Assembly (NCBI GenBank): GCA_947167125.1 | Contig: CAMVGT010000005.1 | Coordinates: 1 to 64,000 of the forward strand | Origin: an uncultured Erysipelotrichaceae bacterium | GTDB taxonomy: Bacteria; Bacillota_I; Bacilli_A; Erysipelotrichales; Erysipelotrichaceae | Length of the DNA: 64,000 nucleotides | Reading direction: 5' to 3' | Shown here: one piece after another, positions 1 through 64,000 of the stretch | Layout of the letters: every line of letters begins with the position of its first letter | How positions within the stretch are numbered: the stretch's first letter is position 1 | The notes under the pieces: model-generated | The model's input: only the letters and a program-made list of their open reading frames with translations | The model's database searches: none | Told to the model about the DNA's origin: nothing | Program-made: the position numbers and the translations under genes

Positions 1-12
1 TGCCAGGTTATT

Positions 13-39
13 CCGGAAGACATTCTTCCGGTTTTTTTT
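13..39 (+). terminator. Rho-independent terminator
   Basis: An 8-bp perfect stem (CCGGAAGA / TCTTCCGG) with a 3-nt loop is followed by a run of eight T. It probably ends a gene lying left of the window. The reading frame of the SLH protein that follows stays open through it to the window edge, which suggests that the SLH gene is a 3' remnant or starts after this hairpin. Confidence 0.8.
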
Positions 40-113
40 ATCTCCCTTCAGCATGCGTTCCCGGATGTGTCAATACAATTCCTAAGGGAAAGTGGTTTGA
101 CAACGCTGGGAAC

Positions 114-1049
114 ATGATTCTCTCAGAAACAGAGCTTTACAGCAAATATCCGGCAAATGCGGCTTCCTGGGCAGGCAGCTGGACAAAGTATGGCATAACT
201 TTCAGTGATGCAGCTTATGAGATTCCGGCAGGAAGTACTGCCGACATTAGTGCCGCCGTTCATCTTGGCCCGGGTCAGTACAAATTCTCACTGAATTTCG
301 GAAATGATAACATTGCGGCGGGTGATATTGTCCAGCGGATCGGCCCGGCTTCTCATACGATGGGGCTCAAATGTCTGGTCAGCGGCAGAAAAGTCGGAGT
401 CACAACTCTGACAGCAACCGCCAAAGGACTTGATACCGGTTATGGCAGCACCGAGATCAGGGTGGTTTTCACTGATGTGCCTTACAAAGGTGTATATTAC
501 AGTGAACCTGTATACTGGGCTGTTGAACAGGAAATTACGAATGGCTGCAGCGACGCCGATGGCATCGCAAGAACTTTCAAACCTCAGAACACGTGTACAA
601 GAGAGGCAGTTGTGACTTTCCTATGGCGTATGGCAGGCAAACCGGAACCAGGCACCAAGAAGAGCCCGTTCAAAGATGTGCAGGATCCTGCAAAATATTA
701 TTACAAAGCTGTATTATGGGCAGCGTTAAAAGGAATCACAGGCGGATACAGAGATGGTACATTCAGACCGGACGCGACATGTCTGAGAGAGCATGTTGTC
801 ACCTTCATCTGGAGATATGCCGGAAAACCGGAATCGGCTTCCGGCAGGAATCCTTTCAATGATGTGAAATCCTCCGATTATTACTATAAGGCGGCGTTAT
901 GGGCGAACTCGAGGGGAATTGCGAAGGGCTATTCTTCCGGCGAACATGCCGGCGGATTCGGTCCGAGGCTTGACTGTCTGAGAGAACATGTTGTCACTTT
1001 CCTGAGAAGATATTATCTCAGCGTGCATGGCGCGCCTGCAGTCAATTGA
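114..1049 (+). CDS. SLH-domain surface protein, probably N-terminally truncated
   Basis: The product has an Ig-like (Big_2-type) stretch at about residues 60-120, then three SLH repeats (about 121-305) carrying the recurring pattern CxREAVVTFLWR / CLREHVVTFL. SLH triplets attach exported proteins to cell-wall polymers. No signal peptide follows the first ATG and no good ribosome-binding site precedes it. The frame is open upstream to the window edge, across a terminator hairpin, so this is either the 3' part of a larger gene or a remnant. The SLH triplet closely resembles the one ending the large hydrolase at 2838-6533, including the GEHAGGFGP and DCLREHVV elements of the third repeat. The SLH assignment is firm; the start and whether it is expressed are not. 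Confidence 0.7.
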   Translation: MILSETELYSKYPANAASWAGSWTKYGITFSDAAYEIPAGSTADISAAVHLGPGQYKFSLNFGNDNIAAGDIVQRIGPASHTMGLKCLVSGRKVGVTTLTATAKGLDTGYGSTEIRVVFTDVPYKGVYYSEPVYWAVEQEITNGCSDADGIARTFKPQNTCTREAVVTFLWRMAGKPEPGTKKSPFKDVQDPAKYYYKAVLWAALKGITGGYRDGTFRPDATCLREHVVTFIWRYAGKPESASGRNPFNDVKSSDYYYKAALWANSRGIAKGYSSGEHAGGFGPRLDCLREHVVTFLRRYYLSVHGAPAVN

Positions 1050-1062
1050 ACTGATTTCCCGG

Positions 1063-1088
1063 GGCCTCTTGCGAAAGAGGCCTTTTTT
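1063..1088 (+). terminator. Rho-independent terminator
   Basis: Stem GGCCTCTT / AAGAGGCC with loop GCGA and a following T6, just downstream of the SLH remnant. It ends rightward transcription before the convergent regulator genes. Confidence 0.85.
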
Positions 1089-1177
1089 CTGCGTCGTGTC
1101 CGTGCTTAACACCGCCTATATGGAATCATCATCCTTTCTGTCCGGCAGAATTCTTCCGTATCTGAAAAAGCGGCACA

Positions 1178-1948
1178 TCAGCGCCGCATTCCATATCGTT
1201 CATAATAATCATGTTTCATCATCTGCCAGAAGATCATTAGGAACCAGTTATACTTTTCGTCGTCTTTTGTCTGAGGCAGCCGGATTGTGAGCGCGTCTTT
1301 GAAGGAAGACGTGTCTGTACTTTCGGCTGTGATTACTGCCATGTTTCTGAATTGCTTCAATGCGTTTTCCCGCATCGGGTTCAGTCTGTACAGGGAACCG
1401 GATACAGTAGCCAGAATGACATAATCATCTTCATTGATTCCATCAAGATCGTTCAGGATCGAAGGAATCACCGGCTGGATCAAAACCGGTTTGTTCAGCA
1501 GGAACATATCCTCCTGGTAATTGACTGCCAGTGCGCCTGGATAAGCAGCGCCGAGTATATATACACGGGGTGATGAGTGAATACTGTCATTCATCCTCAC
1601 GACGCTTTCTTTCAGCATATCAGCGTCCATATCAGGATAAATCGTCAATGCTTTCTGAATCAGATCATTGAGGTCTGTATTTTCGAATCTTTCCGCCATC
1701 TGTTTTTCACGGATCCCGAGACTGTTTCCAATCTGGAAAAGGAAACCGGAATAATTGGAGTGGCCCAGCATTCTGATGAAGCGCTTGACTGTGGCCGGAG
1801 ATGTCAGACACGAGGAAGCTATGGCACTCATAGAAAGCGAACGCATTTCATGGATGTGTTCCAGAATGAACAGGGCGATTCTGTAATCCGTGTTTTTTTC
1901 AAATGAACCGTTAATGATAATACAAAGGATTGCGATCACTGAATTCAT
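1178..1948 (-). CDS. RpiR/MurR-like transcriptional regulator (second of a pair)
   Basis: The product has about 256 residues. Its N-terminal part resembles the RpiR helix-turn-helix (about residues 30-80, with TSPATVKRFIRMLG as the likely recognition region), and the C-terminal part resembles a shortened, degenerate SIS (sugar-phosphate-binding) domain. The ATG at 1948 overlaps the TGA of the preceding regulator as ATGA, with an AAAGGAT-type ribosome-binding site, so translational coupling is likely. A start ten codons upstream is possible but has poorer context. RpiR proteins normally sense phosphosugars; the divergence of the SIS part makes the ligand unpredictable. The pair is transcribed away from the large SLH hydrolase, a plausible target. 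Confidence 0.7.
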   Translation of the reverse strand: MNSVIAILCIIINGSFEKNTDYRIALFILEHIHEMRSLSMSAIASSCLTSPATVKRFIRMLGHSNYSGFLFQIGNSLGIREKQMAERFENTDLNDLIQKALTIYPDMDADMLKESVVRMNDSIHSSPRVYILGAAYPGALAVNYQEDMFLLNKPVLIQPVIPSILNDLDGINEDDYVILATVSGSLYRLNPMRENALKQFRNMAVITAESTDTSSFKDALTIRLPQTKDDEKYNWFLMIFWQMMKHDYYERYGMRR

Positions 1949-2685
1949 CGCGTACTCCACATCCTTTCCAAAATACATTGAGAAATCTGTTTCAGATAAA
2001 GAGATCTGTCTGCCGACTGCGGGACATCAATCACGGTGAATCCGTCATTTTCCGCAGATTTTCTGCCGATGAATACTTTTGTGCCGGCAAAAGATGACAG
2101 CTCACTGTACTGAATCACTTCTTCAAAAAGAGCCATCCTGATTTCCAGCATCTGCAGACTGTATCCTGTCTCAATAAAGAACAGAATATCGTCCGGCTCT
2201 GCGCTGCAAATCTTCTTTCTGATCTGGCTGATCGGCCAGTCATCCAGAATTAACGGCTGAATTCCAAGATGAATACAGGCGTGCATGAAATCTGAGAACA
2301 TCATGATTTCAGCAGCGGGTCCGTAAAAGAATATTCTCTTCGCCTTCATCACCGCAGCTGCAGTATTCCTGATTGACGCACGGGCAGAGCTGCTTAATAT
2401 GGTTAATGATGAAGTATCATTGATCTCCTTCTTCAGGGAAATGGTGTCTTCCTCATATTCTTTGCGCAGAGAGGCACAGAAACTTTTGAGTGTGGAAGCG
2501 CCGCAGGCACGCACAAACCGGTTGGTACTCGACTTGGAAATGAAGGTCTTCTTCTCAATTTCCGCAAGTGTCATCTTTTCATTAATAAAGGTGCTTCTGT
2601 CCAGAAAACAGGAAGCCAGAATATAGTCGGACGAATCCGGATCGGATTTGCTGAGAAGGCCGATCAGCCGGTCAATGATATACAT
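1945..2685 (-). CDS. RpiR/MurR-like transcriptional regulator (first of a pair)
   Basis: The product has 246 residues. An N-terminal helix-turn-helix of RpiR type (KTFISKSSTNRFVRACG, about residues 46-62) precedes a region with SIS-like features (KAKRIFFYGPAAE, about 114-126). A GGAG ribosome-binding site lies 7 nt before the ATG. It is the first gene of a two-gene leftward operon and is paralogous to the next gene at the architecture level. The upstream region shared with the SLH hydrolase holds a strong palindrome that could be its operator. The family call rests on fold pattern and HTH wording, not on close identity. Confidence 0.7.
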   Translation of the reverse strand: MYIIDRLIGLLSKSDPDSSDYILASCFLDRSTFINEKMTLAEIEKKTFISKSSTNRFVRACGASTLKSFCASLRKEYEEDTISLKKEINDTSSLTILSSSARASIRNTAAAVMKAKRIFFYGPAAEIMMFSDFMHACIHLGIQPLILDDWPISQIRKKICSAEPDDILFFIETGYSLQMLEIRMALFEEVIQYSELSSFAGTKVFIGRKSAENDGFTVIDVPQSADRSLYLKQISQCILERMWSTR

Positions 2686-2710
2686 GTATTACTCCATCTC
2701 AATTGTATTA

Positions 2711-2735
2711 TTTTTTGCCGGATTTTGGCAAAAAA
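2711..2735. promoter_or_regulatory. Palindromic operator candidate between divergent genes
   Basis: A perfect 9-bp inverted repeat (TTTTTTGCC / GGCAAAAAA) with a 7-nt spacer lies between the RpiR-like pair and the SLH hydrolase. A further half-site (TTTTGCCAA) follows at about 2751-2759. The position and symmetry suit binding by a dimeric regulator, possibly the adjacent RpiR proteins. A hairpin role in RNA cannot be excluded. Confidence 0.5.
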
Positions 2736-2837
2736 ATACTTCATTTTTACTTTTGCCAATATTGAGCGAAAGGAATGAACCGTTCATTGAATGCGCTTAC
2801 ACCTGAATTTACTGTTAAATCAGGAGGAATGAACAAT

Positions 2838-5800
2838 ATGAAACTGTTCAGAAGAATAGCACTCAGCTTTCTGTCCGCAGCCATGACTGCTTCCCTCGGG
2901 ATGACAGCAGTCAGAGCTGAAGAAAACGCTGTCACCGTCACCGGTGACGAGGCGATGGAACTCGCTGAAGTTCCTGCCGCAGTCAAAGACATCATCAAAG
3001 TTGAAGACACCACAGTCACAATCGATGGTGCAGACGCATGGACAGATCTCAACGTCGGAACACCCGGCAATCTTGAACTGGCCGACAATAATTACGTCAC
3101 CGGCTGGTCCTACTATTACATGATGGAACTGACTTCCTGGGTCAAGCAGCTTGAAAAGGCTCTGGAAGGCACAGAAGTCACAGCCATCCATTACAACGGC
3201 ACAGACACAGTCATCAGCAAAACATATCTTGACGATCTGAATGAACTGCTCGACAAGCTCAACAGCTTCGACAGATCCCTGAAGATCAGATATGACTTCG
3301 AAAAGACCACCAGCAATTACATCGCAGAAAACGGCAGTGCTCAGCTGAAGTTCCATGTGCAGACAAACGGCTACTGGGGCTATGACCTGGCAGGTGATTC
3401 CATCATTGACAAAGTCACCGGCGAACCCGGCGGCTACATGGAAAACCAGCAGCTCAACAACAAATATGCAAACTTCTTCGTCGTTGACATGACTGAAAAG
3501 TTTGAAAACATGTATATTCTCAACGACACAGATCTTCAGAATCCTGTTCTCTACATGGATGAGAAGGAAGCGTTCCTTGTCGACGTGGATTTCCGCGGCG
3601 GCGAAACATTCCATCAGCTGATTAAGGATATGGTCGGTGACAGAGATCTGTATATCTATATCACCCATGCCCATGGCGATCATTACAACAACCTCGAATT
3701 CTTTGAAGCTGAAGACATGAAGGGCCTCTACTTCGGCAAGAACGAAGCTCTGCCGAGAGCTGAATGGTTCGCTAAGTTCAATGACCTTGTCATTCCGTTT
3801 GAAGACGGCATGAAGATTGAACGCGCCGGCAAGGAATTCGAAGTCATCGAAATGAACAACCACACAAGCGGCGGCTCCCAGCTGCTCGATATCACTGACA
3901 GAATCCTGCTGTCCGGCGATACCCTCGGTGCCCAGACCTTCAAGGGCGGCACAACTGTCGGCCTTTCCGCTGTGGACAACTGGATTGCCCAGTTTGATCA
4001 TTCCATCGAAGTTCTGAAGCTCGGCACGGATGAAAGAAGATGCGATTACATCATCGGCGGCCACACCGCTTATCTCAATACATGGGAATTTGAGATGTGG
4101 GTCTACCAGGCACTCCTGGCAGCACAGGAGAAGGGACCTTCCGCCACCACACTCAACCCGATCGGCCAGAACACCATCGTCGTCAGAGACGGCAAAGTGC
4201 TCAGCGCTGAAGAAAACCTTGCCTGCTTCCTGAACGGCACCCCGGTACCGGCCATCTCCGATGAGGAAGTCATGCATACAGCTTCCATCAATGTCCGCAA
4301 TGATTCCATCGTCACAAAGGATGAGAAGTATCCGAATGTCTATCACTACACAACAAAGAGAGTGACAGACGAATACTCCGAAAACTTCTACAACGCAGCC
4401 TATATCATCTACGCTGACGGCGCTCTCAATGAAGCCAAAGCTTCCAAGCTGCTCAAGGATCTCGGCGCTGACGCCAACATGGACAAGTACGGCTGGAACG
4501 CCCTTGTTGTCGCTCCGCTCGGTGAAGAATACACAGAAGACGATCTCAAACTCTACACGGACGCCCTCATTGACATGAGCGGTTCCATGTTCGGTCTCAA
4601 GATTGTCGGTGTCGGCAAAGGCGCGGACTTCGTCAACGAATACATCACAAAGAAAGATTTCGCTGTCTCCGGCTATCTGACCATTGACGCAGAGAATGAA
4701 GGCGAATACGGCGATATTCCTGCCTATGTCACAGCAACAGAGAAAGAAACCCTGGCTGAAGCGTTCGCGAACGGCTGGAAGGAAGCTCTCTCCAAAACCA
4801 TGAAGCTCGGCAATATCGGCGCCACATTCTACACACAGCCCGCTTCAAAAGAAAGACCTTACGAATTCGTTCCGTGGACCGAAAGCGAAGTCCTCGGCTT
4901 TACAAGAAATGTCGTCAAGGAAGACCTCGACGGCGACGGCGCTGACAGCCTGTGGTATGAATACATCCCTGCCACCGCTTCCAAAGAAGAAGGCAGCGCT
5001 CCGATGGTTCTCTTACTCCATGGCAACACCAATGATCCGAGAACACAGTTTGAAACCAGCGGCTGGGCACAGCTTGCGGCAAAAGAAGGCATTATCCTGA
5101 TTGAACCTGAATGGCAGGGCACAAGCTGGGGCGCCGATCCGATGACAGAGAACGACTCCACCACAAGGGAAAACGACATCATCACAATGCTTGAGAAGGT
5201 CTTCGAAAAGTATCCTCAGATTGATCAGAGCAGAGTCTATGTCGAAGGTCTCTCCAGAGGCTCCCTCAATACAATGGATCTTCTTCTGACTCATCCGGAA
5301 ATCTTTGCGGGCGGCGGATCTCATTCCGGTGCGGTGATCGGTGATCTGATGAGTGCAGATGATTTCACAGACATCATCAAAGAAGAAAAAGATCAGTATG
5401 ATATGCCTTGGTTCTTCATCGCCGGAACGCAGGATGGATTTGTACCTGTTTCTGAAAAAGGCGCTGAAAAGAGCGGCGTACTGCAGGCACTGAATCTCTT
5501 TGAAGAACTCAATGAAATGGGTCATACAGAGTATGCGGATCTTGATGAAAGCAAAGTTGAATGGTTCGGCTTCACACAGATGAAAGACTTCGGTGAAGTT
5601 GAGAATTCCGGAAGCCTGACCGTAAAGGGCGGCACAATCAGAAACGACGCAGATATTCCGATGCTTTCCTTCAATGCGATTGAAAACTGGGGACACTGGA
5701 ACTATCCGGCTTCCGCGGAACTGATGTGGAACTTCCTGAAGCATTATTCAAGAGACACTGAAACCGGAGCTCTGAACTATGACGGTCTGACAATCAGCAG

Positions 5801-6533
5801 AACTGAAGCTGAGATCCCGACCAGAACGACACTGAAGCTGAGCGCTACAAAACCTGTCACATGGACATCCTCCGATGAATCCATCGCAGCAGTCGATGAA
5901 AACGGTCTTGTCACAGCACTGAGATATGGTAAAGTCACAATCACAGCGACAGCCGAAGACGGTGAAACAGCCACATGCGAAGTCCAGACAAGATACTATG
6001 ACGTCAATGATGACAGTAAGTATTACTGGACACCTGTCTACTGGGCAGCTGACAATGCAATCACAAAGGGATATGACAATGTCTTCTTCGGTCCTGAAAG
6101 AAACTGCACCAGAGAAGCAGTCGTCACATTCCTGTGGAGACTTGCCGGCAAGCCGGAACCGCAGACAACAACAAATCCGTTCAGCGATGTATCTGCCAAT
6201 AAGTACTACTACAAGGCAGTGCTGTGGGCAGCAGAGAACGGAATCACAAAGGGATATAAGGACGGCACATTCAGACCGGATGAAACATGCTTAAGAGAAC
6301 ATGTAGTCACATTCCTCTACCGTTTCGCAGGTTCACCGGATGTGAAAACAACAGTCAACCCGTTCAACGATGTGAAGCGCAGCGATTACTACTACAGAGC
6401 ATCTGTATGGGCTAATCAGGAAGGCATCGCAAAGGGCTATTCCGAAGGCGAACATGCCGGCGGATTCGGACCGAAGCTTGACTGCTTAAGAGAACACGTC
6501 GTTACATTCCTTTACCGATTCGATACAAAATAA
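2838..6533 (+). CDS. Secreted SLH-anchored fusion of a metallo-hydrolase and an alpha/beta-hydrolase
   Basis: An AGGAGG site 10 nt upstream selects the ATG at 2838, giving 1231 residues with a signal peptide (cleavage probably after VRA, near residue 28). Domains in order: a metallo-beta-lactamase fold with HAHGDH at residues 277-282, a later NHTSGGS, LSGDT and GGHT; a middle region of unclear fold; an alpha/beta-hydrolase with LLHGN, nucleophile elbow GLSRGS (Ser ~806), Asp ~866 in GTQDGF and His ~953 in NWGHW; one Big_2-like Ig domain (about 984-1050); and three SLH repeats (about 1055-1231). Both catalytic sets look intact. The protein should be displayed on the cell wall and act on external substrates, perhaps esters or sulfated/phosphorylated compounds, but no substrate can be read from sequence. 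It lies next to divergent RpiR-like regulators. Confidence 0.85.
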   Translation: MKLFRRIALSFLSAAMTASLGMTAVRAEENAVTVTGDEAMELAEVPAAVKDIIKVEDTTVTIDGADAWTDLNVGTPGNLELADNNYVTGWSYYYMMELTSWVKQLEKALEGTEVTAIHYNGTDTVISKTYLDDLNELLDKLNSFDRSLKIRYDFEKTTSNYIAENGSAQLKFHVQTNGYWGYDLAGDSIIDKVTGEPGGYMENQQLNNKYANFFVVDMTEKFENMYILNDTDLQNPVLYMDEKEAFLVDVDFRGGETFHQLIKDMVGDRDLYIYITHAHGDHYNNLEFFEAEDMKGLYFGKNEALPRAEWFAKFNDLVIPFEDGMKIERAGKEFEVIEMNNHTSGGSQLLDITDRILLSGDTLGAQTFKGGTTVGLSAVDNWIAQFDHSIEVLKLGTDERRCDYIIGGHTAYLNTWEFEMWVYQALLAAQEKGPSATTLNPIGQNTIVVRDGKVLSAEENLACFLNGTPVPAISDEEVMHTASINVRNDSIVTKDEKYPNVYHYTTKRVTDEYSENFYNAAYIIYADGALNEAKASKLLKDLGADANMDKYGWNALVVAPLGEEYTEDDLKLYTDALIDMSGSMFGLKIVGVGKGADFVNEYITKKDFAVSGYLTIDAENEGEYGDIPAYVTATEKETLAEAFANGWKEALSKTMKLGNIGATFYTQPASKERPYEFVPWTESEVLGFTRNVVKEDLDGDGADSLWYEYIPATASKEEGSAPMVLLLHGNTNDPRTQFETSGWAQLAAKEGIILIEPEWQGTSWGADPMTENDSTTRENDIITMLEKVFEKYPQIDQSRVYVEGLSRGSLNTMDLLLTHPEIFAGGGSHSGAVIGDLMSADDFTDIIKEEKDQYDMPWFFIAGTQDGFVPVSEKGAEKSGVLQALNLFEELNEMGHTEYADLDESKVEWFGFTQMKDFGEVENSGSLTVKGGTIRNDADIPMLSFNAIENWGHWNYPASAELMWNFLKHYSRDTETGALNYDGLTISRTEAEIPTRTTLKLSATKPVTWTSSDESIAAVDENGLVTALRYGKVTITATAEDGETATCEVQTRYYDVNDDSKYYWTPVYWAADNAITKGYDNVFFGPERNCTREAVVTFLWRLAGKPEPQTTTNPFSDVSANKYYYKAVLWAAENGITKGYKDGTFRPDETCLREHVVTFLYRFAGSPDVKTTVNPFNDVKRSDYYYRASVWANQEGIAKGYSEGEHAGGFGPKLDCLREHVVTFLYRFDTK

Positions 6534-6567
6534 GGAAACTGACGGTATCTTTCGATTCCAATATGAA

Positions 6568-6600
6568 GCAGTGTATGCATAACGTATGCACTGCTTTTTT
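6568..6600 (+). terminator. Rho-independent terminator
   Basis: AGCAGTG pairs with CACTGCT, extended by wobble and A-U pairs through the ATGC region, and is followed by T6. It ends the SLH hydrolase transcript. Confidence 0.8.
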
Positions 6601-6637
6601 GCGTTTCAAATCGCCCTGCAGATATTTACTTTATTCT

Positions 6638-6657
6638 GAAAATGTTTTAGCATTTTC
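6638..6657. promoter_or_regulatory. Operator-like palindrome upstream of phosphofructokinase
   Basis: A perfect inverted repeat GAAAATG / CATTTTC with a 6-nt spacer lies 25 nt before the start codon, between the preceding terminator and the ribosome-binding site. It could be a repressor site or a leader hairpin. Confidence 0.4.
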
Positions 6658-6681
6658 TTACAGGTAAAGGAGATATAACTA

Positions 6682-8343
6682 ATGAATATTTCACCTCTTC
6701 AGAAGGAAAGACTTCAGTATGAGCCGAAGCTTCCCGGAATGCTGAGACACGGCATTTCCGCGATCTGCGTCAAGGAAGGCGAAGAAACACAGAGTGTTGC
6801 CAACCAGGATCAGATCAAGGCTCTTTTCCCGAACACTTACGGTAAAAAAGAAATCACATTTGAAAAAGGCGAGAACACATCCGCTGCTAAGAAGCAGGTT
6901 GTAGGTGTTATTCTTTCCGGCGGTCAGGCACCTGGCGGACACAACGTTGTTACAGGTCTCTATGATGCTTTAAAGGCAACAAATCCTGACAATGTACTCT
7001 ATGGTTTCAAGAACGGTCCGAGCGGACTCCTCGATGATGACTATATCGAATTCACAGATGAATACATCGATCAGTTCAGAAACACCGGCGGATTCGACAT
7101 CATCGGTTCCGGTCGTACAAAGCTCGAAACAGAAGAGCAGTTCGCAGTTGCGGCTGAAGTAGCTAAGAAGCATGGCATTACAGCGATCGTTATCATCGGC
7201 GGCGATGACTCCAACACAAACGCTGCAGTTCTGGCTGAATATTTCGCAGCTCATGAAACAGGCGTTCAGGTAATCGGATGCCCGAAGACAATCGACGGCG
7301 ACCTCAAGAACGAAGACATCGAATGCTCCTTCGGTTTTGACACAGCTACAAAGACATACAGCGAAGTCATCGGCAATATCGAAAGAGACGCAAACTCCGC
7401 TAAGAAGTACTGGCACTTCATCAAGGTTATGGGCCGTTCCGCTTCCCACGTTGCACTCGAGTGCGCACTGGAAACACAGCCGAATATCTGCCTGATTTCC
7501 GAAGAAGTTGAAGCCAAGAAGATGTCCCTGAGCGAAATCGCTGACTACATCGCTGACTCCGTATGCAAGAGAGCCGCAAACGGCATGAACTTCGGTGTTG
7601 CGATTATTCCGGAAGGCGTTGTCGAATTCGTTCCTGAATTCAAGACACTGATCGCTGAAATCAACGAACTCCTCGCCGGCGCAAAGGCTGATGAATTCAA
7701 CGCTCTGCCTACATGGGAAGACAAGTATGCATTCATCGAAAAGGGTCTGACTCCTGAATCCATGGCAGTCTTCGCAATTCTGCCGCAGACAATTCAGCAG
7801 CAGCTCTTCCTTGAAAGAGATCCTCACGGAAACGTTCAGGTTTCCCTGATTGAATCCGAAAAGCTCTTCTCCGCTCTTGTAAAGGCTAAGCTGGATGAAA
7901 GAAAAGCAGCAGGCACATACAACGGCAAGTTCAGCCCGCTCCATCATTTCTTCGGATATGAAGGAAGATGCGCATTCCCGTCCAACTTCGACGCTGACTA
8001 CTGCTATTCCCTCGGCTACAACGCATTCATGCTGATTCAGTACGGATACAACGGATATCTGTCCAAGATCTCCAACCTGTCCAAGCCTGCTGATGAATGG
8101 GTTGCCGGCGGTATGCCGATCACCAAGATGATGAACATGGAAAGAAGACACGGCGAAGACAAGCCTGTTATCAGAAAGGCTCTTGTCGAACTCGATGGAA
8201 AGCCGTTCAAGTACTTCGAAGCACACAGAGAAGCTTGGGCTGTTGAAACAGCTTATACATATCCTGGTGCAATTCAGTACTACGGACCGTCTTCTGTCTG
8301 TGACATCACAACCAGAACACTCGCTCTGGAAAAAGGCGAATAA
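6682..8343 (+). CDS. pfp: Diphosphate-dependent 6-phosphofructokinase, long form
   Basis: PPi:fructose-6-phosphate 1-phosphotransferase, cytoplasmic, acting in glycolysis and reversibly in gluconeogenesis. The 553-residue length matches the long PFP type rather than the ~320-residue ATP enzyme. The phosphoryl-donor site reads GGDDSNT and the catalytic loop PKTIDGD. The Asp and Lys at the positions that are Gly in ATP-dependent enzymes are the known PPi signature. GGQAPGGHN near residue 80 forms the N-terminal phosphate loop. An AAAGGAG site precedes the ATG. It is a single-gene transcript bounded by terminators. A second, shorter PPi-type enzyme lies at 24715-25950. Confidence 0.93.
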
Positions 8344-8356
8344 GAGAATCTTCTGA

Positions 8357-8384
8357 AACCGGGATGCACTCCCGGTTTTTCTTT
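8357..8384 (+). terminator. Rho-independent terminator
   Basis: Stem AACCGGGA / TCCCGGTT with a 5-nt loop followed by a T-rich tract, 14 nt after the phosphofructokinase stop. Confidence 0.85.
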
Positions 8385-8513
8385 TTGCAGGGCGGCATGA
8401 TTCACACGGTATGACGGAATAATCCTCTTTTATTGATGAAATCGAAAACTTTCTATGGCATAATATAGATGCATCGCAGGATATCTTTTCGTATGCTGCG
8501 AAAGAGGTGATTT

Positions 8514-9848
8514 ATGGCTGATAATAAAAACAAGATCTTTATGGGCGGTTTGTTCGCGGCTGCCGTTATTCTTGGCCTGCTCGCCGGAAACAGCGGAAAA
8601 ACACTTGCCCCTCAGGGCGGATCTTCCGCAGACGCCGGCAAAACCGAAGAACCGGAACAGGGTTCTTCTGAAACAGCAGTTCCCGAAGAAACAGCGGCTG
8701 CAGTGACTGTCGCTGAAAAAGGAACCGGAATCACAGTCACAAAAGCAGATGACTGGTCTTCACAGTTCCCGAATCAGTATGAAACATACATGCTGAACAA
8801 TGAAAACAGCGAAGTTCATGAATATACAGAAGAACATCCGTATATTCAGCGTATCTATGCAGGCTACGGTTTTGCGAAATCCTACGGTTCCGCAAGAGGC
8901 CATACCTATGTCATTACCGATCTGACATCAACCGGAAGACCGCATAAACTGGCAAACTGCTTCACCTGCAAGACTTCCGACTTCACAGCCAAAGCTCTGA
9001 ACGAGGGTGATTCCGCCTATGCGGAAGCGTTTGAGGATTTCGTTGATCAGATCACCGATCCGTTCGGCTGCTTCCACTGCCATTCCAACGAACCGGGCAA
9101 GATGTATGTCACACATACCTATCTGTCTGATGCGCTGGGAAGCGATCTGACCAAGATCGACGCAGCTACACTTTCCTGCGGACAGTGCCATTCCGAATAC
9201 TATTTCGATCCTGCCACAAAGGCGACAACATTCGCATATACAAGTCTTGCCGGCATGAATCCGGATGACATGCTTGCTTATGAAAACGCGCTCGTCGACG
9301 GCGAAGGAAATATGTTCGCTGACTGGGTGGATGAGGAAAACGGAATCCGCAAGCTCAAGGTTCAGCATCCTGAATTCGAAACCATCAACGGCGAAGGTTC
9401 CCCGCACGGCTCCAGCTCCAGCATGCTGAAACTGTCATGCGCTGACTGCCATATGGGACAGACCAAAGCTGATGACGGTACAACATTCACAAACCACAAC
9501 TGGACAAGCCCGCTTGACAATCAGGCGCTTCTTGACAGCAACTGCTCACAGTGCCACAAGGATCTTGCAGCAGAAGTTGAAAAGACACAGTCTGAATACT
9601 GGACAAGAGTTGACGCGCTTGCCGAACAGCTCAAGGGACTGAACGATGATCTGACCGCTGCCATCAACGACGGAAAGATCGCGGATGACAAACTGGATGA
9701 AGTCCGCCTCACACTGAGAAACGCACAGTGGTACTGGGATTTCGTATTTGTCGAAAATTCCAATGGCGTTCACAACCCGACTCTTACAAAACACTGCCTC
9801 GATCAGGCTGAAGAGCTGATGGGTCAGGCAGCACAGCTGATGCAGTAA
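8514..9848 (+). CDS. nrfA: Pentaheme ammonia-forming nitrite reductase NrfA
   Basis: Cytochrome c nitrite reductase, a six-electron reduction of nitrite to ammonium outside the cytoplasmic membrane. Five heme sites are visible: CFTCK (149-153), with the lysine-ligated active-site heme diagnostic of NrfA, then CFHCH (186-190), CGQCH (222-226), CADCH (309-313) and CSQCH (344-348). QCHSEYYF and HPEFE followed by a His-Gly motif match the catalytic Tyr and His regions. Residues 9-25 form a membrane anchor or signal peptide, followed by an Ala/Glu/Ser-rich linker to about residue 75. No NrfH quinol dehydrogenase gene is adjacent; instead the cytochrome c assembly genes follow, supporting a real c-type cytochrome. 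AGAGGTG serves as ribosome-binding site. Confidence 0.92.
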   Translation: MADNKNKIFMGGLFAAAVILGLLAGNSGKTLAPQGGSSADAGKTEEPEQGSSETAVPEETAAAVTVAEKGTGITVTKADDWSSQFPNQYETYMLNNENSEVHEYTEEHPYIQRIYAGYGFAKSYGSARGHTYVITDLTSTGRPHKLANCFTCKTSDFTAKALNEGDSAYAEAFEDFVDQITDPFGCFHCHSNEPGKMYVTHTYLSDALGSDLTKIDAATLSCGQCHSEYYFDPATKATTFAYTSLAGMNPDDMLAYENALVDGEGNMFADWVDEENGIRKLKVQHPEFETINGEGSPHGSSSSMLKLSCADCHMGQTKADDGTTFTNHNWTSPLDNQALLDSNCSQCHKDLAAEVEKTQSEYWTRVDALAEQLKGLNDDLTAAINDGKIADDKLDEVRLTLRNAQWYWDFVFVENSNGVHNPTLTKHCLDQAEELMGQAAQLMQ

Positions 9849-9874
9849 TCACTTCAGCACGGTAAGTATCAGAT

Positions 9875-9906
9875 GCCGTCTTCAAAAAGACGGCTTCTTT
9901 TTTTGG
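9875..9906 (+). terminator. Rho-independent terminator between nrfA and resB
   Basis: Stem GCCGTCTT / AAGACGGC, loop CAAA, then a T-rich tail. It sits between nrfA and the assembly genes, so it may lower read-through and give less ResB/CcsA than NrfA. Confidence 0.8.
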
Positions 9907-9918
9907 AAGGGAGACCCC

Positions 9919-11166
9919 ATGAAAAAAGCAATCAGCTTTCTGCGCTCGATGACATTCGGCATTATTCTTCTCGGAATTATCGTGCTGCTGTCAGTCATCG
10001 GAAGTCTGATTCCGCAGTCGCAGTCAGCGATGACATATGTAACGCAGTATCCGAAACTGTACAGAATCATTCTGACAGCAGGATTCGATCATGTATTTAC
10101 AACATGGTATTTTCTGGCTGTAACGGCAATGCTGTGCATCAACCTCACACTCTGTTCGATTGTCCGTTTCAATGCGGTAAAAAATCACCGCTTTGAAATT
10201 GAAAAAGCCGCTTCAATTCCTGCAGCGGTTCAGCTTGAACCCGAAGCAGTGAAGAAGGTTGAAGCCGCTTTGGAAAAAGAACACTGCCGCAGACATGAAT
10301 TTGAAGGAAAAGGAACGGTTTATACCAAAAATGAATTCGGCCGCTTCGGCACATTCATTACCCATCTCGGAATTCTTCTGACTGTGATCTTCTGGGCGGC
10401 TGCGATGTATCTTCCCCGGATCATGGATGAGACATGCTATCCGGGAGAATCCATCCGGCTTGAGGACGGAACAGAGATTTATGTCGATTCCTTCTCAATC
10501 GAGACGGATGCCAAACTGGACTACAAGAGCGTTGTAAATGTGAAACTGCCGGATGGCCGTGAGAGCGGTCTGAAGGAAGTCAGCGTCAATCATCCGGTTT
10601 CCATGGGAAAATACAAAGTCTATCAGCAGACGTACGGCACAATCGGAAAAGTAACCGTAACCAACGCGGAAGGCGTTCAGGATGAATTCTATCTTGAAAC
10701 AAATGATTTCCTATCATCTGACGGGAAAAACGGAATCCTTTATGATAACCTTTATCCGGATTTCACCGAAGAAAACGGACAGATGCAGGTGATTTCATCC
10801 ACCAGCGGCTCCTATAAAAATCCGGTTTATGTCTATACGGTTGTGGAGGACGGCCTGCAGACGGATGTGATGCTCGCCTTCCCGCAGGATGAACAGGAAA
10901 TCGGAGATTTCACGATCCGGTTCGATGATCCGGTTGAATATCCCGGACTGCGGATCAAAAAGACGCCGGGATTTGTCAATATCTGCCTCCTGCTCTCATT
11001 CCTTGTAATGACGGCAGGTCTGTATATCACCTTCTTTGTCCAGCCGGTTCAGGTGACTGTCATGCCGGATGGATATACCGTTTCCGGTTACCGTCAGGAA
11101 GGAATCCGGATCCTTCTGAAAGAGGCTGCTGCGGAAGAAACTGAAAAGGAGAAATCAGATGCTTGA
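9919..11166 (+). CDS. resB: Cytochrome c biogenesis protein ResB/Ccs1
   Basis: Membrane component of system II cytochrome c maturation, which with CcsA delivers heme to apocytochrome CxxCH motifs. The 415-residue protein starts with the typical ResB order: a short basic N-terminus, a first membrane helix (about residues 12-32), a second (about 61-80), a third (about 141-160), a large extracytoplasmic domain and a final helix (about 355-375). GGGAG lies upstream of the ATG. It overlaps ccsA by 8 nt. The only cytochrome c visible in the window is NrfA just upstream, its presumed client. Confidence 0.88.
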   Translation: MKKAISFLRSMTFGIILLGIIVLLSVIGSLIPQSQSAMTYVTQYPKLYRIILTAGFDHVFTTWYFLAVTAMLCINLTLCSIVRFNAVKNHRFEIEKAASIPAAVQLEPEAVKKVEAALEKEHCRRHEFEGKGTVYTKNEFGRFGTFITHLGILLTVIFWAAAMYLPRIMDETCYPGESIRLEDGTEIYVDSFSIETDAKLDYKSVVNVKLPDGRESGLKEVSVNHPVSMGKYKVYQQTYGTIGKVTVTNAEGVQDEFYLETNDFLSSDGKNGILYDNLYPDFTEENGQMQVISSTSGSYKNPVYVYTVVEDGLQTDVMLAFPQDEQEIGDFTIRFDDPVEYPGLRIKKTPGFVNICLLLSFLVMTAGLYITFFVQPVQVTVMPDGYTVSGYRQEGIRILLKEAAAEETEKEKSDA

Positions 11167-11971
11167 TATTTTGTTTTTCTCAGGACTGGTCCTGTACTTC
11201 ATCGCAATGGTCGGCATGTTTGTGGCCGTTGTATTCAAAAAGGATAAGCTGAATCAGATTGCGTGGTATCTGTTTCTGGCTGCCGCCGCAGCGGAAACGC
11301 TCTACATGATCATCAGAGGCGTGAAAGCAGGCCGTCTGCCGATGTCCAACCAGTTTGAGTTTGCGGCATCCTTCTCATGGGGAATCGCTGTGATCCTGAT
11401 CTTTATCCATTACCGTCTTCATATTGAATGGGTGGATTCATTCGGAACTGCGATGGCATTCCTGATTCTTTCCTATGCCGCGCTTCAGCCCCGTGAAATC
11501 ACCGAACTGATGCCGGCGTTAAGAAGCGCATGGTTCGGCTTCCATATCGGTTCCGCCGCGTTCTCCTATGCATCATTCCTGTTAGCAGGGGCGGCCGGAA
11601 TCCGCTATATCCTGACATACCGCAAAAATCCGCAGGATGTGCGCCTTGAGAAAATGGATTATATGATTTACCGTCTGATCGCGGTCGGCCTTCTGCTGCT
11701 GACCATCACGATTCTTTCCGGCGCGATCTGGGCGGAAGAAGCCTGGTCATCCTTCTGGACATGGGATCCCAAGGAGGTATGGGCTCTGATCACATGGATC
11801 CTCTATGCGATCTTCCTCCATCTGCGCTTAGGCAGAAAGAAGTCAGGCGTATTCTCCGCATGGTATGCAATCATTGCCGTGCCGGTTGTCCTGTTTACCT
11901 TCATCGGTGTCAATACATTGCTGCCGGGTCTGCATTCCTACGGGACTGTGATTCTGAATATGATGATGTGA
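11159..11971 (+). CDS. ccsA: Cytochrome c assembly protein CcsA/ResC
   Basis: Heme-handling membrane protein of the system II synthase. The tryptophan-rich WWD motif is present as WAEEAWSSFWTWDPKEVW (near residues 190-207), and the 270 residues contain about eight hydrophobic segments with conserved histidines. It overlaps resB, so the two are translationally coupled and probably form the ResBC heme-lyase complex. No CcdA or ResA-type thiol reductant gene lies next to it, so the apocytochrome reduction step must be encoded elsewhere or by other means. Confidence 0.9.
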   Translation: MLDILFFSGLVLYFIAMVGMFVAVVFKKDKLNQIAWYLFLAAAAAETLYMIIRGVKAGRLPMSNQFEFAASFSWGIAVILIFIHYRLHIEWVDSFGTAMAFLILSYAALQPREITELMPALRSAWFGFHIGSAAFSYASFLLAGAAGIRYILTYRKNPQDVRLEKMDYMIYRLIAVGLLLLTITILSGAIWAEEAWSSFWTWDPKEVWALITWILYAIFLHLRLGRKKSGVFSAWYAIIAVPVVLFTFIGVNTLLPGLHSYGTVILNMMM

Positions 11972-12002
11972 GAGAAGCCTTCGTGCTTCTCTTTTATTTT
12001 TT
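11971..12002 (+). terminator. Rho-independent terminator
   Basis: Stem GAGAAGC / GCTTCTC with a 6-nt loop, starting at the ccsA stop codon and followed by a T-rich stretch. Confidence 0.8.
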
Positions 12003-12075
12003 CCCAAAAATGAAAACTTTATGAAAATAATTACTTAATAATTTCAACTTTTTTCAGAAAATAAGCACGCAACGA

Positions 12076-12104
12076 TTGTATCTTTTTTCATAAATCCATA
12101 TAAT
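12076..12104 (+). promoter_or_regulatory. Promoter of the first opp operon
   Basis: A perfect -10 (TATAAT, 12099-12104) lies 17 bp after a weak -35 (TTGTAT, 12076-12081). It fits a start near 12111 and a leader of about 40 nt before oppB. Confidence 0.6.
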
Positions 12105-12153
12105 TGACTCTGTTATTGCATCAGACATGCAATATGAGGGAAAGAGATTTTAT

Positions 12154-13068
12154 ATGGGAAAGTATCTGATCAAACGAGTGCTCCTCGCTATGCTGAGTAT
12201 CTTCCTGATCTGCATGATTACATTCTTCCTGATGAATGCTGTACCGGGAGGACCGTTCTCAAGCGAGAAGGCAGTTTCAGCACAGGTTATGGCAGCACTG
12301 GAGGCACGCTTCAATCTGGATAAGCCGCTCTGGCAGCAGTTCCTGATTTACATGGGCAATATTCTGAGGGGAGACTTCGGTATTTCCATGAAGACAGGAC
12401 GTGAAATCGCGGTCACGCTGAAAACATGCTTCAGCGTTTCGGCAAAGCTCGGCGGAAGCGCACTGATTGTCGCAATGGTTTTCGGAATTATATTCGGTTG
12501 TATCGCCGCTCTGTACAGAAACAGGATCCCGGACAGAATTATCGTTTTTATGACAACTCTGTTCACCGCAATGCCGTCATTCGTATTCGCAACACTTCTT
12601 CTGCTTGTTTTCTGCATTCAGCTGAAGTGGTTCCCGGTATGGGACGCCTCCAATAAGAGTTATCTTCTGCCGGTCATCTCGCTTGCGGCATATCCGACAG
12701 CGTACATCACACGTCTGACAAAGACTTCGATGCTGGATGCGCTCGGACAGGACTATGTCCGCACAGCCCGCGCAAAGGGTGTTCCGATGACATGGGTTAT
12801 TTTCAAGCACGCACTCAGAAATGCGCTGATTCCGGTTATTACCTATCTCGGCCCGGAACTTGCATATATTCTGACCGGTTCACTGGTTGTCGAAAACATT
12901 TTCACAATCGGCGGACTCGGACAGCAGTTTGTTCAGTCGATTAACAACAGAGACTATTCCATGATTATGGGCACAACCATTTTCCTTGCCATCATCATGG
13001 TTCTCTGCAACCTGCTGAGCGACATCCTTTATAAGATTGTTGATCCTCGGATCAAGCTGGAAGCGTAG
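12154..13068 (+). CDS. oppB: Oligopeptide ABC transporter permease OppB
   Basis: The first inner-membrane subunit of an oligopeptide importer. The ATG at 12154 gives 304 residues starting MGKYLIKRVLLAML, typical of OppB; an upstream in-frame ATG would add an unlikely hydrophilic tail. Six membrane helices are apparent. The EAA loop that contacts the ATPases reads DYVRTARAKGVPMTWVIFKH near residues 203-222. It is the first gene of an oppBCDFA operon in which the binding protein comes last. Confidence 0.93.
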   Translation: MGKYLIKRVLLAMLSIFLICMITFFLMNAVPGGPFSSEKAVSAQVMAALEARFNLDKPLWQQFLIYMGNILRGDFGISMKTGREIAVTLKTCFSVSAKLGGSALIVAMVFGIIFGCIAALYRNRIPDRIIVFMTTLFTAMPSFVFATLLLLVFCIQLKWFPVWDASNKSYLLPVISLAAYPTAYITRLTKTSMLDALGQDYVRTARAKGVPMTWVIFKHALRNALIPVITYLGPELAYILTGSLVVENIFTIGGLGQQFVQSINNRDYSMIMGTTIFLAIIMVLCNLLSDILYKIVDPRIKLEA

Positions 13069-13084
13069 GAAAGGGGGAAATGGA

Positions 13085-14152
13085 ATGTCTGAAATGAATG
13101 CACCGAAAAAGAACCTTCTGAGTTTCCAGATCGATCCTGCTTCCTTTGAACCGGCAACCGATGAGGAAAAGCAGCAGGCGGAAGTCATGAGTGAATCCAC
13201 GTCCTTCCTGAAGGACGGCATCCGCAAGCTGATGAGAAACCCCCTGGCAGTGGGGTCTCTGATCGCACTGGTTCTGATTGTTCTTCTGATTATCATTGCG
13301 CCGAGAATTGTCCCTTACGGATATGAGGAAATCATCCGTGTCGGCGGCGCGAAGGATAAGACCATTACCAATCTGGCACCGTTTGCATGGAGCGAAAAAG
13401 AACAGGCCGCAATCGCAGCCGGCACAAAGCTGTTCCCGCATATCATGGGCACCGATTCACTTGGCCGTGACTACTTCATCCGTGTTATCTACGGAACACG
13501 CGTTTCGCTGATCGTCGGTCTGTTCGCAAGTATCCTTGTCCTGATCATCGGCGTTCTCTACGGCGCGATTTCCGGATACAAAGGCGGACGCGTCGATATG
13601 ATCATGATGCGTATCGTGGATATTATCTATTCACTTCCCGATGTCCTGATCATTATCCTGCTGTCGGTTGTTCTCAACCAGACGCTGGATAAAGGCAATC
13701 CGGTCGTCAAGCTGCTGGGTACCAACATGGTTGCGATCTTTGTGGTATTCGGTCTGCTCTATTGGGTCGGAATGGCGCGTCTGGTCAGAGGCGAAGTTCT
13801 CAAGATCAAGAATAACGAATACTTCCTTGCCGCAAAGGCAACCGGTGCAGGTTCGTGGCATATTATCAAAACGCATGTCATTCCCAACTGCATCAGCGTG
13901 ATTATCATCACAACCGCTCTTCAGATTCCTTCCGCGATTTTCACGGAATCATTCCTGTCATTCATGGGTATGGGCGTTCAGGCACCGATGCCTTCACTCG
14001 GCTCACTGGCAAACAACGCCAGAGCAGGTCTGCAGAGCTATCCGTGGCAGCTGATCTTCCCGGCAATCATGATCGTCCTGATCGTCCTGGCATTCAATCT
14101 GCTCGGCGACGGTCTGCGTGACGCGTTTGACCCGAAACTCAGGAGGCAGTAA
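13085..14152 (+). CDS. oppC: Oligopeptide ABC transporter permease OppC
   Basis: Second permease subunit, 355 residues. The chosen ATG has a GGGGG-type ribosome-binding site and begins MSEMNAPKKN; the longer frame overlaps oppB. A cytoplasmic N-terminus of about 60 residues precedes the first helix (around 62-82), then an external stretch containing MGTDSLGRDYF, five more helices and the EAA loop (NNEYFLAAKATGAGSWHI). The C-terminus GDGLRDAFDPKLR is the usual OppC/DppC ending. Only 2 nt separate it from oppD. Confidence 0.93.
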   Translation: MSEMNAPKKNLLSFQIDPASFEPATDEEKQQAEVMSESTSFLKDGIRKLMRNPLAVGSLIALVLIVLLIIIAPRIVPYGYEEIIRVGGAKDKTITNLAPFAWSEKEQAAIAAGTKLFPHIMGTDSLGRDYFIRVIYGTRVSLIVGLFASILVLIIGVLYGAISGYKGGRVDMIMMRIVDIIYSLPDVLIIILLSVVLNQTLDKGNPVVKLLGTNMVAIFVVFGLLYWVGMARLVRGEVLKIKNNEYFLAAKATGAGSWHIIKTHVIPNCISVIIITTALQIPSAIFTESFLSFMGMGVQAPMPSLGSLANNARAGLQSYPWQLIFPAIMIVLIVLAFNLLGDGLRDAFDPKLRRQ

Positions 14153-14154
14153 CC

Positions 14155-15189
14155 ATGGCAGTACTTGAACAGATTCTGAAAAACGGTGAACAGCCGATTC
14201 TGAAGGTTGTTGACCTTCATACAAGCTTTACAACTGATAACGGCGAAGTGCAGGCGGTCAACGGTCTGTCCTTCAATCTGAATCCGGGCACAACCCTCGG
14301 TATCGTCGGCGAATCCGGATCCGGAAAATCCGTTACAGCATATTCGATTATGCGGATTCTTGAATCCAACGGTCACGTCACACAGGGAAAGATCCTGTTT
14401 AACGGGGAAGATATTTCCAAATACAGCGAAAAGCAGATGGCGGATTTCCGCGGCAACAAGATTTCCATCATCTTCCAGGACCCGATGACATCGCTCAATC
14501 CCGTCTACACCGTAGGCAACCAGATTGTCGAAGCGATCACCCTGCACCAGCAGGTAGGCCGCGAAGAGGCGAAAGCCGAAGCGATTGAAATGCTGAAGCA
14601 GGTCGGAATCAACGACGCTGAAAGACGTTTCAGGCAGTATCCTCATGAGCTTTCCGGCGGTATGAGACAGCGTGTCATGATTGCGATGGCGCTTGTTTCC
14701 AAGCCCTCGATCCTGATCGCGGACGAACCGACAACAGCTCTTGACGTTACGATTCAGGCGCAGATCCTTGAACTGATGCAGGAACTGCAGAAGAAATATC
14801 ACATGGCGATTATCATCGTCACGCATGACCTCGGCGTCATTGCCCAGATGGCGGATGAAATCGTTGTCATGTACGGCGGAAGAATCTGCGAACGCGGAAC
14901 CGCTGAAGACATCTTCTACAATCCCTGCCATGAATATACAAAGGGACTTCTGAAATCCATCCCGAATGTCGACAACATGAAGGAAAAGCTGATTCCGATT
15001 GAAGGATCTCCGATCAATCTTCTCAATCTTCCGAAAGGATGCGCATTCTGCGCAAGATGTTCCAAGGCGATGAAGATCTGCCTGGAACAGGTACCTCCGG
15101 AACTGAGAATGCCGGACGGCCATCTGGCTTCATGCTGGATCAATGTCCGTGACAACAACTACATCGTGGATGAGGAGGCTGCCGCATGA
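14155..15189 (+). CDS. oppD: Oligopeptide ABC transporter ATPase OppD
   Basis: One of two nucleotide-binding subunits that energise peptide import. The 344-residue protein shows Walker A GESGSGKS (near residue 54), signature LSGGMRQR and Walker B ILIADEP, then the C-terminal oligopeptide-transporter extension with a cysteine cluster (C-x2-C-x2-C-x6-C and a later CW). In some related Opp/Dpp ATPases such cysteines bind an iron-sulfur cluster; whether this holds here is inference. AGGAGG precedes the ATG. It overlaps oppF by 4 nt (ATGA). Confidence 0.93.
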
Positions 15190-16160
15190 GTGAAGCAAAT
15201 AAAAGCGAATACCTGGTTGAGGTAAAGAACCTCAAGCAGTACTTCCCGGTCAGAACAGGCTTCATGAAGACAGTTCCGCTCAAGGCGGTCGACGATGTCA
15301 GCTTCGCGATCAGACCCGGCGAGACACTCGGTCTTGTCGGTGAATCCGGATGCGGAAAGACAACCGTCGGACGTACGCTGCTTCATCTTTACAAGCCGAC
15401 AGGCGGGGAAATCTATTTCGAAGGAAAACAGGTGACGGAAAAGAACATCGGGGAATTCCGCAAGGACATGCAGATGGTGTTCCAGGATCCGTATTCCTCC
15501 CTCGATCCGCGTATGACGGTTGAGGATATTATCGGTGAGCCTCTGGATGTGCATAAGCTCTATTCCACAAAGGAAGAGCGCCATCAGAAGGTCATTGAGC
15601 TGATGAATCTTGTCGGACTCAATGCCGAACACGCCACCAGATATGTTCATGAATTCTCCGGCGGACAGCGCCAGCGCATCGGCATTGCCAGAGCGCTCGC
15701 GGTCAACCCGAAATTCATTGTCTGCGATGAAGCTGTGTCAGCTCTCGACGTTTCGATTCAGGCACAGGTCATCAATATGTTTGAGGAACTGCAGGAAAAG
15801 CTCGGCGTGGCATATCTGTTTATCGCCCACGACCTTCTTGTCGTTCATCATATCTCCGACCGGATTGCCGTTATGTATCTTGGACGTATGGTCGAAATGG
15901 CCGACGCCGATGAACTGAACGAAAATCCGATTCATCCGTATACTCTCTCGCTGCTTTCCGCGGTTCCGGTACCCGATCCCAAAACCGCAAAGGCTTCGCA
16001 GAGAATTATTCTTGAGGGCGATGTACCGAGCCCGCTTAACATGCCTTCAGGCTGTGCGTTCCGCACCCGCTGCCGCTATGCGACAGAACAGTGCGCAAAG
16101 GAATGCCCGGCTTTGACGGACAGAGGCAACGGCCATATGGTTGCCTGCTGGAATCGATAA
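15186..16160 (+). CDS. oppF: Oligopeptide ABC transporter ATPase OppF
   Basis: Partner ATPase to OppD, 324 residues. Walker A GESGCGKT (near residue 54), Q-loop [11 protein letters not shown], signature [10 protein letters not shown] and Walker B FIVCDEA are intact, followed by the OppF-type C-terminus with the GCAFRTRC cysteine motif. Start and stop overlap with oppD as ATGA shows translational coupling, as expected for a heterodimer. Confidence 0.93.
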
Positions 16161-16188
16161 AGGTTTCAACTCATAAGGAGGGAAAGAA

Positions 16189-17967
16189 ATGAGTATGAAA
16201 AAGTTCATGGCTTCTGCCCTGGCTCTCGCTCTGCTCGCCGGATGCTCTTCCAGCACACCGAGCGGCAGTACCGACACAGACGGCGGAAACACCGAAGGTG
16301 AAGCGTTTGAATCAACACTTTACCCCACACCGGAAGGAGTAACATATACTGCTTCCTCCACAAACGCAGCTGCGCCTGACTGGGCAAAGTATGATGAGCT
16401 CGTTGATCAGATCAGAACAACTCTCGATATGGATGAGCGTGTATCACTCATGCACCAGGCTGAAGACATTCTGATGGGAACAGCAGCTGTCATTCCTCTG
16501 TATTACTACAACGATACTTTCATGCAGAAGACAGACGTAGACGGAATCTACTCCAACGTCTTCGGCAACAAGTTCTTCATGTTCGCGACAACACCGCGTG
16601 ACACACTGAAGGTCAACCTCGCTTCCGAACCGGATAAGATTGACCCGGCTCTGAATACATCCGTTGACGGCGCTTGCCTTGATGTCAACCTGTTCTCCGG
16701 TCTCTACACATATGACAAGAACGGACAGCTGACACCGGACAGCCTGGATCATGAAAATCCTTATGAAGTTTCTGAAGACGGTCTGACATATACATTCCAT
16801 CTGCAGGACGGTCTGAAGTGGTCCGACGGCTCCGCTCTGACAATGAATGACTTCGCTTATGCATGGAACCGTGCAGTTGATCCTGCAACAGGAGCTGACT
16901 ACGAATACATGTATGCTCCGATCGCCGGCTACAGCGAAGGCGCTCTGAAGATCGAAGTTGTTGACGATCTGACAATGACAGTTGAGCTGGTTGCACCGTG
17001 TGCATACTTCCTCGACCTCATGGCATTCCCGGCATTCTTCCCGGTTAAGAAGGATGTTGTTGAAGGCGCTGAAGGCTTCGCAGATAACCCTGGCGCATGG
17101 GCTACAGAAGCAGGCTTCGTTTCCAACGGTGCTTACACTCTGGATTCCTGGACACATGGCGAATCCATGGTCTTCAAGAAGAACCCGAACTACTACAGAG
17201 CTGATGAAGTTACTGTAGAGACAATCAACTTCATGCTTTCTGCTGATGACACAGCAATCTTCGCTGCATTCCAGGCAGGCGACCTCGACTTCGCTGACTC
17301 CGTTCCGACAAACGAAATCGCTTCCGTCAAGGACACTCCGGAATTCCATGTCATCGACAACCTCGGCACATACTATGCATGCTTCAACGTCAACAGCCCG
17401 ATTTTCGAAGGCAAGACAGTTGATCAGGCAATCGCTATGAGAAAGGCATTCTCCCTGCTCATCGACCGTCAGTACATCGTTGACACAGTAGGCCAGACAG
17501 GCCAGCTGGTCGCTACTTCCTACCTGCCTGCAGGTATGGCTGACGGCAACGGCGGAACATTCAAAGATGCTTCCGGCTGGAAGTATCCGGATGGATCCGA
17601 TGGATACTATCCTGCAGAAGTAACAGATACAGCTGTTGAAGAAGCACGCAAGCTTCTTGAATACGCAGGCTTCACATTCGGTGAAGACGGCAAGCTCTCT
17701 GCAGATACACCGATCAACATCACATACCTGACAAATGAGTCCTCCGGACATGTCGCTGCAGCTGAATCCATGCAGCAGGACTTCTCCGAAGTAGGCATCA
17801 ACATGGAAATCAAGCAGGAAGACTGGAACGTATTCCTGACAGACCGTAAGAACGGCAACTATGACTTCGCTCGTGAAGGCTGGCTCGCTGACTTCAACGA
17901 TCCGATCAACATGATTGAAATGTTCGCTTCCTATTCCGGAAACAACGATCCGCAGTTCGGAAAATAA
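16189..17967 (+). CDS. oppA: Oligopeptide-binding lipoprotein OppA, apparently circularly permuted
   Basis: Extracellular peptide-binding protein of the upstream Opp transporter, 592 residues, with a lipobox LLAGC (Cys19 lipidation) and AAGGAGGG ribosome-binding site. In this family (SBP_bac_5), the mature start resembles LKVNLASEPDKIDPALN and the end is a helix-rich segment after GNNDPQF. Here LKVNLASEPDK begins only at about residue 140. The usual C-terminal segment (DWAKYDELVDQI... AEDILMGTAAVIPLYYYND, about residues 64-133) sits directly after the signal peptide, and the protein stops at GNNDPQFGK. The order is therefore rotated relative to the family. The second OppA here (34765-37074) has the normal order. 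All core parts seem present, so it may be functional. Confidence 0.88.
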   Translation: MSMKKFMASALALALLAGCSSSTPSGSTDTDGGNTEGEAFESTLYPTPEGVTYTASSTNAAAPDWAKYDELVDQIRTTLDMDERVSLMHQAEDILMGTAAVIPLYYYNDTFMQKTDVDGIYSNVFGNKFFMFATTPRDTLKVNLASEPDKIDPALNTSVDGACLDVNLFSGLYTYDKNGQLTPDSLDHENPYEVSEDGLTYTFHLQDGLKWSDGSALTMNDFAYAWNRAVDPATGADYEYMYAPIAGYSEGALKIEVVDDLTMTVELVAPCAYFLDLMAFPAFFPVKKDVVEGAEGFADNPGAWATEAGFVSNGAYTLDSWTHGESMVFKKNPNYYRADEVTVETINFMLSADDTAIFAAFQAGDLDFADSVPTNEIASVKDTPEFHVIDNLGTYYACFNVNSPIFEGKTVDQAIAMRKAFSLLIDRQYIVDTVGQTGQLVATSYLPAGMADGNGGTFKDASGWKYPDGSDGYYPAEVTDTAVEEARKLLEYAGFTFGEDGKLSADTPINITYLTNESSGHVAAAESMQQDFSEVGINMEIKQEDWNVFLTDRKNGNYDFAREGWLADFNDPINMIEMFASYSGNNDPQFGK

Positions 17968-17980
17968 GAAACACTCAGAA

Positions 17981-18018
17981 ACAGCTTCTGCAGAATATGG
18001 CCTGCAGAGGCTGTTTTT
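17981..18018 (+). terminator. Rho-independent terminator of the first opp operon
   Basis: A 13-bp stem (ACAGCTTCTGCAG / CTGCAGAGGCTGT, one wobble pair) with an 8-nt loop and T5. Its proximity to the oppA stop leaves no remnant of a conventional OppA C-terminus downstream. Confidence 0.85.
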
Positions 18019-18035
18019 CTGTCTGAGAATCCGTA

Positions 18036-18064
18036 TTCAACAAAAAAACAATTCGTACTATAAT
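18036..18064 (+). promoter_or_regulatory. Promoter of the tsa operon
   Basis: TATAAT at 18059-18064 with a weak -35 (TTCAAC) 17 bp upstream, 20 nt before the tsaE start. Confidence 0.55.
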
Positions 18065-18083
18065 AGCGTGGCGTGAGGTGCAT

Positions 18084-18536
18084 ATGAAAAAGAGTACAGC
18101 ATATACGGAAAGTGTTGAACAGACGCATCAGCTCGGCGAAAGAATCGGAAAAGCCGCCGAAGGCAATATGGTCCTTCTTTTATCGGGGGATCTCGGTGCC
18201 GGAAAGACAACACTGACGCAGGGAATTGCGAAAGGACTCGGTGTAAAAAGAAATGTGACCAGTCCCACCTTTACAATACTGAAAATCTACAGGGGAAGGA
18301 TGCCCCTGTATCATATCGACGCATACCGTCTTGAAGGCGTTACGCAGGATCTTGGTTTTGAAGAACTGATGGAAGATGACGGACTGACTGTAATCGAATG
18401 GTCGCAGTTTATTCCGGAACTCATCCCGGATGAATATCTTTCCGTCTCCATCCGCCTGAAGGACGAGGATCAAAGAGAGTTTGAGTTTGAAGCGGTCGGA
18501 GAACGCTATGAAAAACTCCTGGAGGCAATACTATGA
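18084..18536 (+). CDS. tsaE: tRNA threonylcarbamoyladenosine biosynthesis ATPase TsaE
   Basis: P-loop ATPase that supports the TsaBD complex in making t6A37 on ANN-decoding tRNAs. The 150 residues contain Walker A GDLGAGKTT (near residue 33), the TSPTFT switch region, YHIDAYRL and VIEWSQ, all typical of YjeE/TsaE. The ATG at 18084 is preceded by GAGGTG at 5-nt spacing; a GTG two codons upstream is less likely. It leads a tsaE-tsaB-rimI-tsaD operon with overlapping junctions. Confidence 0.93.
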   Translation: MKKSTAYTESVEQTHQLGERIGKAAEGNMVLLLSGDLGAGKTTLTQGIAKGLGVKRNVTSPTFTILKIYRGRMPLYHIDAYRLEGVTQDLGFEELMEDDGLTVIEWSQFIPELIPDEYLSVSIRLKDEDQREFEFEAVGERYEKLLEAIL

Positions 18537-19129
18537 CAACACTCTGTATGGATACGAGCCATGTGTTCCTGGCTCTTGCGCTGATCAAAGATGATCAGAT
18601 CATCGCGAAAGTGCAGAAGCAGTGCTGGAAGCGTCAGTCGGAAGAAATCTTTCCGGAACTGAACGCGATGTGCGAAACAGCAGGTATCACACCGGATGAG
18701 ATCGATCAGATTGTAATATCCGAAGGACCGGGCAGCTACACCGGTGTCAGAATCGCGATGACCGTCGCAAAAGTATTCTGCGCCCTGAAGGAACGTCCGC
18801 TCTATACAATCGGCACCCTGAAGCTTTATGCCGGCAAAGATGATTGCCGCGTGCTTGTGGACGCAAGGGGAGGCAGAGCCTATACAGGCCGCTATTGCGA
18901 TGGAAAAGCTTTGACGGAAGACAGTGTTCTGGACAATGCGGAAATCAAGGCGCTGGTTCAGGATGAGAAAATCATCGGCGACGGACATCTGATCGGAAAG
19001 GAAGACTGCTGGAAGGATATTGCGGAAAACTTCCTGCTTCTGAAAGATGAATGGAAAAAGGCTGAAAATGTACATCTGGTTGTACCGGAATATCTCAAAC
19101 CGAGCGAAGCCTATCTGGTAAAGAAATGA
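18533..19129 (+). CDS. tsaB: tRNA threonylcarbamoyladenosine biosynthesis protein TsaB
   Basis: Non-catalytic ASKHA-fold partner of TsaD. The 198 residues begin TTLCMDTSHVFLALAL and carry the family-typical SEGPGSYTGVRIA (near residues 63-75) and VDARGGRAYTG. It overlaps tsaE by ATGA and rimI by ATGA. Its length is slightly under the usual ~230, with a short C-terminus. Confidence 0.92.
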   Translation: MTTLCMDTSHVFLALALIKDDQIIAKVQKQCWKRQSEEIFPELNAMCETAGITPDEIDQIVISEGPGSYTGVRIAMTVAKVFCALKERPLYTIGTLKLYAGKDDCRVLVDARGGRAYTGRYCDGKALTEDSVLDNAEIKALVQDEKIIGDGHLIGKEDCWKDIAENFLLLKDEWKKAENVHLVVPEYLKPSEAYLVKK

Positions 19130-19593
19130 TCCGGGAAATGACAAGAGATGATCTTCCTGCCGTCAATGAAGCGGAAGCGGATTTATTCGCCTCTTCGCCC
19201 TGGCCGGAAGAAGAATTCATCTATGAAATGGAAAGCAACCCGTTCAGCAGACTGGTTGTATATGAAGAAAACGGTACGGTTCTCGGCTATGCCGATGTAT
19301 GGATTACCTATGAGCAGGCACAGCTTGCCAATATTGCGGTACTCAGAAATGCATGGGGCAGGGGAATCGGCAGCCGGCTCATGGAATACTGCATTGACTA
19401 TGCGGTAAAGAGCGGCTGTGAAAACCTGAGCCTGGAAGTACGCGTTTCCAATCAGCGCGCGATTGCGCTGTATGAAAAATACGGTTTCATCAAAGCCGCT
19501 GTCCGCCGGAATTATTATGAGGACGGCGAGGATGCGGATCTGATGATCAAACCGCTGGGAGGTCTTTTGGATGACTCTGATATTAGCTATTGA
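19126..19593 (+). CDS. rimI: Ribosomal-protein-S18-alanine N-acetyltransferase RimI
   Basis: GNAT-fold acetyltransferase of 155 residues. The acetyl-CoA loop appears as RNAWGRGIGSRLM (near residues 75-87), followed by LSLEVRVSNQRAIALYEKYGF, characteristic of RimI, whose known target is the N-terminal alanine of S18. It sits in the usual position between tsaB and tsaD, overlapping tsaB by 4 nt and tsaD by 23 nt. Confidence 0.9.
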   Translation: MIREMTRDDLPAVNEAEADLFASSPWPEEEFIYEMESNPFSRLVVYEENGTVLGYADVWITYEQAQLANIAVLRNAWGRGIGSRLMEYCIDYAVKSGCENLSLEVRVSNQRAIALYEKYGFIKAAVRRNYYEDGEDADLMIKPLGGLLDDSDISY

Positions 19594-20584
19594 ATCAAGC
19601 TGCGATGAAACAGCGTGCGCCGTTGTGCGCGATGGAAAGGATATTCTTTCCAATATTGTTTCATCCCAGATTAATGTGCATACCCTTTACGGAGGGGTTG
19701 TGCCGGAAGTCGCAAGCCGTATTCATGTCGAAAATATTTCTGCTGTTGTCGCTGAAGCTTTGACAAAGGCGGAAGTGACAATGGATGACATCGACGCTGT
19801 CGCGGTTACACAGGGGCCGGGTCTGATCGGTTCGCTGCATGTCGGCGTGCAGGCCGCAAAGACGATTGCCTGGGCGTATGGTAAGCCGCTGGTTCCGGTC
19901 AATCATATGACCGGCCATATCTATGCCAACCGGTTTGTGAGCGAGCTGGAATTCCCGCTCATGGCCCTGGTCATCTCCGGCGGTCATACACAGCTGATCA
20001 TGATGGAGGATGAATGGTCCTTTGAAGAGATCGGCACAACCGGCGATGACGCAATCGGCGAAGCCTATGACAAGGTCGCGAGAGTTCTCGGACTCGGCTA
20101 TCCCGGCGGACCGAAAATCGATAAGATCGCAAAGGAAGGCAAAGAGCACTACACACTGCCGACCCCGAAAACAGCCAATCCCTATGATTTCTCATTCTCC
20201 GGATTAAAAACAGCGGTGCTGCAGATGATCCAGAGAGAAGAAAAGAAAGGCGAACAGATCAATATCGCCGATGCGGCATACTGCTTCCAGGAAACCGCGC
20301 TGCAGTCAATGGTGAAAAAGACACTTGCGGCTGTAAAGGAATACAGACCGAAGATGCTGGTTCTTGCCGGCGGCGTTGCGGCAAATTCCAGACTGCGGGT
20401 ATTGATGGAAGAAGAAATGAAGAAGATCCCCGAAACAAAGCTTGTGATCCCGCCGCTTTACTGCTGCACGGATAATGCGGCAATGATCGGCGCTGCCGGA
20501 TATGTCGCTTACATGCATGGCGAAAAAGCAGGTCTCGATCTTTCAGCTGATCCGGGAATGCTGATGCCGGGCGAAGAATATTGA
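19571..20584 (+). CDS. tsaD: tRNA N6-adenosine threonylcarbamoyltransferase TsaD
   Basis: Catalytic subunit that transfers the threonylcarbamoyl group to A37 of tRNA. The 337-residue ASKHA protein starts LILAIESSCDETACAVV, has the metal-binding HMTGHIYANR (His ~111, His ~115), VISGGHTQL and the C-terminal CTDNAAMIGAAGY with its Asp ligand. The start lies inside rimI, with GGGAGG within the rimI end as ribosome-binding site. It closes the tsa operon; no clear terminator is visible before rex. Confidence 0.95.
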   Translation: MTLILAIESSCDETACAVVRDGKDILSNIVSSQINVHTLYGGVVPEVASRIHVENISAVVAEALTKAEVTMDDIDAVAVTQGPGLIGSLHVGVQAAKTIAWAYGKPLVPVNHMTGHIYANRFVSELEFPLMALVISGGHTQLIMMEDEWSFEEIGTTGDDAIGEAYDKVARVLGLGYPGGPKIDKIAKEGKEHYTLPTPKTANPYDFSFSGLKTAVLQMIQREEKKGEQINIADAAYCFQETALQSMVKKTLAAVKEYRPKMLVLAGGVAANSRLRVLMEEEMKKIPETKLVIPPLYCCTDNAAMIGAAGYVAYMHGEKAGLDLSADPGMLMPGEEY

Positions 20585-20660
20585 GCAGTCATACTGGATT
20601 GTTCATTTTTCGATATTTTCACAAAGTCGGTTTTGTTGTAAGATTGTTTTGGTGATCATT

Positions 20661-21281
20661 ATGACGGAAAGAAAAGTACCCAAAGCAACTTTACAGAGAT
20701 ATCCCGTTTATCTCAAAGCGCTTCGTAAACTCAGGTCTGACGGCGTCACGCGGATTATGTCGCGGGAACTGGCAGACTATGTGTCAATTGAATCAACAAC
20801 GATCCGCCGGGACTTCAGTTTTCTCGGAAACCTCGGAAAGCAGGGGTACGGATACAATGTGGATGACCTGATCGAAATTTTTTCCGATCATCTCGGAGTG
20901 AATTTCGATGAAAAGATCATCCTGATCGGAGCCGGCAATCTCGGCAAGGCTCTGATGAATTACAATAACTGGAATCATGTTGTCGGAGAAATTGTATGCG
21001 CGTTTGATCTGGCACCCGAAAAGGTGACAGGGGCACCTGTGCCGGTCTATGCGCTGAGCGAACTGCCGGAGCGTATCCCGTCCGGATGCAGAATTGCGAT
21101 TCTGTGTATCTCGCAGGATGTGCAGAATACGGTCGATTATCTGATCGAAAACGGAATCCGCGGATTTGTAAGCTTCGCAATGGAACATTTCTCTGTACCG
21201 CAGGGAATTTATGTAAAAAGCGTGGATGTTGTTTCCAGCATCCAGGAACTTGTGTTTGAAACAAACGCAATCAGGAAGTAG
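20661..21281 (+). CDS. rex: Redox-sensing transcriptional repressor Rex
   Basis: NAD(H)-responsive repressor of fermentation and anaerobic respiration genes. The N-terminal winged helix (ATLQRYPVYLKAL, then ESTTIRRDFSFLG) is followed by a Rossmann fold with GAGNLGKAL (near residues 90-98) and the C-terminal helix that swaps in the dimer. The 206-residue length fits. ATG at 20661 with GGTGA upstream is preferred over the TTG four codons earlier. It may control redox functions such as nrfA, but no convincing operator was found. A downstream AsnS gene follows with 15 nt spacing. Confidence 0.93.
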   Translation: MTERKVPKATLQRYPVYLKALRKLRSDGVTRIMSRELADYVSIESTTIRRDFSFLGNLGKQGYGYNVDDLIEIFSDHLGVNFDEKIILIGAGNLGKALMNYNNWNHVVGEIVCAFDLAPEKVTGAPVPVYALSELPERIPSGCRIAILCISQDVQNTVDYLIENGIRGFVSFAMEHFSVPQGIYVKSVDVVSSIQELVFETNAIRK

Positions 21282-21296
21282 AAGGAGAATAGAATT

Positions 21297-22685
21297 ATGC
21301 CAACAGAAATGAGTGTCCGTGAGCTTTACGCACTGACAAGAGAAGGAACTGAATTTGAAAAAGACCAGCTTGATCTGGTACAGCTGCAGGGCTGGGTCCG
21401 TACCAACCGTGCAGGAAAGAACGTTTCCTTTATCGCGCTGAATGACGGAACTTATTTCCAGAATGTACAGATTGTTTACTCGGCGGATTCCCTTGCGGAC
21501 TATGACAAAGTCAGCAAGTATCTGACCGGTACAGCAATTTCTGTCATTGGAAAATATGTACCTACACCGGATGCGAAGCAGCCGTTTGAAATCCAGGCAT
21601 CCGAAATCAATCTGGAAGGAGCCTGCGACAGCACATATCCGATGCAGAAGAAGAGACATTCCTTCGAATATCTGCGTGAAGTAGGACATCTGCGTCCCCG
21701 CACAAATACATTCTCAGCAGTATTCCGTGTCAGATCCTGTCTGGCAATGGCGATTCACCAGTTCTTCCAGGAACAGGGCTTCGTCTATGTCAACACACCG
21801 ATCATCACAGGCAATGACGCTGAAGGCGCAGGCGAAACATTTACAGTCACAACCAGAGACGACGCGAAGTATGATGAAGACTTCTTCGGCAAGCACGCTT
21901 CTCTGACCGTTTCCGGTCAGCTGCAGGCGGAAGCTTTCGCGCTCGCGTTCAGAGATGTCTATACATTCGGTCCGACATTCCGTGCTGAAAACTCCAACAC
22001 CACAACCCATGCGGCTGAGTTCTGGATGATTGAGCCGGAAATGGCTTTTGCGGATCTGGATTATGACATGGATGTCATTGAAGACATGATCAAATACTGC
22101 ATTGATTATGTTCTTGAAACATGCCCTGAAGAAATGAAATTCTTCAACGAGCGCATTGATACAACACTGCTGGAACGTCTTGAACTTGTCAGAAAGAGCG
22201 AATTCCGCAGAATGCCTTATACCGAAGCAATTGAGATTCTCAAGCAGGCGGATGTCAAATTCGAAAACAGCAACATCTACTGGGGCATGGACCTCAATAC
22301 CGAACATGAACGCTATATTACCGAAAAGGTTGTCAAGGGCCCGACATTCCTGATCAACTATCCGGAAGAAATCAAAGCGTTCTATATGAGAAAGAATGAC
22401 GACGGCAAGACAGTCGCAGCCTGCGACCTGCTGGTGCCGGGAGTCGGCGAACTGGTCGGCGGAAGCCAGAGAGAAGAGAGACTCGATGTTCTGGAAGCCA
22501 AGATGGAAAAACTCGGCATGAACAAGGATACACTCGAGTGGTATCTGGATCTGAGAAGATACGGCGGCTGCCAGCATGCCGGATTCGGTCTTGGATTTGA
22601 AAGACTTGTCATGTATGTCACAGGTATGGAAAATATCCGTGACGTCATTCCGTTCGCAAGAACACCGAGAAATCTGCTGTTCTGA
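21297..22685 (+). CDS. asnS: Asparaginyl-tRNA synthetase
   Basis: Class IIb aminoacyl-tRNA synthetase that charges tRNA-Asn. The N-terminal OB-fold anticodon-binding domain ([19 protein letters not shown]) leads to motif 2 ([21 protein letters not shown] region, near residues 222-242) and motif 3 ([15 protein letters not shown], near the C-terminus). The Asn-specific NTTTHAAEF wording separates it from AspRS. 462 residues, AAGGAG ribosome-binding site, 15 nt after rex, possibly co-transcribed with it. Confidence 0.95.
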
Positions 22686-22709
22686 TCCATTAATCAATAT
22701 ACAGACAGA

Positions 22710-22746
22710 GGGAATGGAATTCTCTGAAACTCCATTCCCGTTTTTT
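22710..22746 (+). terminator. Rho-independent terminator
   Basis: Stem GGGAATGGA / TCCATTCCC with a 12-nt loop and T6 after asnS. Confidence 0.85.
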
Positions 22747-22758
22747 AAGGAGCCACGT

Positions 22759-24618
22759 ATGCTGTATCAGGTAAGCAAAGCAGCGAAATACTATGGGGCG
22801 GAAACCGTATTCGAGGACTGCAACTTTGAAATACGGGGAACCGAGAAAATCGCGATTGTCGGCCGCAACGGATGCGGCAAGACCACTTTTCTGCGCTGCA
22901 TGTGCGGAGAGGAAAACTTTGACAGGGGAACTGTCAGCCGTCAGAACGGAACCGTGATCGGCTATCTTGCCCAGAAGGTTCTCGAGCATGATGAAAGAAC
23001 GGTCGAAGAGGAACTGATGACCATCTACGACCATGTTTTCGACGTGCAGAAACAGATGCATGAGCTGGAAGAGCAGATGGCGCAGGATGTGAATGAAAAA
23101 ATCCTGAACCAGTACGCAAGACTGCAGGAGGAATTCGAAGCAGCCGGCGGCTATAACTGGGAATCGGAAATGAAGACGGTCTTTTCAAAATTCGGCTTCG
23201 ATCTTTCCGATCTGAAAAAGAAGATCGGCGAATTCTCCGGCGGTCAGAAAACAAGAATCGCTTTTGTCAGACTGCTGCTGTCAAAGCCGGACATCCTGCT
23301 GCTGGACGAACCGACCAACCATCTGGATCTCGGCGCGATTGAATGGCTGGAAGGCTATGTGAAAAACTATCCCAGAGCAGTCGTCATCGTTTCCCATGAC
23401 CGTATGTTCCTGGACCGTGTGGCGGATTGCGTCGTAGACATGGAATACGGAAAAATGAAGCGCTATACAGGAAACTATTCATCCTTTACCGTTCAGAAGG
23501 AAAATGACCTGGAACGGATTCAGCAGGCATATGAAAGACAGCAGAAGGACATTCAGCGTCTGCAGGCCCTGATTGAAAAGTTCCGCTACAAGAAAAACAA
23601 AGCCGCATTCGCGCAGTCCAAAATCAAATATCTCGAACGTATGGATAAGATCGAACTGGAAAAAGCGGATTCGAAAACCTTCCATGCGAAATTCACGCCG
23701 GCAATCAAAGGCGGCGACCGTGTTCTGGAAACCGAAAAGCTGAAAATCGGCTACAGCAGTGTCCTCTGTGAGATCACAATGGCGATGCGCAGGGGAGACA
23801 GAATCGGTGTCATCGGCGATAACGGAACCGGCAAATCCACCTTTGTCAAAACACTGATGGGCCTTGTCGCGCCGCTTGGCGGATCGTTCCTCTACGGCCA
23901 TCAGATTGAAGTCGGATATTTCGATCAGCAGCTGGCACAGTTCTCCACCGGAAAAACCGTACTGGAGGAACTGTGGGATGAAAATCCGGAACTGGACAGA
24001 ACCCAGGTGCGCTCCGTACTCGGACAGTTCCTGTTTTCAGCTGATGATGTATTCAAGACAGTCGATGTGCTTTCAGGAGGGGAAAAGGTAAGGCTTTCCC
24101 TTGCCAAGCTGCTTCTGAAGCATTCCAATCTTCTGATTCTTGATGAACCGACCAACCACCTCGATATTCCCGGCAAGGAAGCACTGGAAGAATCGCTGAA
24201 GGATTTCACAGGATCCATTCTGTTTGTGTCCCACGACCGCTACTTCATCAACCAGCTGGCAACTTCACTGCTGATTCTCGATGAAACCGGTGCTCACTTC
24301 TTTAACGGCACCTACCAGGAATATACCGATTCCAAAAAGGAGGAGCAGGCTGCTGCAGTTTCTTCCGTCATGAAGAAGGCAGAACCGGCAAAAGAGAAAA
24401 AGCGCCTTTCACCGGAAGGCAGAAGAAGACGGATCGCATATATCGAAAAAGAAATCACCGATAAGGAAAATGCACTGGAGGAAGCACAGAATCTGCGCTT
24501 TGATCCTGTATATTACGAAGATTATAAAAAGCTCAATGAACTGGAAGAGAAGATTGAAAATCTTCAGACCGATATCGCAAAGCTCATGGATGAGTGGGAA
24601 GAACTGAGCGAAGAATAA
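22759..24618 (+). CDS. ABC-F family ATPase (Uup/YdiF-like)
   Basis: Cytoplasmic tandem ABC ATPase without membrane segments, of the ABC-F group that acts on ribosomes. The two domains have Walker A GRNGCGKTT and GDNGTGKST, signatures FSGGQKTR and LSGGEKVR, and two copies of DEPTNHLD. Between them is the interdomain linker (about residues 245-310, rich in charged helix). The C-terminus (about 545-619) is a predicted coiled coil as in Uup/YdiF. AAGGAG 6 nt before ATG 22759 fixes the start; the longer frame runs back into asnS. Whether it rescues ribosomes or protects against antibiotics is not determinable here. Confidence 0.92.
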   Translation: MLYQVSKAAKYYGAETVFEDCNFEIRGTEKIAIVGRNGCGKTTFLRCMCGEENFDRGTVSRQNGTVIGYLAQKVLEHDERTVEEELMTIYDHVFDVQKQMHELEEQMAQDVNEKILNQYARLQEEFEAAGGYNWESEMKTVFSKFGFDLSDLKKKIGEFSGGQKTRIAFVRLLLSKPDILLLDEPTNHLDLGAIEWLEGYVKNYPRAVVIVSHDRMFLDRVADCVVDMEYGKMKRYTGNYSSFTVQKENDLERIQQAYERQQKDIQRLQALIEKFRYKKNKAAFAQSKIKYLERMDKIELEKADSKTFHAKFTPAIKGGDRVLETEKLKIGYSSVLCEITMAMRRGDRIGVIGDNGTGKSTFVKTLMGLVAPLGGSFLYGHQIEVGYFDQQLAQFSTGKTVLEELWDENPELDRTQVRSVLGQFLFSADDVFKTVDVLSGGEKVRLSLAKLLLKHSNLLILDEPTNHLDIPGKEALEESLKDFTGSILFVSHDRYFINQLATSLLILDETGAHFFNGTYQEYTDSKKEEQAAAVSSVMKKAEPAKEKKRLSPEGRRRRIAYIEKEITDKENALEEAQNLRFDPVYYEDYKKLNELEEKIENLQTDIAKLMDEWEELSEE

Positions 24619-24624
24619 GGAAAA

Positions 24625-24648
24625 AGAAGGCGGCTGAGTCCGCCTTCT
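24625..24648 (+). terminator. Weak terminator or leader hairpin
   Basis: Stem AGAAGGCGG / CCGCCTTCT with a 6-nt loop but no proper T-tract; a TATAAT follows at 24651-24656 that could start the phosphofructokinase transcript. Confidence 0.5.
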
Positions 24649-24714
24649 GCTATAATTTGCTTAATCAGTATTCTTCAGGAAATCAATCATATTGAAATCA
24701 AAAGGAGATTTAAC

Positions 24715-25950
24715 ATGGCAAATTGCATTGTTGCTCAATCCGGCGGTCCCAGTTCGGTGATCAACGCGACCCTGGCCGGAATTGTCAAAGCGAATCAGCT
24801 GAATCCGATTTACGATCATGTATACGGAGGCTTAAACGGCATTGAAGGCATTCTTTCAGAACGTTTCGTTGATCTGACAAAAATGACGGAACATGAAAAC
24901 CAGGTGCTCCGTCAGACGCCTTCCTCGGCACTTGGTTCCTGCCGCTACAAGCTGCAGAGAGATCACAAAGCGGATTTTGAAAAAATCTTTGAAGTGATGG
25001 AAAAATACGACGCTGTCACAATGTTCTACATCGGCGGAAACGACTCGATGGACACAGTTGCCGCTCTCAGTGAATATGCAAAAAAACACGGCATTTCCAA
25101 CCGCCGCTTTATCGGCTGTCCGAAGACCATCGACAATGACCTGATGGGAACCGATCATGCCCCGGGTTTCGGTTCGGCCGCAAAATTCATTGCGACAACT
25201 TTGTGGCAATGCTGGCAGGACATCAATGTCTATCCCGATTCGAGAAAAGAAGTCTTCATCATGGAAACCATGGGAAGAGATGCCGGATGGCTGGCAGCCT
25301 CCGCATGCCTGAGCGGGGTCGTGGATGTTCTTGTCATGCCGGAACCGGTTTTTGACAAGGAAGAAGTTCTGGCACGTATTGATGCCTGTGTCAAAGAAAA
25401 AGCGAAATGCTTCGTTGTGATTTCCGAAGGTGCGCATTATGCCGATGGAACCTATATCGCAGCCGCTGATATCGGCAACGATCTGTTCGGACATGCAGTA
25501 CTGGGCGGAGCGGGAAGAGCGCTTGAGAAAATGATTCTTGATTCCGGTGTATGTCCCCGCTGCAAAGTCATGAATCTTTCCACTTCCCAGAGAAGCCATG
25601 CCACAGAACAGTCATTGACGGATGTGACGGAATCGTTCCGTCTGGGTCTCAGTGCCCATATGCACAGCTCTGATCCTTCCTTCACCGGAAAGATGATCGC
25701 CCTGCGCAGAAGAACAGACGTCGAAGAGTATGATGTCGAATACTTCACTCTGGAAGCTGATTCTGTTGCGAACTTCGTCAGAAACTTCCCGATGGAATGG
25801 CTGCTGGATGATTACCGCGGCATTACCCAGGAAGCAATCGACTACATGAAGCCGCTGATTCAGGGATCTCCGCAGATTCTGATGAAGGACGGCCTGCCTG
25901 AACACACTGTGCCTTACTACATGGGCAATCAGGAAATCGAAAAGAAATAG
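24715..25950 (+). CDS. 6-phosphofructokinase, probably diphosphate-dependent (short form)
   Basis: Phosphofructokinase-fold enzyme of 411 residues with AQSGGPSSVINA at the N-terminus. The donor-binding motif reads GGNDSMDT and the catalytic loop PKTIDND. Asp and Lys stand where ATP enzymes have Gly, which is the pattern of PPi users. METMGRDAGWLA is the typical substrate-site segment. AAAGGAG precedes the ATG, and a strong terminator follows. With the long PFP at 6682-8343 this gives two PPi-type enzymes in one window. They could differ in direction or regulation; an altered donor or sugar specificity of this one remains possible. Confidence 0.88.
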   Translation: MANCIVAQSGGPSSVINATLAGIVKANQLNPIYDHVYGGLNGIEGILSERFVDLTKMTEHENQVLRQTPSSALGSCRYKLQRDHKADFEKIFEVMEKYDAVTMFYIGGNDSMDTVAALSEYAKKHGISNRRFIGCPKTIDNDLMGTDHAPGFGSAAKFIATTLWQCWQDINVYPDSRKEVFIMETMGRDAGWLAASACLSGVVDVLVMPEPVFDKEEVLARIDACVKEKAKCFVVISEGAHYADGTYIAAADIGNDLFGHAVLGGAGRALEKMILDSGVCPRCKVMNLSTSQRSHATEQSLTDVTESFRLGLSAHMHSSDPSFTGKMIALRRRTDVEEYDVEYFTLEADSVANFVRNFPMEWLLDDYRGITQEAIDYMKPLIQGSPQILMKDGLPEHTVPYYMGNQEIEKK

Positions 25951-25957
25951 AACCATG

Positions 25958-26007
25958 CATAACCCGCTGTCTCCGGTTTCATTACGGCTTCAGCGGGTTA
26001 TGTTTTT
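25958..26007 (+). terminator. Rho-independent terminator
   Basis: A perfect 12-bp stem (CATAACCCGCTG / CAGCGGGTTATG) with a 21-nt loop and a T-run. Confidence 0.85.
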
Positions 26008-26012
26008 ATGAT

Positions 26013-26050
26013 GGAGAATGAGGGATTTAACCTCCCCGCACACTTTCACG
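26013..26050 (-). pseudogene. Degenerate 3' fragment of tRNA-Ser
   Basis: On the minus strand this segment matches the variable arm, T-arm and 3' acceptor strand of the intact tRNA-Ser at 32009-32097. GGAGAATGAGGGATTT (plus-strand) is identical in both, as are CCCCGCAC and CTTTCACG, with small indels between. The 5' half of the tRNA is absent. It lies in the same orientation as the intact gene and at the far end of the segment on its 3' side, as expected of a displaced attachment-site copy. Confidence 0.75.
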
Positions 26051-26380
26051 GCAATCTGAAAACTTTATATGCATGCCGGCCGGATTGTATGTGTATCAGG
26101 CAATGCGGCTGTCTGCTCATGCATTTTGCCTGCACTGATGCATGAAGGAGGAGAGTTAATATCAATACCCATGAGATGAAATACCTCTTTTTTGGGGGAA
26201 GGGTCAGCCCGGAAAAGAGGTACTTCAGCCCATATATCTCAAAAAAAAAAAAACAGCAGGTATGGTATAGACTGTATTTAAGGTGGGGAACGGTTCTGCA
26301 GGTTCTTAAAGGCTCAGTCAATCAGCACGGCCGCAAAAACCAATCGGAGCTGACCTTCATTTTTGCTCACTTTTTCAAAA
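26051..26380. other. Gene-free stretch between tRNA remnant and insertion sequence
   Basis: I see no supported gene here. It holds an orphan AAGGAGGAG ribosome-binding-site-like sequence (26144-26152) not followed by a usable start, an inverted repeat at 26182-26222 and an A12 tract near 26241-26252. The only open frames are short and without recognisable content. Confidence 0.5.
26182..26222. repeat. Inverted repeat
   Basis: TACCTCTTTT (26182-26191) pairs with AAAAGAGGTA (26213-26222) around a G-rich 21-nt loop. An outer GAGAT / ATCTC pair flanks it. No T-run follows on either strand in the right place, so it is not an ordinary terminator. Confidence 0.45.
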
Positions 26381-26381
26381 T

Positions 26382-26408
26382 AACGGTCATTTGCACTGCG
26401 TTGGTGAA
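26382..26408 (+). repeat. Left terminal inverted repeat of the insertion sequence
   Basis: The 27 bases begin AACGGTCATTTGCACTGCG and end TTGGTGAA; they are the exact reverse complement of 27575-27601. Confidence 0.9.
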
Positions 26409-26415
26409 TATTGGC

Positions 26416-27450
26416 TTATTTACTCGAGTTTTTTGACATAACATCGCGATATTTCACCACGTGTGTCGAATTTAGTGCCATATTGATGAACAGATCTATC
26501 TTCTCATATCTGTTTCTTGGTGCAGATAAAAGGAAGGCAATCAGGTTCATCCAGTCCTGAAGATTATCTCTGTTAAATCCTCCATGTGCTGCCATGAATC
26601 GCTTTGCCAGCGCATGAAGAGAATTGATTGGTTCTAAAGGATTATCATCATCTGCTAATCGTTTCAGTTCGAGTGAATCGTACTGCTCATGTGTCAGATT
26701 CAGCTTTTCAATGAGAATGCTATGTGATTTTTCACTGTCATGTATCAAATGTGAACCGGGTTTGATGTGTGAACCAAATGTGTTCCATGTACTTTTCATT
26801 GACGGTTTAGATGTGTTTTCAGCAATTAAAAGCACATGTCCTGCTTCATCACATGCAGTGCCAACGCATAGCTTATTTCTGGAGATACCTCGGTATTCGT
26901 TTCCATTTTCCTTCAGTTCTTTCTTGGATTTGATTACCGAAAAGAACGTCTCATCCAGATATATCTTACCTTCAAGAATGATGTCCTTTTGGAAGTCCTG
27001 CAATACTGCAAACACCTTTAAAAGCCAGAATTTTCCAGTAGAATACGCATTTCTGTTGTCTCTGGCACTGGTGGTAATGGAGTGAAACTCAAAGAGATGA
27101 ACCAGGTACTCAACCCATTCAGAGATAGGAATCTTGCGATCTTCAAATATTGTTCCTGTCAAAGCAGAACAGGAACTGTGACAATCATTACAGAAATATC
27201 TTTTGATTCCATTTCTGTATTTGCAGTACGAAATGATCTTTACAGATCCACAGCACCGGCAAGATGTCACTTCAATTGAATTAATCAGTTTCACCTCATC
27301 GAGTGACATCGATCTGTGCTTGGCCTCATACCATTCATGCACAGTCACACTGATCATCTGCCGTGATAGAGAGTCCTCTTCAAAACTATCCCATCGGAGA
27401 TACTTTAAAGAGTCTCCCCATGCGGAAGCTTCATCAAAATTATTCTTCAT
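26416..27450 (-). CDS. IS1595-family (ISXO2-like) transposase
   Basis: The 344-residue protein carries an N-terminal zinc ribbon (Cys pairs near residues 64-67 and 87-90) followed by LTGTIFEDRKIPISEW, typical of IS1595 proteins. The catalytic region has Asp in YLDETFF (near residue 170) and in LIHDSEKSH, and a C-terminal GGFNRDNLQDWMNLIAF block. It should cut and join the element's inverted repeats. No Shine-Dalgarno sequence is visible before the ATG, and the leader contains a strong hairpin, so translation may be kept low. No stop or frameshift interrupts it. Confidence 0.85.
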   Translation of the reverse strand: MKNNFDEASAWGDSLKYLRWDSFEEDSLSRQMISVTVHEWYEAKHRSMSLDEVKLINSIEVTSCRCCGSVKIISYCKYRNGIKRYFCNDCHSSCSALTGTIFEDRKIPISEWVEYLVHLFEFHSITTSARDNRNAYSTGKFWLLKVFAVLQDFQKDIILEGKIYLDETFFSVIKSKKELKENGNEYRGISRNKLCVGTACDEAGHVLLIAENTSKPSMKSTWNTFGSHIKPGSHLIHDSEKSHSILIEKLNLTHEQYDSLELKRLADDDNPLEPINSLHALAKRFMAAHGGFNRDNLQDWMNLIAFLLSAPRNRYEKIDLFINMALNSTHVVKYRDVMSKNSSK

Positions 27451-27466
27451 AGTTGGCGGTCGGAGC

Positions 27467-27520
27467 TTTCAGGAATGAACTAACGGACCGCCAAGCCCTA
27501 GCGTTAATTCATTCCTGAAA
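27467..27520. repeat. Long hairpin in the transposase leader
   Basis: A 19-bp inverted repeat (27467-27485 with 27502-27520, one mismatch) separated by 16 nt, lying in the presumed 5' leader between promoter and start codon. Such structures in insertion sequences can block translation of read-through transcripts; that role here is inference. Confidence 0.65.
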
Positions 27521-27553
27521 ACTTCCTAAATGTTCCCTTTCCAGAACGAATTT

Positions 27554-27582
27554 ATTATACGCTAGTATTCGTTTTTCACCAA
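27554..27582 (-). promoter_or_regulatory. Transposase promoter overlapping the right inverted repeat
   Basis: On the minus strand TTGGTG (27577-27582, inside the inverted repeat) and TATAAT (27554-27559) are spaced by exactly 17 bp, giving a leader of about 95 nt to the transposase start. Confidence 0.7.
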
Positions 27583-27601
27583 CGCAGTGCAAATGACCGT
27601 T
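27575..27601 (-). repeat. Right terminal inverted repeat of the insertion sequence
   Basis: Exact reverse complement of the left repeat; TTTTCAAAA follows one base outside it. Confidence 0.9.
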
Positions 27602-27681
27602 GTTTTCAAAAAAAGGTAAAACAGATAAAACACAAGCACAATCAAAGTATCGGATTTACAGAAGCTGATGAAGAGGTGTAT

Positions 27682-28790
27682 ATGAAAAAACAATTATCAT
27701 TTATATTCTGCATAGTTATGCTGCTGGGGTGTTCAGATACAAAAAAAGAGAATACCGGCAGTCATGCACAGTATAATCAGTATCTTCATACAAACTTTGT
27801 GGCGCTGACAGATCATAATGCTGTGATATCGGATATGTCCCGTTTATTTTATACGGATTTTGATCCCCTGAAGGAACCGGATTATCTTTGTTATGATCCA
27901 ACCTGCAGTCACAGAGATGAGGATTGTTCTTCCTATATTAACGGGAGTATGAGAACTATGATATTCGGGTCACAGGATTATCTGTACTATACTGCCATGG
28001 AAAATGAGTCATATGGCTTTTACCGTATGACATACCAGGGAACGGAAAGGGAAAAACTGTTCGCTTTCCCATATCAGGAGAATGTTGCAATCAGAGAGGA
28101 TTTTGTTGACCCTTATGTTTCTGCAGTGGTGACTACAAAGCAATTGAATGACGGCAGAGGCAGTATTCTGATTCGGGATATCAGCGAAGACTCCGGTGAA
28201 TGGAAACGTATTTTTGACAGGAATGAAGATCGTGATTATAAATCTGTCTTTTTTCATGACGGCTGGTTTTTCGCGGCTTATGTAATTGAGGGTGGAAAAC
28301 TCGGACTGGAGGCATACAGGATGTCAGACGGAAAATATGCCGATGTAACTGATGACCGGGATCTTTTAGGCGCATCGGATATCGCAGTTGCAGATGATCA
28401 GTTTATATGGACGAAACAGGAAGACGGTTTTATGCAAAAGGGTTCGATGAACAGGAGCCGGAAAAAATTGCTTCTCTGCAGGCTGGAATTGATTGTTCTC
28501 AGACATTTGCAGATGATGAGTTCTTTTATCTTGTAAATACTTCAAAATATATAGATGAGACTTCATCAGTCCCCATGGATGAGCGCGGTCTGAAGATTTT
28601 TGACAGGAAGGGAAATCTGCTGATGAACTTCACTGTGCCCGAGCTTGGATTCAGGCCTAGCTATCTCTGGTCGGAAAAGGACAGAATTGTTTTTGCGAAT
28701 ACAGACAGTTCTTTTGAATTTCCGTATTTCTATATATACAGAGATGATATACGCAGAGGAAAGGCAGAAATTCATTTGATTTCTGAATAA
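27682..28790 (+). pseudogene. Frameshifted lipoprotein of an ABC gene set
   Basis: A lipoprotein signal (MLLGC, Cys17) with a GAGG ribosome-binding site starts a frame that ends at 28536, but homologous-looking sequence continues in the -1 frame from about 28402 to 28790. The best join is in TTTATATGG near 28402-28410: one extra T would give a continuous FYMDETGRRFYAKG. The restored protein of about 369 residues has LCYDPTCSHRDEDC near the N-terminus and repeated short beta-rich units, suggesting a propeller-like extracellular domain. It directly precedes a permease and an ATPase. Either the gene is broken or the base call is wrong; a programmed shift lacks supporting signals. Confidence 0.7.
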
Positions 28791-28794
28791 TAAA

Positions 28795-31060
28795 ATGAAT
28801 GAATACTTCAGAATTGTCTTTAACAGGAAATGGATCGCAATTCTGCTTCTGCTTGTACTGACTGATTGTTTTCTGTATACGAAATCTGTGAAGACTGATT
28901 TGAATTGTCTTCCGGCAGAAGCTTCAGATGCCGTTGAGCACCTACGGGACAGAATCGTGGGCCTTCCGTATGAGAAGGCAATGGAAATACTGAATCAGGA
29001 AAATGAAGCTCTGAATGCAAGGCAGGCAGCTGCTTTTCTGATTTCAATGAATATGGATCAGGAAGAAAACATCCAGAGATACAAAGCAAAATACGAAAAT
29101 TTCGAAGAGATTCTGAATGATCTTCAATCGGGAAAGCTTTCATTAACTGCTGATGCGGAACAGTATGCAGTTTCATACTGGCTTGAAGTATATCCATATT
29201 ACAGCGGTTATTCTGACAGAATGGAAGCGATCCGTGAGAATGCGGAGAAACTGAAGAACAGTTCCACCTTTTCAGATCCGCACTCCTTTGTCTTCAGGAA
29301 TATTGAAAAAACCGTCACTGATTACGCAAGATGCGAAACAATACGCATTTCTCCTCATTCCGATCTTATGTTCCGGTTTCTGCGTACGTACAGGATTTCG
29401 GATGTTTTTGTACTTCTGAGTATTCTTGTGGCATTATGCATCATTAAGGAATCTGATGAAAGAGATCTGAGCATCCTGATTGACTCCTTTCCGGGGGGAA
29501 GGATGAAATTCCATCTGATCCAGTTATTCGCTCTGTTTACTGTTTCTGCTGTTTCCGTACTCTGCCTGCGGCTGTTTCCGGTTTTTTTCAGTTCTTTTCT
29601 GTTTGCTGAGAAAATGGATATGAACATATATGTACAGAATTATGCATGTTTTGAACAGTTTACACTGCCCGTAAAAACCGGTACATATCTCATGATATCA
29701 GCTGCATATGAGCTGTTTGCCTGCTTTTTCTGCGGATGTCTGTTTCTGGCTGCCCTGTCTCTTTTTTGAAAAACCAATCACCGGTGCGTCACTGATTGCT
29801 GTGATTATATTTGCAGAGTATCTGCTTTCTGACAGATATGGCATTCATGACAAATATTATTATCTGTCTGCTGTAAATCTGTTTTCGCTAACGTCATTCT
29901 GGACATTTGTAAACCGCTATCAGAATATCAATGTCCTTTCGTATCCCGTTTCCCTGCCGGTTTTATTATCAGCAGTAATTCTGACCGGCATATTGATCCT
30001 GATGTATATCCGGATTCATAAGAGACCGCAGATGATCAGGAAAAAGCGTTCTTTGAAGCTGACAGCAGCCTTTCGGCGGTTCAGGGAAAAGAACAGTGCG
30101 ATCCATTCATTGCCGTTTTATGAGATGAAGAAAGTAGGAATATATGAAAAGGGCCTGATGATTCCGCTGCTTCTGATTGCTTTGCTGGCAATGATCAGGC
30201 CTTATGAGGTACCCCGCAATTCTTATCTGAAGGAGCTTACGGATAAATACAGCGGACCTGTAAATGAAAGTGTTCTGAATAAGATCAGTCTGGAAAGAGA
30301 ATACTATGAGGAAAGAATCAGGACATCCGCATATCCTGAAACGGAAGATATATATTATCTGAATGCAGCTGTAAGGCTTCAGGCCAGATATGAAGAACTG
30401 CTGCTGTGTGAAGCCGGGGATCCGGTGGTTCTGACAGATGAAACAGATATTGAGTATCTGTTCGGTGACAGCGGCAATCGATACAGAATTCTTTCACTTC
30501 TTCTGGTACTGACCGCGGCCGCATTGCTGACGCCATGCTTCACAATAACCGAAAACAGTCTGCGCAGCATTCACATGACTGCTGTTTCGGGAAGGATAAA
30601 GCTGTTTCGCAGCAAGCAGAAAATCCTGCTTTGTATGGTATTCCTGATCTTCGTGATTCAGGCAGTCAGAGATCTGATTCTTCTGAAAAAAGTTCCGGAT
30701 GATCTTTCAGTATCCTGTATGAGCTATGAAGCAATCGGTCGGGACATACCTGTTTATGAATACTTTTTGTCAATCCTTCTTTACAGACTGCTCGGACTGA
30801 TGATCCTTTCAGAGACACTGCTTTTTCTGGATACTTATATGAAAAGCTATATAGCAGCCGCGTCTTTCAATATTGCAGCTGCAGTACCATTATCAGCTTT
30901 AACAGGGATTGTTTCCGGACTTCGCGGAATCTGCCCCGGAACAGTTACCATGGGAAATATTGTCATTGCTCATCCGCTGATTTCATTTACTGTGATGATT
31001 CTGATATCTGTGATTCTGTATTGCTGCTCGTATTACATGAAAAGGAATGAAAAAATATGA
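28795..31060 (+). pseudogene. Frameshifted ABC-2-like permease
   Basis: The first frame (28795-29769, 324 residues) has an N-terminal membrane helix, a soluble loop and three helices, then stops after LAALSLF. The second frame (to 31060) carries on with FEKPITGASLIAVII and many more membrane helices. Deleting one T from the T6 run at 29762-29767 joins the frames into a membrane protein of about 754 residues resembling paired ABC-2-type permease halves with large extracellular loops. It lies between the lipoprotein and an intact ATPase, overlapping the latter by ATGA. The gene is probably inactive unless the indel is a sequencing error. Confidence 0.7.
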
Positions 31061-31932
31061 TTCTCGAAATAAACGGTCTGAATAAATACTACGGCAGCAA
31101 ACACGCCCTGAAGGACTTCAGCTTTACTTTCCATCCCGGCATATATGGAATACTGGGGAACAACGGCGCCGGAAAAAGCACGCTGTTTGGTTTGATAACA
31201 GATACATTGAAGAGAGACAGCGGGGATATTCTGGCTAATGGTTCTGATATTCTGGAACAGGGCAGCGAATACAGAAGAAAAATCGGATATATGCCGCAGG
31301 TCCAGAGTTATTATCCTGAAATGACAGTGAAAGAGTTTCTCTTTTATGCGGGAACTCTGAAGGATATGAAACACAATGAAATCCGCAGAAGATTTGAAGA
31401 ACTGGCGGTGCAGCTGGATTTTTCGGATTTTTCTTCAAAAAAGATGAAGGCACTTTCCGGCGGAATGCGCCAGAGAGTTATGCTGGCGCAGGCGTTATTA
31501 TCAGATGCACAGCTGCTGATTCTGGATGAACCGACTGCCGGTGTGGACCCGCTGGAGCGCATCCATATCCGCAATATCATTTCTTCAGTATCAGCAGGCA
31601 GAATCGTGCTGATCGCCACCCATATTGTGACAGATCTCGAATGCATCGCAAAGGAAGTGCTGGTTATGAGAAAAGGGAAGATTGCCGCAGCAGGGACGCC
31701 TGAAGCACTGATACGGTTTGTTACGCCTTTTGTCTACGAAAGAAACTGTTCAGATTCGAAAGCAGCTTCGCTTTATGAAAACTATCCGAATTCGGAAGTG
31801 ATCCAGACGGAACACGGATTGCTGCTGCGGACGGTCGGACCTGAATGTCCTGATGGATTTCATAAAGCAGAACAGAGAATCACACTCGAAGAAGTATATC
31901 TGTACTGCTGCAGAAAACGTGTGAGGAGATGA
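31057..31932 (+). CDS. ABC transporter ATPase
   Basis: Nucleotide-binding subunit, 291 residues, with Walker A GNNGAGKST (near residue 37), Q-loop YMPQ, signature LSGGMRQRV, Walker B LLILDEPTAGVDP and the H-loop ATH. The layout matches export-type ATPases (CcmA/multidrug class) that work with ABC-2 permeases. A C-terminal extension of about 80 residues follows. It is coupled by ATGA to the frameshifted permease. It remains intact although both upstream partners carry frameshifts, so decay is recent or the shifts are artefacts. Confidence 0.88.
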   Translation: MILEINGLNKYYGSKHALKDFSFTFHPGIYGILGNNGAGKSTLFGLITDTLKRDSGDILANGSDILEQGSEYRRKIGYMPQVQSYYPEMTVKEFLFYAGTLKDMKHNEIRRRFEELAVQLDFSDFSSKKMKALSGGMRQRVMLAQALLSDAQLLILDEPTAGVDPLERIHIRNIISSVSAGRIVLIATHIVTDLECIAKEVLVMRKGKIAAAGTPEALIRFVTPFVYERNCSDSKAASLYENYPNSEVIQTEHGLLLRTVGPECPDGFHKAEQRITLEEVYLYCCRKRVRR

Positions 31933-31975
31933 AAAGAACGCCGGACATATTTTCTCATAACAGAAGCCTGAATAA

Positions 31976-32004
31976 GAAAAAGTGCCCGCTGCGGACACTT
32001 TTTC
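31976..32004. terminator. Bidirectional terminator between ABC genes and tRNA-Ser
   Basis: GAAAAAGTGCCCGC pairs with GCGGACACTTTTTC (one mismatch), with T-runs on both strands. It can end the ABC transcript rightward and the tRNA-Ser transcript leftward. Confidence 0.75.
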
Positions 32005-32008
32005 ATCA

Positions 32009-32097
32009 TGGCGGAGAATGAGGGATTTGAACCCCCGCACGCTTTCACGTCTAGCGGTTTTCGAAACCGCCCCCTTCAGCCTCTTGGGTAATTCTCC
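32009..32097 (-). tRNA. tRNA-Ser (anticodon CGA)
   Basis: On the minus strand the acceptor GGAGAAT pairs with ATTCTCC, followed by discriminator G and an encoded CCA. The anticodon arm GCGGT-TTCGAAA-ACCGC gives anticodon CGA, which reads UCG serine codons. A long variable arm, typical of tRNA-Ser, and a T-arm with GTTCAAAT complete it. A TATACT lies 11-16 nt upstream of the 5' end (plus strand 32109-32114). Its 3' side borders the island-like segment that ends with the tRNA remnant at 26013-26050. Confidence 0.95.
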
Positions 32098-32205
32098 ATT
32101 GCATAAGAAGTATACCACAAAAGCGGAAAAGGAAAAGCGGAAATCAACCTGCGTGATTCTGTCACTCTGCAGTGATAAGATATGGGCCGAAGAGGTTGAA
32201 ACAAT

Positions 32206-33912
32206 ATGATCAAGTTTTCGGAAATGAAATATGAACGGCCGGACCTGAGTAAGGCGAAGGCAAAGCTCACATCTCTGACGGAGCAGCTGCGCGAAGCAGA
32301 TTCCTATGAAACCGCCCGTAAGGTATTCCTGGAAAAAGATAAATCATTCAGACATGTCATAACCATGAATACCATTGCAAGGATCCGTCATGACATCAAT
32401 ACAAAAGATGAATACTATGATGCGGAATCAAAGTTCTGGAATGAATCGATGCCGGGACTTCAGGAATCACTGATGCATTTTACAGAGGCATTGCTGGAAA
32501 GCCAGTTCCGCCCTGAATTTGAAAAAGAATTCGGAACTCTCATGTTTGTCAATGCGGAGATGGAACTGAAAAGCTTCTCGCCGGAAATTGTTCCGATGAT
32601 GCAGGAAGAAAACATGCTTACATCCCAATACCAGGACCTGCTCGCATCTGCCCAGGTGCCTTTTGAAGGAAAGAAATATACACTCTCCCAGATGACACCG
32701 TTTAAAAATGATCCTGATGACACAAGAAGACTTGCCGCATGGAAAGCGGAAGGACAGTGGTACAAGGATCATCAGGAACAGCTCGATGACATCTATGACA
32801 GACTGGTTCACCTGCGCGATGAGATGGGAAAGAAACTCGGCTATGACGGATATACCGAGCTCGGCTATCTGCGCATGGGCAGAAACTGCTATACAAAGGA
32901 AGATGTTGAAAAATTCCGCAGGGCAGTGGCGGAATACCTGGTTCCTGTGGCTTCTGAAGTTTATGTCAGACAGTCGCAGCGTCTGAACAAAACTTATCCG
33001 ATGAGTTATGCGGATAACCAGCTCGAATTCAGAAGCGGCAATCCGAAACCTTACGGAACAGCGGATGACATTCTGAAAGCAGGAAAGAAATTCTATGATG
33101 AACTTTCAAAGGAAACCAGCGAATTCTTCAATACCATGCTGGACGGAGAACTTCTGGATGTGCTTTCCACAGAAGGCAAAAGGGGAGGCGGATACTGCAC
33201 CAGCATCCTTGATTATGAAGTTCCCTTTATCTTCGCGAATTTCAACGGCACCCAGCATGATGTGGAAGTTGTGACCCATGAAGCAGGCCATGCCTTCGAA
33301 GGCTGGCTCAACCGGAAACGGATTCCGGCTTCCTATATTGTTCCGACCATGGAAGCAGCTGAAGTGCATTCCATGTCGATGGAATTCTTTGCCGAACAAT
33401 GGGCGGATGATTTCTTCCATGACGATGCCCGCAAGTTCCTTTATTCACACCTTTCTTCAGCTTTGACATTTATCCCTTACGGAACCATGGTCGATCATTT
33501 CCAGCATGAAGTCTATGCCCATCCGGAAATGAGCCCGGCAGAACGCCATGGCGTATGGAAGAAGCTGCTCGGCATCTATCAGCCATGGATGAAGCTGGAT
33601 GGGGACATTCCTTTCTACAGTGAAGGAGAGGGCTGGCAGCGTCAGCATCATATCTATTCCAGACCGTTTTATTATATTGATTACTGTCTGGCACAGACTG
33701 TTGCCCTGGAATTCTGGGCTATGATTCAGGATGATCCGGAACATGCATGGGCAGTTTATATGAACTATACTTCCATGGGCGGCTCAAAGACATTTACCGA
33801 AATGCTGAAGGAAGCAGGAATTGCAAGTCCGTTTGAAGAAGAAACCCTTCAGAAGGTCTGCGCAAAAGCGGAAGCTTACCTGAAAAACTATAATCTGGAA
33901 GGAATTGAATAA
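32206..33912 (+). CDS. M3 family oligoendopeptidase (PepF-like)
   Basis: Cytoplasmic zinc metallopeptidase of 568 residues that cleaves short peptides. The metal site HEAGH is at residues 358-362 and the third ligand is a Glu in TMEAAE (383-386). FNGTQHDVEVVTHEAGHAF is typical of the M3B group. It should degrade peptides brought in by the Opp systems encoded on both sides. No signal peptide is seen. GAGG ribosome-binding site is 8-12 nt upstream, and a terminator follows at once. Confidence 0.9.
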   Translation: MIKFSEMKYERPDLSKAKAKLTSLTEQLREADSYETARKVFLEKDKSFRHVITMNTIARIRHDINTKDEYYDAESKFWNESMPGLQESLMHFTEALLESQFRPEFEKEFGTLMFVNAEMELKSFSPEIVPMMQEENMLTSQYQDLLASAQVPFEGKKYTLSQMTPFKNDPDDTRRLAAWKAEGQWYKDHQEQLDDIYDRLVHLRDEMGKKLGYDGYTELGYLRMGRNCYTKEDVEKFRRAVAEYLVPVASEVYVRQSQRLNKTYPMSYADNQLEFRSGNPKPYGTADDILKAGKKFYDELSKETSEFFNTMLDGELLDVLSTEGKRGGGYCTSILDYEVPFIFANFNGTQHDVEVVTHEAGHAFEGWLNRKRIPASYIVPTMEAAEVHSMSMEFFAEQWADDFFHDDARKFLYSHLSSALTFIPYGTMVDHFQHEVYAHPEMSPAERHGVWKKLLGIYQPWMKLDGDIPFYSEGEGWQRQHHIYSRPFYYIDYCLAQTVALEFWAMIQDDPEHAWAVYMNYTSMGGSKTFTEMLKEAGIASPFEEETLQKVCAKAEAYLKNYNLEGIE

Positions 33913-33916
33913 GGAC

Positions 33917-33940
33917 AAACCCGCACACGATGCGGGTTTT
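33917..33940 (+). terminator. Rho-independent terminator
   Basis: Stem AAACCCGCA / TGCGGGTTT with a 5-nt loop and a short T-run. Confidence 0.75.
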
Positions 33941-33977
33941 CCATATATAATAGGTCAATACAGAAACAGGTAGCCAC

Positions 33978-34562
33978 ATGAGTGAAAAAGAAACAGAAGT
34001 CAGAAAAGAAGAAAAACAGAAAAAACCGAAAAAGAACAGACGCGCCTATCTGAATGATTTCCAGCTGCAGGATGACGGCGGATATGTCTATAAAGGAACA
34101 ATCTACAGCTATCAGGGCGATTGGCCTGAGGCACAGAAGAATATGCGCGTTCTCTGCGCAATGCTGGCAGTGCTGGCAGTCATTGCCGGACTGATTCCTT
34201 CATCGGGAATGATGAATACGTTCTATGTCATTCTTCCCTATGCGGCAGAACTGACACTTTCCGCATTGCTGATCTATGAAGCACTGAAGCTGACAATGCA
34301 GGACGGCAATATCCGCGAGTATATATATAAGAAGACCTTTGAGCACATTCAGGGAAGATTCTTCCTGCTGTTTGTCACATCCGCAATGTGCATGGTAGGG
34401 GAGATCGTTCATCTTCTCTTTAACTGGTTCATGAACCACTCTCTGGAACGGATCGGTTTCAGCCTTCTTTTCATTGCCGTTCAGGCCCTTATTTTCGGTA
34501 CGGTTTCCGGTTTCAACCGTCAGCAGCAGGCTATGAAATTTGAAAAAATGAAAAATTCGTGA
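33978..34562 (+). CDS. Hypothetical membrane protein with four helices
   Basis: I do not recognise the family. The 194-residue protein has a very basic, lysine-rich N-terminus (residues 1-25), a soluble piece to about 52 and four hydrophobic segments (about 57-75, 82-105, 125-150, 158-178). The last part ends in QQQAMKFEKMKNS. It stands alone between the peptidase and the second opp operon. Confidence 0.65.
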   Translation: MSEKETEVRKEEKQKKPKKNRRAYLNDFQLQDDGGYVYKGTIYSYQGDWPEAQKNMRVLCAMLAVLAVIAGLIPSSGMMNTFYVILPYAAELTLSALLIYEALKLTMQDGNIREYIYKKTFEHIQGRFFLLFVTSAMCMVGEIVHLLFNWFMNHSLERIGFSLLFIAVQALIFGTVSGFNRQQQAMKFEKMKNS

Positions 34563-34623
34563 AAAAACTTACATTAATATGGTTGCAAATGTAAATGAAA
34601 CCGCATTTCAAATTCCCGAATAA

Positions 34624-34652
34624 TTGACACTGACATGTAATAAAGATAAAAT
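34624..34652 (+). promoter_or_regulatory. Strong promoter of the second opp operon
   Basis: A consensus -35 (TTGACA, 34624-34629) lies 17 bp from TAAAAT (34647-34652). It predicts a leader of about 105 nt before oppA. An imperfect inverted repeat (TTACATT / AATGTAA) lies upstream near 34571-34597 and could bind a regulator. Confidence 0.75.
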
Positions 34653-34764
34653 TCTTTCATAAGTACTTTCGGCAGGACAGTTGTGCGTACTGCAAATACA
34701 GGATCAGTACATAGCCATCGCTTCTGTTATTGTCGGCGTATTTATTTTTCGGAGGGAAAAGAAA

Positions 34765-37074
34765 ATGAGTTTTGGAAAAAAGAATGTATCCAGATTCCTC
34801 GCAGGTGTTCTCTCAGTAGCGATGCTCGCAGGCTGCAGCAACACACAGCCGTCCGGCGAAGGCCAGACTGACGGCGGCGACGCAGCAGGCAGCTCCGATA
34901 CACCTCTCGTAGTCGGATACTCACCGTTCAACAGCAAGTTCTCACCGTTCTTCTCAGAAACAGCTTATGACCAGGATGTCTATGCAATGACACAGATCGG
35001 TCTGTTCAACAGCGACCGTGTCGGCGCACCTGTTCTGAATGGTATCAAGGGTGAAACAAGAAACTACAATGGCACAGATTATACTTACTACGGACCGTCC
35101 GACATCGAAATCAAGGAAAACGATGACGGAACAGTAGATTACAACATCACTCTTCGTGAAGACCTCACATTCTCTGATGGCGAGCCTGTGACAATCGATG
35201 ACGTAATCTTCTCCATGTATGTACTCTGCGACCCGTCCTATGACGGAAGCTCCTCTCTGTTCTCCGCACCGATCGAAGGTATGGATGCATACCGTTCCGA
35301 TATGGCTTCCCTGATCGACCTGCTCTTCGAAGCTGGACGTGACAACACAAACTTCGATCTTTGGGAGGAAGCACAGCAGACAGACTTCTGGACAAAGTAT
35401 GATGCAGCTACAAAGGGTCTTGCTGAAGAAATCGTTGCTTACTGCGTAGACAACGGATTAAACGAAGAAGGCGACATCCAGGGTGCTGCTGGCAACTGGG
35501 GATTCGAAATTGAAGACAACACAATCGAAGCTTTCCAGAAGGCTCTCGAAGAAGCATACGGCTCTGACGTTGCCGGCATGATCGGCACAGAAGCTGCTGG
35601 CTCCACAGTTGAAGATCTGTTCCCGGGCCTCGAAGACTACAGCCTGAACATGATCACTGTTTCCGATCCGGTTATGAACATCTCCGGTATCAAGAAGACA
35701 GGCGACTTCTCCATGACAGTTCATACAACAAAGGTTGACGCTACAGCTATTTACCAGCTCGGCGTTTCCATCGCTCCGCTGCACTACTATGGTGAAAAGG
35801 ACAAGTATGACTATGACAACAACAAGTTCGGTTTCGACAAGGGCGATCTGAGCCATGTCCGTTCCGTTACAACTCAGCCGATGGGCGCTGGACCTTACAA
35901 GTTCATCAAGTTCGAGAACAAAGTTGTCAACTTCGAAGCTAACGACAGCTACTACCTCGGCGCTCCGAAGACAAAGTACATCAACTTCCAGGAAGTTTCC
36001 GATACAGATAAGCTGAACGGTGTTGTTACAGGCACAATCGATATCACAGATCCGTCCTTCTCCACAGATGCTGCAAACGCAATCAAGGAAGCTAACGGCA
36101 ATGACGATATCGTTGGTGATGTCATCACAACAAATACAGTAGACAACCTCGGTTATGGTTACCTCGGCATCGATGCTGACATCGTCAACATCAATGGTGA
36201 AAAGGGCAGCGACGCTTCCAAGAACCTCCGTAAGGGTCTTGCTACAATCTTCGCTCTCTACCGTGAACTCACAGTCGCTTCCTACTACGGACTCGACCGT
36301 GCTGCTGTTATCAACTATCCGATTTCCAACACATCATGGGCAGCTCCTCAGCCGACAGACGCTGACTACAAGGTTGCTTTCTCCACAGATGTAAACGGCA
36401 ACGACATCTACACATCCGATATGGATGACGATGCTAAGAAGGAAGCTGCTAAGGCTGCAGCTCTCGGCTACTTGGAAGCTGCTGGCTTCACAGTTGCTGA
36501 CGGCAAGGTTACAGCTGCTCCTGAAGGATTCAAGGGCACAGGCGCTAACAACGCAATCGAATACGAAGCTTGGATCCCTGCTGACGGTTCCGGTGATCAC
36601 CCTTCATTCATGCTCCTGACAGAAGCAAGCAAGACATTTGCTGAAATGGGAATCAACCTCATCGTTAAGGACCTCTCCAACTCTTCTGAACTCTGGACAG
36701 CTCTCGAAGCTAACCAGGTACCGATCTGGTGCGCAGCTTGGGGCGCAACAGTTGACCCTGACATGTATCAGATCTACTTCTCCGGTGATGCTAAGAACGC
36801 AGCAGGCGGATCCAACTACATGTATGGTATCGACGATGCTGAACTCAACGGTCTGATTCTTGATGCACGTGCATCCATCGACCAGGCTTACAGAAAGACT
36901 CTGTACAAGGCTTGCCTTGACATCATCGTTGACTGGGCTACAGAAATTCCTGTATATCAGAGACAGAACGCAATTATCTTCAGTACACAGCGTGTCAACA
37001 TGGACACTGTTACTCCGGATATCACTACATTCTATGGCTGGATGAGTGAAATCGAAAAGATCGAACTGAAGTAA
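34765..37074 (+). CDS. oppA: Oligopeptide-binding lipoprotein OppA, enlarged
   Basis: Extracellular peptide-binding lipoprotein (lipobox MLAGC) of the second Opp system, 769 residues against about 550 in usual members. The GGAGGG site 8 nt before ATG 34765 selects the start; the longer frame lacks one. The extra length includes a helical, acidic insert of about 130-140 residues after SAPIEGMDAYRS (roughly residues 175-315). The C-terminal order is the normal one for the family, ending with ELNGLILDARASIDQAYRK and the final strand segment, in contrast to the permuted OppA at 16189. It is followed by an intergenic hairpin that may cut transcription before the permease genes. Confidence 0.9.
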   Translation: MSFGKKNVSRFLAGVLSVAMLAGCSNTQPSGEGQTDGGDAAGSSDTPLVVGYSPFNSKFSPFFSETAYDQDVYAMTQIGLFNSDRVGAPVLNGIKGETRNYNGTDYTYYGPSDIEIKENDDGTVDYNITLREDLTFSDGEPVTIDDVIFSMYVLCDPSYDGSSSLFSAPIEGMDAYRSDMASLIDLLFEAGRDNTNFDLWEEAQQTDFWTKYDAATKGLAEEIVAYCVDNGLNEEGDIQGAAGNWGFEIEDNTIEAFQKALEEAYGSDVAGMIGTEAAGSTVEDLFPGLEDYSLNMITVSDPVMNISGIKKTGDFSMTVHTTKVDATAIYQLGVSIAPLHYYGEKDKYDYDNNKFGFDKGDLSHVRSVTTQPMGAGPYKFIKFENKVVNFEANDSYYLGAPKTKYINFQEVSDTDKLNGVVTGTIDITDPSFSTDAANAIKEANGNDDIVGDVITTNTVDNLGYGYLGIDADIVNINGEKGSDASKNLRKGLATIFALYRELTVASYYGLDRAAVINYPISNTSWAAPQPTDADYKVAFSTDVNGNDIYTSDMDDDAKKEAAKAAALGYLEAAGFTVADGKVTAAPEGFKGTGANNAIEYEAWIPADGSGDHPSFMLLTEASKTFAEMGINLIVKDLSNSSELWTALEANQVPIWCAAWGATVDPDMYQIYFSGDAKNAAGGSNYMYGIDDAELNGLILDARASIDQAYRKTLYKACLDIIVDWATEIPVYQRQNAIIFSTQRVNMDTVTPDITTFYGWMSEIEKIELK

Positions 37075-37101
37075 TTTACACTGAACGTCAAACAGTAACA
37101 G

Positions 37102-37130
37102 GCGGGAGGGTGAAAACTCTCTCGCTTTGT
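37102..37130 (+). terminator. Attenuator-like hairpin between oppA and oppB
   Basis: GCGGGAG pairs with CTCTCGC (one wobble) around a short A-rich loop, followed by TTTGTTTG. A partial terminator here would give more binding protein than permease, a common arrangement. Confidence 0.5.
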
Positions 37131-37235
37131 TTGCTGTTATCTATTCCACTGGTTTCTTCAGGCATATATAATGAATGAAACCAAGAAAGATTATCCGTTT
37201 TTACAAGGATAAAATAGACAGATTGGAGGTATAGA

Positions 37236-38222
37236 ATGAGAAAATATATAATCAAGAGATTACTCCTGTCTTTGGTAATTCTGTTCTTTGTAGCATTCAT
37301 TATCTATGCATTAATGCGCAGTCTTCCCACATCCTATCTTGAAACAATCGCACGTCAGAAGTCGATGCAGCCGGGTTCCAAAACATTTGAAGAATGGATG
37401 GAACAGCTGTCTGCTACCTACGGTATGGACAAAGGCATTATCGGCGGCTTCTTTGAATGGCTCGGCAAGTTCATGACCGGCAACTTCGGCGACAGCTGGT
37501 TCTACACAGTTCCTGTTTTCGAAAAGTTCAAGAGCGTCGTATGGCTTTCCTTCATTATGGGTCTGATTTCCTTCGTGCTCGAGCTGATCATTGCGATCCC
37601 GCTCGGAATTATCGCTGCCACGAAGCAGTATTCGAAAGCTGACTATGCGATCTCGGTATTCGCTCTGGCCGGTATTTCCCTGCCGACATTCTTCTTCGCA
37701 TCCCTGCTGAAACTTGTCTTCTGCGTCAAGCTCGGCTGGTTTGACCTGTTCGGTCTGATGGGAAGAAATTATGAGCAGCTCGATTCGGTAGGCAAGTTCT
37801 TTGACAAGGCTCACCATCTGGTTCTGCCGATCACAACCCTGGTTGTTATCAGCGTCGGTTCCCTGATGCGTTACTGCCGTACAAATATGCTCGAAGTACT
37901 GAATGCGGATTATATCAGAACAGCACGTGCGAAGGGTCTTGATGAACGCAAAGTTATTTACCATCATGCTTTCCGCAATACATTGATTCCGCTTGTCACC
38001 ATGATCGGCGGATCGCTGCCGGGTCTGTTCTCCGGTGCGCTGATTACCGAAACACTTTACAGTATTCCGGGTATCGGACATACATCCTATCAGGCAATGG
38101 TCGCGGGTGATATTCCGTTCTCCATGTTCTACCTGGTATTCATGGCAATCCTGACACTGCTCGGCAACCTGATTTCCGATATTCTGTACGCGGTTGTAGA
38201 CCCGCGTGTCAGAATCGCATAA
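37236..38222 (+). CDS. oppB: Oligopeptide ABC transporter permease OppB (second system)
   Basis: The 328-residue permease has a first helix at about residues 8-28, an external loop and five further helices. The EAA loop reads ADYIRTARAKGLDERKVIYH. The external loop after helix 1 is longer than in the first-system OppB, with a KSMQPGSKTFEEWMEQL segment. GGAGG ribosome-binding site 9 nt upstream. 15 nt separate it from oppC. Confidence 0.93.
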   Translation: MRKYIIKRLLLSLVILFFVAFIIYALMRSLPTSYLETIARQKSMQPGSKTFEEWMEQLSATYGMDKGIIGGFFEWLGKFMTGNFGDSWFYTVPVFEKFKSVVWLSFIMGLISFVLELIIAIPLGIIAATKQYSKADYAISVFALAGISLPTFFFASLLKLVFCVKLGWFDLFGLMGRNYEQLDSVGKFFDKAHHLVLPITTLVVISVGSLMRYCRTNMLEVLNADYIRTARAKGLDERKVIYHHAFRNTLIPLVTMIGGSLPGLFSGALITETLYSIPGIGHTSYQAMVAGDIPFSMFYLVFMAILTLLGNLISDILYAVVDPRVRIA

Positions 38223-38237
38223 GAAAGGAGTTCTGAA

Positions 38238-39788
38238 ATGTCTGAAGATAAAGAAAAGAAAGTTAATGACGCACAGGACTCCCAACAGTTTGACCTGAAT
38301 GATGACAGACGAGTCAAAGTCCTGTCTCCGGGTGCTCTTGTCGCGAAGCGTTTCTTCCGTAACAGAATGGCAGTCGTCGGACTTGTCATCCTCGTTGCAA
38401 TGTTCATTTTCTCCTTCATCGGCGGTCTGATTTCGCCGTACAGCCAGGATCAGCTCTTCTACAGAACTGATATGCAGTCGAAGGAATATGCAAGCGTTAA
38501 GGAAAACACGGATTTCCGCTATGTCAATGCACCGAATCAGGAATTCGGCTCCATTCTGCAGGCACAGGTATTCCTTGCAATCCAGAAGCAGGCTGAGACA
38601 TTTACTTATAAGAGTGTCAACTACACGCTGACAAAAGAAGGCGATGACTTCTACAGCATCGCACAGGGCGGTACAACGCTCGGTCTTGCATTCAAGGATA
38701 TTGTCAGTGAAGCTGAAAAGGGAATCACTGTATCCTATGATGACCAGTTCGCAATCCTCAAGGCTTATTCCAATAAGCAGAATGAAATCGAATATAAAGG
38801 TTCCAAGTACACAATCGATGAAGACGGCGGCGTCTTCAAAGACGGCAAGGAATTCGGATATGTTTCCCCGTATATCGTCAACGCGGCCATGAACGATGTC
38901 TTCCTCACAAGAGAATTCAAGGAAGAACTGGTTGAAGCTGTCACAAACAACGGCGCTGAATTCAAGTTTGTCGGTGAAGACGGCGTTGAATATTCCTATG
39001 ATCTGAAGCTGAACCCGGCAAGCAATGTCTGGTCCGTTCTTCAGGAAAAGGAAACAAAGGTTTATGACACCTATTCCTTCCCGAGCAAGACACATTGGCT
39101 CGGTACAGACCGCAACGGTATGGACATGCTCACAAGACTGATGTACGGCGGACGTGTTTCCCTGGTCATCGGTTTCATCGTTGAAGCAATTTCCACCGTT
39201 CTCGGCGTAATCATGGGCGGTATCTCCGGCTACTTCGGAAAATGGGTTGACAACCTGATCATGCGTATTGTCGATATCTTCTACTGCATTCCTTCCATGC
39301 CGATCATTATTATCCTCGGTGCTGCGATGGACGCAATGAGAGTCGATCCGACAATCCGAATGGTTTACCTGATGCTGATCCTCGGCTTCCTCGGCTGGCC
39401 CGGCATCGCACGTATGGTCAGAGGCCAGATCCTCTCCCTGCGTGAACAGGAATTCATGACAGCGACAGAAGCTACAGGTCTTTCTGTCAGCAGAAGAATC
39501 TTCAAGCACCTCGTACCGAACGTTATCCCGCAGCTGATCGTCAGTGTCACTATGGGTCTTGGCGGAACCATCATCACCGAAGCAACTCTTTCGTTCCTCG
39601 GTCTCGGTGTCAAGTTCCCGTTCGCATCCTGGGGCAACATCATCAACGACGTTAACGATACATTCGTTCTTACAAACTACTGGTTCATCTGGATTCCGGC
39701 AGGTGTATGTCTGCTGACGACTGTCCTTGCGTTCAACCTTGTCGGTGACGGTCTGCGTGACGCATTTGACCCGAGAATGAAGCGATAG
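38238..39788 (+). CDS. oppC: Oligopeptide ABC transporter permease OppC with a large external insert
   Basis: The 516-residue protein is about 200 residues longer than usual OppC. After helix 1 (about 45-66) a soluble region (about 70-280) is inserted before the conserved HWLGTDRNGMDMLTR and the five remaining helices. The EAA loop (QEFMTATEATGLSVSRRIF) and the ending GDGLRDAFDPRMK are normal. Within the insert, YKSVNYTLTKEGDDF and YKGSKYTIDEDGGVF look like two copies of a beta-rich unit, with a third divergent one near 241-257. The insert should lie outside the membrane and could contact the enlarged OppA of this operon. Confidence 0.92.
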   Translation: MSEDKEKKVNDAQDSQQFDLNDDRRVKVLSPGALVAKRFFRNRMAVVGLVILVAMFIFSFIGGLISPYSQDQLFYRTDMQSKEYASVKENTDFRYVNAPNQEFGSILQAQVFLAIQKQAETFTYKSVNYTLTKEGDDFYSIAQGGTTLGLAFKDIVSEAEKGITVSYDDQFAILKAYSNKQNEIEYKGSKYTIDEDGGVFKDGKEFGYVSPYIVNAAMNDVFLTREFKEELVEAVTNNGAEFKFVGEDGVEYSYDLKLNPASNVWSVLQEKETKVYDTYSFPSKTHWLGTDRNGMDMLTRLMYGGRVSLVIGFIVEAISTVLGVIMGGISGYFGKWVDNLIMRIVDIFYCIPSMPIIIILGAAMDAMRVDPTIRMVYLMLILGFLGWPGIARMVRGQILSLREQEFMTATEATGLSVSRRIFKHLVPNVIPQLIVSVTMGLGGTIITEATLSFLGLGVKFPFASWGNIINDVNDTFVLTNYWFIWIPAGVCLLTTVLAFNLVGDGLRDAFDPRMKR

Positions 39789-39800
39789 GAGGAGAGAAAA

Positions 39801-40979
39801 ATGGCTAAGAAAAAAGATGTCGGTTATCTTTCCGCCAAGGAATCAAGAAGAATTTCCAGAGAAAACAGAAAGATTACAAACGAATACGAAAAAAGACACA
39901 AGAGAAAGAATGTACCGGAGTCAGAATATCTGACAACGATGCATGATCCGGCAAATGCGGTTGAATTTGACAACCTGCATACATACTTCTTCACCGATGC
40001 CGGTACAGTTAAATCTGTAGACGGTGTCACATTCGATGTACCGCAGGGTAAGACAGTCGGTATCGTCGGCGAGTCCGGATGCGGCAAATCCGTAACCAGC
40101 CTCTCATTCATGAGACTGCTGCAGAGACCGCAGGGCCAGACAGTCCAGGGCGAAATCAGACTGAATCTCGGTGACAAGGCATATGATGTCACAAAGGCAC
40201 CTGATGAAGTCATGCAGCACATCAGAGGAAACGTGGTTTCCATGATCTTCCAGGAACCGATGACAGCGCTCAATCCGGTATTCCGGATCGGCGATCAGAT
40301 CAATGAGGTTATCGAGCTTCATGACGGCGAAGGAAAGACTCCGGAAGAAGTCAAGGCACGTACAATCGAAATGCTCGAACTCGTCGGTATCGCCAACAGC
40401 GAAGGCGTATACAGCATGTATCCGCATGAACTCTCAGGCGGTATGAGACAGCGTGTCATGATCGCGATGGCTCTGGCGTGCAACCCGAAGGTTATTATCG
40501 CCGATGAGCCTACAACCGCTCTTGACGTTACCATTCAGGCGCAGATCCTCGACCTGCTGAGAAACCTGAAGGACAAGATCAACTCCTCGATCATGTTCAT
40601 TACCCACGACCTCGGTGTTATTGCGGAAATGGCTGACTATGTCGTCGTCATGTATTCCGGACGTATCATCGAAAAGGGTACTGCATCTGATATTTTCCAT
40701 CACCCGGCACATCCGTATACCATCGGTCTGATGAATTCCAAGCCGGTTGTCGGCAAGAAGGTTGACAAGCTTTATTCCATTCCGGGTAAAGTTCCGAACC
40801 CGATCAACATGCCTGACTACTGCTACTTCAAGGACCGCTGCGATAAGTGCGTTGCACAGTGCAATGGCGAATATCCGCACATGGTATCTCTGAGCGATAC
40901 CCACAAGGTAGTCTGCTACAGATACTATGATCAGGGTGAAGTTGATTACAATGACAGAAATGACGGAGGTAATAAGTAA
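39801..40979 (+). CDS. oppD: Oligopeptide ABC transporter ATPase OppD (second system)
   Basis: The 392-residue ATPase has an N-terminal basic extension of about 55 residues not seen in the first OppD. Walker A is GESGCGKS (near residue 92), signature LSGGMRQR, Walker B VIIADEP. The C-terminal cysteine cluster (CYFKDRCDKCVAQC and a later Cys) matches the position in other Opp ATPases where iron-sulfur binding has been described. AGGAGAG precedes the ATG. The stop TAA shares a base with the oppF ATG. Confidence 0.92.
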   Translation: MAKKKDVGYLSAKESRRISRENRKITNEYEKRHKRKNVPESEYLTTMHDPANAVEFDNLHTYFFTDAGTVKSVDGVTFDVPQGKTVGIVGESGCGKSVTSLSFMRLLQRPQGQTVQGEIRLNLGDKAYDVTKAPDEVMQHIRGNVVSMIFQEPMTALNPVFRIGDQINEVIELHDGEGKTPEEVKARTIEMLELVGIANSEGVYSMYPHELSGGMRQRVMIAMALACNPKVIIADEPTTALDVTIQAQILDLLRNLKDKINSSIMFITHDLGVIAEMADYVVVMYSGRIIEKGTASDIFHHPAHPYTIGLMNSKPVVGKKVDKLYSIPGKVPNPINMPDYCYFKDRCDKCVAQCNGEYPHMVSLSDTHKVVCYRYYDQGEVDYNDRNDGGNK

Positions 40980-42022
40980 TGTCCGAAAAGAATACAGTCG
41001 AAGAAATCGATACCTCCTATGAACCTGTAGAATATGATCCGCAGTACATTCTGATGGTCAACAATCTGAAGAAATACTTCCCGATCAAGGGCGGTATGCT
41101 TCAGAAGACTGTCGGCTATGTCAAAGCGGTTGACGGTATCACATTCAATCTCAAACGTGGTACCACCATGGGTCTTGTCGGCGAGTCCGGCTGCGGCAAA
41201 ACAACAACAGGCCGTACAATTCTGCGACTGGCAGGTGAGAAGACTGCAGGTCAGGTTCTCTTCAACGGCAAGGAAGTCTATGATTTCACTGCCAAGGAAA
41301 TGAGAGAAAAGCGTACCGAAATGCAGATCATCTTCCAGGACCCGTTCTCATCCCTGCAGCCCCGTATGCCGGTCGGCGAAATCATCGGCGAAGCTGTACG
41401 TGAGCACGGAATCGTTCCGAAGGAAGAATATGATGACTATATCGATAAGATCATGGATGAGTGCGGACTCCAGCCGTTCCAGAAGGACCGCTATCCGCAT
41501 GAATTCTCCGGCGGACAGAGACAGCGTATCTGCATTGCCAGAGCGCTTGCGCTGAACCCCGAATTCGTCGTCTGCGACGAACCGGTTTCCGCTCTTGACG
41601 TATCGATTCAGGCTCAGATTATCAACCTGCTGAATGAACTGCAGGAAAAGCATAACCTGACTTACCTGTTCATCTCCCACGACCTTTCCGTCGTTGAACA
41701 TATCTCCGATACAGTCGGCGTTATGTACCTCGGCAATCTGGTTGAATACGGACCGACAGACAGCATCTTCAAGAATCCTCTGCATCCGTATACACAGGCT
41801 CTGCTCTCCGCAGTACCGGTACCGGATCCTGACGCAAAGATGAACAGAATCGTTCTGGAAGGCTCCATTCCTTCACCGGCAAATCCTCCGAAGGGATGCA
41901 AATTCCACACAAGATGTTCCAAGTGCATGGAATGCTGCAAGACAGTTCCTCCTAAAATGGTTGAGATCGAAAAGGATCACTTTGTCGTCTGCCATCTTTA
42001 TGACAACGAGGTTGAGAAGTGA
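40979..42022 (+). CDS. oppF: Oligopeptide ABC transporter ATPase OppF (second system)
   Basis: Partner ATPase of 347 residues with Walker [20 protein letters not shown], signature [10 protein letters not shown] and Walker B FVVCDEP. The C-terminal [15 protein letters not shown] is cysteine-rich. It overlaps oppD by 1 nt and the next small gene by 4 nt (GTGA). Confidence 0.92.
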
Positions 42023-42312
42023 GAAAAGAATACGATGAGTCGGATGACGGCCGTATCGTAGCAGATATGACCGGAATCGAACGCCGCAGGGTTCTCTTCG
42101 GCAGAAGGCCGGAAGGAAAACGCGGCGAACTGATGGAACCGGAAAAAGAACAGAAACCGTCTTCCCCGTATTATGCGGAAGAAGAAGTCAGCGGTGAGCA
42201 GAGAAAGTGGTATATCCTCGGTACTCTGAAAGCCGCATTGATGATCGGCGCTGTCTATGCGGTGGCATTCGGACTCGCGATTCTGCTGATGATTCTGATC
42301 TGGAATCACTGA
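42019..42312 (+). CDS. Small single-pass membrane protein coupled to the opp operon
   Basis: A GTG start overlapping the oppF stop (GTGA) begins a 97-residue protein. The N-terminal part is charged (YDESDDGRIVADMTGIERR) and one membrane helix lies at about residues 69-94. I do not recognise a named family. Coupling to oppF suggests a role connected with the transporter, perhaps assembly, or simply convenient expression. A terminator follows immediately. Confidence 0.7.
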   Translation: MRKEYDESDDGRIVADMTGIERRRVLFGRRPEGKRGELMEPEKEQKPSSPYYAEEEVSGEQRKWYILGTLKAALMIGAVYAVAFGLAILLMILIWNH

Positions 42313-42317
42313 AGCTT

Positions 42318-42352
42318 AACAGACTGTGAATGAAAATCCGCAGTCTGTTTTT
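42318..42352 (+). terminator. Rho-independent terminator of the second opp operon
   Basis: Stem AACAGACTG / CAGTCTGTT with a 14-nt loop and a T-rich tail. Confidence 0.8.
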
Positions 42353-42415
42353 GTATTTTTAAGGAAACATATGCAGGAATGGCTTATAATGCTGTAAACA
42401 AAAAGGAGAAAGCGC

Positions 42416-43471
42416 ATGGATACAATTGAAAGAATCAAAGCACTGTCCGACGCCTTCGGCCCTTCGGGATTTGAAGATGATGTCGCCGCACTGGTCAGGT
42501 CTGAACTTGAGGAATACGAAACAAGTATCGACCATATGACAAATGTGCGGTGTGAAAAAGAACCGGGGTCAGAAAAACCGAGAGTCATGCTGGACGCACA
42601 CATGGATGAGGTCGGTGTCATTGTCCAGGCAATCAAACCCAACGGCACACTGCGGTTCCTGCCGCTCGGCGGATGGAGCGCGGTTTCATTCCCGTCCAGT
42701 TCCTTTCAGATCCGCACCAGAAACGGAAATACCGTTCCCGGCGTTGTCGCAATCAAACCGCCTCATTTCATGAAAAAGGATGAGCGGAACAAACCGTCTG
42801 ATGTGTCCGATATGGTGATCGATATCGGCGTCACTTCCAGAGAGGAAGCGGAAGCGCTCGGAATCGGAATCGGTTCCCCGGGCGTTCCGGATATCACATG
42901 CCGCTATGATGAGGAAAGAGGACTTTTCTACGGCAAGGCGTTTGATGACAGAATCGGTGTCGCATGCGCGATTGACACACTGAAGCGTCTGAAGAATGAA
43001 GACCTTCCGTGCAATGTGCAGGGAAGCTTCTCCGTGCAGGAGGAAGTCGGCGAGCGCGGTGTCCGCTGCAATGCCGAAGCACTGAAGCCGGATGTCATGA
43101 TCTGCTTTGAAGGCTGTCCTGCGGATGACACATTCAGCGAGGATTACATGATCCAGGCGGCTCTTGGAAAAGGTCCGATGCTGAGACATATGGATGTGTC
43201 GATGATCACCAACTGGCGCTTTCAGAAACTTGCCCTGGATACCGCAAGGGAAAAGGGAATCCCGGTGCAGGAATCAGTCAGAAGCGGCGGCGGCACGAAC
43301 GGCGCGATGGTGAACCAGACATATGGCGTTCCGGCCATTGTCATCGGCGTTCCGGTCCGCTATATTCATTCATCCAACTGCTTCTGCAGACTCGATGATT
43401 ACGAAAATGCGGTAAAATTGGCAGTTGAGCTCTGTAAGCTGCTCGACAATCAGACAGTTTCAAAGCTTTAG
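42416..43471 (+). CDS. M42 family metallo-aminopeptidase
   Basis: Cytoplasmic dinuclear-metal aminopeptidase of the M42 (glutamyl aminopeptidase/endoglucanase M) family, 351 residues. Metal and catalytic segments are DAHMDEVG (His ~60), KAFDDRIG (Asp ~180), VQEEVGERG (catalytic Glu), FEGCPADD and RYIHSSN. These enzymes trim peptides from the N-terminus, so it fits with the two Opp importers and the M3 peptidase. AAAGGAG lies 8 nt before the ATG, with a TATAAT at 42385-42390. Confidence 0.92.
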   Translation: MDTIERIKALSDAFGPSGFEDDVAALVRSELEEYETSIDHMTNVRCEKEPGSEKPRVMLDAHMDEVGVIVQAIKPNGTLRFLPLGGWSAVSFPSSSFQIRTRNGNTVPGVVAIKPPHFMKKDERNKPSDVSDMVIDIGVTSREEAEALGIGIGSPGVPDITCRYDEERGLFYGKAFDDRIGVACAIDTLKRLKNEDLPCNVQGSFSVQEEVGERGVRCNAEALKPDVMICFEGCPADDTFSEDYMIQAALGKGPMLRHMDVSMITNWRFQKLALDTAREKGIPVQESVRSGGGTNGAMVNQTYGVPAIVIGVPVRYIHSSNCFCRLDDYENAVKLAVELCKLLDNQTVSKL

Positions 43472-43485
43472 CGCGGGAAACTGCG

Positions 43486-43514
43486 TTGAATGCGTATTTT
43501 TACGATGATATAAT
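43486..43514 (+). promoter_or_regulatory. Promoter of the sepF cluster
   Basis: TTGAAT (43486-43491) and TATAAT (43509-43514) are spaced by 17 bp, and the -10 is extended by TGA directly before it. Confidence 0.7.
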
Positions 43515-43539
43515 GAATTCGATATGGAGGTCATAAATT

Positions 43540-43968
43540 ATGGCATTTGAGAAACTGAAGAATTTCATCGCTCCCGTTGATGATGACGATGAAGATGAAG
43601 AATACGAAGAAGAGGAAACAGAAAGAACTGTACAGGTACAGCAGCCTGTCCAGAAACCTGTCAGCACATACGAGTCACAGAAGACCAATGTGAACCGTAT
43701 CCCGACTGACGCACAGATGGTTCTCTTTGAACCGAGAAGCTTCGAGGAAGCAGAAGAGATCGCACGCCATCTCAAGCAGAGAAGGGCATGCGTCATCAAC
43801 CTTCACCGTCTGCAGCGCGAATATGCGCAGCGCACAATTGACTTCCTGACCGGCGTTGTCTTTGCGCTTGACGGAACAATCCAGAAGATCGGACACAATG
43901 TCATTCTCTGCGCACCGAAGAGCGTAAGTGTTGACGGCGTCATCTCACTGGAAAACGATGATGATTGA
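43540..43968 (+). CDS. sepF: Cell division protein SepF
   Basis: FtsZ-binding membrane-anchoring protein of the Gram-positive divisome. The 142 residues start with an amphipathic helix (MAFEKLKNFIA), then a very acidic linker and Gln/Val-rich stretch to about 50, then the conserved SepF domain (PRSFEEAEEIARHLKQRR, INLHRL, RTIDFLTGVVFALDGTIQKIG). GGAGG 8 nt upstream. The downstream ylmH-like frame starts within its last codons. Confidence 0.93.
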   Translation: MAFEKLKNFIAPVDDDDEDEEYEEEETERTVQVQQPVQKPVSTYESQKTNVNRIPTDAQMVLFEPRSFEEAEEIARHLKQRRACVINLHRLQREYAQRTIDFLTGVVFALDGTIQKIGHNVILCAPKSVSVDGVISLENDDD

Positions 43969-44080
43969 CAGGCAGGATTATTCCGGGCTTGCGGCACATC
44001 TTGAAGATCTGCAGAATAAATGCGAAAAATGACACACCGCGACTTCGTCCTATTTTCTGAATGAGGAAGAGCAGGCTGCC

Positions 44081-44701
44081 ATGATGAAACTCTTTCCGCC
44101 TTCCGCTTTCATTCGCTATGAAGGGGGATATGAAGGAGCCAGACGAAAGAAAGTCATTTTCCTCTATGATGAGGAAGATGACTTTTCTGATATTGTCTGC
44201 ATTGCCGCAGACGCCGATCAGCGTTTCCGCAAAATCGGACACCGGGATATTCTCGGGGCATGCATGGCACTGCAGATTGAACGCCACAGTCTCGGCGATA
44301 TGTTTGTGCAGGACGGACGCGTCTGCATCTATACGTCTGAGACAATGGCAGAGTTCCTGTGCGCCAATCTGACCGGGATCGGGCAGCTCAGTGTTTCCTT
44401 TGAAATCATTGAGGAACATCCGGCTCAGCAGTTTGCGCAGAAGAAAATCACAGCAGTTGCGGCAAGCGAAAGGGCCGACGCGATCATCGCGGCACTGGCT
44501 CACTGCAGCAGGTCGCAGGCAAAGGAAATGATCCGCGCAGGTCTGGTTCAGCTGAACCATGTGACGCTTGAAGAGCCTGATGAATTGTGCAATAATAACG
44601 TTACGATTTCGATCCGCGGAATCGGAAGATTTACTTATGCCGGCAGCAGCCGGAAGACAAAAAGCGGAAGAATCGCTGCGGAATTTCTGCAGGAAATGTG
44701 A
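44081..44701 (+). CDS. YlmH-like S4-domain RNA-binding protein, start in doubt
   Basis: The 206-residue frame has an N-terminal domain with IRYEGGYEGARRKKVIF and a C-terminal S4 RNA-binding domain (AALAHCSRSQAKEMIRAGLVQLNH, about 145-168), as in YlmH, which acts on stalled ribosomes and sits beside sepF and divIVA. Usual members have about 250 residues. The same frame continues upstream to ATG 43958/43961 overlapping the sepF end, with plausible YlmH sequence (DYSGLAAHLEDLQ, then SSYFLNEEEQAAM), but contains a TGA at 44030-44032. So either translation restarts at 44081 (GAGGAAGAG lies before it), or the gene is broken. Confidence 0.75.
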   Translation: MMKLFPPSAFIRYEGGYEGARRKKVIFLYDEEDDFSDIVCIAADADQRFRKIGHRDILGACMALQIERHSLGDMFVQDGRVCIYTSETMAEFLCANLTGIGQLSVSFEIIEEHPAQQFAQKKITAVAASERADAIIAALAHCSRSQAKEMIRAGLVQLNHVTLEEPDELCNNNVTISIRGIGRFTYAGSSRKTKSGRIAAEFLQEM

Positions 44702-44713
44702 GAGGTGGCAGTT

Positions 44714-45196
44714 GTGACAGCACAGAGACCGTCATTTCGGGTAATGAAAAACGGATATGACCGGTTTGCGGTTGAAGACGCAATTGAAAACTATGCCGCA
44801 CAGGTCGAACAGCTGGAACGCAGGGTGGAGCTCTATCAGGAAAAACTGACTGACACCATGCGCGAGCTGGAGACACAGAAGGCAGCCTACCAGCAGCTCC
44901 TCGCTCAGGATGCGGCCCGCAGGGAAGCGGCAGACAACATTGCCCGCTTATCGCTGAGGGAAGCGAATGATATTATAAATACCGCAAATAAAAACGCAGA
45001 TCTGATCATCAAGGAAGCACTGGCATCGGCCAGAGGCATCCTCGAAGATCTTTCCGCCCTCTATGATGAGGCGGGATCTGTAAAAGCCGAAGCCAGTGAG
45101 CAGCTGAACAAACTGCTCGATGACCTGCATGAATTCCGGCTCCCGGACATGCCGGATCTGCAGTGGCTGAAAGAAGCAGAAGATAAACTGCGCTGA
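44714..45196 (+). CDS. divIVA: DivIVA-domain protein
   Basis: Curvature-sensing coiled-coil protein of poles and septa, 160 residues. The lipid-binding N-terminal domain is recognisable as FRVMKNGYDRFAVEDAIENY, followed by a coiled coil (about 28-75) and a second one (about 80-135). The GTG at 44714 with AGAGG 8 nt upstream is preferred; an in-frame GTG three codons earlier overlaps that site. Shorter than B. subtilis DivIVA in the tail. It follows the ylmH-like gene directly. Confidence 0.87.
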   Translation: MTAQRPSFRVMKNGYDRFAVEDAIENYAAQVEQLERRVELYQEKLTDTMRELETQKAAYQQLLAQDAARREAADNIARLSLREANDIINTANKNADLIIKEALASARGILEDLSALYDEAGSVKAEASEQLNKLLDDLHEFRLPDMPDLQWLKEAEDKLR

Positions 45197-45209
45197 TCAG
45201 GACGCGCTT

Positions 45210-45396
45210 CTGTATGAAGATTTGAAGAGAGTCTGCGGACGGTGAAAGCAGACATGACACATACAGACAGACATCACCTGTGAGCAGACGTCAATCCCGC
45301 GTTAAGGGATGGCAAAGGGCATGGCAGAAAAAGAAACTGTCATGAACTAAGGTGGTACCGCGCAACGACGTCCTTAGATTTAAGGACGTTTTATTT
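45210..45396 (+). promoter_or_regulatory. T-box riboswitch upstream of ileS
   Basis: The T-box sequence AAGGTGGTACCGCG (45349-45362) pairs with the tRNA acceptor end in this class. It is followed by a terminator stem ACGTCCTTA / TAAGGACGT (45368-45389) with a T-rich tail. Stem I starts with a GAAGAGAG segment. An AUC triplet (in AGACATCACC) is a candidate isoleucine specifier, in keeping with the gene downstream. Uncharged tRNA-Ile should favour read-through. The exact 5' end is uncertain. Confidence 0.88.
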
Positions 45397-45418
45397 TGTG
45401 AAAAGAGAGGAAAAAGAA

Positions 45419-48142
45419 ATGGATTACAAATCTACGCTCCAGATGCCGAAAACCGATTTCGAAATGCGCGGCAATCTGGCAAAGAAGGAACCAGGAATTC
45501 TGGAAAACTGGGAAAAGAATGATCACTATAACCAGATCATCAGCAGACACAAGGGACAGAAGGCATTCATCCTGCATGACGGCCCTCCCTACGCAAACGG
45601 AAATCTTCATGCCGGCACAGCGATGAACCGTGTCATCAAGGATTTCATTGTGCGTTCCCACGCGATGAGCGGCTACTATACACCGTTCTTCCCGGGATGG
45701 GACACACACGGTCTGCCGATTGAAAACGCAATTCAGAAACTGGGTGTAGACCGCAAATCCATGTCACCGGCGGAATTCCGCAAGAAGTGCGAAGAATATG
45801 CACACAACCAGATCCGCACACAGATGGCGACAGAAAAGCGCCTCGGTCAGATCGCGGATTATGAACATCCCTACATCACACTGAAGAAGGAATTTGAAGC
45901 CCGCCAGATCCGTGCCTTCGAAAAGATGGCGCTGGACGGACTGATCTTCCAGGGACTCAAGCCGATCTACTGGTCTCCGTATAACGAAACAGCAGTCGCT
46001 GACTCCGAAATCATCTATAAGGATGTCAAGGACGCGACAATCTATCTGGCATTCCAGGTTGCGGACGGCAAGGGAATCCTTGACAGCGATGACTACTTTG
46101 TAATCTGGACAACCACACCGTGGACCATTCCGGCAAACGAAGCTGTATCCCTGAACCCGGATCTTACATATGCGGAAGTTCAGACTGAAAAGGGCAAGCT
46201 GATTTTCCTTGAATCCATGACAGATCATCTGCTGGAAACATTCAAGCTTGAAAACCAGGGCGTTCTGCGTACATTCAAGGGAAGAGAACTTGAAAACATC
46301 ACATATCACCATGTCGTTCTGCCGAAGGACTGCCCGGTTCTGGTCGGCGACCATGTCACAGCAGAAGACGGTACCGGATGCGTTCATACAGCCGGCGGCC
46401 ACGGTCTTGACGACTACTACATCTGCGCAAAATACGGCATCGCTCCGATCTGCACAGTTGACGAGCGCGGCTATATGAATGAGGAAGCAGGACCTGAGTG
46501 CCAGGGACTGACATTCGAAGAATGCTCCAAGAAGATCATCACCATGATGAATGAGAAGGGCTGCCTGCTCGCGGTCAACACCATCGTTCACTCCTATCCG
46601 CATGATGACCGTCTGAAGAAGAAGGTTATCTTCCGTGCCGCAAAGCAGTGGTTCTGCTCGATCGAAAAGGTCAGGGAAGCAGTTCTGGATCAGATCCAGA
46701 ATCATGTTGAATGGCACAACGAATGGGGCCAGATCAGAATGTACAACATGATCAAGGACAGAGGCGACTGGTGCATTTCCCGTCAGAGACTATGGGGTGT
46801 ACCGATCCCGATCTTCTACTGCGAAGACGGAACACCGATCATGGAAAAGGAAGTATTCGACCATGTCGCTGATCTCTTCGGCGAATTCGGCTCCAATGTC
46901 TGGTTTGAAAGAGAAGCGAAGGATCTTCTGCCGGAAGGCTATACAAATGAAAAGTCCCCGAACGGAATCTTCACAAAAGAATCCGATATCATGGACGTAT
47001 GGTTCGACTCCGGTTCGTCCTGGACTGAACTGGAAGCACGCGGCGGCGAATATCCGTGCGACATCTACTTCGAAGGTTCCGACCAGTACAGAGGCTGGTT
47101 CAACTCTTCGATGATTGTCGGCACAGCCGTCAAGGGACGCTCCCCTTACAGAGAAGTTCTCTCCCATGGCTATGTCTGCGACTCCAACGGTGAAAAGATG
47201 TCCAAGTCTGTCGGAAACGTTGTCAACCCGATGGATATCATCAACACCAACGGTGCCGATGTATTCAGACTCTGGGCGATGAATGCCGATTACAAGCAGG
47301 ACCTCAAGCTCGGTCCGGCAAATATCAAGCAGGTATCCGATCAGTACAGAAAGATCAGAAACACATTCCGTTTCCTGCTCGGCAATATCAATCCGAAGGA
47401 TTTCGATCCTGCGAAGGATATGGTCAGCTATGAGAATCTGGAAAAGACAGACCGCTACATCCTGGTCAGACTCAACGATGTTGTTGAAGAATACAGAAAA
47501 GCGGTTCTGGCATATGACTATCTCAGCGCCAACAAGGTTCTGATGAACTTCATGGTCAATGAACTCAGTTCCTACTACTGCGATTTCACAAAAGATATCC
47601 TGTACTGCGATGATCCTGAAGGACTCAGAAGACGTCAGGTACAGACAGTCTACTGGCAGTGCACAGACGCGCTGGTCAAGATGTGGGCTCCGTTCCTGTG
47701 CTATACAGCTGAAGAAGTATGGACACACTTCGGCAGCACAGAAGAACCTTCCGTACACTACACCTCCTATCCGGAAGTGAAGGAATATGCGGATGCGGAC
47801 GCTCTGCGTGAAGAATTCACAGCCCTCCTGAAGGTCCGTGACGCAGTGAACAAGTCGATTGAAAACGCAAGAAATGAAAAACTCGTCAATTCCGCTCAGG
47901 AAGCAGCAGTTGAAATCAGCTGCAGCCCTGAAGAAACGGCACTGATCGAAGGAACACTGAGCAATGTACCGCAGTGGTTCATCGTTTCCAAGGTCACATT
48001 CGCGGATGGCGAAGGCGAACCCGCTGTCACAAAGGCACCCGGCACAAAGTGCCCGAGATGCTGGAACTACAGCGAACAGCCGGATGAGGAAGGGCTCTGC
48101 CCGAGATGCCATGAAGTCATGGCAAAGACAATCAGCCGTTAA
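45419..48142 (+). CDS. ileS: Isoleucyl-tRNA synthetase
   Basis: Class Ia synthetase of 907 residues controlled by the T-box. The N-terminal GPPYANGNLHAGTAMN places HAGT (residues 64-67) where HIGH is expected. KMSKS is intact (593-597), the editing domain is present (TWTIPANEAVSLNP, DGTGCVHTAGGHG), and the C-terminal zinc motif has CPRC pairs near 878-881 and 897-900. AGAGAGG precedes ATG 45419. The altered HIGH motif is the only oddity; length and the rest are normal, so I expect an active enzyme. Confidence 0.95.
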   Translation: MDYKSTLQMPKTDFEMRGNLAKKEPGILENWEKNDHYNQIISRHKGQKAFILHDGPPYANGNLHAGTAMNRVIKDFIVRSHAMSGYYTPFFPGWDTHGLPIENAIQKLGVDRKSMSPAEFRKKCEEYAHNQIRTQMATEKRLGQIADYEHPYITLKKEFEARQIRAFEKMALDGLIFQGLKPIYWSPYNETAVADSEIIYKDVKDATIYLAFQVADGKGILDSDDYFVIWTTTPWTIPANEAVSLNPDLTYAEVQTEKGKLIFLESMTDHLLETFKLENQGVLRTFKGRELENITYHHVVLPKDCPVLVGDHVTAEDGTGCVHTAGGHGLDDYYICAKYGIAPICTVDERGYMNEEAGPECQGLTFEECSKKIITMMNEKGCLLAVNTIVHSYPHDDRLKKKVIFRAAKQWFCSIEKVREAVLDQIQNHVEWHNEWGQIRMYNMIKDRGDWCISRQRLWGVPIPIFYCEDGTPIMEKEVFDHVADLFGEFGSNVWFEREAKDLLPEGYTNEKSPNGIFTKESDIMDVWFDSGSSWTELEARGGEYPCDIYFEGSDQYRGWFNSSMIVGTAVKGRSPYREVLSHGYVCDSNGEKMSKSVGNVVNPMDIINTNGADVFRLWAMNADYKQDLKLGPANIKQVSDQYRKIRNTFRFLLGNINPKDFDPAKDMVSYENLEKTDRYILVRLNDVVEEYRKAVLAYDYLSANKVLMNFMVNELSSYYCDFTKDILYCDDPEGLRRRQVQTVYWQCTDALVKMWAPFLCYTAEEVWTHFGSTEEPSVHYTSYPEVKEYADADALREEFTALLKVRDAVNKSIENARNEKLVNSAQEAAVEISCSPEETALIEGTLSNVPQWFIVSKVTFADGEGEPAVTKAPGTKCPRCWNYSEQPDEEGLCPRCHEVMAKTISR

Positions 48143-48154
48143 TTCATTCCGATT

Positions 48155-48188
48155 CAAAGAGGCAGAAATAAAAAACTGCCTCTTTTTT
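48155..48188 (+). terminator. Rho-independent terminator
   Basis: AAAGAGGCAG pairs with CTGCCTCTTT across an A-rich loop, followed by a T-run. Confidence 0.85.
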
Positions 48189-48272
48189 GAATGCGGCAGA
48201 TGCGGCTGTATTCATGACTGACCGGAAATGATGTAAAATCACATCAGATACATCGCTTTTACAGGAGGAGTT

Positions 48273-48786
48273 ATGAAATTTCTGCTTGATCTGATCAGAT
48301 CGCCGCTCGGGGAAGTCAGCGGATTCATCTGCTTTTTTTGTGGGAGCTCTGTATTTCTCATCCATCTTTTCATTTGCGTCAAAAGATACAATCAAACAGT
48401 ACAAAGCCGCAATCGGATCGCAGCGGGGGATTCAGGTTATTCTGATTCTTGCCGCACTCATGGGACTGGTTTCAAGGATTCCGTTCAATTATCTGGTATC
48501 GCTCAATCATAACCGCTATCCTGTTTCCGGCATGCCGAGCGGTGAATACTGCTATGAGGCAGACGTGAAGGGGACAGACGGGACCGTATATGAAAATATC
48601 ACGGTATCAGTTTTTAAGGCAGGTTCAAACAGCGAAGTCTTTGCGCTTTATCCGGATTCAGGAAAGATTGATCTTTCGGAAGGAACAGTGGAAAGAAACG
48701 GGATTGCGGCAGCGAAAACGGCAGCGGGACAGGAATATGAAGTGACTGTTTCCGATCAGCTGACAATACGGAAGATGTCCCGATGA
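48273..48786 (+). pseudogene. Frameshifted small membrane protein gene
   Basis: A very good AGGAGG site precedes the ATG at 48273, whose frame (MKFLLDLIRSPLGEVSGFICFF) runs into meaningless sequence after a T7 run (48333-48339). The +1 frame from there carries a coherent continuation (VGALYFSSIFSFASKDTIKQYKAAIG, a second membrane helix and an extracellular beta-rich domain) to 48786. With T6 the two join into one protein of about 170 residues with two membrane helices and an exported C-terminal domain. No family recognised. Either a real mutation or a homopolymer error. Confidence 0.65.
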
Positions 48787-48893
48787 TGAACCCGTCAAAA
48801 AGCGTATTCGGATATCTTTTTGACACAGTTGCGTTTATCGGCGCGTTCCTGCTGGTTTATACAGTTTTCTCTTCAGCTGTAATCAGAGAGTGA
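48783..48893 (+). CDS. 36-residue membrane peptide
   Basis: An ATG overlapping the previous stop (ATGA) opens a 36-codon frame encoding a short polar start (MMNPSKSVFGY), a single hydrophobic helix (about residues 11-31) and a charged end. The tight coupling and terminator right after it suggest it belongs to the same transcript as the frameshifted membrane gene. No homology can be claimed. Confidence 0.5.
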   Translation: MMNPSKSVFGYLFDTVAFIGAFLLVYTVFSSAVIRE

Positions 48894-48920
48894 CCGGTCA
48901 TCAGAAATGAATAAAAAAAA

Positions 48921-48959
48921 CATGCCCTGCAGAATTTACTGCGGGGCATGAATTTTTTA
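48921..48959. terminator. Bidirectional terminator
   Basis: CATGCCCTGCAG pairs with CTGCGGGGCATG (one wobble), with a T-run on the plus side and an A-run giving T on the minus side. It serves the convergent small membrane genes and metK. Confidence 0.85.
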
Positions 48960-50051
48960 TAACTCGATCTTTTTGAACTGTTCCCAGGGCATATCCGCTT
49001 TTCCGAAATGACCGTAGTTGACTGTCTTACGGTAAATCGGACGGCGCAGATCCAGTTCGGAAATGATGTTGGATACAGAGAAGTTGAAATTCTTCATGAC
49101 AATCTTCTGCAGTTCATCATCGCTGTATTCGGATGTGCCGAATGAAGTGACATAGACGCTGACCGGCTCCGCTTTTCCGATTGCATAGGAGAGCTCGATC
49201 TGGCACTTGTGCGCAAGATGATTCGCTACAATATTGCGGCAGACATAGCGTGCATAGTACGCAGCGGAACGGTCGACTTTTGTCGGATCCTTGGATGAGA
49301 AACATCCTCCGCCGATCGGTGCATATCCGCCATAGGTGTCGACAACAATCTTTCTGCCGGTTGTGCCGGAATCGCCGAAGCTTCCGCCGAGAATGAAGGA
49401 ACCGGACGGATTGATCAGATACTTTGTATTTTCATCAATATACTTCGGATCGACGACCGGTGTGATGACTTCCTTGATCATCAGTTCACGCAGTTCTTCC
49501 TGGGTGATGTCCTTTGTATGCTGGGTGGAAATAACGATGGTGTCAATTCCCTTGAGAACACCGTTTTCATAACATGCGGTGACCTGTGTTTTTCCATCCG
49601 GTCTTAAGCGGCTGTCGTTTCTTCTGACTTCTTCAAGTCTGGCAGCGAGCTTATGTGCCGTATTGATCGCAAACGGCATCAGTTCAGGCGTTTCATCGCA
49701 TGCATAGCCGAACATGATTCCCTGGTCGCCGGCGCTGATCTCATCATGCGCAACCGCGCTGTTGATTTCAGCAGACTGTCTGTTGACCTTGACGAGCACA
49801 TGATATTCCTCGTCATAGCCGATTTCCTTCAGAACATTCAGCGCGATTTTTTCATAATCGATTTCCGCTTTTGTGCCGGCTTCGCCGTATACAATGATCA
49901 GATCGTCCTTGATGGTTGCCTCGACTGCCATGTGGCTTTCAGGATCCTGGCGGATCGCTTCGTCGAGGATGGAGTCTGCGATCATATCGCAGATCTTGTC
50001 AGGATGCCCGCTGGTGACGGACTCGGATGTAAAATAATACTTTTCAGCCAT
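48957..50051 (-). CDS. metK: S-adenosylmethionine synthetase
   Basis: Makes S-adenosylmethionine from methionine and ATP. The 364-residue protein has SESVTSGHPDKICD near the N-terminus, GDQGIMFGYA, and the ATP-site GGSFGDSGTTGRKIVVDTYGG and GGCFSSKDPTKVDRSAAY. The ATG at 50051 has GGAAGGG upstream; the annotated longer frame would add seven residues. Slightly shorter at the C-terminus than the ~385-residue average. Its leader carries a SAM-riboswitch-like element. Confidence 0.95.
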   Translation of the reverse strand: MAEKYYFTSESVTSGHPDKICDMIADSILDEAIRQDPESHMAVEATIKDDLIIVYGEAGTKAEIDYEKIALNVLKEIGYDEEYHVLVKVNRQSAEINSAVAHDEISAGDQGIMFGYACDETPELMPFAINTAHKLAARLEEVRRNDSRLRPDGKTQVTACYENGVLKGIDTIVISTQHTKDITQEELRELMIKEVITPVVDPKYIDENTKYLINPSGSFILGGSFGDSGTTGRKIVVDTYGGYAPIGGGCFSSKDPTKVDRSAAYYARYVCRNIVANHLAHKCQIELSYAIGKAEPVSVYVTSFGTSEYSDDELQKIVMKNFNFSVSNIISELDLRRPIYRKTVNYGHFGKADMPWEQFKKIEL

Positions 50052-50114
50052 AATAAAAACCCTTCCTTTCACGTCTTTTCAACAGCTTCAGAAAGAGCCA
50101 TAGTTTATCTCTTT

Positions 50115-50210
50115 CTTTATCGATGTCAGCTTTACCACCTTACCCGCATGGCCGCGGGCAGGTTGGTATGAGGTCACAGAGCTGACCCTCTACCTCATTC
50201 CTGATAAAAG
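50115..50210 (-). promoter_or_regulatory. SAM riboswitch (SAM-I clan) in the metK leader
   Basis: On the minus strand, a P1 helix (CTTTTATC / GATAAAG) closes a region with GAGGTAGAGGG, TGACCTC, ACCAACC and AAGGTGGTAA in the order of S-box core elements, plus a GC-rich P3 (CCCGC / GCGGG). Downstream, AGAAAGAG can pair with CTCTTTCT without a T-run, so control may be at translation rather than termination. Class assignment is by eye, and a SAM-I/IV variant is possible. Confidence 0.75.
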
Positions 50211-50218
50211 ACGCTATT

Positions 50219-50247
50219 ATTTAAGCAGAGAGATATCACTGTGTCAA
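50219..50247 (-). promoter_or_regulatory. metK promoter
   Basis: On the minus strand TTGACA (50242-50247) and TTAAAT (50219-50224) are separated by 17 bp; the start would fall just before the riboswitch. Confidence 0.65.
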
Positions 50248-50345
50248 CCGGAAACCATATACACTTTTTAAGGTTTGACTAAAGTGACGGATCGCTTATG
50301 ATTCCATCAGATTCCATATGCTATAATTTCGACAGGAAGATATCT

Positions 50346-51494
50346 ATGAATTTCAAAAATTTCAACGAAGAAGCATGGGAAAAGATCAAGGTATTTACAC
50401 TTTCAGGAATTCTGATTGTTCTTTTCTATGTGCTGATGAATAACCTCTATATCATCGGCAATATCTTCTCGCTGATTCTCAAGGCATGTGCCCCGTTCCT
50501 TTACGGTATTCTGTTTACATTCATCGTTCTGCCTCTGAGAAAGCTGGCTGAGCGCCGGCTTCATAAAAGCACATCGCTGTCCGATAAAAACATCAGGAAA
50601 ATATCAGTTGCGGTTTCAATGCTCGGATTTCTGCTTGTGCTGACCGGGTTCTTTGTGATACTGGTCCCGCAGCTGGTGGATTCCATCCGGATCTTCGTTG
50701 ATTCTCTGGGAGGCTATGTCCGAACGATCCAGTCTCTGATCGAAAGACTGGCAGATTATGATCCCGGTGTGGCGGACTATCTTGAAAATATGGTCTCAGC
50801 CGCAGGAAAGAGCCTGAGCGGCTGGCTCACCGGCGCCCAGGGCGGCATGTCGAGAATTCTCAATTACTCCATCAATGTCGCAAGGGGGATCCTGAACTTC
50901 TTCATCGGCATGATCATTGCGATCTATCTGCTGTATGATGAAGAAAAATTCAAAAAGCAGATCAAGATGATCATGTTCGGATATCTGAATGAAAAGACTG
51001 CTTCCGATATCCTGCATCTGATGAGAATTACCAAAACAACATTCAACCGCTTCATTTTCGGCAAGTTCATTGACTCCCTGGTGATCGGCGCCATATGCTG
51101 GCTCTGCTGTGTGCTGCTGAGAATTCCTTATTCACTGCTGATTGCGGTTGTGATCGGCGTCACCAATATGATTCCTGTCTTCGGTCCGTTTATCGGAGCG
51201 ATTCCGTGTATCTTCATATTGCTGATCATCGATCCGTTCAAATCTCTGGAATTCGCGATCTTCATCCTGGTTCTGCAGCAGGTTGACGGCAATATCATCG
51301 GTCCGTATATTCTCGGAGATGCGGTCGGTCTGCCGACATTATGGGTGATGTTCGCAATCATCGCCGGCGGAGCACTCTTCGGAATCGGCGGTATGTTTGT
51401 CGGTGTGCCGGTCTTCTCCGTCCTCTACGATCTGACGAAAGAGAGGGTGCAGAACAATCTTGCCCAGCGGAAAATTGATATCGATACGAAATGA
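50346..51494 (+). CDS. AI-2E family membrane transporter
   Basis: The 382-residue protein has the layout of the AI-2E/PerM family: two N-terminal helices (about 14-55), a third (about 80-105), a soluble segment, then helices in the second half with the conserved PIPVFGPFIG-like stretch (here NMIPVFGPFIGAIP) and GNIIGPYILGDAVGLP. Family members export varied small molecules, and substrate cannot be inferred. A TGCTATAAT extended -10 (50319-50327) lies just upstream, and AGGA precedes ATG 50346. Confidence 0.87.
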   Translation: MNFKNFNEEAWEKIKVFTLSGILIVLFYVLMNNLYIIGNIFSLILKACAPFLYGILFTFIVLPLRKLAERRLHKSTSLSDKNIRKISVAVSMLGFLLVLTGFFVILVPQLVDSIRIFVDSLGGYVRTIQSLIERLADYDPGVADYLENMVSAAGKSLSGWLTGAQGGMSRILNYSINVARGILNFFIGMIIAIYLLYDEEKFKKQIKMIMFGYLNEKTASDILHLMRITKTTFNRFIFGKFIDSLVIGAICWLCCVLLRIPYSLLIAVVIGVTNMIPVFGPFIGAIPCIFILLIIDPFKSLEFAIFILVLQQVDGNIIGPYILGDAVGLPTLWVMFAIIAGGALFGIGGMFVGVPVFSVLYDLTKERVQNNLAQRKIDIDTK

Positions 51495-51495
51495 A

Positions 51496-51525
51496 AAGGG
51501 GCTGTCCGAACGGACAGCTCCTTTG
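51496..51525. terminator. Terminator between convergent genes
   Basis: GGGGCTGTCC pairs with GGACAGCTCC (one mismatch) around GAAC... loop bases, with short T-tracts on either side. Confidence 0.7.
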
Positions 51526-51543
51526 ATTTCATGCATTGTCAGT

Positions 51544-53640
51544 TTACAGACTGAACAGCATATCCTCATACAGAGGAAGTTTATAGAATTCGTGGGAGGC
51601 GATTGTTTCATACGCGTCGATTGCGGCGCGCAGATCATTCATCAGCGGACAGACATCATAGTAGATTGCTTTGCCTGTTTTGAATGTATCATTGCCTTCA
51701 ATTGCCTTTTCCCATCCTTCGCCCAATGCTTCAAGCGCATTGTAGGTCTGATCGATCAGAGCGGAAAGTTCGCTGACTCTCTTTTTCAGGAAAGCCGGGG
51801 CGTTTTTGCCGCAGGCATTCAGGGAGGTAGCGTAGAAATTCAGCTCCGCAGTCATTGCCGGAAGGACATCCTTGCGGGTCATTTCCTGCATTGTCTTGAC
51901 TTCAATGCCCATCACCTTGCGGTAGCGCTCTTCAAGGATGTTGCGGTTGGCATTGAGTTCCGCTCTTGAATAGATATCCAGGGAAGTGAAAAGTTCCACA
52001 ACTGCCGGGTCGGAAAGCACCGCAACGGATTCAATGAAGGATTTGACATTCGGCAGTCCGCGGCGGGCAGCTTCCTTGACCCATTCATCACTGTAGCCGT
52101 CTCCGGAGAAGAGGATCTTCTTGTGGCTGTGGATGATGTTGCGGCAGATGTCGAGGGCTTTTTCACGGACATCCTGCAGATATTTGATTCCGTCCAGTTC
52201 ATCCGCAATCTCATTGAGAGACTGCGCCATGATTGCGTTGAGAACCGTGTTGGGGAAAGAAGCACTCATGGAAGAGCCGACCATACGGAATTCAAACTTG
52301 TTGCCGGTGAAGGCGACAGGGCTTGTACGGTTGCGGTCTGTGTTGTCATGCGGGATATAGGAGAGGCCGGAAACAGGATTGAAATCCGGCTTCTTTTCGT
52401 TTTTCTTGGCAGCCTGGGAGGAATGTCCCTGATAGAGGCTGTAGAGAATATCTTCAATATAGCTTCCGAGATAAATGGAAATGATTGCGGGAGGAGCTTC
52501 ATTCGCGCCGAGACGATGATCGTTTCCGGTGCAGGATGCGCTCATTCTCATCAGTACCGGATATGTATCAACCGCTTTGATAAAGGAACAGATGAAGACA
52601 AGGAAACGGATGTTTTCCGCCGGCTTGTCGCCCGGGGAGAAAAGATTCTGACCGTCATCTGTGACAATGGAGTAATTGTCGTGCTTGCCGGAGCCGTTGA
52701 TTCCTTCAAAAGGCTTTTCATGGAGCAGGCAGGCAAGACCGTGTTTCTTTGCGGTTTTGCGCAGGATGTCCATTGTGACCTGGTTCTGGTCGACCGCCAC
52801 ATTTCCGGTACTGAAGACAGGTGCCAGCTCAAACTGTCCCGGCGCCACTTCGTTGTGTTCTGTCTTTGCGTAGATTCCCAGTTTCCAGAGCTCTTCATTG
52901 ACTTCCTTCATAAATTCGCTGACTCTGGCAGGGATAGAACCGAAATAATGGTCATCGAGTTCCTGTGCCTTGGGGGCAGGGGAACCGAAGAGCGTTCTTC
53001 CGGTCAGCCGCAGATCGGCACGCTGTTCGAAGAATTTCCGGTCAACCAGGAAGTATTCCTGTTCCAGACCAACCGAGATATTGCAGGATTTGACATCTTT
53101 ATCGCCAAGCAGGTTGACGACTCTTGTCGCAGCTGTGCTTAAAGCGGAAATGGATTTGAGAAGGGGTTCCTTGCGGTCCAGCGCTTCGCCGTTATAGGAA
53201 ACAAATACGGTCGGGATACAGAGGACTCTGTCGCGGATGAAGACCGGACTGGTCACATCCCAATAGGTGTAGCCTCTGGCTTCAAATGTGGCGCGCAGTC
53301 CGCCGGAAGGAAAACTGGAAGCGTCCGGTTCGCCTTTGATCAGCATTTTGCCGGAAAAGCGTGCAATCGGTTCGCCATCCGCGTCCGGTTCAATGAAGGA
53401 GTCGTGTTTTTCAGCAGTTCCGCCGGTCATCGGCTGGAACCAGTGGGTGAAGTGGGTAACGCCTTTTTCCATTGCCCAGCGCTTCATCGCGTGAGCGATC
53501 GCATCAGCGGTAGGACGGTCGAGTGTTCCTTCATTTGCGACTGTTTTCTTCCATGACTGGTAGATCGGTTTGGGCAGTCTGTCAGCCATTTCCCTTTCGC
53601 TGAACACCAGGGATCCGAATTCTTCAAACGGTTTTTCCAT
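51544..53640 (-). CDS. glnN: Glutamine synthetase type III
   Basis: ATP-dependent ammonium assimilation to glutamine by the large GSIII type, 698 residues against about 470 for GSI. Recognisable parts: FTHWFQPMTGGTAEKHDSF (near 65), GLEQEYFLVD (metal-binding glutamates), NEVAPGQFELAP and GSGKHDNYSI. AAAGGAG lies 8 nt before the ATG. It could capture ammonium produced by NrfA and by peptide catabolism. It is a monocistronic leftward gene. Confidence 0.95.
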   Translation of the reverse strand: MEKPFEEFGSLVFSEREMADRLPKPIYQSWKKTVANEGTLDRPTADAIAHAMKRWAMEKGVTHFTHWFQPMTGGTAEKHDSFIEPDADGEPIARFSGKMLIKGEPDASSFPSGGLRATFEARGYTYWDVTSPVFIRDRVLCIPTVFVSYNGEALDRKEPLLKSISALSTAATRVVNLLGDKDVKSCNISVGLEQEYFLVDRKFFEQRADLRLTGRTLFGSPAPKAQELDDHYFGSIPARVSEFMKEVNEELWKLGIYAKTEHNEVAPGQFELAPVFSTGNVAVDQNQVTMDILRKTAKKHGLACLLHEKPFEGINGSGKHDNYSIVTDDGQNLFSPGDKPAENIRFLVFICSFIKAVDTYPVLMRMSASCTGNDHRLGANEAPPAIISIYLGSYIEDILYSLYQGHSSQAAKKNEKKPDFNPVSGLSYIPHDNTDRNRTSPVAFTGNKFEFRMVGSSMSASFPNTVLNAIMAQSLNEIADELDGIKYLQDVREKALDICRNIIHSHKKILFSGDGYSDEWVKEAARRGLPNVKSFIESVAVLSDPAVVELFTSLDIYSRAELNANRNILEERYRKVMGIEVKTMQEMTRKDVLPAMTAELNFYATSLNACGKNAPAFLKKRVSELSALIDQTYNALEALGEGWEKAIEGNDTFKTGKAIYYDVCPLMNDLRAAIDAYETIASHEFYKLPLYEDMLFSL

Positions 53641-53663
53641 AAGATTTCTCCTTTATGGGAAAA

Positions 53664-53691
53664 ATTTAAGACAATATGCCTTTATGGTCAA
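53664..53691 (-). promoter_or_regulatory. glnN promoter candidate
   Basis: Minus-strand TTGACC (53686-53691) with TTAAAT (53664-53669) at 16-bp spacing, about 25 nt before the start codon. Confidence 0.5.
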
Positions 53692-53781
53692 GAATTTTCA
53701 TAAAAAGCGCAAAAAAATTCAGAAATTCAGTCAGATTTCAAATTATTTTGAAAAAAATACAGAAAAAATTCCGGATCAAAC

Positions 53782-53804
53782 AAAAAAAGCGCTTTTTCAG
53801 CGCT
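53782..53804 (-). terminator. Rho-independent terminator of the Nfu-like gene
   Basis: On the minus strand AGCGCT / AGCGCT with loop GAAAA is followed by T7. Confidence 0.8.
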
Positions 53805-53811
53805 CATATAA

Positions 53812-54117
53812 TCAATAGAATCCGTAAGGGGATGCCTGCAGCATCTTCACGCTCTTGACTTCCGGAACCTCGTCCATCAGAAGAGCCTGGATGCCTTCGT
53901 TCAGGGTTGTGTCAATCGCCATACAGCCCGCACATGCACCGAGCATGGATACGGTAACAACACCGTCTTCATAATCGATCAGCTGTACATCGCCGCCGTC
54001 TGCCTGGATATACGGTCTGATTTTGTTGATGGTGTGTTCGATTCTGTCCAGCAGATCGTTTCTCTTTGCCCTCTCTTCGGGGGTCAGTTCCTTGATTTCT
54101 TCTTTGTTTTCTGACAT
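53812..54117 (-). CDS. NifU C-terminal-domain (Nfu-type) iron-sulfur scaffold
   Basis: A 101-residue protein whose C-terminal two thirds form the NifU domain with the cluster-binding GACAGCMAID (CxxC near residues 63-66). It carries or inserts Fe-S clusters into client proteins. A charged N-terminal leader of about 25 residues precedes the domain. ATG 54117 with AGAGG at 8 nt is favoured over the TTG two codons upstream. Confidence 0.9.
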   Translation of the reverse strand: MSENKEEIKELTPEERAKRNDLLDRIEHTINKIRPYIQADGGDVQLIDYEDGVVTVSMLGACAGCMAIDTTLNEGIQALLMDEVPEVKSVKMLQASPYGFY

Positions 54118-54133
54118 TTTCAACGCCTCTTTT

Positions 54134-54613
54134 CTAGCCGATCCTATGCATTATCAGCGCGATCGCAATACCGAGTATAATACCGCCGATGACTTCGCCC
54201 CATCTGTGGCCGAGCACCTGCTTCAGTTTGATTTCGTATACAGGATCATTGAATACTTCCGGATTCTCCTCCTTCAGATCCTTGATCAATTGTTGCGTAA
54301 CTTTCGCGTTTTGTCCACTGTAATACCTCACATTTGCGGCATCATAGATGACAATAACCGCCATGGTAAGAGTGACCGCGAATATCGCAGAGCGGAACTG
54401 TTCCTGCATTCCGACCGAAACAGCAAGTGCGCTGACCATGGCGCTGTGTGAACTGGGGAATCCGCCGGATGCCCCGATCAGTTTCCAGTGCCATTGCCTG
54501 TGTCTGATATAAAAAATGACCGGCTTTACTGCCTGTGCAAGTACCGCTGCGATCATCGCCGACATAAACGGCTGCATTGACCGCAGTACCGCAATATACT
54601 CCCATCGTGTCAT
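54134..54613 (-). CDS. Divergent PAP2 family (DUF212/YuiD-like) membrane protein
   Basis: The 159-residue protein has an N-terminal hydrophobic part, FPSSHSAMVSALAVSVG (near 52-68), YDAANVRYYSGQNA and a C-terminal LGHRWGEVIGGIILG, the pattern of the DUF212 family related to acid phosphatases/haloperoxidases. Function is unknown in the family. TATAAT lies only 6 nt before the ATG at 54613 and there is no convincing ribosome-binding site, so the transcript may start at or near the AUG. Confidence 0.85.
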   Translation of the reverse strand: MTRWEYIAVLRSMQPFMSAMIAAVLAQAVKPVIFYIRHRQWHWKLIGASGGFPSSHSAMVSALAVSVGMQEQFRSAIFAVTLTMAVIVIYDAANVRYYSGQNAKVTQQLIKDLKEENPEVFNDPVYEIKLKQVLGHRWGEVIGGIILGIAIALIMHRIG

Positions 54614-54619
54614 TCCCGA

Positions 54620-54625
54620 ATTATA
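54620..54625 (-). promoter_or_regulatory. -10 element immediately before a start codon
   Basis: Minus-strand TATAAT whose normal start site would coincide with the ATG of the YuiD-like gene, pointing to a leaderless transcript. The -35 is poor. A plus-strand TATACT lies close by at 54648-54653 for the divergent S1 gene. Confidence 0.45.
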
Positions 54626-54675
54626 GCACACACAAATTTTCCTGTGGTATACTTTCTGCGTGGCAGGTAAATGAA

Positions 54676-55047
54676 ATGACATATAAAGCCGGACAGATCG
54701 TGGAAGGAAAAGTAACCGGTATTCAGCCCTACGGCATCTTCGTGGCGCTGGACCTGAATACCAACGGGCTGATTCATATCTCGGAAATCAGCGACGGTTT
54801 CGTCAGAGATATCACCCGCTATGCGGCAGTCGGGGACACGATCCGTGTCAAGATCATTGATTTTGACGAAAAAACAAACCATGCCAAGCTGTCACTGAAG
54901 GCAATTGCGAGAACCCATTCCCGCAACCGCCGCAAAACCGTGACATACAAGGCATCGCTGCCGCCCATGAAAATCGGATTCCAGTCCATCGCCTCAAATA
55001 TGAGCCAATGGATCCGCGAAGCGGAAAAGGACATTCTGAAAAAGTGA
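54676..55047 (+). CDS. S1-domain RNA-binding protein (YugI/GSP13/CvfD-like)
   Basis: A 123-residue cytoplasmic protein with one S1 RNA-binding domain at residues 4-76 (GQIVEGKVTGIQPYGIFVAL, GLIHISEIS, VGDTIRVKIIDFD) and a basic tail. Small S1 proteins of this type bind ribosomes or mRNA under stress. The ATG at 54676 has AGG upstream in GGCAGGTAAATGAA; the longer frame lies in the divergent promoter region and is unlikely. Confidence 0.85.
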   Translation: MTYKAGQIVEGKVTGIQPYGIFVALDLNTNGLIHISEISDGFVRDITRYAAVGDTIRVKIIDFDEKTNHAKLSLKAIARTHSRNRRKTVTYKASLPPMKIGFQSIASNMSQWIREAEKDILKK

Positions 55048-55073
55048 ACCGCGCCAAAGCGGTTTTCTTTTTG
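55047..55073 (+). terminator. Rho-independent terminator
   Basis: Short stem AACCGC / GCGGTT beginning at the stop codon with a T-rich tail. Confidence 0.65.
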
Positions 55074-55106
55074 GCTCAATCCGGTAAAGACGCATATACC
55101 ATAAAC

Positions 55107-55115
55107 TGATATAAT
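55107..55115 (+). promoter_or_regulatory. Extended -10 promoter
   Basis: TGATATAAT, an extended -10, about 20 nt before the metallophosphatase start. The same TGnTATAAT layout recurs before sepF, the AI-2E gene and cdaA. Confidence 0.55.
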
Positions 55116-55135
55116 GGGTACTGCAGGTTTTGAAT

Positions 55136-55798
55136 ATGGCCGGAAGAACAATTGTAATGACAGACATCCATGGATGTTTCAGGGAATTTGAAAGACTGCT
55201 GGAGGCGGTTCATCTGGATCCGACAGAAGATACTTTTGTATTCCTCGGGGACGCAATCGACCGCGGACCGGATGACTGGGATGTGGTGGAAATGCTTGCC
55301 CAGCTGAGATGGCTGATGGATGATGACCGCTTTATCTGGCTGATGGGAAATCATGAAAAAAAGCTGATCGACAGCCATCCGAAAAAGAAAAAGCTTCCCC
55401 CGTATACAAAAAAGGACATTCTGTATTTTCTGCCGGTATTCCGTGAACTTCCGTATTATGCGGAAACGGAAGACTGCATTTTTGTGCATGCCGGCTACAG
55501 CATGAATCCGAAGAAGAATACCCTGAAACTGATGACCGAGGACCGCTCGGTTCTCAGACGCAAGCGGAAATATTCCGGCAAGCTCTATATTGCCGGCCAT
55601 TCGCCGATTGTCCATCCGCTCTATGTCGATCCCTACGGCAATATCACCAGGGCGGAAAGCGGCATGGACCTTCCCGAACACGGCGCAATCTTTATGGATA
55701 CCGGCTGCTGCAATGGCGGCAGGCTGACTGCGATGGTGATCAAGGACAGACAGATTCAGTTTGTCTCGGTCGCAAGCAGTCAGAATCCGGTTTTATGA
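55136..55798 (+). CDS. Metallophosphatase (PPP/ApaH-like)
   Basis: Calcineurin-like phosphoesterase of 220 residues. The metal motifs are complete: DIHG (near residue 10), GDAIDRG (near 38), GNHE (near 70), HAG (near 116) and GHSP (near 152). This is the arrangement of serine/threonine protein phosphatases and of bis(5'-nucleosyl) tetraphosphatases; which of the two cannot be decided. ATG 55136 is preferred over a TTG two codons earlier. Confidence 0.88.
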   Translation: MAGRTIVMTDIHGCFREFERLLEAVHLDPTEDTFVFLGDAIDRGPDDWDVVEMLAQLRWLMDDDRFIWLMGNHEKKLIDSHPKKKKLPPYTKKDILYFLPVFRELPYYAETEDCIFVHAGYSMNPKKNTLKLMTEDRSVLRRKRKYSGKLYIAGHSPIVHPLYVDPYGNITRAESGMDLPEHGAIFMDTGCCNGGRLTAMVIKDRQIQFVSVASSQNPVL

Positions 55799-55843
55799 GT
55801 TACAATAGAATTAAGCATTAACGGAAACAGTCATAATCATTGA

Positions 55844-57331
<1,488 letters not shown>

Positions 57332-57344
57332 TCTGACTCTGAAG

Positions 57345-57370
57345 AGGGCGCGCATGCGCTCTCTTTTTTT
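57345..57370 (+). terminator. Rho-independent terminator
   Basis: AGAGGGCGC pairs with GCGCTCTCT (one mismatch) around GCAT, followed by a T7 run after the first GH1 gene. Confidence 0.8.
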
Positions 57371-57381
57371 CGTCTGCTCAT

Positions 57382-57411
57382 GAAAAAAGGACTCCGCTTC
57401 TGCGGAATCCT
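57382..57411 (-). terminator. Rho-independent terminator of the flavodiiron gene
   Basis: On the minus strand GGATTCCGC / GCGGAGTCC (one mismatch) with loop AGAA and a T6 tail. Confidence 0.8.
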
Positions 57412-57424
57412 TCGGGCTGAAATA

Positions 57425-59458
57425 TTACTGCTCAGCCGGTTCGAAATCGTCTCTTCCGTGCTTGCAGATGGGGCACTGATAATCAGCGGGGAGCTCATCG
57501 CCTTCAAACGGTTCAAAGTAGCCGCAGATCTTGCAGATGAATCCCTTTTTCTTTGTGACGGTCACAGCCGGTACATATTCAAACGCATCCTTGCCGTGCT
57601 TGCAGAGCGGACATACATAATCATCCGGCAGATCATGTCCTTCGACAAAGTATCCGCAGATGGTGCATCTCCAGCCTTCCTTCTGCTCATCGGCAGCCGG
57701 CTGTTTCTTCGGCTTGATGTGGGCATGGTAGTAAGCATAGGTTGCGCTCGGCGCATTGGAGAGAACCTTTGCCTCAGTGACATTGGCAATGAACAGGGTG
57801 GAAACACCGAGATCGATTGCCTGAATGACTTCGCATCCGAATACAGCATTTGTAAACTGCGGGATATAGCGGATGCCGTTTGCCAGTCTGTCATTGTATG
57901 TGACATCCGCAAACTTGTCGGTATCTCTTCCGGACTGGAATCCGAAATGCTTGAAGAGATCGAACGGCGCGTCTTCTGTCAGAACGGAAACGTTGAACTT
58001 TCCGGCCTTCTTGATGATGTCGGCTGTGTTGTTTTTGTTAATTACGGATACAGCGACTTTCTTCAGATCGCCTTCGGAAACCTGGGCGGCACTGTTGATG
58101 ACGCATCCGTAGTCTTTGCCGTCAAGCTGCGAAGTCAGAATCTCAAGGCCATAGCTGAATTTGAAGAAGGCAGTCGGATCGACGTCTGCTTCCGCTTTGA
58201 CAACCGGTGCCGGTGCAGCAGCCTGAGCAGGTGCTTCTTCCTTCTTTGCGAAATAACCCGGATTGATATCCATCGCGATGGCGTCAGCCAGTGCGTCAAG
58301 TTCAGCAAGTGTGCCTTCCTTGACAGCGGATTTGATTGTGACAGGTTCCTGGATGAATTCTGTGCCCGGCAGTTTGGCAAGAAGCTCTTTCATGAGCTTG
58401 CCGCTCATCGGACCCCAGGATCCGTTTTCAAGAAGGGCAACCTTGCGGTTCTTCAGGGAGTGGGCAACGATGTCATGGAGCAGATTTTCCATGGTGACAA
58501 AGATGCCTGCGTTATATGTTGTGGCCGCAAAGACAAGGTGTGAATTGCGGAATGCGCTTGCGACGATATAGCTTGCCGGAATGACGGATGTGTCGAACAT
58601 CTCAACCGGTACGCCGCGGTCGGACAGCTTGCCGGCCAGGATGTTTGCCATATTCTCTGTATGGCCGTATACGCTTGCGTAGGCAAGGCAGACGCCTTTG
58701 ACTTCCGGTGTATAGGTGCTCCACTGATTGTATTTCTCAAGGAAGTCGCCGAAATGCTTTCTCCACACAAAGCCATGCAGAGGGCAGACATATTTAATGT
58801 CGAGCGCAGCTGCTTTCTTCAGAACCATCTGAACCTGCGGACCGTATTTGCCGACGATGTTTGTGTAGTATCTTCTTGCCTCATCGAGCCAGTCGTGCAT
58901 GAAGTCAACTTCATCCGCGAAGATTCTGCCGTTCAATGCGCCGAATGTGCCGAACGCGTCAGCGGTGAAGAGGATGCCGTCTGTTTTGTCATAGGACATC
59001 ATGACCTCAGGCCAATGGACCATCGGTGCGTTGATGAATGTCAGTTCATGTTTTCCGGTATTGAGGACATCGCCTTCCTTGACAACCTGAATTCTGTCAT
59101 TCATGTCATAATCGAAATACTGCGCCAGCATCGTCTTGATTTTCGCGTTGCAGATGATGGCTGTATCGGGATATCTGTAAATCAGATCTTCGATGGTTGC
59201 CGCATGGTCCGGTTCCATGTGATGGATGACCAGATAGTCCAGTTTTCTGCCGTTCAGACCGTATGCCACATTGTCAAAGAATGTATGGGCAACAGCCTTG
59301 TCGACTGTATCGAACAGAACAGTCTTTTCATCCAGAAGCAGATAGGAGTTGTAGGAGACGCCGTTGGGAACGCCGTAGACGCCTTCAAAACAAGAAAGTC
59401 TTCTGTCATCAGCGCCTGTCCAGATCAGGTCGCTGAGGATTTGCTTAGTGCAATGCAT
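57425..59458 (-). CDS. Flavodiiron protein with flavin-reductase-like and two rubredoxin domains
   Basis: Reduces O2 to water and/or NO to N2O in anaerobes. The 677-residue chain has: a metallo-beta-lactamase-like diiron domain (HMEPDH near 80, MVHWPEV, FTADAF, PLHGF); a flavodoxin domain binding FMN (YASVYGHTENMA near 262; TYNAG; ENGSWGP); an Ala/Pro/Lys linker near 405-425; a flavin-reductase-like split-barrel domain (about 428-575); and two short rubredoxin domains, CTICGY...CPLC and CKICGY...CPIC. The rubredoxins would pass electrons to the flavin, making the protein largely self-contained. GGAGG 8 nt before ATG 59458. It lies between two GH1 genes transcribed oppositely. Confidence 0.92.
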   Translation of the reverse strand: MHCTKQILSDLIWTGADDRRLSCFEGVYGVPNGVSYNSYLLLDEKTVLFDTVDKAVAHTFFDNVAYGLNGRKLDYLVIHHMEPDHAATIEDLIYRYPDTAIICNAKIKTMLAQYFDYDMNDRIQVVKEGDVLNTGKHELTFINAPMVHWPEVMMSYDKTDGILFTADAFGTFGALNGRIFADEVDFMHDWLDEARRYYTNIVGKYGPQVQMVLKKAAALDIKYVCPLHGFVWRKHFGDFLEKYNQWSTYTPEVKGVCLAYASVYGHTENMANILAGKLSDRGVPVEMFDTSVIPASYIVASAFRNSHLVFAATTYNAGIFVTMENLLHDIVAHSLKNRKVALLENGSWGPMSGKLMKELLAKLPGTEFIQEPVTIKSAVKEGTLAELDALADAIAMDINPGYFAKKEEAPAQAAAPAPVVKAEADVDPTAFFKFSYGLEILTSQLDGKDYGCVINSAAQVSEGDLKKVAVSVINKNNTADIIKKAGKFNVSVLTEDAPFDLFKHFGFQSGRDTDKFADVTYNDRLANGIRYIPQFTNAVFGCEVIQAIDLGVSTLFIANVTEAKVLSNAPSATYAYYHAHIKPKKQPAADEQKEGWRCTICGYFVEGHDLPDDYVCPLCKHGKDAFEYVPAVTVTKKKGFICKICGYFEPFEGDELPADYQCPICKHGRDDFEPAEQ

Positions 59459-59587
59459 GATGATTACCTCCAATATTTCCTGTATATGAATTGTACTTTA
59501 TTTTCCGCACGGTGATAACAGGATTGAATGAAAATCAGATGAATATCCGCATCATCAGAAAACGATAATTCTGCTAGAATTGCATTG

Positions 59588-60382
59588 ATGCTTTACAGGG
59601 AAGAAAAATATCTGAGTGCCGCTCTGAAACTGCTGGAAAAATGGATACCGTCTCCGCCGGCCGTCATGATGGAAAAATGGAAGGGGCAGAGTGAGGATGA
59701 GGCTGACTGGAATGTGGAGGAGGCTGCCGGCGGGCTGGTCTTCTGCATTTTCGGATGGCCGGAAACAGACAGCGAGCGCTGCGTGCTTCTTGTCTATGAT
59801 GAACAGATGCGTGTGATTGCGGATGCGTCCGCAGTACACTGCAGTGTTTCCGCTCTGCTTGGATCATCAAAGCTTTATGATGAACTCAGTGAGGAAAGCG
59901 ACTGGATGTATCTTGAGCACTATACGCTCTGCGGCTATATGTTTCCTCAATATGAATATCCTTTCTGTCTGCAGGGAAAAGCTGTGAAAGAGAAGGGGGA
60001 AGCACTGCTGTTTTCTTCTCTTTATGTAACAGGGTCATACCGCAGAAGAGGGATCTTTACAGTCATGATCCAGATGATGCGGGATTTCGCGCTGCGCAGA
60101 TCAAGCGGAAATACAGAACTGTATTCCGTTATTTCCCTGGATCCGGACATCGCCGTATACGGTCCTGACGCAAAGGATGAACCGTATTACTATTCCTTTG
60201 AAAAGGATGAACCCGTCAGGCAGCTGAACGCGATGATTCTTGAAAAAGCAGGCTTTGATGTGCTGCGTCTTGAAGAAACAGAAGAGGATCCGGAAGCCGA
60301 TGGCACAAAGCTGTGGTTTGCGGTGAAAAAGGAAAATGATCTGATTGTCGACGTTCAGGAAAAGCAGATTCAGAAAAACTGA
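59588..60382 (+). CDS. GNAT family N-acetyltransferase
   Basis: A 264-residue protein with a GNAT acetyl-CoA segment LYVTGSYRRRGIFTVMIQMM near residues 146-165. The N-terminal ~110 residues do not match anything I recognise, and the C-terminus is acidic. The substrate is unknown. No clear ribosome-binding site precedes ATG 59588, and a TAGAAT lies seven bases before it, so a very short leader is possible. Confidence 0.7.
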   Translation: MLYREEKYLSAALKLLEKWIPSPPAVMMEKWKGQSEDEADWNVEEAAGGLVFCIFGWPETDSERCVLLVYDEQMRVIADASAVHCSVSALLGSSKLYDELSEESDWMYLEHYTLCGYMFPQYEYPFCLQGKAVKEKGEALLFSSLYVTGSYRRRGIFTVMIQMMRDFALRRSSGNTELYSVISLDPDIAVYGPDAKDEPYYYSFEKDEPVRQLNAMILEKAGFDVLRLEETEEDPEADGTKLWFAVKKENDLIVDVQEKQIQKN

Positions 60383-61966
<1,584 letters not shown>

Positions 61967-61985
61967 AATCATTGATTGATGAAAG

Positions 61986-62010
61986 CAGCGGCAGAAATGC
62001 CGCTGTTTTA
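61986..62010 (+). terminator. Rho-independent terminator
   Basis: Perfect stem CAGCGGCA / TGCCGCTG with loop GAAA and TTTT after the second GH1 gene. Confidence 0.85.
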
Positions 62011-62067
62011 ATATCTGCTGATTTCGCAATAGTTTCACAGCCGTTCAAGCGGAACATGGAACGGTTA

Positions 62068-62076
62068 TGCTATAAT
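62068..62076 (+). promoter_or_regulatory. Extended -10 promoter of cdaA
   Basis: TGCTATAAT; the ATG at 62075 lies within this element, so it cannot be the translation start if this promoter is used. Confidence 0.55.
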
Positions 62077-62104
62077 GGGATGGTTAAACAAAGGGGTGAT
62101 TACT

Positions 62105-63490
62105 CTGTCGGCTTATAACCTGAATATTACATTTGAAAACATCCGGACGGTAACCGTGATGTTTCTGGATATTTTTATACTCTGGCTGATTATCTATTAC
62201 GCGCTGCGGATTATCCGCAACAACACGAGAACAATCCAGATTTTTAAAGGTGTTCTGTTTGTCATTGTCATTGACGGACTTGCGAAGTTCTTCGGTCTCA
62301 AGACGCTGCAGTACCTTGCGGATATGTTTCTGAACTGGGGATTCCTCGCGATTATTCTGATTTTCCAGCCGGAATTCCGTTCCCTTCTGGAGCGGATGGG
62401 AAAATCCAATGTGCTTTCGAGAATTACCACACTGACCGGGGATGAAAAGGAACATCTGGTCGATCAGATCGTAACCGCGGTGATGTTATTAAGCGCGGAT
62501 CAGACCGGTGCCCTGATTTCCATCGAGCAGTCCCATTCCCTGGAGGATTATATCCAGACCGGCACCCGCATGAATTCCGATGTGACAGCGGAACTGCTCA
62601 CATCCATCTTTGTCACCACAACACCGCTTCATGACGGTGCCGTCATTATCCAGGGTGACAAGATCGCCTGCGCGTCCGCTTATTTCCCGCCGACCAATAT
62701 GGATCTGCCTTCCCGCTACGGCGCAAGGCACAGGGCGGCGATCGGAATCAGTGAAATATCCGATGCCGTAACAATTGTTGTTTCAGAAGAAACCGGCAAT
62801 GTTTCAATTACCCAGAGCGGACAGATTATTCCAGTGAACAGACAGCAGCTCAGGGATTACCTGATGCGTGTAATCTGCGGCGAAGTGACCGAACTGCACA
62901 GCGCTCCGGCAGGATACCGTTCCACCGTGATTTCCGAAGAGAAGAATACCGGCGCAAAGCGCGGCAGAGTTTTAAGCAAGCTCGCAATCAAGAAACAGAA
63001 CGCTCCGGTCAGCGAAAAGATCGAAGCGGAAGAAGTCAGGCCTGCGGAAAACGCACCGGCTCCGGAACCCGTGAATGAACCGGAACCTGAACCGGTATCC
63101 GAACCGCAGATGACTGCTGATGAACAGGCGGAAGCGGCTGAAATGAAGCTGCCTCACCGCAAGGCGATGGCAAAGCCGAGCTATCCGAGCAGAAAACCTG
63201 CAGAGACAGTCACGGAAGAACCGCAGCCTGAAGAAGAAACTGTTTATGAAGCACCAAGACGCATGACGGCGGAAGAAGTCAAGGCGGCAAGGGAAGCCTC
63301 CCGTCAGCAGTACTCCCGCGTCATCCGCGATACCGATGATGAAAAGTATGATACAGCCATGCTGGACATCTCCAAAATCGTCGGATTCAAAGATGAACTG
63401 AATGAGACATTCGAGATGGTTGACATGATGCCGGATGATACCGGCAGCCGCAGAACCTCCGGAAACAGGGAAGGAGGCACAAATGACTGA
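62105..63490 (+). CDS. cdaA: Diadenylate cyclase CdaA with a long C-terminal tail
   Basis: Membrane-bound c-di-AMP synthase. Three N-terminal helices (about 15-85) lead to the DAC domain with DGA (177-179) and RHR (208-210). Canonical CdaA has about 275 residues; here about 190 more follow, rich in Glu, Pro and Ala, ending with DISKIVGFKDELNETFEMVDMM. The frame opens at ATG 62075, but that lies in the -10 element. An AAAGGGGTGA ribosome-binding site fits a CTG at 62105, with GTG 62096 as the alternative; the start is uncertain. It overlaps cdaR by 8 nt. Confidence 0.9.
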   Translation: MSAYNLNITFENIRTVTVMFLDIFILWLIIYYALRIIRNNTRTIQIFKGVLFVIVIDGLAKFFGLKTLQYLADMFLNWGFLAIILIFQPEFRSLLERMGKSNVLSRITTLTGDEKEHLVDQIVTAVMLLSADQTGALISIEQSHSLEDYIQTGTRMNSDVTAELLTSIFVTTTPLHDGAVIIQGDKIACASAYFPPTNMDLPSRYGARHRAAIGISEISDAVTIVVSEETGNVSITQSGQIIPVNRQQLRDYLMRVICGEVTELHSAPAGYRSTVISEEKNTGAKRGRVLSKLAIKKQNAPVSEKIEAEEVRPAENAPAPEPVNEPEPEPVSEPQMTADEQAEAAEMKLPHRKAMAKPSYPSRKPAETVTEEPQPEEETVYEAPRRMTAEEVKAAREASRQQYSRVIRDTDDEKYDTAMLDISKIVGFKDELNETFEMVDMMPDDTGSRRTSGNREGGTND

Positions 63491-64000
63491 TCAGGAAAAG
63501 AACAGGTATCTCGAAGACAGTGAAGAGCTGATCACCGAAGAAAGCGAGAATAAAACCGAGCTTGCCAAAAAGATCGGCGAGCAGTCACGGAAAATGGCGA
63601 AGTCCTACCAGCATCTTGAAGACGGTGTTCTCCGTACAATCCGCTGGTTCTCAACCTTTATCGACCGTGTTCTCTTCAACCGCAAATACGGCCAGCTGGT
63701 AGCTCTTGTACTGGCAATTCTGCTGTATGTGGTTGTCAACTACAACTCCATGGCTTCGGTCTACACATCCTCCCTGCGTTCGACAAGATCGCTGGATGAT
63801 GTGGCAGTGACCGCAAGATACAACAACGATACATTCGAACTGAGCGGCCTTCCCGAAACAGCCGATATCTATATCACCGGCGAAGCCGCCAATGTCATCA
63901 ACGCGGTTGCCGGCGGCGGAAATGTCGTTGCCGACCTGGAAGGTCTGACCGAAGGTTCGCATGAAGTCAGACTGACCGGCGAAGGATTCGGTGACAGCGT
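63483..64000 (+). CDS. cdaR: YbbR-domain protein CdaR (partial, runs off the window)
   Basis: Membrane-anchored regulator of CdaA. AGGAGG lies 6 nt before the ATG, which overlaps the cdaA stop. The visible 172 residues have an acidic and basic cytoplasmic N-terminus of about 75 residues, one membrane helix (about 76-92) and the beginning of the first extracellular YbbR domain (DDVAVTARYNNDTFELSGLP...). A usual CdaR has three to four YbbR repeats, so most of the gene lies outside. The long cytoplasmic N-terminus is unusual beside the long CdaA tail. Confidence 0.88.
   Translation, partial: MTDQEKNRYLEDSEELITEESENKTELAKKIGEQSRKMAKSYQHLEDGVLRTIRWFSTFIDRVLFNRKYGQLVALVLAILLYVVVNYNSMASVYTSSLRSTRSLDDVAVTARYNNDTFELSGLPETADIYITGEAANVINAVAGGGNVVADLEGLTEGSHEVRLTGEGFGDS

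Follow-up and report, generated by a model that had tools for sequence, protein, structure and literature searches.

Is a secreted bacterial chain that joins a metallo-β-lactamase (MBL)-fold hydrolase to a serine esterase an accident of one genome, or does it represent a recurrent combination with a function of its own? The question is raised by a gene in the window, the stretch of 64,000 nucleotides from an uncultured Erysipelotrichaceae bacterium, a gut dweller of rumen type, that was analysed here, and it is answered below from the protein, its relatives and its neighbours.

Module layout and active sites

The gene spans positions 2838−6533 of the forward strand as a single unbroken frame of 1231 residues, in agreement with the original prediction of one secreted chain, and it looks monocistronic; its ATG (2838) is placed 10 nt past a likely ribosome-binding site, AGGAGG, read directly at 2822−2827 (+), and a terminator-like stem-loop, a consensus match only, lies at 6565−6597 (+). 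All modules are encoded on the same strand: a signal peptide judged by eye, with an approximate end at 2918 (2838−2918); a conserved N-terminal domain (Nt, residues 28−215, 2919−3482); the MBL-fold hydrolase domain, termed type A (residues 216−460, 3483−4217); a middle domain that travels with the esterase (mid, residues 506−690, 4353−4907); a CE1/PHB-depolymerase-like esterase (CE1, residues 691−985, 4908−5792); a Big_2 Ig-like domain (5805−5984); and an SLH cell-wall anchor (5985−6530). Pfam, over its curated cut-offs, detected Lactamase_B (272−365, 1.7e-6), Peptidase_S9 (744−854, 4.1e-7), Esterase_PHB (709−848, 1.1e-5), Big_2 (1003−1049) and three C-terminal SLH stretches, which together with the by-eye signal peptide qualify the product as an SLH-anchored surface protein. 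Thus the predicted series of domains, closing with Big_2 and three SLH repeats, was found in place, except that residues 28−215 had been left unseparated and are an extra conserved domain; as for the middle region first delimited as 430−700, the part from about 506 to 690 indeed has no Pfam family, and residues 461−505 are a linker.

Regarding the MBL domain, the predicted HxHxDH metal site is complete, and all seven ligands are present (H277, H279, D281, H282, H342, D361 and H409); the match to PF00753 scores 28.6 bits against a gathering threshold of 22.7, and the domain is probably di-metal. In the type A-profile alignment, which includes some cross-hits from a second MBL (type B) that is homologous to type A (98.5%), the rows covering each site hold HxHxDH in 30/30, the third His in 29/29, the Asp in 29/29 and the last His in 19/19; in the type B-profile alignment, Gln replaces the third His in one of 28 rows. 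Rows gapped at the active sites represent the ends of domains, or hits that cross from one MBL profile to the other. Nt always stands before the type A MBL where it is found, its invariant positions include FH and WGY, and no Pfam family covers it in the nine rows scanned.

Among the NCBIfam models, no curated MBL subfamily cut-off is reached by the window protein, which scores 26.3 bits against 100 for class B β-lactamases (NF012229) and 20.4 against 200.8 for hydroxyacylglutathione hydrolase (TIGR03413). The PDB profile search gave weak matches for type A, the best being a chain named β-lactamase (E 1.3e-4), with a further weak match to glyoxalase-like structures; for type B, the closest relatives with a solved structure are hydroxyacylglutathione hydrolases, which are thioesterases.

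The esterase has the complete Ser-Asp-His triad that had been predicted (S806, D866 and H953), together with HGN at 728−730, and the triad is unvaried in the rows covering it (Ser 32/32, Asp 27/27 and His 24/24). It belongs to the PHB depolymerase/CE1-like esterases by PF10503 (25.2 against 23 bits) and PF00326 (30.1 against 22.6 bits), and no NCBIfam esterase cut-off is reached: the score is 91.8 against 150 bits for the extracellular scl-PHA depolymerases of type 1 (NF050058) and 67.2 against 107.85 bits for the PHB depolymerase family esterases (TIGR01840). From the PDB and NCBIfam searches, its nearest relatives are acetylxylan and feruloyl esterases, and it is also near extracellular PHA depolymerases.

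Mid is always followed by CE1 where it is found, and the domain search of the middle region returned no Pfam family and no PDB match for it (best E 1.4). It carries a G-x-[G/D]-x-G pattern whose variable position is Gly in 17 and Asp in seven of the 24 covering rows, never Ser. This pattern might be that of a dead α/β hydrolase, a reading we do not adopt: the profile comparison of mid with CE1 indicated no kinship (probability 0.4%) and a PDB match was absent. AlphaFold models of Nt-MBL (mean pLDDT 41.3) and mid-CE1 (42.3), based on rows from the window and the related loci L012 and L013 (see below) only, were discarded.

The known folds and the two unassigned domains form a real, conserved combination outside every curated family searched; Pfam and NCBIfam hold no family with this architecture, as had been anticipated. 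A literature search of titles and abstracts found no MBL-esterase-SLH multidomain fusion, nothing on an MBL with an esterase in Clostridium ramosum, and nothing tying RpiR to metallo-β-lactamases in Erysipelotrichaceae.

Relatives, regulators and partner exchange

A scan of public genomes found two loci related to the window gene, L012 from RUG12097, an uncultured Erysipelotrichaceae, and L013 from Erysipelotrichaceae S24M_St_67, with best-segment identities of 96% and 74%, respectively. A search of 315 genomes of the order with the window as query gave matches (E up to 1e-8) in at least 56, such counts being lower bounds because scoring was limited to two candidates per genome. The type A profile placed Nt-MBL in 18 of the 315 genomes and in 11 of 79 genera of the order; in a sample of 392 genomes of the phylum there were four matches at 1e-15, namely three type A proteins, all from the same order as the window genome, and a type B cross-match (G102). 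Viral contigs held no relative of either half of the protein, and four plasmid records matched the CE1 part only, with at most 34.4% identity.

Among the relatives surveyed, the exact module order NtMBL-mid-CE1-Big2-SLH occurs in the window's own genome only. L012 has this order with an SGNH esterase inserted ahead of Big2; L013 reads mid-CE1-NtMBL, a swap that perhaps reflects an extra mid-CE1 copy, and not a true permutation, because the frame runs off the contig; and L104, cut by its contig, is CBM48-esterase-NtMBL. No esterase was found in the NtMBL proteins of five loci (L063, L064, L105, L106 and L113), so the MBL does not need one; three loci have two NtMBL in one frame (L096, L100 and L109), and two have a type B MBL ahead of NtMBL (L097 and L098). 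The combination type B MBL-mid-CE1 is found in 12 loci of 11 genomes: L009, in the same genome as the window, where it is joined to two further CBM48-type esterases and SLH; L056, L057, L058, L062 (CE1 cut short) and L103; and, in a second family of the order, L101, L102, L107, L108, L110 and L086 (cut by its contig). Finally, L059 and L060 are SGNH-mid-CE1 without MBL, and mid-CE1 is alone in L061, L065−L068, L077 and L078. CBM48-esterase units are also present in L009 and L057. Besides SLH, the anchors are choline-binding repeats (L057, L058 and L060), an LPXTG-like tail and, for L064, a start that resembles a lipoprotein, the last two recognized by eye.

Accordingly, the pairing of MBL and esterase is recurrent, not accidental, and the fusion in the window is no one-off, while the esterase partner, the module order and the anchor vary between relatives.

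Upstream of the gene and divergent from it, two regulators are encoded on the reverse strand: R1 (1178−1978), for which Pfam names an RpiR HTH (PF01418), and R2 (1945−2685), which is RpiR-like by its similarity to the R2 set; the window R2 has no Pfam hit of its own, and that of L098 has an RpiR hit. Profiles of the two regulators, built on five or six loci, located both of them close to the type A gene in 15 of the 17 loci examined, the eighteenth type A genome (G039) being left out as a contig-edge fragment only. The nearest regulator lies within about 200 bp of the type A gene in 14 loci; in G574 the pair is about 3.3 kb off with two genes between, and G491 has no regulator pair near its type A gene. 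The regulator frames of L063 are short (125 and 172 aa), and the end of the locus truncates one of those in L096. Of the 11 type B loci, one (L103) has the pair; L056 is truncated on its upstream side, and for several others the upstream sequence extends over no more than 1.5−2.5 kb. The difference between 15/16 type A loci, a count that leaves aside G575, whose frame reaches the contig end, and 1/10 type B loci gave p 3e-5 by Fisher's test, with the kinship of loci ignored. The regulator pair is the most constant neighbour of the type A MBL; what is conserved is thus a surface MBL, probably regulated, that exchanges its esterase partners, and this Nt-MBL core with its regulators, rather than the single fusion, is the most interesting part of the locus. 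RpiR regulators commonly respond to sugar phosphates, which is a hint of a glycan-linked role.

Some other neighbours were recorded. In L013, a sulfatase gene (PF00884, 223−1764) is immediately upstream of the regulator pair; in the type B neighbourhoods of L101, L102, L108 and L110, an AraC-type-like gene with a cupin start, identified by eye, is located beside L102, L108 and L110. In the window, an SLH-ending frame at the contig start (114−1049, +) may be the final part of another surface protein. At 8514−11971 (+), in a genome of Erysipelotrichaceae type, a cytochrome c552 gene (NrfA-type, PF02335) precedes genes for ResB and cytochrome c assembly. The SBP_bac_5 oligopeptide-binding protein at 16189−17967 (+) is apparently circularly permuted, its Pfam match running from residue 192 to the end and its N-terminal ILM..AVIPLYYYND.. 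resembling, by eye, the usual C-terminal end of the family. At 57425−59473 (−), an ODP-type MBL flavoprotein combines flavin reductase and rubredoxin-like domains in a single chain.

Descent of the esterase and mosaic structure of the gene

The CE1 tree was built on 23 rows with at least 230 profile columns, excluding duplicate loci and partial rows, among them L062. A branch supported at 100/100 has all 14 MBL-fused rows together on the same side. These divide into a type A-fused group of three (100/99) and a less well supported type B-fused group of 11 (81/89), and the program warned of long branches meeting between the halves of the tree. We read this topology as mid-CE1 having kept an MBL partner through a change of MBL type; two separate MBL fusions may also have produced it.

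Pairwise dN/dS against L012 and L013 was 0.035−0.21 in every module compared (SLH is not comparable with L013), a sign of purifying selection, so no module appears to be decaying. Compared with L012 in 90-base steps, the window is 92−100% identical from 3697 to about 5300, 63−88% from there to the stop codon, and 82−98% over most of the next gene; the drop is sharp and falls within the CE1 coding region, just past the Ser806 codon, and synonymous divergence ranges from 0.06 in mid to 0.80 in SLH. On this comparison, the window gene is a mosaic relative to L012, and its downstream part, in which L012 has its extra SGNH domain, was probably exchanged.

Proposed function and comparison with known systems

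As for what the protein does, the likeliest reading, at about even odds, is a wall-anchored multicatalytic deacylase, whose MBL would cleave a carbon ester, thioester or lactone in the same material that the serine esterase attacks. The core would be the secreted Nt-MBL enzyme, probably under the two RpiR-type regulators, to which module exchange would have attached different serine esterases; the MBL domain would hydrolyse its carbon ester, thioester or lactone, CE1 would strip acyl or aryl ester groups off the same esterified material, and SLH would keep the chain at the cell surface. From the sequence we infer the metal content, both activities, the shared substrate, the regulation, the order of action, and cooperation of the domains as opposed to their co-display. 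The homology of types A and B, with thioesterases nearest to type B, favours this bond chemistry. Also counted for the deacylase are the unvaried ligands and triad in the relatives; the 14/14 MBL-fused CE1 rows beyond one branch, be the MBL type A or B; the chain partners of the MBL, which are esterases of different folds or further MBLs; and the acetylxylan and feruloyl esterases nearest to CE1 along with the regulator pair in 15/17 type A loci. Against it stand the type A proteins without esterase, the weak glyoxalase-like match and the lack of any curated subfamily cut-off reached.

A rather unlikely alternative is that the hydrolases share a secretion and anchoring unit without a common substrate, so that the fusion is a by-product of recombination that is frequent among surface proteins. 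Anchors and partners do vary freely, the gene is diverged from L012 in its 3′ half from about 5300, and other SLH proteins of the genome bear protease, CAP and LRR domains; however, the MBL is joined to esterases or another MBL, never to the proteases, CAP or LRR carried by those SLH proteins, and the CE1 branch stayed with an MBL in 14/14 rows. The same genome encodes two further multi-esterase SLH proteins, L009 and L131, the latter (974−7927, contig C9) being a 2318-aa SLH protein with several α/β-hydrolase and PF00756 esterase domains and two EstA_Ig_like domains. Eighteen SLH proteins were found, and the 16 others that were scanned showed no domain of a glycoside hydrolase at E up to 1e-5.

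It is less plausible still, indeed improbable, that the MBL attacks a phosphodiester or sulfate belonging to the wall or to a host glycan, in the way that pneumococcal Pce acts on teichoic phosphorylcholine, while the esterase removes other groups. Pce is a surface MBL enzyme with choline-binding anchors (PMC4929436), such repeats occur in L057, L058 and L060, and the sulfatase gene precedes the L013 regulators; yet no Pce chain appeared among the PDB profile hits (taken up to E 1 for type A and up to E 0.01 for type B), and the window protein is anchored by SLH, not by choline repeats. A defensive surface enzyme, either a quorum-signal lactonase or a β-lactamase, is very unlikely: type B weakly matches the AidB lactonase (6/7 members) and both MBL types the class B core models, but all these matches are far under the cut-offs (26−29 bits against 100−360 for the members shown), and linkage to RpiR and a CE1 esterase would not be expected.

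Returning to the deacylase, we suggest, tentatively, that Nt-MBL may constitute an undescribed family of metal-dependent surface deacylases with its own RpiR pair, a constant core whose swapped CE1, SGNH or CBM48-esterase partners would yield combined metallo- and serine esterases acting on a heavily esterified plant or host glycan conjugate. If this is true, surface ester removal in these gut bacteria pairs a metallo-hydrolase with serine esterases; we know of no MBL-fold carbohydrate esterase. The fixed regulator pair would offer a direct way to the substrate, via what relieves or triggers it, and the locus clearly illustrates how enzymes evolve by the exchange of modules, one core being combined with its partners in several ways.

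Among the known systems, GloB, the glyoxalase II-type MBL, has the identical ligand set and provides the nearest solved relatives of type B; in contrast, the window protein is secreted, bears the Nt domain and attains 20.4 of the 200.8 bits required. The NF050058 and TIGR01840 esterases resemble residues 707−873 and share the Ser-Asp-His triad and secretion, whereas the window protein scores below both cut-offs and has the extra middle domain. Pce/CbpE, the teichoic acid phosphorylcholine esterase, is likewise a modular, surface-anchored MBL-fold hydrolase of a Gram-positive bacterium, with a choline-binding anchor; it differs in acting on phosphorylcholine and, in the excerpt of its description (PMC4929436), in having no serine esterase. 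Finally, DmCE1B of Dysgonomonas mossii is, as described (PMC8040265), a multidomain CE1 esterase with two serine esterase domains and no MBL; it resembles the window protein as one secreted chain with several esterase domains and the CE1 Ser-His-Asp triad, and it shares CBM48-esterase units with the relatives L009 and L057, while the window protein adds the MBL, the two unassigned domains and the SLH anchor.

Follow-up and report, generated by a model that had tools for sequence, protein, structure and literature searches.

We analysed a 64,000-nt stretch of DNA (the window) from an uncultured Erysipelotrichaceae bacterium and found that the binding-protein gene of its opp operon, oppA, encodes a circularly permuted protein. 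The permutation is real. We consider it very probable that the product is a working OppA lipoprotein whose mature chain has been rotated, most likely by duplication in place, and that it belongs to one lineage (type A, by position of the cut) of a family that has switched chain order repeatedly. Natural circular permutations are usually met as single, old, isolated pairs. The locus contained the following features:

12127-13068, + strand: oppB permease, 53-92% identical to oppB of type A and type B operons with the BCDFA layout
13085-14152, + strand: oppC permease, from the ATG at 13085 (the ORF list starts at an upstream TTG, 13037)
14155-15189, + strand: oppD ATPase (ORF and operon comparison)
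15186-16160, + strand: oppF ATPase (ORF and operon comparison)
16175-16182, + strand: ribosome-binding site AAGGAGGG, 5' of oppA (read from the sequence)
16189-17967, + strand: oppA, circularly permuted, 592 aa plus stop (ORF, Pfam, phmmer, HMM)
16189-16245, + strand: signal peptide with lipobox LLAGC (read from the sequence)
16246-16377, + strand: linker past the lipobox, ending in the cut loop (NAAAPD) (alignment; pLDDT below 50 at residues 1-37)
16378-16587, + strand: equivalent of the OppA C-terminus, residues 64-133 (phmmer, ordinary-order relative L006, HMM)
16588-16602, + strand: junction of old C-terminus and old N-terminus, residues 134-138 (phmmer and cut-loop alignment)
16603-17964, + strand: N-terminal and middle parts of OppA, residues 139-592 (PF00496 at 192-586), ending GNNDPQFGK (Pfam, phmmer, HMM, structure match)
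17890-17892, + strand: codon of Asp568, equivalent to OppA Asp419 (residue 587 pairs with 438 in the 9rd1 alignment, and 592 with 443 of 1ola)
17997-18014, + strand: terminator-like hairpin 3' of oppA (sequence)

The ORF at 16189-17967 runs from the signal peptide to a C-terminal segment (residues 64-133) and then to the N-terminal part (139-592). In a phmmer search against the PDB, residues 137-587 matched residues 19-449 of Bacillus subtilis OppA (8are; i-Evalue 3.1e-59), and residues 67-131 matched 456-520 of the same chain (i-Evalue 7.9e-4). The front segment (64-126) also matched residues 447-511 of DppE (8ay0; i-Evalue 4.8e-9). Alignment with an ordinary-order relative (L006, genome G042) showed 50% identity over residues 139-592 and 55% over residues 59-133 (E 2.5e-23), in swapped order. 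An HMM built from 15 ordinary-order OppAs placed ORF positions 57-138 on HMM positions 473-555 and then 140-591 on 45-480, in an ORF numbering that runs 4 ahead of the protein numbering. These comparisons bore out the claim of an earlier note on this DNA that the normal OppA C-terminal segment lies at the front, and its placement of the moved segment at 16378-16587 (residues 64-133) was correct.

The two ends of the protein fit each other. In ordinary kin, SGNNDxQFGK(G..)TAAPDWxxYDEL is a single, uninterrupted loop; in the window OppA, SGNNDPQFGK followed by the stop forms the C-terminus, the moved segment begins with NAAAPDWAKYDEL, and the cut is clean. The protein therefore stops where the moved segment would normally come next, as the same note had stated. 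No C-terminal remnant was found in the sequence downstream of the stop, where the hairpin at 17997-18014 lies, again as described there. Both parts are thus homologous to one ordinary protein, swapped in order, complementary at their ends and free of duplication, as in a circularly permuted homolog. The PF00496 profile matched with 275 bits (gathering cut-off 32.4); the window OppA lacks the ordinary chain order, which is usual for OppA-type proteins and lies outside the Pfam definition. The second OppA of the window (34681-37074), described earlier as having ordinary order, indeed gave weak HMM matches in the ordinary sequence of parts. It is a very divergent SBP_bac_5 protein of 797 aa with extra length, and its own permease gene comes next (37236-38222).

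The oppB, oppC, oppD and oppF genes at 12127-16160 adjoin the permuted gene in an oppBCDFA operon, of which the window oppA is the sole binding protein. The same arrangement was seen elsewhere: oppBCDF stood beside the permuted gene in 23 of 23 permuted loci showing the whole operon (22 distinct, as L050 repeats L037). At these loci the permuted gene was the only OppA seen, except at L192 (genome G1103), which holds an additional C-terminal fragment of another OppA. This stand-alone fragment (7457-8101, 215 aa) lies directly 3' of the permuted oppA and shares no more than 33% identity with the permuted protein of its locus, which points to another paralog; it is probably the remnant of a neighbouring one.

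The window order was also present in eleven other genome contigs at 88-57% identity, for example in Erysipelotrichaceae strain NK3D112 and Porcincola intestinalis, and the independent assemblies carrying it include isolates. A twelfth contig encoded a protein of 44% identity (L044) that is permuted but cut elsewhere. No ordinary-order copy of this OppA subfamily was found in the window genome. That genome is a draft of 130 contigs, and an error of assembly or binning might have exchanged segments within a gene or collapsed tandem copies into one. The probability of this is close to nil: the order recurs at 88% identity elsewhere, including strain NK3D112, and in Porcincola intestinalis, one type B case lies on a single contig of 2.17 Mb (G329), and purifying selection extends along the entire frame. 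Misassembly at 16370-16600, a concern raised earlier, was ruled out because independent assemblies share the order at 88% identity, and a search of relatives, proposed at the same time, found it in many independent genomes.

The permuted oppA evolves under purifying selection, with dN/dS against kin of 0.14-0.20 for the whole gene and 0.02-0.13 for the moved segment. These values also bear on the idea that the gene is a decaying, non-functional rearrangement. The rearrangement is unusual and the function is predicted, which speaks for decay; against it stand the dN/dS values and the retention of an intact frame, signal peptide, operon and Asp419 equivalent across wide divergence. We regard decay as very improbable.

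The window OppA is predicted to keep the OppA fold. AlphaFold2 with 30 permuted homologs gave a model of the window protein with pLDDT 87 and pTM 0.82, confident over the mature chain, and 82.7 and 0.79, respectively, for a type C protein modelled with 17 homologs. A sequential structure aligner superposed residues 136-592 of the window model on 18-454 of 8are (421 residues, 2.9 Å, Z 29.4), and such aligners matched only about 250 residues of the type C model. Partial matches are expected from sequential aligners because the chains are rotated. Residues 64-133 lie outside the superposed part; homology and the confidence of the model predict that they occupy the place normally taken by the C-terminal segment. 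The model agrees with the earlier suggestion that a rotated chain could still fold. Among the best 60 PDB matches listed, no chain spanned the permuted junction in one stretch. Asp419 of OppA, a contact of the peptide α-amino group, corresponds to Asp568 of the window protein in both the 9rd1 alignment and the 1ola structure match. The Asp419 motif was present in 56 of 60 permuted proteins, and one of the remaining four is truncated. The window OppA would probably bind and transport oligopeptides.

Proteins rotated at other places were first met among the relatives (L044, L027 and L046-L048). For a census, a profile (A1) covering the joint at which the former C-terminus meets the former N-terminus served as the probe, and cuts were placed on a 558-position OppA profile. 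It yielded 60 distinct permuted OppA-type proteins, one of which (L039) ends early at a contig end. Within the window's order, 28 of 316 genomes had matches spanning the junction (the last of them, G088, was established as permuted in a separate check); the family of G786 (Porcincola) contributed 19 of 250 genomes, and the order of G788 contributed 8 of 197. In a sample of the class outside the window's order, G346, G317, G329 and G636 were permuted, as confirmed by chain order. Whole-genome sampling covered Bacillota, and other phyla were sampled through plasmid records only; among the latter, 1193 matched the junction query but only 2 did so over 80% or more of its length, which makes rotated OppAs uncommon in these records.

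On the profile, the cuts grouped tightly at three places: type C at 316-322, type B at 384-399 and type A, to which the window OppA belongs, at 478-485. Later additions were L201 and L202, further B and C cases (L202 by weak profile matches), and L203, a Subdoligranulum variabile record with a fourth cut (type D) near profile position 170, in the N-lobe. In window residues, the cuts lie at about 250 (D), 401-409 (C), 483-498 (B) and 585-592 (A); the type B range comes from profile end points, and its loop precedes the INITYLTN strand. By the domain boundaries of OppA, the cuts of types A-C lie in the C-terminal lobe. L202 (G786, Porcincola; ORF 5980-7764) is the distant second SBP_bac_5 protein of its genome, looks rotated (type C), lacks a lipobox and has its own permease and ATPase genes. 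The L203 gene (OY725879.1, ORF 4867-6669) lies 3' of oppBCDF and encodes a Ser/Ala-rich C-terminal tail. The window OppA, first presented as a single oddity, is instead one case of a recurrent, multi-site phenomenon that comprises the 60 permuted proteins and L201-L203.

Trees were built on un-rotated sequences, and each change counted is a chain-order switch in either direction, as reversals are inseparable from gains. On a 142-row tree, the order states needed 16 changes. A 69-row LG+C20 tree required 14 changes between ordinary and permuted order, and its well-supported branches force 13 of these. The N-terminal stretch before the type C cut is untouched by A-C rotations and guards against bias from un-rotation; its tree likewise gave 14 changes, with a bootstrap range of 13-15 and no fewer than 9 forced. 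AU tests rejected one clade for the main type A group (p 0.0019), type B (p 5e-86) and type C (p 1e-39), a result that rejects one origin per type and one old event for the whole. The main group, L073 and L083/L084 are cut at different residues of the type A loop, which is independent evidence of separate switches. In the 69-row tree, L156 (G1107) and L158 (G1193) were sisters (100/97) with cut sites B and C, respectively, a pairing that suggests two recent switches or a re-permutation.

If permutation happened only once or a few times long ago, errors in the tree or recombination of ordinary with permuted paralogs could also have scattered permuted proteins over many branches. The main type A proteins end almost uniformly in GNNDxQ(F/L/Y)G(K/R), as if from one origin, and the base of their clade is poorly resolved. 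Yet the AU tests reject one clade for main A, B and C alike, the rotation-free region yields the same count, L073 and L083/L084 are cut at residues unlike those of the main A group, and at least three cut sites cannot stem from one event. We therefore judge a few ancient events to be improbable. It is likely that permutation has recurred in the OppA of Bacillota through at least 9-13 switches, forward repeatedly or in both directions, at a few re-used loops and with the signal peptide and apparently the function kept.

The permuted genome G001 has close ordinary sisters (G007, G010 and G021). G001 and G010 share the gene order of the operon, at about 82% DNA identity, and differ in arrangement only in the mature part of oppA, which is rotated while the signal peptide before it and the DNA downstream have stayed in place. 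Ordinary and permuted proteins were about 84% identical in one case. In the youngest event (G001 against G010, G021 and G007), the parts mapped cleanly, and the search for DNA footprints found breakpoints unreadable at about 82% identity.

A plausible route starts with a tandem duplication of oppA in place. The mature regions of both copies would then be fused in frame, the first copy losing its front except for the signal peptide and the second its end. A short linker would join the old C- and N-termini, and new termini would open in the C-terminal-lobe loop between the GNNDxQFGK and AAPDWxxYDEL elements. Once folded, the product would have the usual two lobes of OppA, close around its peptide and dock on OppBC; the rotation would alter only the chain connectivity and the lobe that carries the membrane lipid. 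We favour this route because tandem oppA arrays are frequent in the window's order (for example G040:C94, G056:C127 and G049:C7) and the permuted joints are short and in frame. Among the census proteins, neither a fused intermediate of double length nor a partly trimmed one turned up (none covered more than 640 HMM positions or exceeded 760 aa), so the duplication route is a reconstruction. Alternatively, a break at the cut loop might have left two separate ORFs, which were later rejoined in opposite order. The location of the cuts in loops would suit such a fission and fusion, as would the stand-alone C-terminal fragment 3' of the permuted gene in G1103, but that fragment, at 33% identity, belongs to another paralog. 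Moreover, no split OppA pair was present among the loci examined, and the second half would require its own signal peptide. Fission and fusion is unlikely, although it carries more weight than the other alternatives, and in-place duplication is the reading we keep.

The new position of the lipid anchor may bring an advantage. The anchor change would fit types A-C, with their C-terminal-lobe cuts, and not the lipobox-less type A proteins or type D. A lipobox is missing from the type A proteins L041-L043 and L129, and nothing in L040 fits the lipobox pattern applied; the signal of L041-L043 and L129 looks like the ordinary signal peptidase I type. Because of these proteins and the N-lobe cut of type D, moving the anchor to another lobe cannot explain the recurrence in general. 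That every permutation shifts the anchor to the C-terminal lobe was rejected as a rule by L203 and weakened by the lipobox-less type A proteins. Plain tolerance of exposed loops for cuts may be enough to account for the recurrence.

Related gut bacteria carry one kind of operon gene in its ordinary order and in four or more permuted ones, which makes this family an unusually rich natural experiment in chain rewiring. It makes testable the DNA-level origin of permutations, which loops tolerate new termini, the role of the direction of chain emergence in secretion and folding, and the shift of a lipid anchor between lobes in a Gram-positive ABC importer. It also exposes a practical trap, in that sequential aligners and family profiles name such genes correctly yet miss the rotation. 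If our reading is true, OppA would be one of few protein families, and perhaps the first, to show chain order as an evolvable, repeatedly changing trait. Our literature search of open-licence papers found no report of a circularly permuted OppA or of such recurrence.

The window OppA shares with B. subtilis OppA and DppE (8are, 8ay0; cluster C, PF00496 SBP_bac_5) the family, the predicted fold, the lipoprotein signal, the opp-type operon and the Asp419 equivalent. It differs in its rotated chain, with a new N-terminus and lipid anchor in the C-terminal-lobe loop that comes after the DPxxxxEMF helix. The proposed route is that described for saposin/swaposin and DNA methyltransferases, namely tandem duplication, fusion and trimming of both ends (permutation routes are reviewed in PMC3320104). 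It departs from the saposin/swaposin route in that the OppA signal peptide must stay, which makes the front loss internal, and in that the census proteins include no intermediates. The closest parallel is MglB-2 (Tp0684) of Treponema pallidum, a naturally permuted ABC-importer binding protein, proposed as Type Ic/Cluster Bc, that retains ligand binding; its permutation is conserved in a clade including Gram-positive bacteria, and its authors propose a link to membrane tethering (PMC4990184). MglB-2 binds sugar, belongs to cluster B and has a different fold type, and the available portion of that report describes one permuted topology in one family, without recurrence or re-used cuts (PMC4990184). 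The window protein falls outside Type Ic/Cluster Bc, being a PF00496 member whose best structural matches are proteins of the OppA type. Circular permutation of a binding protein has a precedent in MglB-2 (PMC4990184), and the surprising part here is the recurrence.
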